Shown: piece by piece, positions 1-64,000 of the stretch
Position numbering within the stretch: position 1 is the stretch's first letter
Layout: each line of letters begins with the position of its first letter
From: Dermatophagoides farinae
Lineage: Eukaryota; Arthropoda; Arachnida; Sarcoptiformes; Pyroglyphidae
Assembly (NCBI RefSeq): GCF_024713945.1
Contig: NC_134684.1
Span: 102,001 to 166,000 of the forward strand
Direction of reading: 5' to 3'
Length of the DNA stretch: 64,000 bases
Notes under the pieces: model-generated
Seen by the model: only the letters and a program-made list of their open reading frames with translations
Databases searched by the model: none
What the model was told of the DNA's origin: nothing
Program-made: the position numbers and the translations under genes

Positions 1-3000
1 TTCAATTTCGGAATCAGAAATGAATGGTAGAGCATATGTATGAGGGATTGTACAAATTCCAAGAACGACATTGTTGCTTTAATTGAATGGTCAAAAAATT
101 TTTCCATTTCCATTGGCGAACTTTTACGTAAATCTTTTGCAGTCAATGTAGAACATCCAAATATACATCGATAGCTTTGCAATTCACCATCAAAATCACG
201 ATCCAAATTTAGATATTCATTTCGTTCATCTAGTAAAAATTGTTTGATTTGATCACAACGATCAAGAAATTTCAACTCTTGGCTAGATGCTAGTTTGATT
301 TTTTTGAAATCTGCCTTACTTCCTTTGAAGTGACCATCATTCTGGACAAAACGTTCGATTTTTTGTGTCGAAATGGCTGTTTGAGTGTCGAATTCAAGAT
401 TTGAACATCCAAGCACTGCAGCACCACTATGACCAATAGAGCGATCAGTGAAGAGGGGTAATAATTTTTGCAATGCATAACTAGCACTATTATATTCCGA
501 TATACAGGATGCGGTTCGAATCTGTTCCATGAGTATGTCCAACACTAACACTTTGAATGGTCGTTTTTTGTAAACGAACAATTTCCGATCAGCATAATCG
601 ATCATTGTACGATGACTTTGTTTCGAAATTGGTTGCTTTACATCAAAACAATAATCATCACAGGTGAATGGCAGGTCCAATTGAAGAAAATTAGGCGATA
701 TGGCACCAACGACGCCCAAACAACTTGTTGCTAGTTTTTGTATCTCTGACCGCGTGGAAAATTTCAAACATTTGAGCATGACAAAGATGATTTGTCGAAA
801 AAAATTCATCAACGATATATCAACCGTTTTGTTGTTCGAACTTGTTTCTAAAATCTGGATCGAATCATTTGCAGATGATGTCACGTTTATCGCGGTCACT
901 GGTGATGATGTTTCTTCAATTTTTAAATCAATACAAATACCAGCAAGAAAATGGCCAAAATCTGAAGCATCTAATGATCGATGTTGACAAATACGGTAAA
1001 AGATTTTGCGATTTGTATCTAAGCGTTGATATATTTGATGTAAAAGAATTTCTTGCAACTGGATTTCTGTACATTCATCGAGATTTTGCAAAAGAAAATA
1101 AATTTCTCGGCAAATGAGGCCAAATTCGACTGATTTAATATGGTTGATTAGCTGACATTGTTCATCGATCGTTTCCGTTTTTAATGTTTCAAAATAATTT
1201 TTTGTTGTTGTTCTGTTATTGTTTGTATCTAGTAAACTGCTGCTGTGGGCATCCATAATCGAAGCAGATGACGATGCAATCGTTGCCATTAAACTTGATT
1301 GTGGGGATATGATGGCAGTGAATGCGGAAAAACGTTTGCGCAGAATATCGACTGCTGGCTTCAATGGATTATTCGTTTGATCAGGGAGAAATGACAATTG
1401 ATAGAGTATGGATACGGGAAATTCACTACGACATAATAGCTTCATTAATAATTGTCCAGTTTGTCGAGGTAAATGTTGAGCAAAGCGGACAATTAACAGA
1501 CAAATTGATAGCAATTCCATTTGTAAATAATTTCGACCAACACGAATGACAAAATGTTCGAGAATTTCCAGTCCAATTTCAATGATTCGAATATCGGAAT
1601 TTTCGTTAACAATTAAGCGTATGATGAAATAAATTCGTACGCGATATAAATTTAGAAATGAATCATCGAGCTCTTGTAATGTTTGAAGAAAACTTTGGCA
1701 GAGCACAATTTTTTCTTCAATTTGGCAATGACAATAATCTTTACGAATCAATAATCGATCGATTCGATGCACGTGATAGGTGAAAAATTCCTCTTGTAAG
1801 ATTCTTTGAAATTCTTCTTTATTCATTTCAAAATGATTCAAGTCGATTTGTTGGAAACATTGCATTTTATCAACCGATTCGAGTTTCGATACCTGATGAA
1901 TAAATGACAATGCTTTTAGCGATCGATTACGGCATTCTGCAAAGCGTCTAAGAATCGTATCGGCCAAATTTATATCAAATTTATGCAAAAATTCCAATAC
2001 TTCACATTCACAGTAATTGGATAGAAATCGTACCATTTCATAAATTTTCGTCAGAAAATCCGTATCATCCGGAGAGGTAAAAAACAAATGAGCAACAATG
2101 TCATTGAAATATTGATTGATCAGTGAGATTCGTTTGTTTTGAGAAATTAGTTTTTTTTTAATAATCACTTGATCAAGCAAAGTACAGATTCGTTGATCAC
2201 ATTCGAGTATGAAATCAGGAATTATCCAGAATAATAATTCGTTAGTGAATAGATCGATACCAAAATAATTTGAACATTCAAGTAAAAAGTTGAGATCAAA
2301 ATTTTGCCGTAATTTTCTCACCATCAATTGTCCAATATCTTTTTGATAGTCAAGGAATAGTTTTACAAGCAATACGTTTGTTTTAGATGGTAAATCGATG
2401 AAAGCCCTGGTGATTAATATCTTGCGAAATTGTCTGCTACAATCATCACCACCAATGCCATTATTCAAAAGTAATAGGACAAGACGTTTGAGTTTATCAA
2501 AGCTCAATTCTTTTGCCACCGAAATCATAGTGAAGATTCGAATCGCTAACAATAGATTGTTACTCAATGATAACCATTGAGGTTTGGGCACATTTTCCAT
2601 TTGCTTGCAAACAATGTCTTGTATTTTCTCAAAAATGGCAACGATTTTCGCAATACAATGAAATTTCATACTTATCATGGCCAATGTTTTCAAAGCTATC
2701 GGAATGGTCGATAAGAAAAATGGATGTTCCATTAACAATTGATCTTGGCTTGGAATTTTGGCTAATGAATCAAATATTTGATCCACCACAATTATCGACC
2801 GATTCCAATCTGTTGAACATTCATCATCCGAACTTTTCAATGACGATATTTTCTTTTCGAATTCGATAAAAAATTCATCAAATTTTGAGCTGAGGTCGCG
2901 TAGATATGGGTCGCTGATTGCATGATTGACAATTCGATAATAGATTCGAACGGCTCTATTATATCGATTTGAGAAACAGGAAAGTTTTCGCAGAAAATTA

Positions 3001-3179
3001 ATCGTATATTCAGTCCATGTAATGAGATGAGCTTTGTCGGTTAGTTTGGCAAAATTTGATTCTATAATTTCTATACAGTCAGCATATGAAACATGATTTT
3101 CGCAATTGCTTTCATTATCATTTTCTGTGATTTCTGTGACAACATTATCATCACAATTATCAAATTGGTCAGTTTCCAT
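1..3179 (-). CDS. ATR: ATR-like PIKK checkpoint kinase, N-terminal part (runs off left edge)
   Basis: The reverse strand reads as one open frame from ATG at 3179 to the window edge, about 1,059 codons with no stop and no needed intron. The protein is mostly helical, HEAT-repeat-like and low in simple sequence. Two stretches recall ATR just before its FAT region: a 'SCLGVVGAISP' segment (human ATR has CLGELGAIDP) and, about 70 residues later, 'YNSASYALQKLL' (human DSAAYAIQELL). ATR is the nuclear kinase that senses RPA-coated single-stranded DNA through ATRIP and starts the replication checkpoint. FAT, kinase and FATC domains would lie left of the window, so catalytic residues cannot be checked. 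Another PIKK (ATM, SMG1) is the main alternative. The start is the first ATG, preceded by in-frame stops. The gene is divergent from REP. A 3.2-kb uninterrupted coding stretch is unusual beside the intron-rich neighbours. Confidence 0.65.
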   Translation of the reverse strand, partial: METDQFDNCDDNVVTEITENDNESNCENHVSYADCIEIIESNFAKLTDKAHLITWTEYTINFLRKLSCFSNRYNRAVRIYYRIVNHAISDPYLRDLSSKFDEFFIEFEKKISSLKSSDDECSTDWNRSIIVVDQIFDSLAKIPSQDQLLMEHPFFLSTIPIALKTLAMISMKFHCIAKIVAIFEKIQDIVCKQMENVPKPQWLSLSNNLLLAIRIFTMISVAKELSFDKLKRLVLLLLNNGIGGDDCSRQFRKILITRAFIDLPSKTNVLLVKLFLDYQKDIGQLMVRKLRQNFDLNFLLECSNYFGIDLFTNELLFWIIPDFILECDQRICTLLDQVIIKKKLISQNKRISLINQYFNDIVAHLFFTSPDDTDFLTKIYEMVRFLSNYCECEVLEFLHKFDINLADTILRRFAECRNRSLKALSFIHQVSKLESVDKMQCFQQIDLNHFEMNKEEFQRILQEEFFTYHVHRIDRLLIRKDYCHCQIEEKIVLCQSFLQTLQELDDSFLNLYRVRIYFIIRLIVNENSDIRIIEIGLEILEHFVIRVGRNYLQMELLSICLLIVRFAQHLPRQTGQLLMKLLCRSEFPVSILYQLSFLPDQTNNPLKPAVDILRKRFSAFTAIISPQSSLMATIASSSASIMDAHSSSLLDTNNNRTTTKNYFETLKTETIDEQCQLINHIKSVEFGLICREIYFLLQNLDECTEIQLQEILLHQIYQRLDTNRKIFYRICQHRSLDASDFGHFLAGICIDLKIEETSSPVTAINVTSSANDSIQILETSSNNKTVDISLMNFFRQIIFVMLKCLKFSTRSEIQKLATSCLGVVGAISPNFLQLDLPFTCDDYCFDVKQPISKQSHRTMIDYADRKLFVYKKRPFKVLVLDILMEQIRTASCISEYNSASYALQKLLPLFTDRSIGHSGAAVLGCSNLEFDTQTAISTQKIERFVQNDGHFKGSKADFKKIKLASSQELKFLDRCDQIKQFLLDERNEYLNLDRDFDGELQSYRCIFGCSTLTAKDLRKSSPMEMEKFFDHSIKATMSFLEFVQSLIHMLYHSFLIPKL

Positions 3180-3611
3180 TATTCAGATGATGATGAAACC
3201 AGAATACAGACACAAAATTTAATTGATTGTCGATGTATTAGCTATGAAACGTGATTATTATAATGAAAAATTAATGTTGGAATATCGTCTGATAGTGTGA
3301 TGATAGAATGACAAACAACCATATTAATAAACACGATTCCAATCAATTGAAATTTGCAAATAGAGCAAAATTTATTGTTTTGGCGCTTTCATCACATTGA
3401 TTTCTTCTTAAATCGAATCATTATAATGATTTGCTGCAATAAATACCCTTCATATAGGACGTGCCCATTCGGTTTGAAAGGTTATAACTTGAAAAGTAGA
3501 CTTTTCTGTTTATATGTTGTTGTTATTGTTGGGGTTTTCGTCTGATTCTATCATCATCATCGTCATAATAATCATCATCATATAATTGTTTATTATACTA
3601 AGAAAAGAAAA
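3180..3611. promoter_or_regulatory. Divergent intergenic region between ATR-like gene and REP
   Basis: These 432 bp separate the start codons of two genes transcribed away from each other, so they probably hold both promoters and both 5' UTRs. The sequence is AT-rich with short ATC/CAT runs near 3550-3590. I see no clear TATA box and no convincing open frame. Confidence 0.5.
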
Positions 3612-5488
3612 ATGAATAATCAAGATGGATTCGATAAACACTATGATGTCATTTTGACTGGCACGGATTTTATATCATCATTGTTATCAGCTGCGTTCGC
3701 CCGAATCGGTAAAAAAGTTCTACATCTTGATTGTGAAAAACATTATGGCAAAGAATGGCGTTCAATGAAATTTACCGATCTTTTACTTTGGATGATCAAA
3801 TGTCGAACATCGCAATCGTTGGAGCATCGTAAAGATGATGAAACGGTGTTATCATCTACCAAGGAACATTTTTTCATGCCGGTGAACCGACCGTATCCAT
3901 TTTCGAATGTCGAAATTGATTTTTGTTTTCTCAACAATCCAGTTCAATATCAGAAATTTTTCGAACATTTATTCAAAACAAAATGTACAGCAGAATTTTT
4001 GGATGAATTTATCAATGATTGTGTGCAAAAACTTGAAACTGTCCAAACATATGATGAAGCCGTCGAATTATTGGAACGATTCAAAGATGGCCACCCCTTA
4101 ATAAATCGACTGGATAATATGTTTATTTTTGATCTTTGTCCACGGGTATGTTTGCCATGTTTGTTCAAGTCATTCATTCATTCCTTTTTTTTTTTTTTTT
4201 GTTTTCGTTTGAATAGTTTCTATTTGCGAATGAAAAACTTGTCAAAATATTGATCGATTCAACCGTTACCCGGTATATTGAATTTAAAAAAATATCACGA
4301 TTATTGACAGCAATGATGATGCCCGAAACTAACGATTGTGATGGTGACGATGATTCAAACATGAAAATTGTCGAAGTGCCATGTACAAGAAGCGATATAT
4401 TCATGTCGAACATAATCTCGCCCATCGAAAAACGATATCTGATGTCGTTTCTGGAAAAATGTTATCGTCTTGAAAGACATGGCGATTGGTATCGAGAATT
4501 TTCCAACAAACCATTCACTGAATTTCTTCAATCACAAGCGTTAACGAATAAATTACAGGAATTTATCATCAACACGTTGCTTATGAAATCCCAGCCAATT
4601 CAAACTGAATCAGCATTGAACAAGATCAATTTCTTTCTCCGATCATTTGGACGTTTTTGTGATCGACCATTCTTATTTCCATTGTATGGTTCGGATGATA
4701 TAATCCAAGCATTTTGTCGTTATGGAGCTGTTTGGGGTGGTCTTTATTGTCTTGGAGTTTCGATTCACGGCATCAATATTGATAAAACCGATGATTCTAG
4801 GCAACTTTGCAAATCTATAATGGTTAATCGATCTCTAGTTGAATGTGATAATTTAATCACTGATTATCGATTCGATGGAGGAATACAACCACCATGCAAA
4901 GAGCTTCCACAGAGAATGTTGGCACGTGCAATCATATTGAATACAAAATCAATCAAAGCTATCGATCCTGATAATGATGTTGGAGATTTGAGCTTCATTC
5001 ATTTGCCACCCAAATTTACCGGTCTTGACCATTCAGTGTATTGTTTCGAAACCGATTATTCTAGCCGTGTATGTCCTCGACATTTTTATCTGCAATATTT
5101 TTGGTGTGAGTCTTCCATCACCGATCGAACCGCTAAACAAATGCTTGAACCAGTGGTTGAAAAGCTTCTCCGATTAGATGGATTAGAATCATCCCAGACC
5201 AGTGATCTGCCATTTGAATTACAGAAAAGAATACTTTTGTCTGTTTATTATAATTATTATCATTACGATTTGGACACCAAAGACATGCCATCCAATATCA
5301 AACTGATATCAATGCCTATCAACGAATTCAATTACGAGAATGCAGTTTTAGAAGCCGAACGAATCTTCCACCAACTATTTCCAAATGAGCAATTCTTTCC
5401 AATTACTGAACAACCCGATAAACAGCAACAACAACAACAACTCGACGACGAAGATGATGATCTCGTCAATGATCCACTTGAATCTTGA
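3612..5488 (+). CDS. CHM: Rab escort protein (REP/CHM; Rab geranylgeranyltransferase component A)
   Basis: Two exons, 3612-4145 and 4217-5488, joined in phase 0 across a 71-bp intron (GTATGT...T-tract...AG), give 601 residues. REP binds newly made Rab GTPases, presents them to Rab geranylgeranyl transferase and delivers them to membranes. The N-terminus has the GDI/REP FAD-fold-like start ('YDVILTGT', then 'GKKVLHLDCEKHYG'). After the splice the REP signature follows ('STVTRYIEFKKISRLL', 'VEVPCTRSDIF'), then 'PFLFPLYGSDDIIQAFCR' and 'WGGLYCLGVSIHG', and near the C-terminus 'IFHQLFPNEQFFP'. Length exceeds Rab GDI (about 450) and is near REP1/2 (about 650), so REP rather than GDI. The usual GTGLTES-type loop is changed to GTDFISS. 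The tail is Gln- and Asp-rich. ATG at 3612 sets a full-length N-terminus. Confidence 0.93.
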
Positions 5489-5857
5489 ATGTAATATTTT
5501 CTTCAAACAAAACCAAAAAAATATCATTATCAATTATCAATTAAATCAATTAATTTTTAACACAAAATCGTCATATATATGGCTCAGTAATCTGTGATAA
5601 TAGATAGATAGATGATAGAATGAAAAATAGTTTTTTTCGGTTGTTTAAAAAAAATGAACAACAATGATGATTATTACAAAACAGGTGAAAAAAATGATAA
5701 TGATTTTACTTTAAAAAAACTGGAAAAAGGGTTTGGACAAATCTGTTTTTTTGGCATCGATAAAAACTAATTCAAAAAATATCCAAGGATTCTCGTTTTT
5801 TGGTTGTGGTCTCAAATAAATTTTTGGTAACACAGAAACACTCGTCGAACGGTGTGT
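5489..5857. other. Convergent 3' region between REP and RASA1
   Basis: This stretch separates the stop codons of two convergent genes and should hold both 3' UTRs. An AATAAA on the plus strand near 5815 could serve REP. Nothing coding is supported. Confidence 0.45.
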
Positions 5858-6173
5858 TTAGACCATGTCCATATATTTATGCTTATGGGCGGTCAACATT
5901 TCGATGACAGTGGCCAATTTTTTCAATGTAGCCTACATATTTTGGTTTTGGAATATTAAATAAATAAATAAATATAAAACGATCAAATTATGTAAATTAT
6001 CATGATATCATGTCTAATATATCGACTTACGCTATTGTGTGCCTGTAATTGAATCTGTGACAGATGTATCTCACATATCGAATGAATGGTGGCCAATTCA
6101 CGATCTGGCTGGCATTTGATGACCAAATCTGGATCCAATTGGCTAGGACCACCACCACCACCACCATTATTAT

Positions 6174-6204
<31 letters not shown>

Positions 6205-9200
6205 GCTACAATATGGGGATGAAGCCACCTCGTCAATATATTTGATCATCCGAGATTTGTTTTTCAATATAAACGGATTCACCACTTCCATCCATGGTTC
6301 CTAAATTAAAGATAGATTTATAATTTCAGATAGTAATATTAAAGTGAACGAAAAAATATTGATAAATAAATAAATAAATGTTGTCATGCATAGGAAAATG
6401 GAAAACCATCTCAATTTACCCGTTTAGCGTTAGGAGGCGGAGGTGGTTCAAATCGATCGGGCGTTATGAAAATGCTCTGAGCAATTTAAATATTAATGGT
6501 TAGCATGAGTGGGATGAAAAGTACAGTATTTATAGCCAGAAGTAAATCAAAAGTAAATTGAAAGCACTAATATTCCACATTGTACAAACCTTTGTTCCGA
6601 ATTCAACTAGATTGGCAAGATTTTGCAACGATTTGGCCACCAAAATCAATGTTCGTAATGCTGTTTCCGATGGCATTTCTATGTAAAGAAATCAATTTTC
6701 ATCATTAGAATGAATGGATGGATTGAAAATTTGTTTGTTTCGATCAAACATACCAGATATGAGACCAAATTGTCGAGGATTCAATATGGCCGGACAGATT
6801 AGCCTGAGAAAAAGGAATGCTGAAACGGCACGTGTTCGAACTAATTGATCGTTTGGCCATTTCAGACTAACAGCCATCTTGATCGATGCACAAATGTACC
6901 GGACAGTCAGTGGACAGTGGTGAGCATTCGAGAATATCACTTCAACAATTTCGTCCAATATGTTAAGCAAATTTTCAGCATTTGAACAAGCTTCACTGGG
7001 CGAATCAAGCTTTGCTGGATTCAATTCACATGATGCCTAGATGCGACGAAATGAAAATTAAACGTTGAAAGATAAATTTTGCTCGGAACAAACCTTGGAA
7101 TCGAAAACTTTGTTGATTGGTTCGGTTAAAGATTTGACGAGAAACTCTTGACATGTCGCCTTCATGTATTGATCGATCAATGTGGTTGTCAAAGAATTTG
7201 GCCGAAACAAACACGAAACATCCGTTTCAAGTTGAATTTCTCGTTCCAATAAAGCTTGAATGAGATGACATTCGCGACGTTGATAACGAGAAATTTTCAA
7301 TAAAGCAGCCGCTAATGTTGAACGATCGTGATAGCAAAGTTTTTCACACATGGCGATCACTTCAAGATCATCACCTAATAGAAGATCTTTGAGTGGTGAA
7401 TATTCAGCTAGTGGCATGATAAGTTCGTTCACGAATCGAACACGAACACGGACCGATCCCCAATCATCACGAATCGGCAATGTTAGGCCAGAAAAATGAA
7501 GCCATTCTTCGAATTCTTCGCCCGATTGAAAACGACTGAGTTCGACATTGATTTCAGCCAATTCTGAATCTTTTGATCGTTTGCCTTTATTCAGCAGGAC
7601 CAATTTGAAATAGGTGACATCGGCCGGAATGTCTTCAAGGAAAAAATCTTCTTCCCAGATAGGATCTGGTGGACACTTGACTGAAGTTCGTGCTACTTTG
7701 ACCGTGTTCAATGAAATCACAACAAATGGATGGGGAGTTATTTTAACTGGAAGACGATGTGCTTCGATCATGGTTATATACAATGAACGTAGACGAGAAA
7801 CACCTTTGGCCGAAGCAGCAGGCGATGAACCATTCGTAGAACCAGAACCGGCTTTTCTCGTCGGACTGACTGATTCATCAAGAGTAGCTGCAACGGCTGC
7901 AGCACCATTGAATGCAGCTGTCCCAAAATGTGGATCTTCATGAACGGCGCGGAATATTCTCGAATTGACAGCCGATAAATTGGGTGAACATTGTGGCCTT
8001 ATTGCTTGCATCCATTCTTGTGCTTGATCTGAATCAGCAGCACTCAGGTAATAAATGGTAGAAATGCTGAATAGACACACGCACAATACATAGATTATTA
8101 TTATATAAAGTGTCATTATTAGTGAGACAAAACAAGCAATGGGAAATTGAGCATATGGATTGGGAAAATAAATTGAAATGAAATGAAATGAAATGAAAAT
8201 AAATATATTTACCATGGCAGGGTTCTTTCAACCAATTGGAAACAATTTGATCGATCAAATAAAGAATCATGTACCATATAAAGGGCCGAATACGAAAGAT
8301 GAACAATCGATTTTGGACGTGCACGTTTCGGACTATCATAAAAATATAGCATCGCCTCTTTAGCATTCAGCACACAGTAGAGATTTTTCCATTTTTTAGT
8401 TTTGTTTGATTTTTTCAGCAAATAACCTCGTTTCTTTCCGTCCTGACAAGATTGTGCCATTTCACGACATTCACGAATGGTGGCATAGATATCGGCAGCC
8501 GTAGAACGGAGTTGTTCCGCTCGACTAGTTGACCATCGCGTTTCGTACGGTGCTTTTATCACCGGTTTCAATAGCCGATGACCTTCTACGATTTGTTCCT
8601 CTTTATATCGTTGAATAACAGCCTCAAGTGTTGGAAATACACGGCCACCCATCACATATTTATCGCCATGACGTTCAATACGGAATCGTTGCACTGAATT
8701 ATCGACATGGAAAAATATCGAATAATCTCCCGGAGAATTATCGCTAGGTCGAACCAGGAATGATCCTGGTCCAGAACGGGCCAACTTTTCGAACGCTTCC
8801 TCTTTCGTTATTCGTGAATGAAACCAACCGTACACTTCGTTCGGATCGGTATCATCATCCACTTGTTCGACTAGATCGGCAAACACTAATCCAGATTCTT
8901 GATTTCGTAGATTTGTACACCAAAGCCAACGATCAGACATTTCATTGTGAACGATAAAAATGTCGCCTTTACGAAAGCTAAGTTCATCTGTTTCGTGCAT
9001 TTTCGTATATGGCAGTATGGCAACCACACGACGTTCTTTGTTCCGAATAGGTTCCGGTGGTGGAACTGGATTGACAAGACGTTCGTTTTTTAATAAATCC
9101 GAACAAACCGTATAGAAACCAATCAATTCTTCGAGAGAACTGAATTGTTTACCACCGAAATAGTAATCGCCACAAATGGCCGTTATACGAAAATGGTTGA

Positions 9201-9819
9201 TACCGGTATTGCCAAAAAACGACAATACATAAGATCCTGGTTTTCGGTCAGATTCTCGGATCAAATATGACTGCAGTGTGGAACGAATGAGTCGAGCTTC
9301 TGATGATTTTCGATCTAAACGACCATGATACCATTGAGATCGACAAGGCGCAACTTCTGCCAGGTTCTGTATCGGATCGAATCCATTCATAAAAGAAGAT
9401 CCGTTTGCACTGCAACTACCGCTCGCACTGCTAAATCCAGTGATGGATGTCGATGCAGCTAACGATGAACATGGTCCTGGTGATTGAGGCTGTGAATGTG
9501 TGCTTGAATTGGCAAATGCATCGTTCAAAAAACTTGACAAACATTTTTGCTGCCGTTGTTGTTGCAACAATAAAGGTGGTGGCAATGGTGCAGGCGGTTT
9601 AACATATTGATGTGTTGGACTTGAATTTGATTGCGAAGGAGATATCATCGTGAATACATCGGAAGAATTTTGAAATGGAAATTCAGAACCTGCTGCTGTG
9701 TTACTCGATGTCAAATGACGTGATGATGATGATGACATTGGTGGTTGTTGTTGTTGATTAGATGATTGTGGACAAGCAGATGATGATCGTTTAACAATAT
9801 CCATAATGGTCAATAACAT
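5858..9819 (-). CDS. RASA1: p120 Ras GTPase-activating protein (RASA1; SH2-SH3-SH2-PH-C2-RasGAP)
   Basis: Seven exons on the minus strand: 9819-8213, 8066-7094, 7036-6754, 6678-6590, 6476-6420, 6300-6031, 5932-5858. All junctions are GT...AG and keep frame, giving about 1,117 residues (human 1,047). Order: Ser/Gln/Pro-rich leader 1-160; SH2 at 163-252 (phosphotyrosine motif 'YLIRES'); SH3 264-320; SH2 332-418 ('FLVRPS'); PH 462-565; C2 about 628-745; RasGAP about 770-1080 with candidate arginine finger Arg824 in 'CLFRPNSL' and structural motif 'FLFLRLICPAILNPR'. It accelerates Ras-GTP hydrolysis at the membrane downstream of receptor tyrosine kinases. Oddities: exon 5 inserts 19 residues into the GAP domain, and exon 6 encodes Asn12-Gly6. 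The start is 9819 or the in-frame ATG at 9804; a stop codon lies directly upstream. Confidence 0.95.
6154..6202. repeat. Coding GGT/AAT-type trinucleotide repeats (Asn12-Gly6 in RASA1)
   Basis: An (ACC)n run followed by an (ATT)n run on the plus strand is read on the minus strand as about 12 Asn and 6 Gly codons within the RasGAP domain (about residues 1037-1054), between helices of the catalytic fold. Length variation between individuals would be expected. Confidence 0.8.
6420..6476 (-). other. RASA1: 57-bp frame-neutral exon of RASA1 inside the RasGAP domain
   Basis: Flanked by CTCAG on its 5' side and GGTAAAT on its 3' side, this exon encodes 19 residues, beginning SIFITPDRFE and ending in a five-proline run and NAKR. 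Both splice phases are 0, so skipping it joins '...VEFGTK' directly to 'EPWMEVVNPF', which is the human RASA1 arrangement. It may therefore be an optional cassette exon. Confidence 0.75.
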
Positions 9820-12694
9820 CTAGAATATTGTCCTTTTTTTCTTTTGTTTCTGCATGTGTTTGAAGGCGTCATTCCAACACGAATATATTCGAATTGAATG
9901 GTTGTCGGCGGTGATGGTGGTGTTTGTGTGTGAAATTGAGCGAACAAGATGAAATAAGAGAACTACAACACAACAACACAACAACACAAAACAAAATACA
10001 TAAAAAATAATCAACAAAACAATCAACACAAGAGATCCAATATGATGATGATAAACAAGAGTCTATAATTATAGCCCAATAATAAGAAGTGGCTTTTGCT
10101 TTTTATGTTTTCGTCGTTGATTTTGCAATTCCCATTTCTTTTGTATTGGCAATTGTACTTTTCTCTTTTCCTTTTTCATACAAATCTCATTTATTGTTAT
10201 TGTGCACAGTGTACTCGGGGGTTATTGGTTCCAAACGATGTTGATGCTAATGATTTACAACAACAATAACGGTTGATGATGATAATGGGTGTAATTCGTG
10301 GTGATAGTGATGATGATGATGGTTGGTTGGTTGGTTGTGGGCTGGCTTATTGATTCAAAAAGGCAGATTTTTTCTTTGGTTCTTGACGATGATGATGATG
10401 TTTTTTTTTGTCGAGAGTACCGAATTGATGTGACAAAAAGCCTGTAAGTTAGTGAAGCATAATAATAATAAGAATAAGAATAAGAATCGTATAAAACAAG
10501 ACAAGAACATTGACAGATGACATGGAAAAATCTATCAATTTCTACAGCAGACAAGACTAATCTGACAGAATTCTCTGTTCAAATGTTCGAATCGATTATG
10601 ATGAGAAGAAATATTTTCAATTTCAAAAACACTGCACAAAATGGTCAGAGATTCGAATCAATTCGGCCTGCCATCATATGTTCAATAATCGATTATTATC
10701 ATTTTTTGGCATTCATTTCGGAAATTCCCAGATTAAATAATACACATTTTTTTCTCTCGCTCTCTCGATTATCATTCACATATCAACCATCATCACTCGG
10801 TGGTTAACAATCACTCACTTTTCATATATCGATTTCTTTTTTTCACAATTTGTTGTTGATGTGTTTTAGTTGCTATCATCACATCATTTTAATCATCAAC
10901 AGATTCGGTGAACGCTTCAAATGATAAAAATAACTGTAAACTATCAACAACAACAACATAAACTATGTTAACCCATCACTTGCATTAATTAATTGAATAA
11001 ATTTCACATACCTCTAATAATAATTTTGATATTTGACCAATCAATCAATTTTCGAGAAATTCACCAAAACAACAAAAAAACGTAGAAACAAATCTCAAAC
11101 AAGTCAATGAGAAAACACTCAATTTCATCAATGACAACAATATATCTATTACCATCAAACCATAAACAAAATCACATTTGAGTAAAGAAACTAGAAACCT
11201 CAAAAAAGTAAATCATTTGATGATGAGCATGATGATATGAAACCAAAACTGAGAGCTTATGATCCATACATGGTGATCAATCCAGTTTTGATAGTGATGA
11301 TGAGTTTGGAAATTGGCAAAAAAATTCCGAATTGAAACCAAGAAATGTATGTCTATCAGAAGTGTCGACGACTCAAAATGTCTGTGAGTATGTGTTCCTC
11401 ATTCTTTTGGTTGTTTGTTGTTGGTTCAGCTGAATTTTTGTGCATGCGAGAATCCAGTGCCTGCCAGCCAGCCAACTAACCGACCAGCAAACAATAATCT
11501 CATGCCAGACACCAAAGAAATGAAATGGGCAGAGACCCGGATAAATTCTATAAGAGGTTCAAATGGCAATGAAAGTGAAAGTTTGTTGGTGTCTGGGCAT
11601 CAAGAATGCTAGCAGCATTATAATTATGGAACATACGGAATAATGGGATAAATAAAAAAAGGGATGCGGCAACTTACTTTTTTTTGGCTTAGGAATCTTT
11701 TCATTGAATCGTTGATGATGAATAAGAATCACAATTCATTCAGGACTCTGGAATTATTATTAACTCCGAATGGACACTGATGGAGGAGTTGAGCTTGACC
11801 GATCCATTGGGCGAACTCTTACCATCGTTAAAAAATGTGAAACGAATATTGTCCGTATGGCAGACAATTTATGCAAAAACATCAAAAAAAAAAAATATTG
11901 AGGAATCCTAAATTAAACAAACAAACACATGCGTGTTCTATGCAGAATCGATTTTTCTCGTTTGTTTGTTCGTCCTGTTCACTGATGCTGTAACTATATG
12001 AGTTGGTTGCATTCATTTAATTTTTTTATGGATGATGATGTCGTTGACTTGTGTTTATTTATTGTGGTTGATAACGACAATCATAATGAATCAAAATGGA
12101 TCAAATAAAAATGGGCGAGGCACGAATATATTTAACAATCATTTGCTATACTTATATATAGTGGGTTGTCCGAAATTGTTGGCGCCAATGACGAATATTT
12201 CGTTTTTTTTTGTGTTGTGTGTGTGTGTGTGTGTGACTATTTACATTCCACGGATAATCATTTGGTTTCAAAAAAATTTAATAATTTCTTTATTGTTGTT
12301 GGTCCAGAATTTCATTGATGAAATAGAAAGCAATCTTTATTAAATCACTATATCTGTATTCGATGATTTGTGAAATATGTTTGTGTTGCTTTCACTAACG
12401 TTGGGCTGAATAGGAGTATTGCTTGTGATTTGTGATGAGTCAGTGTTGTGTGCGTAGAGAAAAAACATTCTCTGGACGATTGGAGATGGCCATTTTATGC
12501 AGATAATTGCTCAATCTCACGAAATGGCAATTTCATTCATTCATTCATCATTTCTTCTATAGCGAAATTTATCGAAATTTCACACCCATAAATCTCGTTA
12601 TTTATAAATTAAATTAAATCAAATTAAAATTGCAAGATTGGAAGTAAAAAATTTAAAAGCCAAATTTGCAAACAATGTATGTTGTAAATAGTAA
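9820..12694. other. Non-coding 2.9 kb between RASA1 and the hemopexin-like gene
   Basis: This contains RASA1 upstream sequence and the upstream region of the 12695 gene. It holds ATC/GAT and GGTT simple repeats (for example near 10300-10330) and a GT run near 12217-12233. The only less repetitive stretch is about 11440-11900, which carries a 43-codon ORF at 11770-11901 (see findings). No gene is supported. Confidence 0.5.
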
Positions 12695-13753
12695 ATGTTG
12701 TTAGCCGCGTTGATCATGATGGTCACAATTTTTTCGTTTGCATCGTTGAACGAACCGGAGAACAACAAGAATCACTATGTTTGCTGGCAAAATCGTGTAG
12801 ATTTCATTGTCCAATTTGAGAATGGACGGATATTTGCTTTTCGTCATGATAAACTATGGCCTCTAAAAATCTATGAAAATTATCTCTATTCATCGATGAT
12901 TCCATATTCATTGCAGGCAATATTTCCTGGTTTACCAAACGACATACCGATGGCATTTACGATGCCCTTAATTGATGATCGAATGCATGATCATCTGTTT
13001 GCCATACCCGGTTTGACAATGTTTGTGGATCCGCCCAAATATTACCTATACCATAATTGGAAATGGAATCTTACCGATACGATGCAATATTGGGAAACCG
13101 GACCATTCATGGATAATCGTTTTACGGCAACAATGCATAATGCGAGTTTGTTACTAATCGCTAAAAATGGAGTCATTCCAGATGGAATCAAAAAAGTCAT
13201 CGGTGGTCAGGTATTTCTATTCGATTCGGATCGATTTCCCGAATGGGTTGGTGTATTCGAAATTGCCAACAAATACAAACAAGGTTTGGATTGGCTACGA
13301 CTTAGCCAACTGATACCTATCAATCCTGGTTACCATCATTCACGATCTAATTACCTGGCCATATTTGATTATGGACCAACTAATGGTCACTATTATTGTA
13401 TCACACAGATCGATAATGATCAATGTTTGAATGACAAATGCCATCTTCGTCCATTATCCAGTGTAATTCAATGTCCAGACCGAATTGATCGGCTGAAATC
13501 AAAAGATTCATTATACAGATTATGGCATTTGAGTGGTGGTTGGCCCTTACCAATCATTATAATCGTATCTTCTGGTCTAGCAATGGCTATGTTAATTTTC
13601 AACCTTATCCAATTGATCAATTCTGTTTATCTTGTCCTAACAATGACACGGTTCGGTACTACTTGGGTGAAATGTCAACCATCAACAACAAAATTATCAT
13701 TAACATCACTATCTTCAAGCATTAATGAGGGATATTCAAGTATCTTTGGATGA
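12695..13753 (+). CDS. Unrecognised single-pass membrane protein with hemopexin-like stretch
   Basis: One uninterrupted frame of 352 residues from ATG 12695. It begins with a hydrophobic signal peptide (about 1-18) and has one transmembrane segment near 283-308 ('PIIIIVSSGLAMAMLIFNLI'), predicting a type I protein with an extracellular domain of about 260 residues and a short tail. The ectodomain has Cys residues, several N-glycosylation sequons (NLT, NAS) and a segment, 'FENGRIFAFRHDKLW' followed about 25 residues later by 'LQAIFPGLPNDIPMAF', that resembles one hemopexin blade (aromatic strand, then I-FPGLP-DI-AAF). The hemopexin link is inference from pattern only; I do not recognise the family. 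The TGA stop is followed at once by AATAAA (13753-13758). The gene converges with HADHA, with 175 bp between stops. It could be partial if further exons exist upstream. Confidence 0.8.
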   Translation: MLLAALIMMVTIFSFASLNEPENNKNHYVCWQNRVDFIVQFENGRIFAFRHDKLWPLKIYENYLYSSMIPYSLQAIFPGLPNDIPMAFTMPLIDDRMHDHLFAIPGLTMFVDPPKYYLYHNWKWNLTDTMQYWETGPFMDNRFTATMHNASLLLIAKNGVIPDGIKKVIGGQVFLFDSDRFPEWVGVFEIANKYKQGLDWLRLSQLIPINPGYHHSRSNYLAIFDYGPTNGHYYCITQIDNDQCLNDKCHLRPLSSVIQCPDRIDRLKSKDSLYRLWHLSGGWPLPIIIIVSSGLAMAMLIFNLIQLINSVYLVLTMTRFGTTWVKCQPSTTKLSLTSLSSSINEGYSSIFG

Positions 13754-13758
13754 AATAA
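13753..13758 (+). terminator. Poly(A) signal overlapping the stop codon of the 12695 gene
   Basis: AATAAA begins on the last base of the TGA stop codon, implying a very short 3' UTR if it is used. Confidence 0.45.
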
Positions 13759-13928
13759 ACATGAACATATATCATCATATAATATAATTTAATAAGTGTT
13801 TTGTTTAGAAAAAAAAAATTGAACCTCATCTCAAACAACATATCATTTGCTAATCTTTCATGCCATGCCAACAAAACATCGATGACAAAAGGCCGCTATC
13901 ATCATTTTCTGGTTAGATTCTTCACTGA

Positions 13929-16900
13929 TTAGACATTAGGCTTATGAAATTTGGTGCCATTCTTGGCATGATCCAACAACATTTGACATGGTTTATATTG
14001 TGGGCCATAAATTTCAGTAAAACGATGTCCAACATCAACAACCCGTTGTGCGCCGTACGTATCTGTGAAACGGAACGGTCCACCATGGAATGGTGGGAAA
14101 CCTAAACCGAATACGGCACCAATATCACCTTCAAGCTAATGTTGATAAATGAGAACAATTAATTAATTAATTGATAATTGATATTATTATTGCAACCCAG
14201 AGATGACCCACACACATACCGGATTATCAAGAATGCCATCTTGAAGACACATGATGGCTTCATTAGTGAAACGGAAAGCCAAACGCTGTTGATAATCGTC
14301 TGGTGTACATCTGTGTGAATAATTCAAATGAAAATAGAAATAGTAGATTGATAGATTGATGATTGATTAATCATTTCGATTCATGTGGTTTTCACATACT
14401 TTAATTTCGGTTCAACACTGTATTTTTTAATCACTTCCAATGCTCCTGGATTCATTTCACGGCCTTTTCCTTTACTTTTCTTGTCATTACTATAGATAAA
14501 CAATCCTTTGCCTGCTTTACGGCCCAAGAAACCTTTGGCAACCAATTCCTGGATCAAACGAACATCACCGCCAGTCATACGTTCATGATAAACTGAGGAT
14601 AAATATGAAGCAACATGAGCGCCAACATCAATACCGACTTCATCGGTTAATGTCGCACCACCGATTGGGAAACCAAAATTGGTGGTGATTTCATCCAATT
14701 CTTTAGGCGATACACCTTCTTGCAGCAACAACAGAAATTCAGACATGACTGGACCCAAACATCGTACGGTGTAAAATCCAGGACAATCTTTCACAGTGAT
14801 GACAACTTTTTTCTGTCTCAAACCCAAATCAATGGCTTTGGCTACAGTTTCTTTTGAAGTCTTATCGGTTGTAATCACTTCCAATAGTTGCATTTTGTCG
14901 ACAGGTGAAAAATAATGCATACCGATCACTTGTTCTGGTCGTTTACTTCCTTTGGCAATATCTGTGATAGGAAGTGCCGATGTATTCGATGCAAATACAC
15001 AATCATCACGGGTGACCGCTTCGACTTCTTGGATGACTTTGTGTTTGACCTTTAAATCTTCGAATACAGCTTCAATGACCAGATCTGCTTGTTTGAATCG
15101 ACCATAATCCAATGTAGGAACCAAGTTAGACATCCATAGGTCACGTGTAAGCAAATCGATTTGTTTGCGTTTGTATTTAGTTTCCCATGCTTGCATAATT
15201 TGTTGCTGGCCACGAAGTAAACCTTGTTCAGATGTATCTTTCAATATCGTAGTGATTCCTTTATCAGCGGTAACTTGAGCAATGCCAGCACCCATCAGAC
15301 CTGCACCCAAAACGGCCACCGTGTTGGCTGGTTTTTGTGGTGCACCAAAACGATTCTTTTTACATAATGTTTGACCAAAAAACAATCCAATCAATGCCTT
15401 ATTGTGTGTGGTTTGTGTAAGCTCAGCAAAACATTTTGCTTCGAATCGTAGCCCATCATCTAATGGTTTCGTCAAAGCTGCATCAACACAATCGATTATT
15501 TTCAATGGTGCCGGATAAAGGCCTTTTGTCTGTTTGTTAACCATATCACGAGCTTTGCCCAACACTTTATCACGAAGATAACCGATTTTCATTGCCTCAC
15601 GGAATAGACCTATGGAACGAATAAATTTTCAACGATTGATGGCCAAACAAAATAAAAACTTACGTTCTTGTAATGGTCTTTTACGTTCAATTTTCATCTC
15701 TTTATTTGCTAATTGACGACATACTCCAATGGCAACTTCTTCCAGATATTCTAATGTACGTTTCTCCGGTCGCTCAACACCGGGACCCAGAGGATCGACC
15801 AACATATCGATCAAACCTTGTGATTTGGCTTTTTTCGGTTTAATGTTTTTAGCCATTAACATCATTTGTAGTGCATCAGGAATGTTGATCAATCGTGGTA
15901 CACGTTGTGTTCCGCCACCACCGGGCAACAAGCCCAACAAAACTTCGGGCAATGAAAACACAGTTTTATTGCTATTAACAGCGATACGATAGTGACAGGC
16001 AAGTGCCAATTCTAATCCACCGCCCATACAAGTTCCTTGAATGGCCGCTACAATAGGTATTGGACTTTGTTCTAATTGATTAAAAAATTCATGTCCTTTA
16101 CGCACAAGTTCTTCAGCTTCGGCTTGGGATTTAACTTTTTCCAACATTTTGATATCAGCGCCAGCAACAAAACAATCAGTCTTGGCAGACATCAATACAA
16201 CACCTTTGGTCGCTATTCCACCACGGAATATTTCATCAAATAATTTGACAGCATCGTTCATCAAACCTTCACCAAGACTATTGACTTTGGAATTTGGTTC
16301 ATCCAAACGTACGATAAGAATTCCATCATCGGTCATGGAATAATTTAGGTAATCCAATTCTAATAGTAAAATAACATGGAAAATTATTCATTAGTTCAAC
16401 TGAACTGAACCAAACAATTATCTATATTATCATTCATATGATGCAAAACAAATGTCAATTGATTAGATTTTGATGGCAAAAGAAAACTGAACTGAGAAAA
16501 AAAATCGATGATAAGATGTCTATAAACTTATTGCTTTTTAACAGTAATATGTCGCGCATGCTTTCATTATTATTGTATGCGTGTATCATTCACTTTCTTC
16601 TCATGTCATTGGACACAGGTGTACCCAAGAGATTATTATATTTCTGGTTGATATTTTTTTTTTATAAATAAAACAACCAAAAACAAACTACATGAACTCA
16701 ATTTTGCTCCAAAAAATGGGATATTATTGCTACATTAGCATAAAAACAATTGTAACGGTGACTCACTTGTGACCGTGGACAATGATCGACCAATTTGTAC
16801 ATTGTCAGCTTGTTGTATCCTCTGGAAAATCGGCGACAATGTGGTTGATGATGGTGTGATGATTCGATTATGTATGGATCGATTTGAAATTGATGTCTGT

Positions 16901-16980
16901 TGTTGTTGTTGCAACAAGATCGATAATGACCGGCGACCCAATGATCGTCCTAATGGTCGTTGTAAATGATGGATTAACAT
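13929..16980 (-). CDS. HADHA: Mitochondrial trifunctional protein alpha subunit (enoyl-CoA hydratase / 3-hydroxyacyl-CoA dehydrogenase)
   Basis: Five exons on the minus strand: 16980-16767, 16359-15664, 15609-14400, 14310-14220, 14135-13929. All are GT...AG and in frame, giving 805 residues (human 763). With the beta thiolase subunit this enzyme carries out hydration and NAD-dependent oxidation of long-chain acyl-CoAs in mitochondrial beta-oxidation. The first 70 residues are Arg/Ser/Gln-rich without acidic residues at the start, a mitochondrial presequence. The crotonase domain shows the oxyanion segment '[11 protein letters not shown]' and catalytic Glu candidates near 187 and 210 ('LPEVLLG'). 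The dehydrogenase shows '[11 protein letters not shown]' (about 405) and '[12 protein letters not shown]' with catalytic His near 535. The C-terminus '[12 protein letters not shown]' fits the family. It is complete. The first intron (about 400 bp) separates presequence from enzyme. Confidence 0.97.
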
Positions 16981-17508
16981 TTTTTTTTTGTATTTTTGTA
17001 TAGATTATTATTCTTTTGCTATATCCTAAATGAAAAGAATTAATAGTTAATAATGAATTAATGGCAATAGAAATTTTGTACTCTTTACATACACACACAA
17101 GACAAATTCATAAATAGAAAATTTTAGAATTGATTAGAATTGAATTTAATAAAAAGAGCAAGTATTGTATTCGGTGGCGGCCAATCGTGTATTAAAATGT
17201 AGAAAAGCGAACAAGTCTGGTACAATTGGCAGCTACTTCAATGCGTTTAAAAACGATGATGATGTGAAATAAAAACATACACACACGACCGAATCTTATC
17301 ATCATTTTATGCTGCTGCTAGGACTGCAATTCGATTTTCAGTTTATATAGTGAAAGTTGTATAAATGAACTTCTCGGCTGCTCGATTCATATGATGTAAA
17401 TTCGAATTTTACAAACAAAAAAAATTGAATTGAATTGAATTGAATTGAATTTATCGAAATAAAATTACCGTTCGCACATACGATTTTCATTTCGTTCGCA
17501 TTCGTAGA
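16981..17508. promoter_or_regulatory. Divergent intergenic region between HADHA and the 17509 gene
   Basis: This 528-bp interval lies between two divergent start codons and should contain both promoters. It has an AATTG pentanucleotide repeat at about 17423-17450 and a TATATA-like stretch near 17342 upstream of the right-hand gene. Promoter assignment is inference. Confidence 0.45.
17423..17450. repeat. AATTG pentanucleotide tandem repeat
   Basis: About five consecutive AATTG units sit 60 bp upstream of the ATG at 17509. Confidence 0.75.
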
Positions 17509-19350
17509 ATGTTGTTGTTCACTTTCATAGCCATACTTTTACAATCACTGAACACCATCACCGATGCTTATGATCTACATTTGGCCAATCTAGATTATGA
17601 ATTGAATTCATTCGAGAAATATGTTTATTATCAGCAAAAATTGAACATTATGATGATTGGTACAGTGCCACAAACACGTCGAAAACAGGAACAAATGTAT
17701 CGATTTTCAAGTGTTGGCAATCCGAACAACACTCATCATAAAGAAGACGAAATCGATACAATATTTATCGTAGATAATGGTAGAATGGTACATGAAATTC
17801 GTAATTGTTCATTCGATTCACGTGGCATAATTAAATATTTAAATTTGGATTCAAACGCAAATCAATCCGTGCCATTATCAGAGAAATGGCCAGCACTAAA
17901 TTCAATTTTAGATTCGGTGCAAAATTCTACCAATGAACGTACTGAAACGATGATATTTTCATTGACAACAAGTCTTGCTTATGAATCTGTAGAGTTTAAT
18001 TTCGAATATCAAGAACAAAGATTTCGTAGAGATGTTGAAAATAAAACACAAGATTCAAACTCAACAACAACAACAACAACGACAACGACAACAACAACAT
18101 CGACGACAACAAATCAAGAAATTATTTATGATGGTGATGATCAAGAACTAGGTGAATATTATGTTTGGGTGTTTGCATTCTATCATAACCATTGTCAGGT
18201 TCATCTATATCGTGCATACAACATCCTGGCTATCGATGGTTATAATCAAGTACATACGATGACTTTATCCGGTAGCGATGATGATAATAATGAGTATCAA
18301 AATGATCGAATAAGGTTGGCAGCAACATCTGATTCAAATTTAACCATTCTTTTTGAGCAATCATATCAGGAACAATTAGAATCATTACGTGCACGTTTAG
18401 TCACACTAAATCAATTGAACAATAATGCCGAACAAATTGTTAATGGAGAATTTTTTGTAAATCCAAAAATCGAAAACAATACCGTGACTAACGAGACTGG
18501 TGATGATATTGAACAGCAACAGCAACCAACCGAAGGTAAATGGCAACGACAACCATCAGGTTTCATTTGCTATCGAAAATATGACCAAATTTTTCAAATA
18601 ATCGATGTGATGATCAATGAATGTCCTGGTGATATGCGTCCCATTGAATTGTTCATAATTCAATCATTTTTTCATGGCCAATTTCTCTACATTTTCGATC
18701 ATCAATATGTTTATATATTACGAAAACGACCACGATATCCGAACATTTTTCAATTGGAAGATATTCGTCGATATGGTCGTTATCCGATGATTTTTGAACA
18801 AGGATCACTTTTTTGTAAGTTTAAGTGTTTTTCAAATGTTTTCAATATTTACTAATAATATAACCATAACCATTGACCATTATTTCAATCCAAAGTCGAA
18901 ATAGTGGTCATCATTGATTCCATTCTAGCCATTATAATTGTTTTGGCCATTATAATTTCCATTATAATTTTTGCCATTTATCCACGTGAATTACAAGAAT
19001 TATTTTTGGAAATTGAAAATACCCGAAAAAGTCTTTATCCAGTTGCAGCAAAACGTTCTAAATACATGATGAGTACAGCATTGTTGTCAACATCGTCAAT
19101 TTTATCCAAATCCGCATCATCGTCATCGTCATCATCGTTATCGTTATCGAAAACATTCGAGGATGAAGAGAAACAACAAATGAATCAAAAATCAACAACA
19201 AAATCCAAAGCAAAAATCAAAACCAAAATAATGGTGGCAAAACGTAAATCGAAGACTACGAAATTCGATCGAAATAAAAAGACAATACTGAAAAAGAACT
19301 CAAAATCTCGAATGATGATGAAATGGAACATAAAAAAAATAAATAAATAA
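17509..19350 (+). CDS. Unrecognised type I membrane protein with furin-like site and basic cytoplasmic tail
   Basis: Two exons, 17509-18814 and 18896-19350, joined in phase 1 across an 81-bp intron (GTAAGT...CAAAG), give 586 residues. A signal peptide (about 1-20) is followed by a roughly 415-residue ectodomain with many N-glycosylation sequons (NNT, NQS, NST, NLT, NNT, NET), a dibasic RFRR site near residue 178 that a furin-type protease could cut, and a Thr-rich run encoded by an ACA/ACG repeat. One transmembrane helix follows just after the splice ('IIIVLAIIISIIIFAIY'), then a cytoplasmic tail of about 120 residues rich in Ser and later very Lys-rich. Segments such as 'GQFLYIFDHQYVYILRKRP' look like a beta-propeller strand pair, a weak parallel to the 12695 gene. 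I do not recognise the family. Divergent from HADHA. Confidence 0.8.
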
Positions 19351-19353
19351 ATA

Positions 19354-19381
19354 AAATTACAAATTACAAATTACAAATTAC
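19354..19381. repeat. Four tandem copies of a 7-bp unit (AAATTAC)
   Basis: Four perfect consecutive copies occur a few bases after the stop codon of the 17509 gene. Confidence 0.85.
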
Positions 19382-19495
19382 AAATGTTTACAAAAGTGGA
19401 ATTTTTTCTTCTTAATTTGATTATAATTCTAGTGACTAGTGATATAAAATAGTTGTGGAATGACCGTGTAGCCGATTGAATCGGGCCCCATATTC

Positions 19496-20923
19496 ATGCC
19501 TGTAATTCAATGTCATCTGTTATCGGTTTGTGTTGCCATTAGTTGGATCATCATCATATCGATTCAATCAGTCCATAATCGACCGATAATTCATAATTTC
19601 AATATTTCAATCCCATCATCAATGTTTGAACATGAAAATCAACTGGATATTACACTCGTAACAAAAACAAAAATAACAACAGCAACAACAACAACAACAA
19701 TCATGGTTAATAGCAACAACAAATCACCGATTAGATTGCCAGATGGTTCATCAAGATATAAATCATTAAGATCCAGAAAAAGTATCGTTTTTCATATCAA
19801 AATGATGGCTTTTTTTGTATTAATTTTCATATTGGGCGTTTCATTAGCTGCATTACTTGCTGCTGACAATGATTACGGTTATAATTGGGTTTATGGCGAT
19901 GATGATTCAGCTAGTTATGGCGGAGTAACCGTAGGTGGTGCGGGTGAAGATTATGAACAACAATGGGAAGGACAACAACAACAAATGAAACCAAACCAAT
20001 ATGATGATGAAACAGGCGAATGGATCGAGACAACACCACCGAAGAAAAAGAAAAAAAAGGCCAAGAAAAAGAAAAAAGTTGCAAAAAAGAAAAAGAATAA
20101 AAAAAAGAAAAGTGAAAAATCACCCAAATTATCAGAGGATAAAATACAATTTCTTGCACAATTATATGATATATTCAAAAAAGTGAAACCACCTCCGTCA
20201 GCGCTACCAAAAGAATTGCCGCTCATTCAGCAACAGCAGCAGCAATTGCCACCATTACAGAACATTCAAAATACGATACGTTCAGATTATCGTTGGGATC
20301 CAAATACTCATCAACAGATGATGCTAATGAATGCTTATCAGCAGCAGCAAGCATTAGCACCGCAAATGAAACAAGTGGATGATCAACAAACACAAATTAT
20401 CAATATTCAATTGCCGATCAAAAATGTTGTACGCCATCGTCGTCGTGAACAAAGACGAATGATTCCTAGACGTGAAGATCAACTTTCATCACAATTGATC
20501 CAGGCACCTGGAGTAGCAACGAAAATATGTGAAAAAATTCATCCAATAATTCGTGATAATCTAAATGGAATCAATTATCGTGAACAACGACCACGATCAC
20601 CACCAAGAAACGGATCGATCGTACTACGACAAAGGAATCCAATATCACCATTTCGATTAGGTGGTCATGGTGGTGGTGCAGGAGGAGGTAATGCCGTATG
20701 GTCACCATATCAAAGAGCATTCGATCCATGGTTTAGGCATCCCCAACAACAACAACAACAACGACAACGACAACAACAACGACAACAAAAATATCAACAA
20801 TCAAGATCCAATCGAAACGATAACAATAATAACGATGATAATGGTCGATATGCAGAGGAAGCATTGCAAGAATCTTATTTCAACATCTATTTCGATAATA
20901 ATAATAATAATAATAACGGGTAA
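19496..20923 (+). CDS. Unrecognised low-complexity secretory-pathway protein (Lys-block, Gln-rich)
   Basis: One open frame of 475 residues from ATG 19496. Two starts are plausible. The first gives an N-terminal hydrophobic stretch ('AISWIIIISIQSV'). A second, at in-frame ATG 19802 or 19805 (Met103/104), gives a textbook signal peptide ending 'LAALLA' before a Tyr/Gly/Asp-rich mature start; the upstream 100 codons could then be 5' UTR or leave the second hydrophobic stretch as a membrane anchor. The body has a block of about 35 mostly Lys residues (nt 20040-20120), Pro/Gln-rich segments, an Arg-rich patch, and a Gln/Arg then Asn-rich C-terminus. Composition suggests an extracellular or cuticle-type matrix protein, but this is inference. 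Same strand as the 17509 gene, 145 bp downstream. Confidence 0.65.
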   Translation: MPVIQCHLLSVCVAISWIIIISIQSVHNRPIIHNFNISIPSSMFEHENQLDITLVTKTKITTATTTTTIMVNSNNKSPIRLPDGSSRYKSLRSRKSIVFHIKMMAFFVLIFILGVSLAALLAADNDYGYNWVYGDDDSASYGGVTVGGAGEDYEQQWEGQQQQMKPNQYDDETGEWIETTPPKKKKKKAKKKKKVAKKKKNKKKKSEKSPKLSEDKIQFLAQLYDIFKKVKPPPSALPKELPLIQQQQQQLPPLQNIQNTIRSDYRWDPNTHQQMMLMNAYQQQQALAPQMKQVDDQQTQIINIQLPIKNVVRHRRREQRRMIPRREDQLSSQLIQAPGVATKICEKIHPIIRDNLNGINYREQRPRSPPRNGSIVLRQRNPISPFRLGGHGGGAGGGNAVWSPYQRAFDPWFRHPQQQQQQRQRQQQRQQKYQQSRSNRNDNNNNDDNGRYAEEALQESYFNIYFDNNNNNNNG

Positions 20924-23900
20924 AAATGAATGGAAAAACTGAGTGAAAAATACAAAACAAAACAAAACAAACAAATCAATCAATCAATCATCATTTAATA
21001 AACAGATTAAAAATTGTGATGACAATTTTTTAAAATTTAAATTGCATTCAATTGCTCACCGGAAGATGGCGCAATAGGTTATTCGAAATTCAAATGTGTT
21101 GAGTTTGCATTGTATATGATAATATTCTGTTTGTCACAAAAAATTTCAGGTTTTGTTGAATTGAACATGCTTTTGAGATAAATAAATTCTTTTAGTTTTT
21201 TTGTGAAATGAAAACATTATCAAAACGAAAAAGATAGAGAGATAATGGTTGTGGCGATGGGGGGAATTTCCTCGTTCGAGAAAAAAGTTCATCATGAACA
21301 TGATAAACGTAAAAAAATATTTCAATCTTCAAGTCCAAGCTTGATCATCAACTTCATATCAAAAGCCAACAGCAGATTTATGTGGAAAAAGAGAAAGATA
21401 GCTTTTGTTCATGACAAACAAATAAAATAAAATACCTCATTTGGCCATCTGTTACTATTTCGATCCAAAATGATCATTTGAATCGGCCCGTTGGTTCATG
21501 AAAACTTGTCAGCTATAATGTTTACATCGAAACAATTCTCATGATACCAGAATCGATTATGTATGTGGTCGAAATCAATGATAAATCCACTCGGTCTAAC
21601 ACCAAATGGTGTGTGCATGTGTTACTTGATCAATCCATTTGATGTACTCGATCTGTGTTTGTGTGTGTGTGTGATGTTCGACTTTGCCGAATGAATGAAA
21701 AATAATTCGTTGTGCAACAAGCAGAGCCAGAAAGAGAAAGAGAGAGAGAGAGGAAAATGTTGATAATTTTTACAAAAAAGCACACGGATGGAATGGATCG
21801 ACATCATAAAATTTTTTTTTTTTGCACAAAATTCCTGAATCTCATCATCATCTTTTTTCTTTGATGAATTGAATTGATATTGAAAAAAGGCGTAGTCATT
21901 CAGCAACAACAGCAGCAGAAAATTTGAATCATTTTTTGAAGGTTAATTCAAGAATCCAAATCAAATCAAAAAAAAAATGTTAATCTTCTAAATCGTCATT
22001 TGTTTGTTAAGAATGATGCAGCATACAAGAAACGCCCAAGTAAAAATTGACCAATCTAAATGTGTGTGTGAGGTCAAAGTTCATTTCAGGTTGTTGTTTT
22101 CATTCAACAACAGAAGCGCGCACCCGAAATAGATAGAGAGAGAGAGAGGTCATGAGGTAAGGCATTGGATTTATCTGATGATGATGTTTGAAAGGTGCAA
22201 CCTGTTGTTGTTGTTGTCGCTAATGGTAATGGTAAAGCGTCATCGATAGCAACTTCCGAGAAAAATCTTAATCTTATCATCTGATGATTTCCGAAAAAGT
22301 TTTTTCTTCATTGCACGAAATACACATAAATTGATCAATGTTGTTGTCATCAAGTTTTGGCTGGCCGAAATCAATTACAGAACGATTCATGGATTCACTC
22401 ATTTGGTTGGTGAATTTTCTAAAAAAATCTTCACTTGCTGAATTGACTATTAAATCAAATTAAGATAAATAATAATTGCTTAAAGCAATCAACGACAAAC
22501 AAATTTCTTTTTTCTGTCAATTTCAATTATCAGTGTACAAGCGAAATTCATTTCAATGAAATTATCATTCTATTCATTGATTGAGGAATCATTCTTTATT
22601 TACACGACATAAATGAACCATGATGACATGATATTATCATTCATTGAGTCATGATGATGGTGATGATGACTTTTTCTTTTAAAAAAAAGATTAAAACGAA
22701 ATTGCAAAAAAAAAATATAAATCATTGAGCAACTTGCTTGGACATTTTGGATCGTCAAAATTTTGTTGAATTTTTTCTTGACAATAACGTGAAATATCCT
22801 GGTAAGCAATTGAGGAAAAATGGATCCTGCTTCCTCTCTTTTTTTCTGCTCACCTGACAAACACACTCGAAACCGAAAACTAAATGAATGAATCCTGATA
22901 TCCTGTGGAGAGCCCATTTCCATGTTTTTCAATCACCAATGAACACTCACTTACTCATTCACTTGTTTTTTATCTGTGAAGAGAAAATGAAGTATCAAAT
23001 TACAGCACTACATAATCTTAATTGGAAAATTGGATTCGCTTGTTTTCATAATTTTTCATTTCTCCCAATTATTGTGCAAATTTGATAACTAAAACTATGG
23101 AAAATTTTATCACCGTCATCACTAAAATTCATCGACATCGTACGATGGTAGGATATTATGATCATCATCATCAACAAGAAGGTTATTATGAACTAAACCA
23201 ATGATTCATTGGATTTTTTTTCGATCATTCTTACCCGATGGTGATAGCAATAAACTTTGATGATGGGTGAAACCCTCGTCTATCTATATGATGAATCCGG
23301 TTATTATAACCATAGGGCATATACTCATCATAAGATGACTCATCCTTGTCATCTATTTGAAATCGAGATCGAGATGATGATCATAATCTTGATTGACGAA
23401 CTAACCAAATGAAATGATGATGATGGTGATGAGCACACACATAGAACAGGGAAAGAGACAATCTTTTTAACCTCGAAAGAAAAAGGCGAATCGATGTGAT
23501 GTGATTTGATGTGATGTGGTATGAATATCTATATTTTTCAGGGCTTGGGTGTTGTACATTGAAATGTTGTAAATAAATAAACAAAAATCAAGAAATGAAG
23601 GCAAATTTTTCTTTTACTTTCTGGATTCATTTGAATTTTTCATAATAATAAAAAAAAAAAAATAAAAAATAAGGGAATGTCACGATGATGATATAATGTC
23701 TTTATTGCCATCGCATTATTTTCATTTTCAAAAAAACTTTCTGACTAAACAAACAAACAAAAACGGAAACACTAAATTTCCATTGGTAAAAGACACATGA
23801 ATAATCAGATAAACCTGACCACTTGATTTTTTGTTCATCGTGGTGGTCTTTTGTCAAGGAAAGACAAACAAAAAAAACCAAATATTAATCATCATCATCA

Positions 23901-26900
23901 TAATCATATGACTTGTGTGTTTATGGTTCAATAAAGAAAAAAAACCATTCATTATCCTGTAGATTATCTTGTCGATGGCCAATTTGTCTATTGGTTATTA
24001 GTAGTAATAGATCAGGTAACGTAATCATAAACATCGTGAATCTATCGGAATCTATCATCAAAGAATGAGTTGTTGAGTTACGAGAAAGAATTGAAAAGAT
24101 CCATGGAGAAAAAGAGAAAAACAACAACAACACGGATACAATTCATCATCATAATGGATAATTCAATGCAATGTTTCATGTGTAAATAACCCACGCACGT
24201 GTTTATGTTTATGTGTGTGTTTTCGAACTTGTTTCATTGGAACGAGTTGTGTGTGATGATTACATTTGTTTTCTGATTATTACGATGGTAATGATGAAAA
24301 TAAAACAAGTCTATGTTTAAGTGTGTTGTAGTTTGCTGTGATATAGGTCATGGTTGCTGATGCTCAATGGTTATTGTTTGATAGTAAAAAATAATTTCAG
24401 TCGGAACACACACACATACACCAATTAATTTCTTGACAAAAAAAAAATTATCAAATATCAAGAAAAGACAAGAGAGTGGAAAATGTTGAATCTTCATTCA
24501 GACTTTTGAATGATTGAAAAAATGTTTTAAAGTGACATTATCTCGATTATAAATTTACACAATTTCTAATTATATATTGATAAAGTCCCAACTCGAGAGA
24601 GAGAGAGATTCATATGGCACACATGATGCTTTGAATAATCAATATGTGTGTCAGCTTACACACACTTACGATATGGACGCCTTCAGCTTCCGATAGCCTC
24701 GATTTTCAATTCATTCATTCATTCAATTTAATTTCATTCACAAAAATTAAGAAATGGAAAAGTAGAGAAAAAAATCATCAATTTCACTTACCTTGCCTGC
24801 CAGCAAAGCCATCAAGATTTGTGCATGTGTGTGATCAAAACGTAATATTGCTTGTCATTAATTTACGCGTGGTGTTTTTTCTTCTCGATCTCGTAGGTGT
24901 GATCGGATGAATGTATGTATATATTTTATTTATTTCGATCGAAACATTATTTTTTACGTTCAGAAAAAAAATAATATACACCATGCGTATGTTAATGATA
25001 ATAATAGGATTCCATTTGAATCAAATGTGGAAATTGAGAGATTATCATTATCGTCATTATTTCTGGGACTTGAATTAATGAATCAACAAATCCAACATTG
25101 AAAGAACAAGAACAAGAAGCGAAGAATCTCAAATTATTTGAAACAAAAAAAAAGGGTTGACATGAACAGGATGGAAAATTTTTTACTGCTTATATCGTTG
25201 TCGTTGTTGTCGTTGTTGTTGTGGGTGTCAAAAGAAAACGAATCATCATCATCCAATGAATAAATAAATCACCATCGAATGAAATGATTGATCCTCATCT
25301 CTGGAGAGAGTACCGTTTGTATGAGTGAGTTTTCATTTCAAAAAGCAAACAATTATGACGATTTCTCCATGCTAATCATATTCAATATAACGATATCTAC
25401 GATATCTATGATTTAGAATAAAAACAAAACTATCCAGTTATCTGCTTTTCGATAGTACGCAATTTCATTCAGAAAAAAGCAGTTCACATCAAGTCGTTGA
25501 ATTATTTATATGCGTGTTTGTGTGTTTTTTTCGTTTCATTCATAAAATCGAATGTAAATTAACTTGTGATTAACGATGGCGATATTATTATTATTAATGT
25601 GATTGAGAAATGAAAATATTTTCCAATTTTCTGCCGAGTTTTTCATTCATTTTCGATTCATTTCATATCCATGGCTTTTAAACTCAAACGAACGTCTGTG
25701 TCTGCTTCATTCATTGTTTTGTATAAACGTTCCAATCATTGTCACTAATATAGGATTAAGATTAAAAATGTAACCTATATATTGTGTGTGTACATGTGAT
25801 AAACAATGATAACCACAGGCAAGAAGAAATAAATGACATGCTTTTTTACAATGCAATCTATCGAAATTCTTTCAGGCAAAAAACTTGTTACCAAATACCT
25901 TGGATTTTGAATGGTTTGTTTGTTTGTTTGTTTGTTTGTTCGTTCGTATCATCATCATCCAAATTGAACATTATTTCGAATGAAAATGAAATTGTAGAAT
26001 TATGATTGTGCCTACGCACACACTCACCACTATAGAGTGTTGTTTCACGAAATGAAATGAAATGAAATTATTATTTGTTATTTGTTTTGAATAAATAATT
26101 ACAAGAGATGTTGATGTTGGTAACGTTGGTTTTAATTTCAAAAACCACAACGTGTTTATCATGTTGGATTAATCTGGTTCCAGTCGATCCTTTGATTGAA
26201 TCCAAAAATCTTGTTTTTTGTTGTTGTTTACGCTGTTGTCGCGGCGTACATAAAAAAATACCACCAACGCAAACAAAAAGAAAAAACAAAAAAAACGATG
26301 ATGACAACAACACATATGTGTGGAGGATGAAGGAAAAAATGACAACAATCTAGTCATTTTTGAAAAAAACAATAAAAAAATATCAATAAAAATCATCAAA
26401 AATCATCAGCTTACACTTTGGGAAAAATTCCGGAAAAATCCAAACCGGAAAATTTACCATTCAAATTGATTCCTATAACTAATGGAAACGTTGCCGAAAT
26501 ATGTCTGAATGATTAATCTCATTTTCTCACCACACAAACATTCGTCATTTGGCAGCAGCATCATTTATCACCACACATACGATTGTATAACACATAGTCC
26601 ATAATGATGATCGATTCGAATGCTCATCATCATTATCTGAAAACGATTATTGTAACAAAAAATTGTTTTTTACTCCCCACAACAAACAAACCAACAAACA
26701 AACAATCAGACAAACAATAATATCAATTTGTATGAATGAATAACATCAGTGTTGCTGTTGTTGTCGATTTCAAATCATCATCATCATCATCCGAACAATA
26801 GCACATTTCATCACATGATTGACCTTTGTGTGTCCAAAAAAGTGAAACCAATGTTTTCTCATCTCATTTTCATTTTCATTTTCATTCACAGAAAAAATGA

Positions 26901-27020
26901 ATATAAAGCAAAATTTGCATTCTGCGTTCAACGGGTGAATCATAAGAAACAAATAAAAAATAAATCATGCTCAGTCTTTGTAAAAATTTCTGGATTATTT
27001 TTATTTGTTTGAAAAGGATG

Positions 27021-27056
<36 letters not shown>

Positions 27057-30000
27057 CTGTGTCCGATATCAAAATGATGTTGATGACAACAAAACATAAT
27101 GTTCATCATCATCATCATCATCATGATGATCGTTGGCCCCGGATAGACATGATGATGAATTGTTGTCATCGTTTGTCTCCATTGTTAATTGTTTGTATGT
27201 CTAAATATTTTTCTTCATTATGATCAACAGATGATGATGATGAACAAATTACAATATTTCCCAACAACAGGTAGGCGTTGGTTTTATTGCTCTCTATATT
27301 GATGATCATCTACATCTATGCTGTAGGTTCCAAAATTCTCATCACCACCACTATGAATAATTGAATAACTGTGTGTGTGTGTGTGTGTGTGTATGTGTGT
27401 GATTCTTTATGAAATTGTTTTTCTCCTTTTGTCATCATTGTTTGTTTGTTATAGCGTAGGTGGTGGTTTTTTTTCATCCATGCAAAATGCTAAAAGGAAC
27501 TAGTTTTTGAATAAATAATGAAAATCTATACACTAATCTTTGATAATCACACAGTTCTTGAATTCATTTATGATGATGATGAATCTTGCTTTGTCGATGT
27601 TTGTCTGTTTGTTTTTGATGGCTACTATTGAAACTATTACTATGAATTGTATTCGTGTTTTTTGCATACGAATATTAGTTTTTATGGCCCATCAACACCG
27701 ATTCATTACTGCATACACCCGCGCAAAAACATGCACTGATAACGGACCACAAGTGAAGTGAAGGTGTTCAATATATGACGACACATGGAATAAATATTAA
27801 AACAAACAATCATGTGATGAATCCATGATCTTAAGGTCACTCAGTTCATTATCTTGTGATGATTCATCAACATTTGTATTTTTTGTTTCGGTTGGGAAAG
27901 AAAAATCGGATAGCAATCTGGAATAATATGAAATTCGAATAAAATAATAGTCCATTCATATAAATAAATGTAAGGCACATTCTAGAATAACCCTTTTCTG
28001 ATATTGAACTGACAATTGTTAACACAGTATTGCATCATTCACTGGCAATATCGACCAGTTTGATAAAGTTATTTTTCTATGATTCAATTCAAGGTGAGTG
28101 TGAAAATATTTTTATATAACACAGACGCAGACAAATACTTTGTTTATGTGTGTCCGGAACTAGGTGGAGCAATCGAATTTATTCGTGAAAAACAAAAAAT
28201 TATTTACACATTTGCTGATGACATGTTCAAGCAATAGACGCGTGTTGGACTTGTTTATGTTATATGATCAAGTTGTTGTTGTCGACATTTCATGATTGCT
28301 TTTAGGAAAAAATAAAAACAAAACATGTAACCTGGAATCATCCAATGTCCAGTCTGAATAAATTGGAAGATTAGATAATGGCCCAGAATGAAAACTAATT
28401 ATAGTAGAAAACCTTGAACCAATGATTACATCCATCCATCAGTGATAGTGATGTGTTGATTGATCGAACGCTGAGTTGCGTGGGTTGTAGAATCGATTAT
28501 CGATAAGCTGGTGGCATTCCATCATCATAGTTATAATCAGCTAATGATAATCATCATGCTATCATCATCATGTCATGTTAATTATTTTTGCACAATTATT
28601 CAATCGATGGTCTACATTTATTTAATGATTATGAATTATGTATTGACAGGCAATCTGTTTATGCTATGATCTTGAATTAGTATTATGAATAATGAATAAA
28701 TCAAATAAATCGATTGTTTCGAGGTCAATAAAGTTGCTCTTTTCAGGACGGAAATATATTTTTTTTCATTCAAAAACATTGGGATTGATTTTGAAAAAAA
28801 TATCGATATTTAAATCATCGATAGTATTCGTCCTTCACCGCGCCTTTCTTCATGTGACTGCATGCATATTTGTAAACAACTGTGTGCACAGTGTGTTGTG
28901 TGTTGCAGCTGCTTTTTTGTTTACCAAAATTTCGTTGTTGCATCTGGCCCAAAAAAAATTTGGGTTTTTCTCCACATTTTTTAACACTTGATGACCATTA
29001 ATATTTGTTTACATTCTATGTAATTATATTCGGGCAACAAAAAATGGAACCGGATCCCTGCTGGTGGACTAATGATGCATATTGGTCATATCGTTATTTG
29101 ATAGCATTTCGGCTTGTAAAGGCAAAAACATAAACTTTTTTTATTCACTCAATCTGGCTAATGTTTTATACATTTTTTGCCAATTATCATTCAGAAACAT
29201 TTAGATTTAATGGAATTTTTTCAATTTGTGATCAAACGAAGAACCACGAGACAGTCGCTGTGCCTTTTGTTTAAATTCTGCCTTACAAACCCTTGTTGAT
29301 CGTGATCATAACAATTTGTGTTTGTGTGTTTTGTAGTGCTTTTTATTATTCAAATTATCCATCGGGTATCAAACATTCAATAAAGTGTTCATCATCACTG
29401 TGTGTGTGTGTTTTTTTTTATGAATCACAACCAAATTTTGCTTTTTTTTCTGGAATTCAACTATAATTGTGTTGTTCAATGTGAAATCAACGATATCTCA
29501 ATGAAGAAAAAATATACCGCTGCCGCTACCGCTATTCAACAGTCATAATAAGAATAAGAATAACAAGAACCAACTTTTTTAACACACTCTCTCTCTCTCT
29601 CTCTCTCGCTTGAATCCTACTTTGTTCCCAAATTCACCAGAATTTATTCATCATGATCACATTGATCATGGATACCACTACTACTAGCATTGCCACTAGT
29701 AGTAGTAATGCTTACTAGGAGCATTATTGATTCTTGAATATTGTATATTGTATAAAAGGGCGCCACTACAATATTCATTCAACAAGTGTATCTGATCCAA
29801 TCGATGATCATTATGATGATGAAAGAAGGAGGGAAAAGGAAAAAGTAGAAGTCGAGAAAAGGAGAAGAAGAAGGTGTTGTTCGAGGTGGGCATGTCTTTT
29901 TTTTTTTTTTTTTATTCAAATTCATTCATTCATGTTGTGTATGTTTTTGTCATTTTAAAAAATTTTGTAACCACACAAACATACAATACACGTTTTCTGG

Positions 30001-31397
30001 TTTCCAAAAAATAATCAAGAGGAACAAGAAGGCAGGCTAAAAGTTGTTTGATTTTCAAACAACGCGCCAAGTTTGTTATTTGTTACCAAGTTTTAATTGC
30101 ATATGACGTCGATTTTTCGAAAAGTATGGCCGCATCAATCGACAATTCTCTCTCATTCATTTTGTTCAATCACTCAATTTTTACTGTCAGTCAAATCAAG
30201 TTCTCTCGTTGTAGCATCATCAACACAACCATCGACAATTTATATCAAACAAAAGAGCAGAGAAACATGCTGGTTATCTGAAAAATAGATAGATAGATTG
30301 TTGAAGATTGCTGTTTTGCTGTTCACTCTCATTCCATCAGTCAGTCTGCCTCAAGTCACACTCCATTCAACAAGATCGAAGTCGAAGACGAGAAGAAAAT
30401 TGTAAATTGTCATCATCCTGGAGAATCACATAATTGCACAGAGAAAATTTTAAATTCTTACCGGGTTTTGTGTATGTGTTTTTTGTTTTTCGGATTTACT
30501 TTCTTTTTTCCGTTTGTTTGTTTGTTTGTTTATTTGCAAGATTGCAATCACACTCTATTGCTTATGTAGATAATTTTTTTACTTGTGAAATTTTTCTGTG
30601 CCTTTTGTGTTCTTTTCTCTGTTCATCACACACATACACACAAACAAATTCCGACCAATTATCCGAACTTGTTAAACGAAATTTTTGTTTTATGTGGAGA
30701 ATACTCACTCGATCATATATCCCTAATTCAAGTGGCGATGGTGATATGATTGGAAATGGCGTTAAAACGAAAATAATTGATATGATGATATTATAGCAAT
30801 GTAATGAAGGATCACACATCGAGCTAAAGCAAGCACGAAAAGTTGTCAAATTTTCATCATCATCATCATCATCATCATCATCGTTATTATAAAGAACTCG
30901 ATTTCAATCAGAAGCATCATTTACAGACACAAAATAAAAGAAGAAGAAAAATCAAATCAAATATTTACCTAAAAAATCACCATCACTTTGGACAACAAAA
31001 ACGACTTTTTTGTTTTTTGGTGGCTTCAAGTTTCATCAAAAAAAAAAAATTTAATTATATACCTGGTCCTCGAAAATTTAGCGAAGAAAAAAGAAATTGT
31101 CCCCTTGTTTGTTTATGTGATCATATATCGCACACCAATCAAGCAATCGAAAACGAGAGACGCGTGGTCTTTTATCAAGAGAAGCATCGAGAGAATTTTT
31201 CAAATACAAATAAGAAGAAAATGCATAACCGAAATGATTTAAAGGTCAGTTTGACATTATTAAAGGTGTCGAAAAATTGTTTTTTCTTTACAAACTAAAA
31301 AATTCAACCAAGCAACAAACAGCAGAGAAAATTATCATTGTTTTTGACAACAAACAAATCTTATATCTCGATCACAGCAGCAGAAGAATCTAGCCGA
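20924..31397. other. 10.5-kb region without supportable genes, upstream of SRF
   Basis: Only short, overlapping, compositionally biased open frames occur here on both strands, none with a recognisable domain or plausible splice-linked partners. Simple repeats are frequent: GT runs (21658-21673, 27023-27054, 27370-27392), CT runs (29587-29607), CAT runs (30856-30882) and AAAC/GTTT runs (25917-25940). The stretch is probably SRF upstream regulatory sequence and possibly 5' UTR exons. I could place no promoter. Confidence 0.5.
27023..27054. repeat. (GT)16 microsatellite
   Basis: An uninterrupted GT dinucleotide run of 32 bp in the non-coding region upstream of SRF. Confidence 0.9.
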
Positions 31398-34300
31398 ATG
31401 AAGATCGAATTTGATGAAGGTGAAGAAGAAGAAAAAGAATCCAAGTTCGTGACGACGACGACGACGACGATTCAACAAACATCACGTATTACGAGAAATC
31501 AACTGAATAACTTCTCGATGCATTTTTATTCTTCGCCACATATGACAAATGATGATCGTAGATCGATAATACAAAACGATATTATTAATAATCGTCTATT
31601 GTCATCATCATCATCATTATCAGATAATGGTGTTGATGATGACAATATTTCAATATCTACATCATCGTCGAATTTTTTAATAGATAATCACGGTAATGAT
31701 CTCTTTATGAATAGTAATAATTCAACTACCACAGCAACAACAACAGATGGAACTGGAGTGATAAACAATATGACCAATAGTAATAATAACCAACAATCAA
31801 TACAGCAAACAACTAATACTCATAACCATCATCATCATTCATTGGCTGATGATCTTTCATCGTCACCTTCCACGACCACCACCACGATCGGATATAATCA
31901 CCCTAATCATCAGCAATCATCTATTCATCTAAATTCAAATCATCAAATGATAGGCCAACAACAACATCTGCAATCGCATCAAACATCATCATCATCCGCA
32001 CAATCATCATCAGCATCAATGGCTAAATCATCATCGAATGGTGTCAAACGTGGGTCGTCATCAACTGCCACAAAATCGGGATCATATAAAAATGGATCGG
32101 GAAATAAATCCGGTGGGAGTTCTAGCAGTGGTGGTGGTGGTAAAAAAACCAAAGGAAGAGTTAAAATCAAAATGGAATTTATTGATAATAAATTACGACG
32201 ATATACAACATTCTCGAAACGTAAGACTGGCATCATGAAAAAGGTTAGTTTTGTTTTTGCTTTACTTGATTATTGCATCTTTCAAGTTGTGTGAGTTGAA
32301 TCAATGTTCTGCCATCAAGTATTTTTGTGCAATTGGCGAATGAATTGTGTGTGCGTGTGTGTGTGTGTTTGTGTTTGGTGGATACTTTTTGGTAAACAGT
32401 ATCATCACACACTCGCAGACCCATTTTGGCAATAATATCTAAATTTGGCTTTTCTAAACTGACAAACAAGACTGACAATTTTTTTCTCGTCTTAGTTCCC
32501 AAAAATGTAAGACTTTTGATTCGATGCCAGAATTTTTCTGTACCGATTCTCTGAATAAAAAAAAAAGATCAAATGGTAATGAGAAGCAATTATGCCACTA
32601 AACATGATTTTTTTCCTTTTTATTATTCTGGTGGTGGTTTTCATGCACATTTCTCCATTTATCCATCATCAATCGAAATAGGAAAAAGAATCCAAATCTA
32701 AAATCTATTTTCTGTGTGTTTATTCATTGCAATTCAATTTATCGGCAAAAATAGATGATAACTTTATTCAACTTTTCGTGGCATGAAAATTTAAACCTAT
32801 TACATTAGATGACGAGGTGATTATTTGGCGTGACTAAATAAATATCTTAGCCACACGCGCTCTCATCAGCTTGTGCGTCCTTTGACCTTTGATACGTTGA
32901 AATTTCTACAGGAATCTCTAATCTGATTATAATAACTCTAGGTTTCAGAAACAATCAAACAAAAACGTATTCATTACATAAAGGCTTTAGGAAATTTGTT
33001 TTTCTTTGAATAAATAATAATTATCTGCAAAACTTATTCAATTTATGCATATCGACCTCCATCGTCGTATGTATATGTATGCCAACGGCTAGTTCAATAC
33101 CAAATTATCGTCGTCGTCGTCGTTGTTGTTGTTGTTGTTGTTGTCTTACGCCATACTTACGAGTTGGAAAAGCCTGTAGCTGTGTGTATTTTCATTAGAA
33201 TTCTATATGTTTTTATTTGACTTTCTATTCACATGTGTGTGTCCATGACGCCTACACACACACAAATCCATCTGGCTGACTATATAACTTGACCTGGCTT
33301 TTTTAACAACAAAAAGGTTCATGGGATGTTCAGAGATGAATAAAGTGCACTTTTTTCTTTGCCCAATAGAAAAAACATTCTTTTTTAAGCGGAGGCGTCA
33401 AATGGCGGCAGCGATAAAGGGAAGGCAACACATCATCATCATCAATGATTGAATTGTTATGATCACCACACACACAAAAAAAAAATTGAGAAAAGAAAAG
33501 AATCGAATTGAATTTTGCAATCGCAATTTATTTTACAGCAACAACAACTAATAATGATGATGAATTTTCACTTTCCATTAATAATAATGAAAGCCTTGAA
33601 TTTTGTTTGTTACAGTATTCCGTTTGTTGCGATCATGACGATCATCATCATTAGTTGTAAAGTGCTAATTAAGAAGAGAAAAGTTCCCATCTTGAATATC
33701 TTTGATTGGCATTTGATGATGGTGAATGGAATAAATTTTTTTATTGACTTGCAAAAAGAAAAAACTTGATTTTTATGATTGGTGGTAGATGTTGTTGTTA
33801 TTCTTACTTTTCTTGTATTTGTTTTGTTTCAGGCTTATGAATTATCAACATTGACCGGAACACAGGTAATGTTGTTAGTGGCATCCGAAACTGGACATGT
33901 TTATACATTTGCAACACGTAAACTTCAACCGATGATTACATCGGATGCGGGTAAAGCACTTATACAAACATGTCTGAATTCACCTGATACAGGTGGAGCA
34001 GTGAATACTTCATCAAATAATCATCATCATCAGATACCGGATGTTATTACCACCAATGGCCATATATCAAGTGCTGCGCTCAATCGTAAGCTATTGGCAC
34101 CCTACTACTAATTCAGGATTATTTATTTTGTTTCAATTTTCAGCGTCAAATGGACATCATCATCATGGTGGATCATCTACAACCACCGATGCAAATAGCG
34201 GTAGCGGTAATAGCGGTAATCATCATCACCAAAATAGTAGCAATAGTGCCAATTCATCATCAACCTCGTCATCATCGTCGTCGACTTCGATCACTTCAAC

Positions 34301-37300
34301 AACGACCACATCGGCAACAACAGCCAATTCCAATAATAGTCAACAACGACAACAACAACAATCCAATGATCAACGTATGTCAGCCGCTGGTTTCGAAGAA
34401 CCGGATCTTTCATATTCGGTCGATACACCACAATCATCAACGACGACAATCATTGATGATTGTTCACATCTTAATGATAAGGTAAGCTTTTTCTCCTTTC
34501 TCATTTCTCTTTTGTTCTCATAACACATTTATTGCGCCCTTAATTTCTGGTTTTTGGGTCGCGATTCGATCTGATCTGATCCGATCCGTAAAAATAACCA
34601 GAAATCTTTTCTAAATATTTTTTCACATCTTACCACACTGTATTTGTGTGTGTGTGTGTGTTTTGGTGTGTTTCTTCTTTCATTTCATATGTTTCATATA
34701 CTTAACCCTTTTTGTTTCCACTTGCTGTGACAATTCACTGATTTTTATCGTCAACAACATAACATCCTGTTTAGTGTTCTTCACATCTTTTATGTAAACT
34801 TTAAATGTGGCAAATTGTAGTTTTATCGATTGGTTGGCTGGATTGATTGATTGATGAAGTTCATAGTGTTATTCATAGAATATTTGTTCCGTTATTAATG
34901 ATGAGGAGTGTGTCTGTGTGTGTGTGTGTGTGCATGTGTTTTCGAAATTGTCAAGTGAGAGAAATTGAAAAATAAAAAAAAATTGGACATAATGAAGGTG
35001 AGAATTGCATCTTTGAATTTTTGAATGACGTTCCCATTATGTTATGGTATATTATCGTTTGAAAAGTGTATAAATCATGTTTGTTGCTCATTTATTACCA
35101 TTGAGCCATTGTGATTGCGAAAAATCGAGAAAAATCAAATCAATATCATTAAATCAATCTTTACTCACACAATGCGGAAATTATTTTTCCAAGTGAAAAT
35201 GAGATCTGCATTATGTGAGCGTAGGCGAGCAATGATTAAATCAATGAATCTGTATGTGTGTGTGTAATTTCGACAGGACAGGTTTAAACTTGTCCTTAGA
35301 TTTGATTTGATCATTAATTCATTGATCTATTTTGCACAATTCAGCAATCTATTTGATATATTTGATAGTTCAATGTCAGTGTGTGTGTGTGTATTATTAC
35401 TGTAATGGTTATGTGCATGCTACAAAATGATGTTAGCTAAATGGCAACCCTTTTTATTTAAATGAGATATATTCATGTACAACACATGAATAACAATGAA
35501 TTGATTGAAGGTCGAGTATTGTCGTTGGCCAGTATTTTGGAGAAAGTTAGCCACAATAAAATGCATGGCTGCTCCTGTGATTGAAAAGTGAGAATCCATA
35601 TTTTTTGCTCGAATGATTGGCTCCTCTTCTGGTTTCAATATCATCCATGATGATGTCAGTTGGTCTATTGTTCTATTGGCCATTGTGTTTGTGTGACAGA
35701 TTTTCTTTTCAATTTCATTCAAAATTTGAAAAGAAACATTTAGCAACAGGTTGAAAAGTTGCATGTCTGGCAATACCTTTTGTAAACAATTCGATGATGG
35801 GATGGGGTATACAGTTAGAGAAAGTTTTTGTTTTCCGGATTCTAAGCATTTTGATTTTCATTGTTGTCATTGTGTGTGTGTGTGTTATTTGTCCATGTAA
35901 TTAATAGGTAGATGAAGAGATGATTTGCATTAATTATGGTGAATATATATGGGGGTGAATCATTCAATTTCTTCATATAAATCCGGGTTGACCGGGTTTT
36001 TTCATTTGGAAAACTTTTTCCATGTGCATTGTGAGCAGATTTTCTCCCTCATTCATCCCTTTATTAATTGGTGGGCGTATGGATTTATGGTTATCATGAC
36101 AAAAAAGCGTGGGATTTTCCATTTGCTTTTTGATATTAAGCAGGGATAATCCACAACATTTGTAAGCAACAAGTTATCTGAACCTGGTGACCTCGTTTTA
36201 TAAAACTGTTTTTTTTATTGGAAAAAACAAAACCAGATCATCAGTTTCAAAGTTTTTTATTCGATCGATTTTTTTGCCAAACCCACAAATTTTTTTTCGG
36301 CCACATCCTACTCGACGACTATCTTGGATGATGATGAGATTGATATAATCCTCTCTCGCTCTCTTTCATCGTTTATGTTTGTGTGTGAATGCGGTTTCTT
36401 TCATTTTCTTTTTCTTCATTCAAGCACACACACACACAAGCAAACACGAAACTGCTGTTCACCTGTCAATGATGATTATCATCACGAAAAAGAAAGCGAG
36501 AGAAAAGGAAAAAACGGGCATTAGACACCATTGATTGGCTAGAATGATGGCGCCCTGTTCCTCCTTTCGTTTGATTTCAATTGCATGCACACACACACAC
36601 AACATAGTAACATAGTCTGAGAAAAGATTATTATTATTATTAACGATCAACAAAAGCAAGTGATGAATAATATAAGCCACTAATGTCTCTCTATCACTAT
36701 GATGATGACGATCCTATAATGGTTGAACTGCACACACACACCTAATGGTTGGTGATAAATCATGAGAAAAGGAAAAGTGATATTGCAAATGCATGATAAG
36801 AATTAGACAATGATCAAGAGAATATTTTTTTATTGCTTATTTTTGCCACGCGCTATTCTTTTTTTCTATCATTTCCGACTTTGGTTTTCCTATTTTTTTG
36901 AATATCAATTATAATTATGCTTAAAACATATGCTTGTCTGTCTGTCTGTCTATATGTAGCATTTATATGCTTCACCGGCTCCATCATCGGTTTCATCATT
37001 ATCATCTGTAGGTGCTACAACATCATCATCATGTCCATCATCATCATCATCACCACCGATTCTTTTATCATCAATGATTATTGTTGGTGGTGGTAATGAT
37101 TCACAATCACACAATCATCACCATCATCATCAACATCACTCAAGTCATCTTCATTCTATTCATCACCAACAACAACAACACTTTCATCAACCATCGCCTT
37201 TATCCCATCAACAACTGAATCACCATCATCAACATGGTGAACAACAAAATTCACACCTAATGTCTCATCATCATCATCATCTTCATCATCAATCGTCATA

Positions 37301-37751
37301 TGATCATCATCAACCACAACAATCAATGATGGATAGTTATCATACAACAAATGGTGGCTATGCACACACAACAGGCAACAATTCCAATACAAATCCATCC
37401 AATGGTTTGACATCCTTATCGACTATTTCAAATTCTTCGTCATCTTCATCATCGTCGTCGTTTTTTCCTACCACCGGTGCATCACCACCACCGTTAACAC
37501 CAAACGGTCTACTTAGTGGTCTTCATTCATTTTTGTTTTCAGATTCTGTCAACGGTTTGGTCGATACATTTGTTGTTGATTCGATGACCGGCGTTTCAGT
37601 TGTCGATGGTTTATCCACTACTAATGTTGTTGGTGGTGGACAAACAAATGGTGTTGAAAGTCCGAATGGATATTCTGCATCAACAAATGGTGGCACCAAC
37701 ACACCTGCGACTGCTTCATCATTACGTTTGCCGCCATTTTGTTCAATCTAA
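31398..37751 (+). CDS. SRF: Serum response factor, MADS-box transcription factor (blistered orthologue)
   Basis: Four exons, 31398-32243, 33833-34085, 34144-34481 and 36960-37751, in frame, give 742 residues. SRF dimers bind CArG boxes and control actin-cytoskeleton, muscle and, in flies, tracheal genes with MRTF or TCF partners. Residues about 253-340 hold the MADS box and SAM extension, nearly identical to animal SRF ('GRVKIKMEFIDNKLRRYTT', 'FSKRKTGIMKK', then 'AYELSTLTGTQVMLLVASE' and 'LQPMITSDAGKALIQTCLN'). A conserved SRF tail segment 'DQRMSAAGFEEPDLSY' is in exon 3, and 'HLYASPAP' opens exon 4. The first intron (1.6 kb) falls inside the MADS box right after 'IMKK'; the third is 2.5 kb. 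The N-terminal 250 residues are Ser/Thr/His/Gln-rich, as is the C-terminal activation region. ATG 31398 is the first ATG in frame; upstream in-frame sequence lacks one. Confidence 0.95.
32244..33832 (+). other. SRF intron 1 (1.6 kb) interrupting the MADS box
   Basis: GTTAGT donor after 'GIMKK' and a TTTTGTTTCAG acceptor before 'AYELS'. It contains GT runs near 32351-32370 and a GTC/GTT run at 33107-33143. No gene is seen inside. Confidence 0.85.
34482..36959 (+). other. SRF intron 3 (2.5 kb)
   Basis: GTAAGC donor at 34482 and acceptor TATGTAG at 36959. It contains GT runs (34650-34662, 34915-34931, 35382-35392) and one antisense 114-codon ORF (35764-35420, see findings). No domain is recognisable. 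Confidence 0.8.
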
Positions 37752-39076
37752 ATGGACGAATAAATAAAAATGACATCAATCAATGAATATCTTTGATAAA
37801 TGCCATAGATTTTCCATGTTTTACTTTCTTTGATTTTTGTTTTTTAGTTGAGTTTTCTATTTCTATTTTACACACATTCACACACTGGATGAATTGCATC
37901 GTTTTTGTTTGTTTTTTGGTCATTTCATCAGCACATTTCATATTCATATATATCATATACATCATATACATCATATTCAATAACATTTCAATTAACACCA
38001 ACGCACAAACACCTGGGCCTCTGTAACTTATGAATTATTTTTTGGTTTGATTTGCCCATTCAAATTGTCTGTTCACATTTAATATGACGATCTCTTGTTT
38101 TACTTTTTATCTTATGTTTGTTTTTTGTATTTTGTATTTAAATCACGTTGCTATTCCATATTTATTAATATTAATAATTAATAATAATTGATAATTGATA
38201 ATTGATAGTTTTATGCTACTAATTCTGTTCATAATCCAATCATCACCATCAAACAATATTCACATCTATAGAGACATGAGATGAAATTTGTTATTCTGTT
38301 TTTTTTCCGGTTTTATCTCTCTGTTTCCCTTGTTGTCGTGGTTGTATTTTTTTAGTTTCTTTTTCTACAACAAAATTTTTATTTCATTTTTTGTTTTTTT
38401 TCTGTTTGTTTTTCATTGTTGGCAATATCTTTTGGTGTTATGCAAATACTTTTTTTACACACAAATCAGAATCAGAATCATTTTTAAATAAAAAAAAATT
38501 ATAATTGATTCGTGATTAGAAAGGCTGCTGCCATTGCTTCTTTCCACTATGCAGAGATATTTTTTTGCCCATCTCCATTAGCTTTGGTCCATTTTATATG
38601 CTGTGTTATGCTGCGCATTCATCATAAACATAATCGAAGAGGAGAAAAGAAGAAAAAAACAAACGCCTGTCAGATGATAATAATAATTTTGATAATTTTA
38701 ACAGTCCATCATGTGTTACAGTTAATCTAATAATTATTTAAATTTAAATTTAAATGAAAAACAAGTTTGTCTTTTTCTTACATCAGTGTTGAATCTTGCC
38801 ATTCGCTTGCACAAACATAGGTTATTATTATCATTTCAAAATTCTTCACCACACGGAAATTGAAACTAACCATTAAGCATACACTTGTCTATTCAAATTC
38901 AATTGTCAGTTCAATTCACAATCCAATCAATCGACAATAATTGCTCAGGCCATATTGATGCTGTTGAATAATTATTCTTCACTCACTGCCATAGTCGACG
39001 ATTATGATTGACATTTCTTTCATTCATTGTGTATGTCTGTGTTTTTTATATTATTATTAAAAGACAATGTCCCGAT

Positions 39077-39300
<224 letters not shown>

Positions 39301-39876
39301 AAAACACTGAAAAATTGTTGCTGCTTGTCAAGCAAAACAGATGTTTACATTTTCTCAAGTTTGAAAATTGATAACAATAACAATTAGCCATTAACATCTA
39401 CCAACCAAATGTACAAATACAAAGGCCTTTATGCTTCATTTTTTCTTTCTCTTTGGTTAATTGATTTTAACTTATTTTTAGCTGAAATGATCTAAATTGT
39501 ATCATAATAATAATAATTCGTGTTTTTTGCATTCATGTGTCTTTTCTTCTCGCGGATCATCATCATTTATCATTTATGGTGCAAAATTGAGCAATTAGTG
39601 ATGCCCATTTTTCACGGTTACCATGATGATGATGGTAATCGGATGATATGGTTTACCTGTAAATAATCATCATTATTCACTACATTACGAAAAAAAATTC
39701 GTGACTTTTGATCGTGATCATCATAAACTTTGTTATATAATAAAAAAAAATTCACGACCCTTTCACTAAACATATAGAGTGATGACATCATCATTATTAT
39801 ATCCATCCATTATCATCTCTCTCTCTCTCTCTAATCTTTGTTTACTCTAATATTTATGGCTTCCTGTATCCATTAC

Positions 39877-39923
<47 letters not shown>
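39877..39923. repeat. (CAT)n trinucleotide repeat
   Basis: About 15 uninterrupted CAT/ATC units. Other shorter runs of the same unit are scattered through the window. Confidence 0.9.
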
Positions 39924-41191
39924 GTATTGTTACAAAAAAACAATAATTTTTCATGATAATCGAAATTATTATTCACTCGCAATAAATTTCTTTAGTCATT
40001 CGACGACCATGGCCACAAAACATAATTGGTAATCATTAGTAAATCGATAAATAATGAATGGTGATGGTATGGCTAATTTAAAAGGCAAATTATCGGCATG
40101 AATAATTTGTGTGTGCATTGAGAATTGCAAATCCATTATGATTACGCTTTTTGAATATTTCTATATCATTCATACCGGAACCAAAATTCTAGATTTTTTT
40201 TTCGTTTTTTGTTGTTGTTTTTTGCACAGATAGGATTTTGATTTGTTTTTTCGATTTGGTGCTAGAATCCTTTTTTGGTTTTGTTACATGAATTGAATGT
40301 AGTGTTGGATTGGTGATGATCTCTATGATGAAAAATAAAAAAATTATCATTATTATTACTGGTTCATTGATCAAATTGACCATTATTTTGTAGAAAAAAG
40401 AGATTAGCATCATGTTCATATATTTCTTTCTCACAAATCTAAATCTTATTCAAAAAAGGTGTGTTAATTTATCAAAATCAATCAACCACCTGGTTAATGG
40501 TAAATGAAAATTGTTTTGTCTGTTTGTCGATTGGTGACTCGTTCGGTTTTTCTTTTCTTTTCTTTTTCTTATTCATCGGTCGATGATGATGATGATGATA
40601 ATTATGATTCACGTCCGTCCAAAAACTGAACAACCAACCACGACCACAACTGATGCATACATTACCGATCATATGGAATCAAGTTGCCATAATGATCATA
40701 GGTTTCGAATAAAGAGGAATTTTGTTTTTCAAGACTGAATTATGCTGTGTGTGTGGGAAGACATTTACAATATGACTAACTATTTGTTATGGCGTCTATT
40801 CTGTTTGGTTATCATTACTCTATTTTTGGCTTGGGTTCAACAAAACAAAATAAATCATAATCGTCAAGGAAAGAAAGGATTGTAATGATCTGGCAATAAT
40901 CATATGCAATCTTTATCTTTATTTTCTTCTGTGCTTCTTTTTCTCTTTTTTTTCATTCATTCAATGATTCAAATTGGATAATGTCTAAATCAACAATTGA
41001 AATGAAATTTGTTTACAAAAAAAAACCCACAATATTTTGATATTGTGATGAAAACGATAAATAATAAATAATAATAAGATAATAAAATTAATTAATTAAA
41101 ATCATCCAATATCCAATAGATTGTATTAATTTTGTTTTTTCCAATTTTTCTCAAGAATATCTTCACTGGTTGTCTAACATTTGGCACAAAT

Positions 41192-43996
41192 ATGGCTTCC
41201 ATGTTGAATCAACAACAAAATTCTTTCTTTATCAATGGGCAAGCAATCGATCGTTCAGAATTTGGAATTCTTGATGATATGGACGATGATGATGATGACG
41301 ACGACGATGACGAGGATGAAGAAGATGAAGATGAGGACGATGAAGATGATTACGATGATGACGATGATGACGATGATGAGGATGCGGATGATATTGTAGC
41401 CAATACTACTGATTGTCTATTGCCAACATCTGCTAACAACAATTCGATAATATTCCAACAACACCAGCAGCAACAACAAAATCAACATCCTGAAGTAACT
41501 GCCGTATCATGGTCATCAAATCTGATGATGAATACACATTCGTTAACTAATTCGGATTGGAATCGTGCATCTAGTGGAACAAGTGGCAGCCATCATCATG
41601 TTTCGGATCGAATTAAAATGAATTTGAATCTTAAAATTCAACAAAAACAACAACAGCAGCAACAGCAACAACAACAACGATGCAAACAACAACAACAACC
41701 GTATGTCACAATTCGACAACAAACATCAACAAATTTTCCACATCAGCAATCACAATGTCAGATGCCACGTGTGCAATCGAATCGAAAAAATATCTCATCG
41801 TCCAATAAAACTAGCTCAACACCTAAAACTCGAAAAATTTCCAACAGCGCACATCTTATAAATGCAATGGATCAGTCACGTATGCTGGATTCGAATTCTA
41901 TACTTGATTCTTGCTTTCCATTCAATGGTAAGAAAATGTTTTTCCAATAAATCTCTATGGATAACATCCATTTCCAACAGGATCATTGATCGAAACAAAT
42001 CAATATAATTTGGATACCATTTTAAATACATCAAATTTAGCACAAAATAATGCAGATTTATTGTCACAATATTCGTTTGGATCTAATGATCATCATTCAT
42101 TGTCAGTGCAGAATCCTAATCTACTTCTTTCTTCGACTTCTTCTTCTTCTTCTTCCAATAGTGGAAAAAAACATGTGCCACCATCGAATAAATCATCACT
42201 ACCTAAATCCAATTCGAATCGTTTGACCAAATCAAAAGGTTTGATATAATCATTTTACTAATACAAAATGATTATCATCCTTTTTTTCACATTTATGATT
42301 TTAGTTGGAACTTTAAAAAACATTTCTGACCCTATGATGATGATGTCTACAGCCATGGCAACAACGGCAACGGCAACGGCATCATCGATGAACAGCAACA
42401 ACAATAATAATAATCACGATCCGAATCGTTCAATGTTATTGTCAACATTATTTCAAAATAATTCTCTGGTTAACAATAATCGGAACGAATCTAATGTTAG
42501 TAATAACAACAACAATAATAATACCGGAAACGTGATTTCAACAGCTAACGCTGTGGCTGTTACATCAAAACAGCAGCAGATTCTTTCATCATCATCATCA
42601 TCAATACAGCAAACAGTACCGACAACGATAACAATTGTGAATAATAACAATAATCTTCAACAACAACAGCAATTGTTAAAAGCAGCCAATTTGAATACAA
42701 TTATCAATAATTTGACCAATAATAATAACAACACGACGACGGCTGTGACCGTATCGTCGCCATCAATGATTCATAATAACAATAACAACTGTGGAAACAA
42801 TATTGCTCATCCTCGCCAGCATTCGGCCATCATTAATCCCAATATTCATCAAAATTTTATAAATCAACTTTCATCATCTTCATCTTCACCAACGACAACA
42901 ACATTAAATAATATAATCATAACAACGACAATGATGCCCATCAATAATAATAACAATAATACGATCACATCATCCTCTTCATCCAATATACAAGATCAAT
43001 TGGCAGCTATAGCGGCTCAACAATTTCTATCTTCAGGTATTAGTTTGTATAGTTATTTGTATTTACTTTTGTTATCAAGATCTTTCTTATTCATCATCTT
43101 ATAGGCAATGTGATACTTTATCCACAACCAAAGATTACATCTAATAACAACAATTCAAATATAATGGATCCTGGAACCGGTGTTGTTGGTCAACCATTTA
43201 TCGGTAAATCCGAATCATCAACGCTTTTAATACAACAACCATCTGTATCGGCTACTGGTTCAGTATCCGGACAATTATTCTATAATGCATTGGCTGGCCG
43301 TCTTCTTTATACGAATACGACCACAGCATCAACAAGCAATCACCCCGTTCCCTCATATAATATGCTGAATGATAATGCAATGTCAAAGACAGCTAATTGT
43401 GGACCTAATACAATTCAATTATCAACTCAAGATAGTGTTAATCTTTTGTTTGCCAACACTGGTGGAATGGCTCAGGTATGTATATGATTTTGATCATAGA
43501 TATGTTGTGATTAATTAATTTCCATTAATTAATCTCCTCCATTCCCAACATCCACTAATAGTTGATAACACCATCAAACAATAATCAGCAATCTAGTCAG
43601 GTACAAACTTTGGGTTCATCATCGTTTTTATCAAATAGATCCAATCGGCTTGCAAAGAATGATTTTATTGCAATAAAGAATGAATTGAATGTCAATTGTC
43701 CATCATCTAGTTCATCAACGACAACACGGTTGACAACAATCAATGCAAAATGTACAGACAATAATGATCCATTTGATGCCGATAATTTGCTCAATAATAG
43801 TCAACTTGATCATCATGCTGCTCATGGTCCTCTTCCTCATCATCATCATCATCATAATAATAATTTGAGCCCAACACATTTTCATCATCATCAACAACAA
43901 CAACAACATAATCATTCATCAAACATACAGTCAACACGAAATAATACTAATACTAATACTAATACTAATAACAATAACAAAAAACAACGAAAATAA
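41192..43996 (+). CDS. Unrecognised Asn/Gln/Ser-rich protein, five exons (possible transcriptional regulator)
   Basis: Exons 41192-41927, 41981-42238, 42305-43036, 43105-43475 and 43562-43996 join in frame across four 53-86 bp introns to give 843 residues. The N-terminal part has a run of about 40 Asp/Glu residues, then Gln runs. The middle is rich in Asn and Ser/Thr homopolymers, and the C-terminus has His and Asn-Thr repeats. Between repeats are less biased segments (for example 'SGQLFYNALAGRLLYTN' and 'NTIQLSTQDSVNLLFAN') that could be the conserved core. I recognise no domain. Acidic and Gln/Asn-rich composition is common in nuclear regulators, so that role is only a guess. Sequence upstream of ATG 41192 stays in frame back to a possible splice acceptor near 41155, so the N-terminus may be longer. 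The stop codon overlaps a poly(A) signal. Confidence 0.75.
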
Positions 43997-44008
43997 AACT
44001 GTTTTATT
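43992..44008. terminator. Palindromic bidirectional poly(A) signal between convergent genes
   Basis: The 17 bases from 43992 read AATAAAAC-T-GTTTTATT, palindromic except for the central base. AATAAA at 43992-43997 on the plus strand overlaps the stop codon of the 41192 gene. The mirror AATAAA on the minus strand (44008-44003) lies 47 bp past the stop of the 44055 transporter. Seen directly; use by both genes is inference. Confidence 0.65.
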
Positions 44009-44054
44009 ATTATTCAAGAACAAGAAAAGAAGGGAATTTTTAAATTTATCATTT

Positions 44055-45402
44055 CTAAGGTTTTGTCCGACAACATTTGATCAATAGATTGACAGCGACA
44101 AACAATATAATACTGATAGCTAAATATATGGCATTGAATTTGAGCAATATTAATGGTTCATCAGTCAATTTTGGACCAATCAATAGCGGTGTGAACACTG
44201 TAGACAATCCTACACAGGAATATATTAATGCACTTGATCGATCAGTCATACGAAGATGATTTTCAGCAAAAGAAATCATTGCCGGCCACATAGCTGAATA
44301 ACCATAGCCAAGTAATGCAGTAGCCAAATAGTTGGACAATTGTGAATCATGTGTCAGGTTAAGCCATATCAATGATATGATAAGGATGACATAGTGATAT
44401 ATGATAATAATATCCGGTTTCACACGAATCGATATGAATGCTGTCAATAGGCGACCAATAGTATATGCAGCGGCTAATGTTGCCAATACTGTAGCTGATT
44501 TGCTGGAAGTCATCACTGGTTTCCAATATTGGAACATTGTATCCGAAAAGAAAAAATATCCTTGTTCAGCCGATGTATATAACGCAATCATAAAAGCAAC
44601 AAGAACTAGTTTAATTTTTCGATATTTTATCTTTGACATTGGTTCTTTCGAATCTATGGTCTCTGTCTTTTTCTCTTTTTCTCTTTCCATTGGTTTGTTG
44701 TATCGTCTCACAACGAATAAAATGGCCATTATTATTGGCACTATCATTTGCATGGATCCAATCAAAACGCACGGAATGATTAATGAATCTTGTCGTGATT
44801 TTACTGTCACTTGGGTTCCATTCTCGGGAATGCCTTGTACGAATTGCGACATAACACCTGCACTTGTAATTGATCCAAGGCCAAATACGAATTGTTGAGT
44901 TTGCATCACTGGTGCTTGATGTTTGGGCCACATTTCCACTAACCATACCGTATTGGAACTATCCCATGATCCGAGGCCAATTCCAATTACACTGGTCACT
45001 ATAAATAAATTTCTTATCGAACCATAATATGGCATAAATGCAATCAGAAAAGCCGTCATCGATACCATTATGACCAGAACTAATTGTCGATTTAACCATT
45101 TGTATACGATTCCAGTCAACGCTCCAAGTATGTAACCAATTGCTGAAAAGCATCCAACATAATTCATTGTTTCTGATGGTACATTATAAATATAGCTCAT
45201 ATCCACTAATGTTGGCCACACTGCATTCATTGTTATGCCCTTTATAATGATATAATGATAATAATAATAATAATGGAACCATTGGACAAAATTGACAATT
45301 GACATTCGAACAAAAACGAAAAACGAAACTTACAAAAAAGAATTGATTTATCAATATAAACACCGTATAGATTATGTTCGTTGCACGTGTTTGATTTGCC
45401 AT
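44055..45402 (-). CDS. MFS transporter, MFSD4/NaGLT1-like, paralogue 1
   Basis: Two exons, 45402-45334 (23 codons) and 45239-44055, joined in phase 0 across a 94-bp intron, give 417 residues with about 12 predicted membrane helices. It resembles the MFSD4 family, which includes NaGLT1, a sodium-dependent glucose/fructose transporter. Support comes from 'GSWDSSNTVWLVEMW' followed by 'QQFVFGLGSI' (vertebrate MFSD4B: GILDTGGNVLILAIWG, then HFSFALGA), 'TSAEQGYFFFSDTMFQYW' in the second half, and 'YGYSAMWPAMISFAE'. A charged Lys/Glu-rich loop separates the two six-helix halves. Substrate is not known here. The first exon encodes the first half of helix 1, and the same intron occurs in both neighbours. 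It is the rightward-facing end of a three-gene same-strand array, convergent with the 41192 gene with 58 bp between stops. Confidence 0.88.
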
Positions 45403-45727
45403 TTTTTCTTTTTCTGCTTTCGATGATGATTATGTTTCTGATGGATTCAACAAAATGAGCTCCATTGACGGACTCGAGGTTTTTGATTGTGTTCAAGACA
45501 AAATACCTAATAATCATTACATCAAATGAATGCTTCTGATGATGATCCGGTTATCTACACAAGATTACATCCGATGAAGATGATGATGGTTATCATTTTA
45601 TCACCATTCCAAGAAATTAATTTATTAATATTTTATCGATCACATCACATTATTGTTGATAATCAATAATTAGTGATTGATTGATTGGAAAAAATGTTGG
45701 CTCTCTTTTTCTCTCTTCTCATTCTCA

Positions 45728-47093
45728 TTATGTCAACACGACTAACATAGTAATTACAATGAACAAAATAATGCTGATAGCCATATAAATAGCTTCAAGT
45801 AGCAATAATATCAATGGTTCGGTTGTTAAATACTGGCCGATTAATACCGGTGAGAACATTACGGCTAATTCATTGAAAAAAAATATCAACGAACTGGCAC
45901 GATCGGTCAATCGGAAACGACGTTCGGTGAAAGCAATGATTGCTGGCCACATTGCTGAAAATCCATAACCAAGTATCAAATTGGAAATATAAATGATGAT
46001 TCGAATTTGTCTACCTGAATATAACAATGATAACGCTACGACAATCATTGCTAAATGATAAGCAATAATTATATTGGGTCTTATCCGTAGTGATATTATG
46101 GCCGTTATTAAACAGCCTACCGTACAACCAGTGCTTAAACATGCCATTACAGTAGCTGATTCAGTCGCGGTTAAATGATCCGATTGCCAATATTGGAACA
46201 TTGTATCCGAATAATCATTGTAAGCCATTTCGGCGCCCATATATGCAGCTAGCATAAAACCAACCAAAAATAATTTTACATAACGGTATTTTACATCATC
46301 AGCATCAGCATCAGCATCATCCGCAGTTGTCGCATCATTTTCTACATCTGTATTTTTCAATGATGCAGAAATGATCGATGACGATCGATCCGTTCGTTCA
46401 TATCGATCACAAAAAAACATTATGAACATGATTATCGGTACAATCAATTGTAATACACCAATAGTGATGAATGGTTTGATTAGTAAAGATTTTCTGGATT
46501 CCACACCAACTTCGGTTTCATTGGCTATACCCTGTACGAATGGTGCCAACATTGATGGACTAATTATCGATCCTATTCCATACATGAATTGTTGAATTTG
46601 AATTGCTGATGCTTGGTGTTTGGGCCACATTTCTACTAGCCAAACTGTATTGGAACTTTCCCATGAACCAGAACCAATACCGATGATCAATGTGGCAACG
46701 AAAAGTTGATAAATGGACGAATAATAAGGTGTGTATGCTATCAGAAAAGCCATTGTTGCCACCATAAAAATCAATACTAATTGTCGATTAATCCATTTAT
46801 AGATGAAACCAGTTAATGATCCAATCATATAGCCAAATGCAGCGAATGTAGCCAAAAAATCCAATGTTTCATTCGATACATCGTAAATATAGGATAAATC
46901 TATCAACACTGGCCATAATGCATTACATGTTATTCCCTATAGAATCGAAGCAAATAATCATTATCATGATGATGATGTTGAATGTCAATAAACATGGTTT
47001 CACACTTACGAATGCAATGTAATTCATATAAATAAGAACCGTATATACTATATTCGATTTTCTTCGATTCGTCGTATTCTTCATTATTTTCAT
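45728..47093 (-). CDS. MFS transporter, MFSD4/NaGLT1-like, paralogue 2
   Basis: Exons 47093-47010 (28 codons) and 46936-45728 join in phase 0 across a 73-bp intron, giving 430 residues; ATG 47084 is an alternative start. It shares the array's signatures: 'YIYDVSNETLDFLATF' after helix 1, 'GSWESSNTVWLVEMW', 'QQFMYGIGSI', 'SDTMFQYW' and 'GFSAMWPAIIAFTE'. The central cytoplasmic loop carries a short Asp/Ala repeat encoded by GAT/GCT triplets. In the second half, 'GAEMAYNDYSDTMFQYW' departs from the 'AEQGYF' seen in the other two copies, so substrate preference may differ. Likely a plasma-membrane sugar or solute transporter by family. Confidence 0.88.
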
Positions 47094-47621
47094 TATTGCT
47101 TCTTACTAAAATTAACGGGAACAAATGAATGGCAAACGATAATCGGTTCGTTATTCTCATAATTTTACTTTTTTCAAACAATAACAATAACAACAAAATG
47201 TCAAACTTCCAATGCATAGATTGGTGATGATTAATGTTAACAGATTTTATATTTTTGGCTAAATGTTTTCAATGATCCACATGATTTTTTCTTTTCTTTC
47301 TTTCCAAATATTACTACTAAAGAGATCCTGTTCAAAATCTGTCGATGTAATATCGATGCAGAATTGTCATTAGTCACGAGATGATATTATCAATCGATTA
47401 GATCCACTTGATTATCAATGGAAAAATTTGTTTGTACCTCACCAAAAAACATGGTTCAATTGACTAAACTTTGATCAACAATTGTAATCATCTAACCATG
47501 GATAAATATTGTTGATCACAAAATGATATTTCTTACATATTCATCACCATCATCATCATCATTATTATTTAAGTGGAATATTAATTGATTTATCATTAAT
47601 TCTAGTTGATAAACATCGACA
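47094..47621. other. Spacer between transporter paralogues 2 and 3
   Basis: This 528-bp AT-rich stretch should contain the promoter of paralogue 2 and the 3' UTR of paralogue 3. No other feature is seen. Confidence 0.45.
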
Positions 47622-48910
47622 TTATGGAACAAAACGAATCAACAAGTTAACAATGGTAAACAATATAAAACAAATGGCTATCGATATGGCTTCATAAATG
47701 AGTAAAACTAATGGCGTCGTGGTCAAATGTGAACCAATCATGAATGGTATGATGAATGTCATTAATTGTGAGGCAAAAAATAATAATGAACTTGCACGAT
47801 CTGTTAGCTTTAGATGACGTTCGGTAAATGCAATAATGGCTGGCCACATTGCTGAATAACCATATCCAAGCAGAATGGTAGCTGAATAAACCATCGTACG
47901 ACATTCACGGCCAAAATATAACCAAGTGAGTGCCAATATCATCAATATTAAATGATAACAGATGATTATGTCCGGTTTTAATCGCAGTAATATGAATGCC
48001 GTCAATAATCGGCCAACGGTAAATGCGGCTGTTAGACATGCCAGCAATATCGCAGATTGGCTTGCTGTCATTGCCGGTGTCCAATATTGGAACATAGTTG
48101 GTGAATATAGAAAATATCCTTGTTCAGCAGCTGTATAGATGCTCAATAATAATGATACTAAGATTAATTTGGTATATCGATGTGCGATTGGTATCGATGA
48201 TGTATCTCCTTCTTTACAACTTTTCGGTCTTTCATATTGTTTGATTATGAATAAAAATAACAATATTATCGGACCAATTATCTGTATTATACCGATCGCA
48301 ATGAATGGTTTCATCAACGATGTTTGTCTTGCTTCAACATTCACAGTCTGATTCGTAATACCTTTCACGAATGGTGACATCAATGATGGACAAATTATCG
48401 AACCAATTCCATACATAAATTGTAAAGCCTGCATAACCGATGCCTGATGATCGGGCCACATTTCAACTATCCATACATTGATGGCACTATCCCAACAGCC
48501 GCCACCAATCGATAATAATGCTGTTGCCACGAAGAATAATTCTATGGAACCGAAATATGGTGTGAATGCAATCATAACAGCCATTGTGGCAACCAAGGTG
48601 ATCAGAACTAATTGCCTATTGAGCCATTTATAAACGATTCCACCCAACGATCCAATCATGTAGCCCAATGCTAAGAATGTGGGAAACAAACTTAACGTTG
48701 CTGCTGATACATTATAAATGTAACTTAAATCGGTCAATGCCGGACCTATTGCATAATAAGATATTCCCTTCAAATGGAATTTGCAGAATTTTACGATAAA
48801 AGAATGCTTGAAACAAAAGAATCAAAGAATGTACTTACATAGGCAAAATGATTGAAAAATATAGTGATCGTATAAAGTATGTTGGACACTTTTTTGGGGT
48901 TTTCCATCAT
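47622..48910 (-). CDS. MFS transporter, MFSD4/NaGLT1-like, paralogue 3
   Basis: Exons 48910-48839 (24 codons) and 48767-47622 join in phase 0 across a 71-bp intron, giving 405 residues; ATG 48907 is an alternative start. Signatures match the neighbours: 'GGCWDSAINVWIVEMW' (the Cys-Trp-Asp form is close to MFSD4), 'LQFMYGIGSIICPSLM', 'AAEQGYFLYSPTMFQYW' and 'GYSAMWPAIIAFTERHLK'. It has about 12 helices and the shortest central loop of the three. The junction reads 'FNHFAY|GISYYAIGPALTDLSY', continuous with the MFSD4 first helix, which supports the small first exon. It is the most upstream member of the array by transcription direction. Confidence 0.88.
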
Positions 48911-49712
48911 GTTTTCAATTATTGATGCACCGAAAATCGAATGAACGATAATAACTCAAAATCATAACTCGGTTACTACTTAAAATGGTTTGATTTTATG
49001 GCTGATGCCATTTACATTAAATCATTTACATCCGGATGACTTTGCTTTGAACGTTTGATTAGATTGTAATTATCGCCATCAACAATTCATTATTATTATT
49101 ATTTTCGCACAGCATTATCTCATAGGCCTCTTCATTATTATTGTATTGATTTGATGATTTATAGCCAAAAAAATAACTCAAATCTAAAATCTTTTCATAT
49201 GATCATTGACAATGAAATTTATACACAATTCTTATCATCATTTTTGAAAAAAAGAGATAAGCAACAATGTCTCTCTCTCTCTCTCTTTCTCTCTATTAAT
49301 CAATCAATCAAAATACTTTTTTGATTCAATCAATCTGAATTGTTACCTCGCGATGACCATCAAATCATGAGCAATGTTTTTCATTTTATGGGTAATACCC
49401 ATTGCTTCTAGTTTTTTCCCATTACTCTAGAAAATCTGTTTATCGTCATTTTCTGTACTGGGATTTTACAGTCATTTTCAATTTTAGTTTCTCATTTTTA
49501 TTCTTTCCAACAGATTGATGTACATTTTCAACTACAAATGGCTTATTGAATGTGGAATATCAAAATTCAATGTGACGCGTGGTTCCATCTCTTATCGATA
49601 TTGTAACATTTTTAGAATGGTTTTTATTTTTTATCAATATATCAAATTTTTGTCCAGAGATTCAAGAATGAATGATTATTTTGATGATTTTGATTATTTA
49701 AAAGTAAATATG
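48911..49712. other. Non-coding spacer right of the transporter array
   Basis: About 800 bp between paralogue 3 upstream sequence and the 3' end of the cysteine-rich gene. It includes a CT run at 49269-49293. No coding feature is supported. Confidence 0.45.
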
Positions 49713-50596
49713 TCAGTCAAGTCTAGTGTTGTCCAATTCTGTCGAATTTGGCACCGTATTGATTTGATCAATAATCTGAACGAGTGGTATGATAAAGTCT
49801 TTATGTTCCAATGGTTCAGTCCAATTCGGTGTCTTCTTAATCACCGAATCACAACGATCATCGTCATCACCGAAATCACCACAACCGACATTCAATAAAT
49901 CTCCCACATAGCCATTGAGTAGATTTTCCACTTCGGGCAAATCATCTGGACATTGATCCTCGAATAAATTCGCTATATTAGTTTTGAATTTGTGATAATT
50001 GCTGTGTTTTTCCAAATGATAATGGTTAGTGGTTAGTATATGCAACTTGAAAACTGAAAATCATGATGATCAATTACTCACCAGCAAAGCAACGGTATGG
50101 TCAATTTTTGGTCTTTGTTCAAATGTTTGATGGAATGAAAATCTCGATTTAAACCAGCCATATATTGATTCAATAGTTTGATATTTTTATTGGCACATTT
50201 GCCAAAACCGATAAAAGCTAGTCGTTTTTTACTGTTACGACAATAAGCACGATTCGTTTTGGTTATGCTGTACAACAGGATCAATATATAACGATTCGTA
50301 TCCGTGTCATAACAATTCTGTGCATTATTCTTGACACATCGTTGCAATGATTTTATATCACGACATCGTTTCTCCATCTGTTTGACACTTGTTGGAAAGA
50401 TGAATTTTTCATCACCAATCATCGTTAATTTTTGGCTACAGGATTCCATCTCTTTATGATCACAAGCCGATCGAATTCGTTTGGCTGTATTGCGACTTTT
50501 CAAACGTTTTGCTGCTGCCTGAGCCATATGATGATGATGATGGTAGCCGAGTATGAAAAAAGTGATGAAAACAAGTAAAAATGGTCGAGAATTCAT
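49713..50596 (-). CDS. Secreted cysteine-rich protein, lineage-specific family
   Basis: Exons 50596-50082 and 50001-49713 join in phase 2 across an 80-bp intron (GTGAGT...ACACAG), giving 267 residues. The N-terminus is a signal peptide ('FLLVFITFFILGY') followed by a His run. The mature part has about 12 cysteines in a spaced pattern (ACDHKEMESC, KRCRDIKSLQRC, NAQNC, AYC, GKC, then LLCC created at the splice, DQC, VGC, DRC), implying several disulfides in a helical secreted domain. The acceptor at 50002 was chosen because nearer AGs lead to stops and because it restores a Cys-Cys pair typical of such domains. I cannot name the family; the spacing recalls small secreted helical Cys domains annotated as DUFs in arthropods and nematodes. 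Function unknown. Confidence 0.75.
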
Positions 50597-51250
50597 TTTG
50601 TTTACTTCTGGTATTCGAATGATAGCTGAAAAAAGAAAAAAGTATATCGAATGTTTAATTTTGTCGTATTTATATAATGATTTTTGTTGGATGGTTATTC
50701 ATCAATTCTTCTAGTGGCTAATGGTATATGATAATAATAACGTTTTCATCATCATGTAGGGTGTAATATTTCGTACCTGTTCGTTGATGACGCCAATCAT
50801 CAATTGTAGAATGTTATGTTATTTTTCTTCATTCTTTGTTGTTTGTTGTATTAATGAAAACAAAACCAAAAAAAAAAAAAAAAACTATCACATGTATATG
50901 TGAAAAGTGAAGTGAATAAACAGCCGATTTTACTTAACACTTTCATCATCATATTTGCAATAACAACAGAAAAAACAAGTGTTGATCCACCTCGAAACTT
51001 GCAAATTAAAAAAAATATAAAGAGATAATTTAATATAACAGCAGGGTACATAGATGTTTTGGCATTCAATCGTTTTGTTTGATTTCGATGGATGAGTTAA
51101 TCAACAACAAAAAACTAATGGATGAAAATAGAATAGAATTGTCTTTATTTTCAATTATAAATAGAAAAAAATTTCACAATGTATTTATTATTTATCTAAT
51201 TCTAGATAGACGTGATATGCTCATGATAATGATGATTCGTTGTCGTCACA
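50597..51250. other. Non-coding spacer between Cys-rich gene and NRF-like gene
   Basis: About 650 bp of AT-rich sequence, with a 15-base A run near 50870. It should contain the upstream region of the left gene and the 3' UTR of the right gene. Confidence 0.45.
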
Positions 51251-54025
51251 TCAGATATTGGTCGATTCAACTCTGGTCAACAGTGATGAATGTTGTTGTT
51301 GTTGCTGCTGCTGCTGAGAATTTTCATATTGATGATGATGAATATTATCGTTTTTCTCGGTCAAATGCACAATGGTATGTGTTTTTTTCATTTGATCACT
51401 AGCTGGCATAAGCATAGATTTTTTAGCATGATCCATCATATGTATGAATGGTGATTCGAATAGAATGGTGAATAGGAAAGCCAATACATAGGAAATGGAT
51501 ACCATACTTGCGAACAAAAATATGATCGATGTTGGACGAATGTCGATCAGATCACGTTTCGTACCAATTAGAACGGTGAATGTCCATGCATGTACAAGAT
51601 AGACGGCGAATGTCATTCGTGACAGCGGTCGTATAGCTGACCATGATAATAGACGGCCAATCCACATTCCATTACCGGTGATACAAAGCCAGATGATCAA
51701 TGTTAAAACTAATGCCCATAATATACGATTCAATGGAAAGATCAGGGCCGACCAAATCGGTTCATATGGACGACCGAATAGATAGAAACTATTGGAATAG
51801 ACGCACGATAAATAACCACAAAATGCCAGCAACCAGAAAGCAACCTTCTTTCCCTGTTTTTGTCACAAGATAAACAAATGTATTATTATGGTTTGATTAA
51901 AAATCATTTCTCACCTCTCTCTCGCTCTCTCATTGGCAAAACAAAAGTAGCATACCTTGTTCATTTGTAATTTACATGAAATGTTGGAAATATTTTGATG
52001 TAGATAAACACCGAAAATGAAACCGATGAAAAAAACATTACAATGATTCCATGGTTTATGAAAGAATCTGACCAATTCGCTTGGTTTGCCTTGTTCATCC
52101 AAAAAATCACTTTTACTTGTCACCACATAGCCTGGTGGTAATTGGCCAATATAAATGATAAGGCTACTTAGTAAAGTGAACATTAGAACCAAAAATTTAG
52201 CGAAAATTAATCCAATTCGAGCATTTTTAAGCATAGCGATGATGGGCAATAATGCAAGCCAATGTAATTGCATATCGGCAGCTAAAAACCAGGTATGAAT
52301 TGCACACTATTGATGTTGTGGTCACATGATGATGATAAGAAAAAAACAAATAAAAAGAACAAATTACAAACAACCAACGAATGAATGAATGAGTGAATAA
52401 ATATAGCACACTTACGATATTTTCATTTTCAATGATATTTTGCATATAAATAAGGTTATGCCACCAAGTACGATGACATTGGCCAATCATACGGTCATTG
52501 TACATCTTCCAAAGTGGTCCATCAAACATGATCGGCAACAGGCTTGTAAGTAACATGAATGCCACCAATTGTGGCGTCAATCGAAGATAACGAAGCACTA
52601 GATAGGCAATTGAACTGAAATTTTCCAATTTTCCTTTCGTATATCCAAGCGTTATATATGATGTTAGCAAACCAGTAATGTAGAAAAATGTTTCCACGGA
52701 AAAATGTGTTCGAAAAAACGGTTGCTTCATCAAATCGGAAAGGCTTTCTTTAATAAGAAATGTATCGCCTATGCAGTAAAACAAATAAAAGCAATTCCAA
52801 TCAATCAATTTCAATGAATTTCAGCCATCGCTTACGGTAAACATTCAGATTGTTCCAATCAAGTGTATGACCCATAATGATCCAACAAATGGTTAGCACA
52901 CGAATACCATGAACACAGGATAATTCATCATTACCGCTAGAGGATGTTTGTGTCATGAATAACTTGCGGCAATTTCGAGCCGGTGAAAAACATGCAAGGA
53001 ATTCATTTTGACCTGTGTGAGTAATTGAGTAATTGTAAAGTTTAACATTTTCTTTTTTAGAATCACTTACCTTTCTGACCATGTATATAATCATGTACAA
53101 GAGCGACGGTAGACAGTGCCGAAACGATGAACAACATTAAACTGAAATTTTTAAAAATTCAACTTTATCACCGAAAAAAAATATTCAATTCATCATTAAT
53201 GAATTCTTACATGGCAAGAAATTGTGGCAAATTTGGACGCCAACGTTCCGTATGTCGATATTCACATGAAAGCTTTTTCAATTCCAATCCAATTTTTTCG
53301 GCATCTTTTTAGAAAAGAAAAAAATAAATTTATCAATCCATATGATTGAAATCTTGATTGATTCTTTGAAGAAATTTGGTAAGCTATAAACACAGTGGTC
53401 ATTATTATTTACCATGGCTTGCTACAAGTTCAATATCCTGTTCGGTACAGGCTTTTGGTACACAGATACCGAATTGAAAATTAGCATAATAAAATATGGA
53501 AGTAATCTCTTCCAATCGATCACGATAGATCAGATCGGCAATAGAAGGATGTAATGGTTTCATTCGATGATTAAGATTATGATGTGAAGGCATAGGTTTA
53601 GGCAATGGTATTGATAGATCAATAAGACAATATTGAGGTTGTATAGGTGAATCGAATAGCTGATTAATGGAAAGACATTGATCATAATGACCATAATCAG
53701 TTATTGTACCGGCAAAAATACCTGGCGGTGGTATACGAGCCCATGATTGAAATAAGTACAATGCCCATCTTCGATCATGATGTAATGATTTAAGACTAAT
53801 AAGTAGATCACGACGACATTGATCACTTGGCCATTGCTGATGATGAGTGTGATTATTATCGGGAGGCGATGAAGCCATAGACCAATACCATAATCGTTGA
53901 TAATAATAATAATTGGGTCCAATCCATTTACCAATATGAATAGTGGATTCAGTACAATAATTGCCGAATACAAACACCAACACTAACAACGAATTCAGTT
54001 GGAAACTTTTCCACGATAACAACAT
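51251..54025 (-). CDS. nrf-6: Nose-resistant-to-fluoxetine (NRF-6)-like membrane acyltransferase
   Basis: Seven exons on the minus strand: 54025-53413, 53304-53211, 53141-53071, 53012-52836, 52768-52416, 52306-51956, 51853-51251. All are GT...AG and in frame, giving 753 residues. The signal peptide is followed by the NRF ectodomain, with 'PPGIFAGTITDYGHYDQCL' and 'YCLIDLSIPLPKP' as family marks and paired Cys. The integral-membrane acyltransferase-3 domain follows: 'HGIRVLTICWIIMGHTL' with the conserved His of this family, 'FSVETFFYITGLL', 'WWHNLIYMQN', 'HTWFLAADMQLHW', and late helices with 'LSRMTFAVYLVHAW'. About ten or more helices; a poly-Gln cytoplasmic tail ends it. In C. elegans NRF-6 acts in lipid and drug transport across epithelia; the reaction is not established. 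ATG 54025 is the first in frame and opens a good signal peptide. Confidence 0.92.
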
Positions 54026-55179
54026 GACAATGTGGATCCGTGTTACAATCAACAAATATTGAAATGCTGGAACAATTTTTGATCCACATCAATTTGTCGT
54101 TGTTGGTCGACACAATGAAAAGGGAAAAATAATCTAGAGTTTTGACAAAAACACTAGAAGAGTCTATAGACCTACACATCATCATCATCATTGAAAAATC
54201 TGTACATCTCAGCTTGTTATCAATCTTGTTGTTGTTGTTGTTGTTGTTGAAAAATCGAATTCACTATTTTTCATCCAGAACAACAACAACAATGCCATAC
54301 TGTGCACAATGTTTTGTAACACTTGAAACAATTGATTCATAATCTCTTCCGGTCGATAAATACATCGTTCACGCATATAACAAAGAGAGACAACTAGATC
54401 AATTGATTAAATATATGCGTGTCCATCCGTTGTGCTTGTCGTTTCTGATGGAAATTTTTATTTTTTATTTTTTGCATACAATGATGTGATTAAATATTTC
54501 ATTTTTAAAAAAAAGAATGAAACTCAATTGGATACTCAACTCAGTAGGATGATGATGATAATTTTTGAAGGATGAAGGTCTCTCATACTCACTTTTCACT
54601 TGAATGCCCTTAGTAAAAAAAATCATTTGGTCATCTCTTTTTTCGGTGGAAATGATAACAAAATCAATCAATCAATCATAGTATTCAGTTTTGTACACGC
54701 ACACACACACATACACACATCCCGATCGATAAATAAACTTTAGGAACTGTTGTTCTGTTTCACTATCAAAAATTAATTTAACCAAAAAATTGCTGATGAT
54801 AAGCAAGTAATTAATTCTGAATGAAACCTTGATCGATCAACCATTTTTTCAAATCTATGTGGAATTCAAAAAGGAATCAATAATAATTCTGAGGAAAATG
54901 ATTTCTGATTTCTTAATGATAATAAAAAACTCCAAATTTAAAAAATAAAAATTTCACAGGAATTATGACAAACCAAAATAGCAATCAGTGTTTATAGATA
55001 GCTAAAAGTTATTGCATGTTTCTTACATACCATACACACAGACACATGCTTATGAAGCAACTACTGAAACAAATTACAATAATCAAAACGAAAAAGTTCA
55101 AGTTCAAGTAAACAAGAAATTGTAAGCATAGATTGATTAATAATTAATAATTTCTTCCTAAACTAATTATAAATGTTAC
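54026..55179. other. Interval between the two NRF-domain first exons
   Basis: About 1.15 kb containing the presumed promoter of the 54025 exon. I looked on the minus strand for transmembrane acyltransferase exons that would complete the 55876 exon and found none. It contains short CAA/GTT and CA repeats. Confidence 0.5.
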
Positions 55180-55876
55180 CTTTTAGAATTGTTTCAAGAT
55201 CATCTTGATTGCAAACGATTGGCATACAAATAGCCATCTCAACATATGTATAATAGAATATGGAGGAATATTTTTCCAAATGTTCATATATTGTTGATTC
55301 ATTTCGACGCGGAAATGTTTCGGGTAATAAACCGAGAGTTTTATGAAAAAAATTATGATTTGGTGGAGGTTGTGATTTTGGCATCGGCATACTGAAATCT
55401 ACAAGACAATATTGTGAACGTATCGGTTCGATAATCGATAAACATTGATCATAATCACCATAATCGGTGATCGTTCCACGAAACATTCCACTTGGAGGCA
55501 TTTTGGACCATGAATCAAACATTTGAAAAGGCCATGCTTTTCGATTTTGTGGCGATACATCGAACATATCGGTCAATGCGTGCCGGATATCATGACGACA
55601 AGCCTCGCTTACATTATTCCATTTAGATGCCACTTGGTTTAGATCCAATAATCGTGGCATAAATAATTGCCGTATGGTATCATCATTTAGATTTAATAAT
55701 GGTTGCCATTTACCATCGATTACCGGCAAAGAAGATGTTGTCGTTGATGATGGTGTCGATTTAATTGAGATCACAACATTAGTTAAAATCACAACACCAA
55801 CAATAACAAACAATGATGAAAACAGTGAGAATGATGGCCATCTAAATGGCTTTTGTTCACTGTACCATTGATACAT
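55180..55876 (-). CDS. NRF-domain exon: alternative first exon of the NRF-6-like gene, or truncated paralogue
   Basis: ATG 55876 opens a 232-codon exon ending at a GTAACA donor at 55179, in phase 1. It has a signal-anchor helix ('LFSSLFVIVGVVILTNVVI'), then an NRF ectodomain closely parallel to the 54025 exon: 'ACRHDIRHALTD', 'PPSGMFRGTITDYGDYDQCL', 'QYCLVDFSMPMPK', 'YSSIFYYTYVEMAICMP'. The homology ends at the same point as the 54025 first exon and with the same splice phase. Splicing to 53304 would give Lys-Asp-Ala-Glu and continue in frame into the acyltransferase body. No acyltransferase exons of its own lie in between. It could instead be a secreted or membrane-anchored NRF-only protein; reading through the donor gives a stop after five more codons (237 aa, ending at 55163). 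Confidence 0.8.
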
Positions 55877-57614
55877 TGATCATTGATAATGAATGAATTC
55901 ATAAATTCACAAAACTATTGAATAGTTAATCAAATTTCAATCAAATCTAGAAAAATTGAAAAAACATTTATACCATCGGAATGCTCAATTTATATACATA
56001 CATACCATTCATTTTTTCAACGAATCAAAGAATTGGGTGGAGAGAGAGATAGAGAAAGAGGGAAAACTTGTAGAATGCTGTAGAATGGATTGAAAGATTA
56101 TCATTATCATTATTATTGTAAGCTAATGATTATGATTTGCGTGTGTATGCAATGTTTTGCAGTGAATTTCAAATGGAAGTGGTCATATCATGATGATGAT
56201 AATGAATTATTGGCACATTGGAAACTACCTGTAATCATTAATCAATAAAGGAGAAAAACGAGAGTTCATCATAACAAGCATTCTGTTCGTTTTCTGTTTG
56301 TCTTTCCAGTTGTCATTTCAATTATCGATTTTGGCATAAAACAACCACCCAATAATTTAATTTCCTTTGGCACAAAAAATGTATATGCAATTCCGATCAT
56401 GTGATGAAATATAAAGAAAGAAAAAATGAACAATAATAAATCCATAATCGCGATAAGAGAAAAAAATCTGTCAACTGATTGATCAATCAAACAATCAATC
56501 GGTTGGAAAAAAAATTAATTATTTAATGATGATGATTTTTTTTTGAATATGAAAATGATAGATAAATAAATAGCCAGAAAATATGATTCATTCATTCCGT
56601 TTTGTCCGACTGATGGTGATTGATGTTTTTTAATAATAATGATAATCATCATCATCATCATCATCATCATTAATGTTCTAATGTTATTGTTAAAATTTTC
56701 GATAATAAAAAAATTGATGAAGAAATTTTTATTTGTTCATTGATCAATGATATGATGATTTTTTGTTTTGTTCTCAAGTTCAAGTTTTTTTCGGTGATCA
56801 GCAGTAGTTTTTTCATTTCATTTCGAATAAAAAAAATCTTGAAATGACAAACATGTGCATATCTATGTACTAATATAATACGTGTGTATAATTATCGATG
56901 ATGATGATCCTTGAATATAATTTTAATGCAACCATTTTCTTTTATTTTTTTTTTGTTGTTTTGAATTTTATTTGCCCAAAACAAACACACGCAACACACA
57001 AATCCTTGATCTTGAACGAGCTCTCAATTTATATTTCAGTATATTAGCATCATCATTTCCAGAAACAAAAAAAAGTTGCATTTGTTGTACACTTTTATTT
57101 CGACAACAACAAACAACTTGTTGCCTCTATGTGTGTGTGTGTCTGTGTCTGTCTGTACGACGCACAGTCATCATCATCATTATTAATGAATAATCTATAG
57201 ATAGGAAGGTCATCTAGTTTTCAAATCATTAGATTATCAAGGGATATCATTGCAAAATTCATTCGTAATTCGACATTTACATGAATATATCAAACAGAAA
57301 AAATCCGCAATCGCATGGCAATTGTAAAATCGACGATTGATGATGATGGCTTCATTTTCAACGATAAATTAATCAATCATATCTATGCAGTGGATTTTTT
57401 GGAAAAAATTATCTTTCAATTATGGGAAAAAATAACATACCAAGAAGATGTGGTCAATTCAAATCATGATACTTTTCTTGAGTTTCCTTTCCATTTTTTT
57501 CGTCAGTTTGATATTAACTAATGATCATCAAATATAATCAGATTTTCACTTTCTCACTTTCAAAATTTGCTTTATTTATTTATAATTAAATAGTATATAG
57601 TATTATTATTAATA
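55877..57614. other. Non-coding region between NRF exon and UBR gene
   Basis: About 1.7 kb of AT-rich sequence with a CAT run at 56647-56670 and GT runs near 57130-57141. It should contain the upstream region of the left exon and the short UBR 3' UTR. No gene is supported. Confidence 0.45.
57571..57580 (-). terminator. Overlapping AATAAA signals downstream of UBR
   Basis: TTTATTTATT on the plus strand gives two overlapping AATAAA hexamers on the minus strand, about 35 bp past the UBR stop codon at 57615. Confidence 0.6.
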
Positions 57615-60600
57615 TCACATCATATTCCAATTAATGCTTGGTAATGAATTCGATGTTTCCATTAGATGAACAATTTGCTCAGGTATACCGTGGCGAAACC
57701 ATATTTTATATAATTGTTCATATGCCGGTTCGGAAAGAAACATTGGATGACCACGGCAAAGACCGGAATCGGTTTCACCAAATTTATCCACATATGGTGA
57801 TGCAAGATAACAACCTGAATAAAATTAATAATAAATTATTTATTAAACTTGAATGAATAAAATAACAACATATAATACCTCGACTTCGGGATGTCAACAA
57901 CAGAATCTTGTTATCACGTATACGAAGAAAAATGCCCATCGAAGCCGAACATTGTTGTGAATGATAGGTACAGGCGCCCACCGATTCTTTACCCACACGA
58001 TGTTGGCAGCAATAATTTTGTGAACAAAGAATTTCTCCACATATCAAACACATGGTTGGATAACGACTTTCACCACCATTCGAATTCGGACAGGTAAAAT
58101 TAACCACCGAATTGATGAGATCACTAAAATCGTATGGCAACTTCACCAAACGATTGATTTCATGTGGCTGTCGTAGGTAGAGATTCGATGAGGACAAACA
58201 TGTTCGAACAGTACCAGCAGTTGGTTGTTCAAATAAAGTCGATAGCTTTTGGTGTCGTGTCCAAATCAGACACAAATGACGTAGATTGATCGATTGCAAT
58301 AACAAACCGAGATCACGCTCAATGGCCAGATATCGGCATAGCAGGTCATATTCAATTGTTGTAGTGATGTTTTTATCTTTACTTTGATTCCACAATCGTT
58401 CTGGCCATCGAATTTCGGTCAAGAAATACGCAAATAGTGCACTCGATCGAAGAAACGGTAATGTACGTTGTTTAATGAAAGCTTCAATTTGGCTTGCATT
58501 TGCCATCAATTCATCTTCAGAAAATTTATGACCAGCAGCAATCAAGATGTCTTTACAGAACGAAGCCACCAACAAAGGACTGTTGTTGGGTGAATTTGAT
58601 TTTGAGTCATCATCATCGGATTTCAACTGTGATGATGATGTACATTCATTGCCATCCACATCCATTGGTTCATCAATTGGTGTCGAATCGACTAAATTAT
58701 CATTTGTCAACACAATCTAATGATCAATCAATTTGGTAAAATTGATTAATTTTTAAGAAAAAAAAAATTATCAAATTTTCTACACTTACCTGTACAATGT
58801 GAAAAGTTAGCATTAATTCAATGATATTTCGTTCAAAATTATTGCCAATGGGCATAATAAAATTTTTCTGGTGTTTACTTCGATCATCTTGGTGATGTAC
58901 CCAAAATAAACGATTAGATTGATTATTGGGTGAATCATCGACGAAAAATGATGGTGAAGTTATCATTAAGGAAATTAACAATGTAAATGCATCAACATCT
59001 AATAGATGGTAAGGACTTGATTGATAGACAGTTGTGACAAGCAGGTAGTTCATTAAATACAAAAATACACGTCGTTGATTTAAGGTATGCATAAAATTTG
59101 ATTGTACACGAGCCATCTTGATCAATGCTTTTAGACATTGATATTGACGCGTATCGACCATCTGATCCATTGACAAACGTTTTCGTTCATCAAGCCGCAT
59201 TGAACGTTCCATCACTTGAAGTGTATACGATATCGACCAATTTAAACATTGAATCAAATCATGAGGAGCATCTAATCCGGATGTTAATGCATCATCAGGA
59301 CACTGTTGACAATTGGCCATAAAATTCAGTATAAAATTTTTAATGTAACAAAATTCTTTAAAATTAATTACTCACGATAGTTTTTTCGTTTATCGTTTTA
59401 TAAAAATTGCCCACAATTTCACCACGAATATCACGTTGTGATTCGACAGCATCCACATCGATAATCGGTTGTCTATTTAGATCATATTCTTGCTTGAAGG
59501 ATTGCATCGTTTGTTTCAATGAATCATCGGTCAATGAAGCGATTAATTGAGAAAAACCTTTAGAAAATCCAGGAACTTTGCCTGATGAATAAACTTTTAA
59601 AAGGTTTATCATACAAAAAAAATAAAAGATTTCCAAATAAAATAAAATCTAAAACTTACTTAGATCATTGACATCGTTGATCCAAATCGAATTACAGCTT
59701 TGTAATATAACCAACATTGCATTAAGCCATTGATCTATTGTCATTTCAGCGGCAATTGTTGCCGGTTTTACAGGCTGTGCTAATGATGGCATAATCGGTA
59801 TAGTGACATTGGATAATGTTTCACACAATGGACAAAGAAATTCCCGTTTATGTAGATCATATGTAACACGTGGATAACGATGTGCTGATCGTCGACGTTC
59901 ATTCAGCATGGTTGTTTCGAAATATTTTTCAAAACAATCATTATGCATATAATGAGTGCATGTATTTATGAATGGACAGAAATTATGATCCGATCTTGTT
60001 AGCATACAATTAATATTTTCCGTATCTTTCCATGTTGGCATCGAACGATTTTTCGACAAAACAGTCGATTGTTGTATAAAACCGGCTAAAAGTAAATATC
60101 GACCATTATTTGTATTCACATCCTGGCTTTCCAAACACAATATACAGGTGAATACATCATCCGAATTCATTATTCTATTATTATAAGTAGTACGTCGTGC
60201 TCCAAATGCAACACCAAGTTCGCCGGAATCATTTTCACCGGTCATATCGGTCATTGAAACATCTTTGTTCTTGCTGCTATTATTGTTATCGATAGAAACG
60301 GGATTTTCTTTGAAATATTTTTCATTTTCTTTCAAAAATGAACGCTGTTGTTGTTGCATTAGCTGTAAAATTCGTTCTTGACGAGCTGCCGCCATTTTTC
60401 GTCGTCTGGAACGTTCTTGTTCCTGATGATGACCGAATGTTGTAGAATTTCGATTCTGTTCAATCAATTGTTGTTGTGGTTCATCTGTCGAAATCGATGA
60501 TGATGACGATGTTGATGATGAATGTAGCAGCATCACTTGTTTGAAACGATCCATACACCAATCATAAAGGCCTTGATGCATTTCTACACGTGTCAAAATG

Positions 60601-63600
60601 TGGCGAGTAGAACATTGTTCCAATAATGAAACAATATTAAAATCTATGGCGCGTTGGCTAAATTTGAAACGGTCTGGATATTTAAGCTCTTCATTCAACG
60701 CAATACCAATCAGATAAAGACATTGTTGAAATTGAAAATCGGAAAAATAAATATCCTTAAGATCGATCGTTTTCTCCAGCAGACATTTCAATAATGTCAA
60801 TGTTACATCGCATAAAAGAATCTGATTAATCGTTCGAAATGGTTCACTAAAATCGGGCAACGGTGGTGGTGGACAGCAAAGATGTTTTTCCTTTCGATCA
60901 CGTTTGATTCGTATCTGTGTTTCGTATGCAGCCGATTGATCCTGACGAGTGTAATGATAGAAAAATGGATTGAAACGTTCACGATACACATCTTTCAATA
61001 CGTAGCGGCCAGCCGTGTTCGAGGTGGATAATGAACGACGAAATTCTGCTACTTCCAATATTAAATCTTCAATGTTTTTCTCACAATAATCTTGGTTAAG
61101 ATGTGCAAACAATTCAGAATTCGACATTGATTCTTTACATAACCATTGTATGATTTCATTCTTACAACAATCATCGTCGTTTACGGAACCAAGCTTCACG
61201 GTATAGCGTTCGACTAGAATCGTATAAATAAGACGAAGAAATTCTTCCAATAATGTAATCTGATGTCTAGTGGCATCATCATTACGTTTACTTGGTGAAT
61301 ATTCACGATCATCCAATATAACATTGACCGAATATTTACACATTACATGTATCATGAATTCATTTGGATCGAGCATAGCAGCACCAATTTGTAGATTTAA
61401 AATGTCCAAATCATAGGTTGTAGCACGTAGACTAGGGCTTAGATAGAAATGAATTTGATTGATAAACGAATAGCCGTTTCGACGCCACATTCCAGCACGA
61501 AATTGTCCAAGCAATACTTGTGTACGCAAAGCTAATTCCATTGTTGATTCAGCGTTCAATCGATATGGTGTTAATCGACGACAACGACCACAATCATCAT
61601 CACTGCTATAATCATTATATTCATTCCAAAGATCGGGAAATTCCGGTAAATGTAACATTAGGCCAGCTAAAAATCGTGATAATGGTGTATGAATGCTCAT
61701 CTCTTTTCGACCGACATTATAATCCCAAACCATGGCTGATCGAAATGCATAATGACGTCGAACAGTGGTACATCGTGAATTGGTAACCGGATTCTCGTTC
61801 TGTTTATCACCGCCATTGGCATAATAATCGAATGAATCTTTTGCTAAACGTAAGCCAGTGTTGAAAACATTCAAATAGATTTGAGAGTCGGTAATCGACC
61901 ATTCAATGAACGATTTAATCAATGGTGCCAGTATGAATTCAAATTTCGTTGACATATCACGACCAGGTTCGTATTCAATGTGTTGAACTACTTGTCGTAT
62001 CATTGTTTCCATTTGTTGTGTTCGTTTCAATAATTTAGCAAATGCTTCGGCACCTTCAAGAAAATGATTGCGAATACGATCAGTTGACCATTCGAATAAA
62101 TCAGCAATTTTCGGTGTAAGGAGATAATGTGTATCTCGTAACGCACGATACGATCGTCTGAAGGGTGGTGTATTTGGCGTTGTGGAGAAATTGAAACGTC
62201 CCTGTTGATGGTAAGAAAAATTTAATTCAAGAAAAGTATTGATTAGAATAGTGATTGCATTTTCCTCTTCAATCAACATTCTAGCGATCGATGGAACGGT
62301 GTAGATTTGTACCGATAATGATAATATCGATACATGTTCTTCATGATCATCTTTAACGAAATCTTCAAGTAAATGTGGATAATGTTGTGTGAATAATCGG
62401 GCAAATTGTTTTTTTGGCTTCAGATCAAGCAACAAACCAGACATGAACATTTTATGCCATAAGATACGAATCGATTTCCAGAACCAAGTATCCGAATGCA
62501 TAATTTTTTCCAATAAACTTAGATTGGCCATCGACGATGATTGTTCTTGGAAATCATTGAACCGCTGAAAATGATGACCAGGTTGATAAAGATAATCGGC
62601 CAATACCAGACGAAATTGTTTACAAATCGGTAACATTTCCATTATCCATACCATCAATCGGGTGACAAATGTTTGATGAGCTACCAGATGTGTGCTAAGA
62701 ACTTTAACTTCAAGAACTTTCTCCTCATTTTTTCGATTTGTATCGCTAATAATAGATTTCACAGTATCGCATCGTTCTTGTGTTCCAATAAATATGACAC
62801 AACGTCCTTCACGATCGACAGTGTTTGCATAATCGGTAGCTTTTTTGTTATCGCATTTGATGGATTTTGTCAATGCATAAATAACATGTTCATAGGTATG
62901 AGTTTCATCATTGTATAAGACAGATGCGTATCGATTAACTTCAGGTTTTTCCACCCGTTTTGTTGTTTGTAATCGTTTCGGTAGATCTGTTTGATTCCAT
63001 TTGAGCAACAAATAGATATAATCAAGTACATAATGAATGACAATTCGTAATCGGATTAGAATATTATTGAATTCTTGTTCGGTCATCAATGATAGGATGG
63101 CGGATAAATCAGAATCTGTGGTTCTTTTTGCTGCATGCAATGAACAAATAGCATCACATTTCCAAGCTTCAGGATCACCACAATCACAATATCCTGAACT
63201 TGATGGACTAATCCTATAACGATGTTGACGATGTACACTATATTTATCATTTTTAATGATCAAAAATCGAATTAAAAATCGAATCATTATCAGATTAAAT
63301 TATTAGTAACATACCTGTGTTTAAAACAATCAACACACAATACACATGTAGGATCCGATGAACAATCACGACAACTATAAGTTGGTTCACCTAATTTAAA
63401 AACTCGTCCACATAATTGTGGTGGTTTCGAAATGTTTTTTAATTTATCCAATAATTCATGTGATTGTTCCACACCCGTAATGAAACATTCGAGTGGTTTG
63501 ATCAATTCTTCATACACACGCTGTTCATCAAATGATTGCGGTGATGTCGAAATTTGCGGACGGAATAGTTCTGGAACAATTCGTTTCCATTGCTCTTCAA

Positions 63601-63763
63601 TTAGATCGATAAATGATTCACCATTATCACTGTGAAGATTATTATCGATACATTTGGCATACTTGAGTATATCCGATAATTCAATCGAAGTTTTCAATTT
63701 CCGTTCCGATTGTTGTTGTTGTTGTTGTGGATGTTTATTTTCTTCTAGATGAAAATTATCCAT
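57615..63763 (-). CDS. UBR1: UBR1/UBR2-type N-recognin E3 ubiquitin ligase
   Basis: Six exons on the minus strand: 63763-63315, 63237-59660, 59581-59376 (or from 59593), 59302-58790, 58716-57879, 57814-57615, giving 1,927 (or 1,931) residues; human UBR1/2 are about 1,750. It reads destabilising N-termini and ubiquitinates the protein with a RAD6-type E2. The UBR zinc box spans residues about 118-185 ('CGRVFKLGEPTYSC', 'CVLCVDCFKHSVHRQHRYR', 'CDCGDPEAWKC'), retaining the acidic CDCGD that reads basic N-termini. A ClpS-like N-domain follows ('LYNDETHTYEHVIYALT') for bulky hydrophobic N-termini. A long helical region leads to a RING-H2 at about 1180-1290 ('CILCLESQ' ... 'HYMHNDCF' ... 'CPLC'). 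The C-terminal UBLC domain has 'CLICGEILCSQNYCCQ', 'VGACTYHSQQC' and the end 'NWNMM'. UBR1 versus UBR2 cannot be decided. Exon 2 alone is 3.6 kb. Confidence 0.95.
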
Positions 63764-64000
63764 ATTTTTTCTTCAATGATGATGATGATTATTTTTCAGC
63801 ACTGCATGGAATCAGCAGAAGTAATTTTACCACATACAAACAGTATGAGCAATAAGAATTTTTTTTTGTGAAGAATTAGCACTTGCCTATGGGAATGATT
63901 TGATTAGAAATTACCAGCACCAACAACAACAAAACATAAACATGCGTGAATAAAAAAGAAAAAACGAGAGAGAGAGATTAACAAAATTGAATAGAATCAC
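63764..64000. other. Upstream flank of the UBR gene (5' UTR/promoter)
   Basis: The last 237 bp lie upstream of the UBR start codon. AT-rich, with a GAT run next to the ATG. No defined promoter element is recognised. Confidence 0.4.

Follow-up and report, generated by a model that had tools for sequence, protein, structure and literature searches.

A Dermatophagoides farinae locus with two NRF-domain first coding exons before one acyltransferase body: candidate alternative ectodomains for a membrane enzyme

Dermatophagoides farinae is a well-studied allergen species, and the stretch of its genome analyzed here (the window; 64,000 nucleotides of contig NC_134684.1 in assembly GCF_024713945.1, forward-strand positions 102,001 to 166,000) carries on its minus strand two homologous first coding exons of equal phase, arranged in tandem before one constant region. 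The upstream exon, which we call A (55180..55876), has 697 nt, or 232 codons plus one nucleotide, and encodes a hydrophobic N-terminus, a conserved WQPLLNLNDD-like linker and an NRF domain ahead of a phase-1 donor at 55179. Exon B (53413..54025; 613 nt, 204 codons plus one nucleotide) encodes a signal-peptide-like N-terminus, a shorter linker and an NRF domain, and has its phase-1 donor at 53412. The coordinates, frames and GT donors that the original prediction gave for these exons proved exact. The shared exons follow B on the same strand: E1 (53211..53304, 94 nt), whose acceptor fits both A and B and which holds the sixth cysteine of the NRF set; E2 (53071..53141), E3 (52836..53012, containing ...CVHGIRVLTICWIIMGHT...) and E4 (52416..52768), all placed by in-silico splicing; E5 (51956..52306), which encodes part of the Acyl_transf_3 domain; and E6 (51251..51853), which carries the stop codon, with an AATAAA 61 nt past it. 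Joined in silico, A+E1–E6 encodes 781 amino acids and B+E1–E6 encodes 753, neither with an internal stop, and the continuation of the left exon, B, into six acyltransferase exons is thereby borne out. No runs of N are seen in the printed sequence of the locus.

The domain test identifies the locus as a member of the NRF-acyltransferase family. Exons A and B score 75.5 and 83.3 bits against Pfam NRF (PF20146; cut-off 27), confirming the proposal that they encode parallel NRF ectodomains. The spliced protein beginning with A, which was scanned whole and has the same body as the protein beginning with B, scores 71.7 bits for NRF and 79.8 bits for Acyl_transf_3 (PF01757; cut-off 31). By Kyte-Doolittle hydropathy only, each isoform has one N-terminal and eight body hydrophobic segments above threshold. 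The five cysteines encoded within exon A (residues 93, 145, 157, 217 and 222) are common to B, and the next, Cys246, is encoded in E1; a cysteine after the CxPxxC motif occurs at a similar place in the five closest paralogues. Splicing to E1 would therefore be needed to complete the ectodomain, the sixth cysteine being encoded there.

The spacer between the two first exons (54026..55179) is 1,154 nt long, and a search of it found no significant match to an acyltransferase body or a recognizable remnant of one, so that A stands, as had been predicted, without a body of its own before the next first exon. This arrangement has no counterpart among the other NRF exons found in the genome. A Pfam NRF search of 62,435,336 bases in 22 contigs found at least 22 NRF exons, 21 of which have an acyltransferase body downstream on the same strand; exon A is the sole exception. 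The 21 bodies comprise 18 from the main survey (that of B included), two more at L027 and L056, and one at C6:3171653, where body frames lie ~1.5–2 kb downstream of the NRF exon. The next-closest pair of NRF exons after A and B, on C4, is separated by 9.7 kb, and both members have a body. Spliced alignment of the five closest paralogues (C6, C3a, C1, C9b and C3b) gave one NRF region and one body for each, with several intron positions in common.

Exon A is intact and as well conserved as B. The two are 41% identical, and a stop-free run of 232 codons has a probability of 4e-9 at the local base composition. Identity between them at codon positions 1, 2 and 3 is 54, 63 and 42%, and at four-fold sites, of which there are 24 only, it is 38% against a chance value of ~31% calculated from third-base counts; the copies look old and constrained at the protein level, with silent sites that appear saturated. 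On columns where six relatives agree, A and B each keep 33 of 35, and the same test in the paralogues gave 33 of 37 for C6, 33 of 34 for C3a, 33 of 39 for C1, 33 of 35 for C9b and 33 of 33 for C3b. Columns invariant in the five paralogues are kept by A and B equally (35 of 40 each). The linker WQPLLNLNDD is kept in A, is present in varied forms in C6, C1, C9b and C3b, and is mostly lost from B. A coding score, trained on 2,077 codons with a non-coding reference that took in part of the A–B spacer, was positive in the true frame of both exons (+0.27 bits per codon for A, +0.35 for B) and negative in the other five frames of each; over the first 50 codons of A it was just +0.07 bits per codon. 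Under a simple mutation model with assumed indel rates, A would be broken with 95% probability after about 0.03–0.07 neutral substitutions per site. Both variable exons are thus under coding constraint, and the marks of a pseudogene, whether decay or the remnant of a lost body, were not found in a stop-free A that retains 33 of 35 conserved columns beside a spacer with no body match. By these measures exon A does not appear to be decaying, nor to be relaxed relative to B.

The splice sites permit either first exon to be joined to E1 in frame. Donors and acceptors were scored with matrices trained on this gene and five paralogues (28 introns in all), a set that excluded three doubtful introns as well as the sites of A, B and E1. 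The donor of A (AAAG|GTAACA) scores 6.19, above 7 of the 28 reference donors and at a level matched by 2.5% of the 6,361 GTs in the window, and that of B (CATG|GTAAAT) scores 7.81. The E1 acceptor scores 4.62, in the middle of the reference range (above 13 of 28) and equaled by 11% of all AGs. A predicted A-to-E1 intron would span 1,875 nt, against 54–109 nt for the other modeled introns, barring one doubtful call of 1,445 nt; a distance of ~1.5 kb also separates the NRF exon of C6:3171653, a distant paralogue, from its first clear body frame. Moreover, an acceptor at 53982, in frame and 43 nt inside B, scores 4.27, close enough to E1 that skipping of B is not assured, and a GT inside A at 55612 scores 10.9, stronger than A's own donor at 6.2.

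The equal phase of the two donors had been offered as support for their joint use, and on this point the survey of the family went against the original prediction. A donor-like site in phase 1 lies near CxPxxC in 12 of the 22 NRF exons, 34 nt past the second cysteine in 11 of them and 31 nt past it in A, so that the matching phase is most readily read as inherited, is no argument by itself for joint use, and was rejected as proof of it. The claim that both donors fall at one point of the homology held for phase and was off by a codon in position, A's donor being one codon nearer to CxPxxC. At the 34-nt position GT[AG][AT] in phase 1 was found in nine exons (B, C1, C8z, C4a, C8y, C4b, C4c, C6b and C10c), and reading of the printed strings placed the same donor-like site in C10b and C2. 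C9a, C10a, C5 and C9c have donor-like sites, none at this spot; C6, C3a, C9b, C3b and C3d have none within 60 nt; and C3c could not be scored. An intron at the site itself was modeled in this gene and C1 only. A phase-1 intron ancestral to the NRF family would most simply account for this distribution. Inheritance of the phase removes the coincidence, yet it also explains a route to exon sharing, since a duplicated first exon would arrive splice-compatible with bodies of this kind.

The region 5′ of A contains a possible promoter. Three matches to TATAWAW (at 55996, 55994 and 55972, within 55966..55996, the first two overlapping) lie 120–96 nt before the ATG, where 0.3 were expected within 400 nt upstream, and no TATA or Inr match was found within 400 nt upstream of B. 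The suggestion of two alternative promoters giving one enzyme two ectodomains fares unevenly: the evidence most favors the part in which one body has a choice of two ectodomain exons, and the promoters have half of their support, from the TATA-like boxes at A. Transcription from A and separate promoters for the two exons are what we infer, and one promoter may instead serve both by way of a spliced 5′ leader. With regard to transcript ends, the reading frame of A (ORF 55163–55879) meets a stop five codons past the donor. The spacer holds AATAAA at 54469 and 54462 only, and no ATTAAA. The first of either signal after this read-through stop is 695 nt away, compared with 61 nt for this gene and 34 nt for the upstream neighbor; since ~3.3 signals are expected in the entire spacer and two were seen, the gap is weak evidence.

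Phylogenetic analysis used 20 of the 22 NRF exons (C9:2586176 and C3:1778274 were omitted) and 11 bodies, with AU tests on 10 NRF rows; in two rows of the NRF tree, stops met on reading through an intron were entered as X. Rooted on distant paralogues, the trees place A, B and this body outside the group of five close paralogues, with good support for the body (99/99) and weak support for the NRF part. The AU tests leave several arrangements of A and B acceptable among the 10 NRF rows: p was 0.39 both for A with B and for A with the five paralogues, 0.89 for B with the five, 0.14 for A with C6 and 0.13 for B with C3a. The one topology excluded was that nesting A with C6 and C3a (p = 0.046). 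The pair may go back to an old duplication in tandem, either of the first exon by itself or of the whole gene, one of whose bodies was then lost. Direct repeats of at least 25 nt in 53000–57600 are weak (72–81%). Searches for relatives gave none in viral contigs and, in genome contigs, 14 pattern matches with no confirmed relative. PDB returned one chance-level match (E 0.47), NCBIfam no match, and Rfam no match within 50500–58000.

We consider it likely that A and B are alternative first coding exons of one gene with a single shared acyltransferase body, a reading preferred because A is intact, is conserved as B is, is the sole one of 22 NRF exons to stand without a body, has no body relic in the spacer behind it, and can be spliced in frame to E1. 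A similar picture would be left if A were an unused 5′ end, all that remains of a tandem duplicate that lost its body so recently that decay does not yet show. The family abounds in paralogues of the whole gene, and half of these have an exon-1 donor of the same type, so that loss of a body would produce exactly this arrangement, and the trees permit A to be an old separate gene. Such a loss, however, must have been both clean, the search of the spacer having yielded no body relic, and recent, within about 0.03–0.07 substitutions per site, although the silent sites separating A from B look saturated; A is moreover unrelaxed relative to B, fully open, and has kept a usable donor. We regard this explanation as unlikely, and it is disfavored. 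An assembly artefact, in which the body of A exists and was lost from the assembly, is highly improbable: assemblers may collapse near-identical tandem copies, but the printed stretch has no N run, and collapse of an A-body-B-body array would be expected to remove B or to leave one exon and one body, and not A-spacer-B-body.

Other explanations keep A in use and place it in a different product. Exons A and B could belong to one transcript, either if A's donor used an acceptor within B or upstream of it, giving two NRF domains, or if 55612 were spliced to 53836, giving a third ectodomain with the stalk of A and the NRF core of B. The donor at 55612 (10.9) and the acceptor at 53836 (5.77) are both in phase 0 and both lie just 5′ of the first NRF cysteine, and a further acceptor at 53659 (7.31) is also in frame from 55612. 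Acceptors that A's own donor could use in frame with the body are at 53982 (4.27), 53721 (3.35) and 54066 (−0.18), with two more below −1.9. Acceptor-like AGs are common, however, with 20 of the 65 between A and E1 scoring at least 2.5, so some in frame are expected by chance; use of 54066 or 53982 would bury B's hydrophobic signal-like stretch within the protein; and the GTAAGC at 55612 is part of the codons for an N-x-S/T sequon kept there in three of the five close paralogues, all five of which are read through at the matching place without an intron. Splicing of A into B thus seems decidedly unlikely. It is more unlikely still that A serves as a stand-alone secreted or anchored NRF protein, left unspliced and terminated at the stop five codons past its donor. 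That stop is not special to A, since B and other donor-bearing family members also have stops soon after the donor, and the product would have five cysteines without the sixth, while A retains a usable donor; the lack of a poly(A) signal for 695 nt past the stop weighs weakly in the same direction.

Returning to A and B as alternative first exons, the gene would probably yield a single enzyme whose outer domain can be of two kinds. Each first exon would supply an N-terminus that targets the membrane, together with the NRF ectodomain as far as its fifth conserved cysteine; the phase-1 donor would then be spliced to E1, where the sixth cysteine is encoded, and the remaining shared exons would add the acyltransferase body. 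In a transcript begun at A, both B and its intron would be skipped, as happens in UGT1-type genes, and the choice of first exon would set the outer domain. We speculate, tentatively, that the outer domains of A and B, possibly with a third hybrid made through the donor at 55612, are interchangeable on one transmembrane acyltransferase, which would give NRF-AT3 proteins a UGT1-style modular specificity for acceptors or partners, the last disulfide of each ectodomain being completed only once the shared exon has been spliced on. If one body does serve two ectodomains, which may differ in function, comparison of the isoforms would reveal the part played by the ectodomain on an unchanged enzyme.

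The mite gene has the same two domains as NRF-6 and NDG-4 of C. elegans and Drop-dead of Drosophila, namely a cysteine-rich N-terminal NRF domain and an Acyl_transf_3 membrane body. It differs from that family in having two NRF exons for one body, whereas the other 20 NRF exons in this genome have a body each. Alternative first exons in an NRF gene were not reported in any of the open-licence papers listed, judged by titles and the starts of abstracts, and the open-licence literature gave no match for the NRF name together with Dermatophagoides. A published account names NRF-AT3 fusions for Drop-dead and the NRF proteins of nematodes (PMC12423673). NDG-4 is described as a predicted acyltransferase that acts in the distribution of lipophilic factors (PMC3919970), and as of 2013 a text on Drop-dead stated that no biochemical function had been reported for it or the other 16 Drosophila NRF proteins (PMC3707901). 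The use of alternative 5′ cassettes with shared 3′ exons recalls the sDscam genes of chelicerates, whose 5′ cassettes are described as driven by alternative promoters (PMC5775551); those genes have as many as 62 cassettes and encode immunoglobulin adhesion receptors, unlike the mite gene, which encodes an enzyme.

There is a likeness, too, to a gene plan known from vertebrate genes, detoxification genes among them, that of UGT1 and GCNT2. In these, variable first exons stand in tandem, each with its own promoter, and are spliced to constant exons, with no more than two variable exons in the GCNT2 of opossum, chicken and frog (PMC1885805). The mite locus resembles them in having variable first exons with a targeting or membrane segment and a variable domain, all in one frame with one constant set for a membrane enzyme, and differs in being a mite gene of an unrelated protein family with just two such exons, whose promoters and junctions are putative. 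If the A-to-E1 junction is real, the locus would join the class of variable-first-exon genes, an assignment based on frame compatibility, and the plan of UGT1 and GCNT2 would extend to a membrane enzyme of an invertebrate.

A reading frame on the minus strand that opens at an ATG at 54089 and ends at 53949, part of an ORF spanning 53949-54260, runs into the start of exon B, one of the two candidate alternative first coding exons of the NRF-acyltransferase gene, and is out of frame with it. Should the B transcript begin upstream of this ATG, the frame could dampen translation of B.

Upstream of the gene and on the same strand, 57615-60000 encodes the C-terminal region of an N-degron E3 ligase of the UBR/PRT6 type (PF18995 PRT6_C, E 4e-51); the ligase gene probably extends further than this interval. 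Downstream, also on the minus strand, 50000-50596 encodes a small, secreted-looking, cysteine-containing protein whose sole match, CPG4, is below threshold (E 0.0037; 18.2 bits against a cut-off of 32.7).

An NRF-acyltransferase paralogue on another contig (L009/L007, C9:1773071-1775152) carries both the NRF domain and the acyltransferase body within one uninterrupted 914-codon reading frame, and has no introns across these two parts, as expected of a retrocopy.
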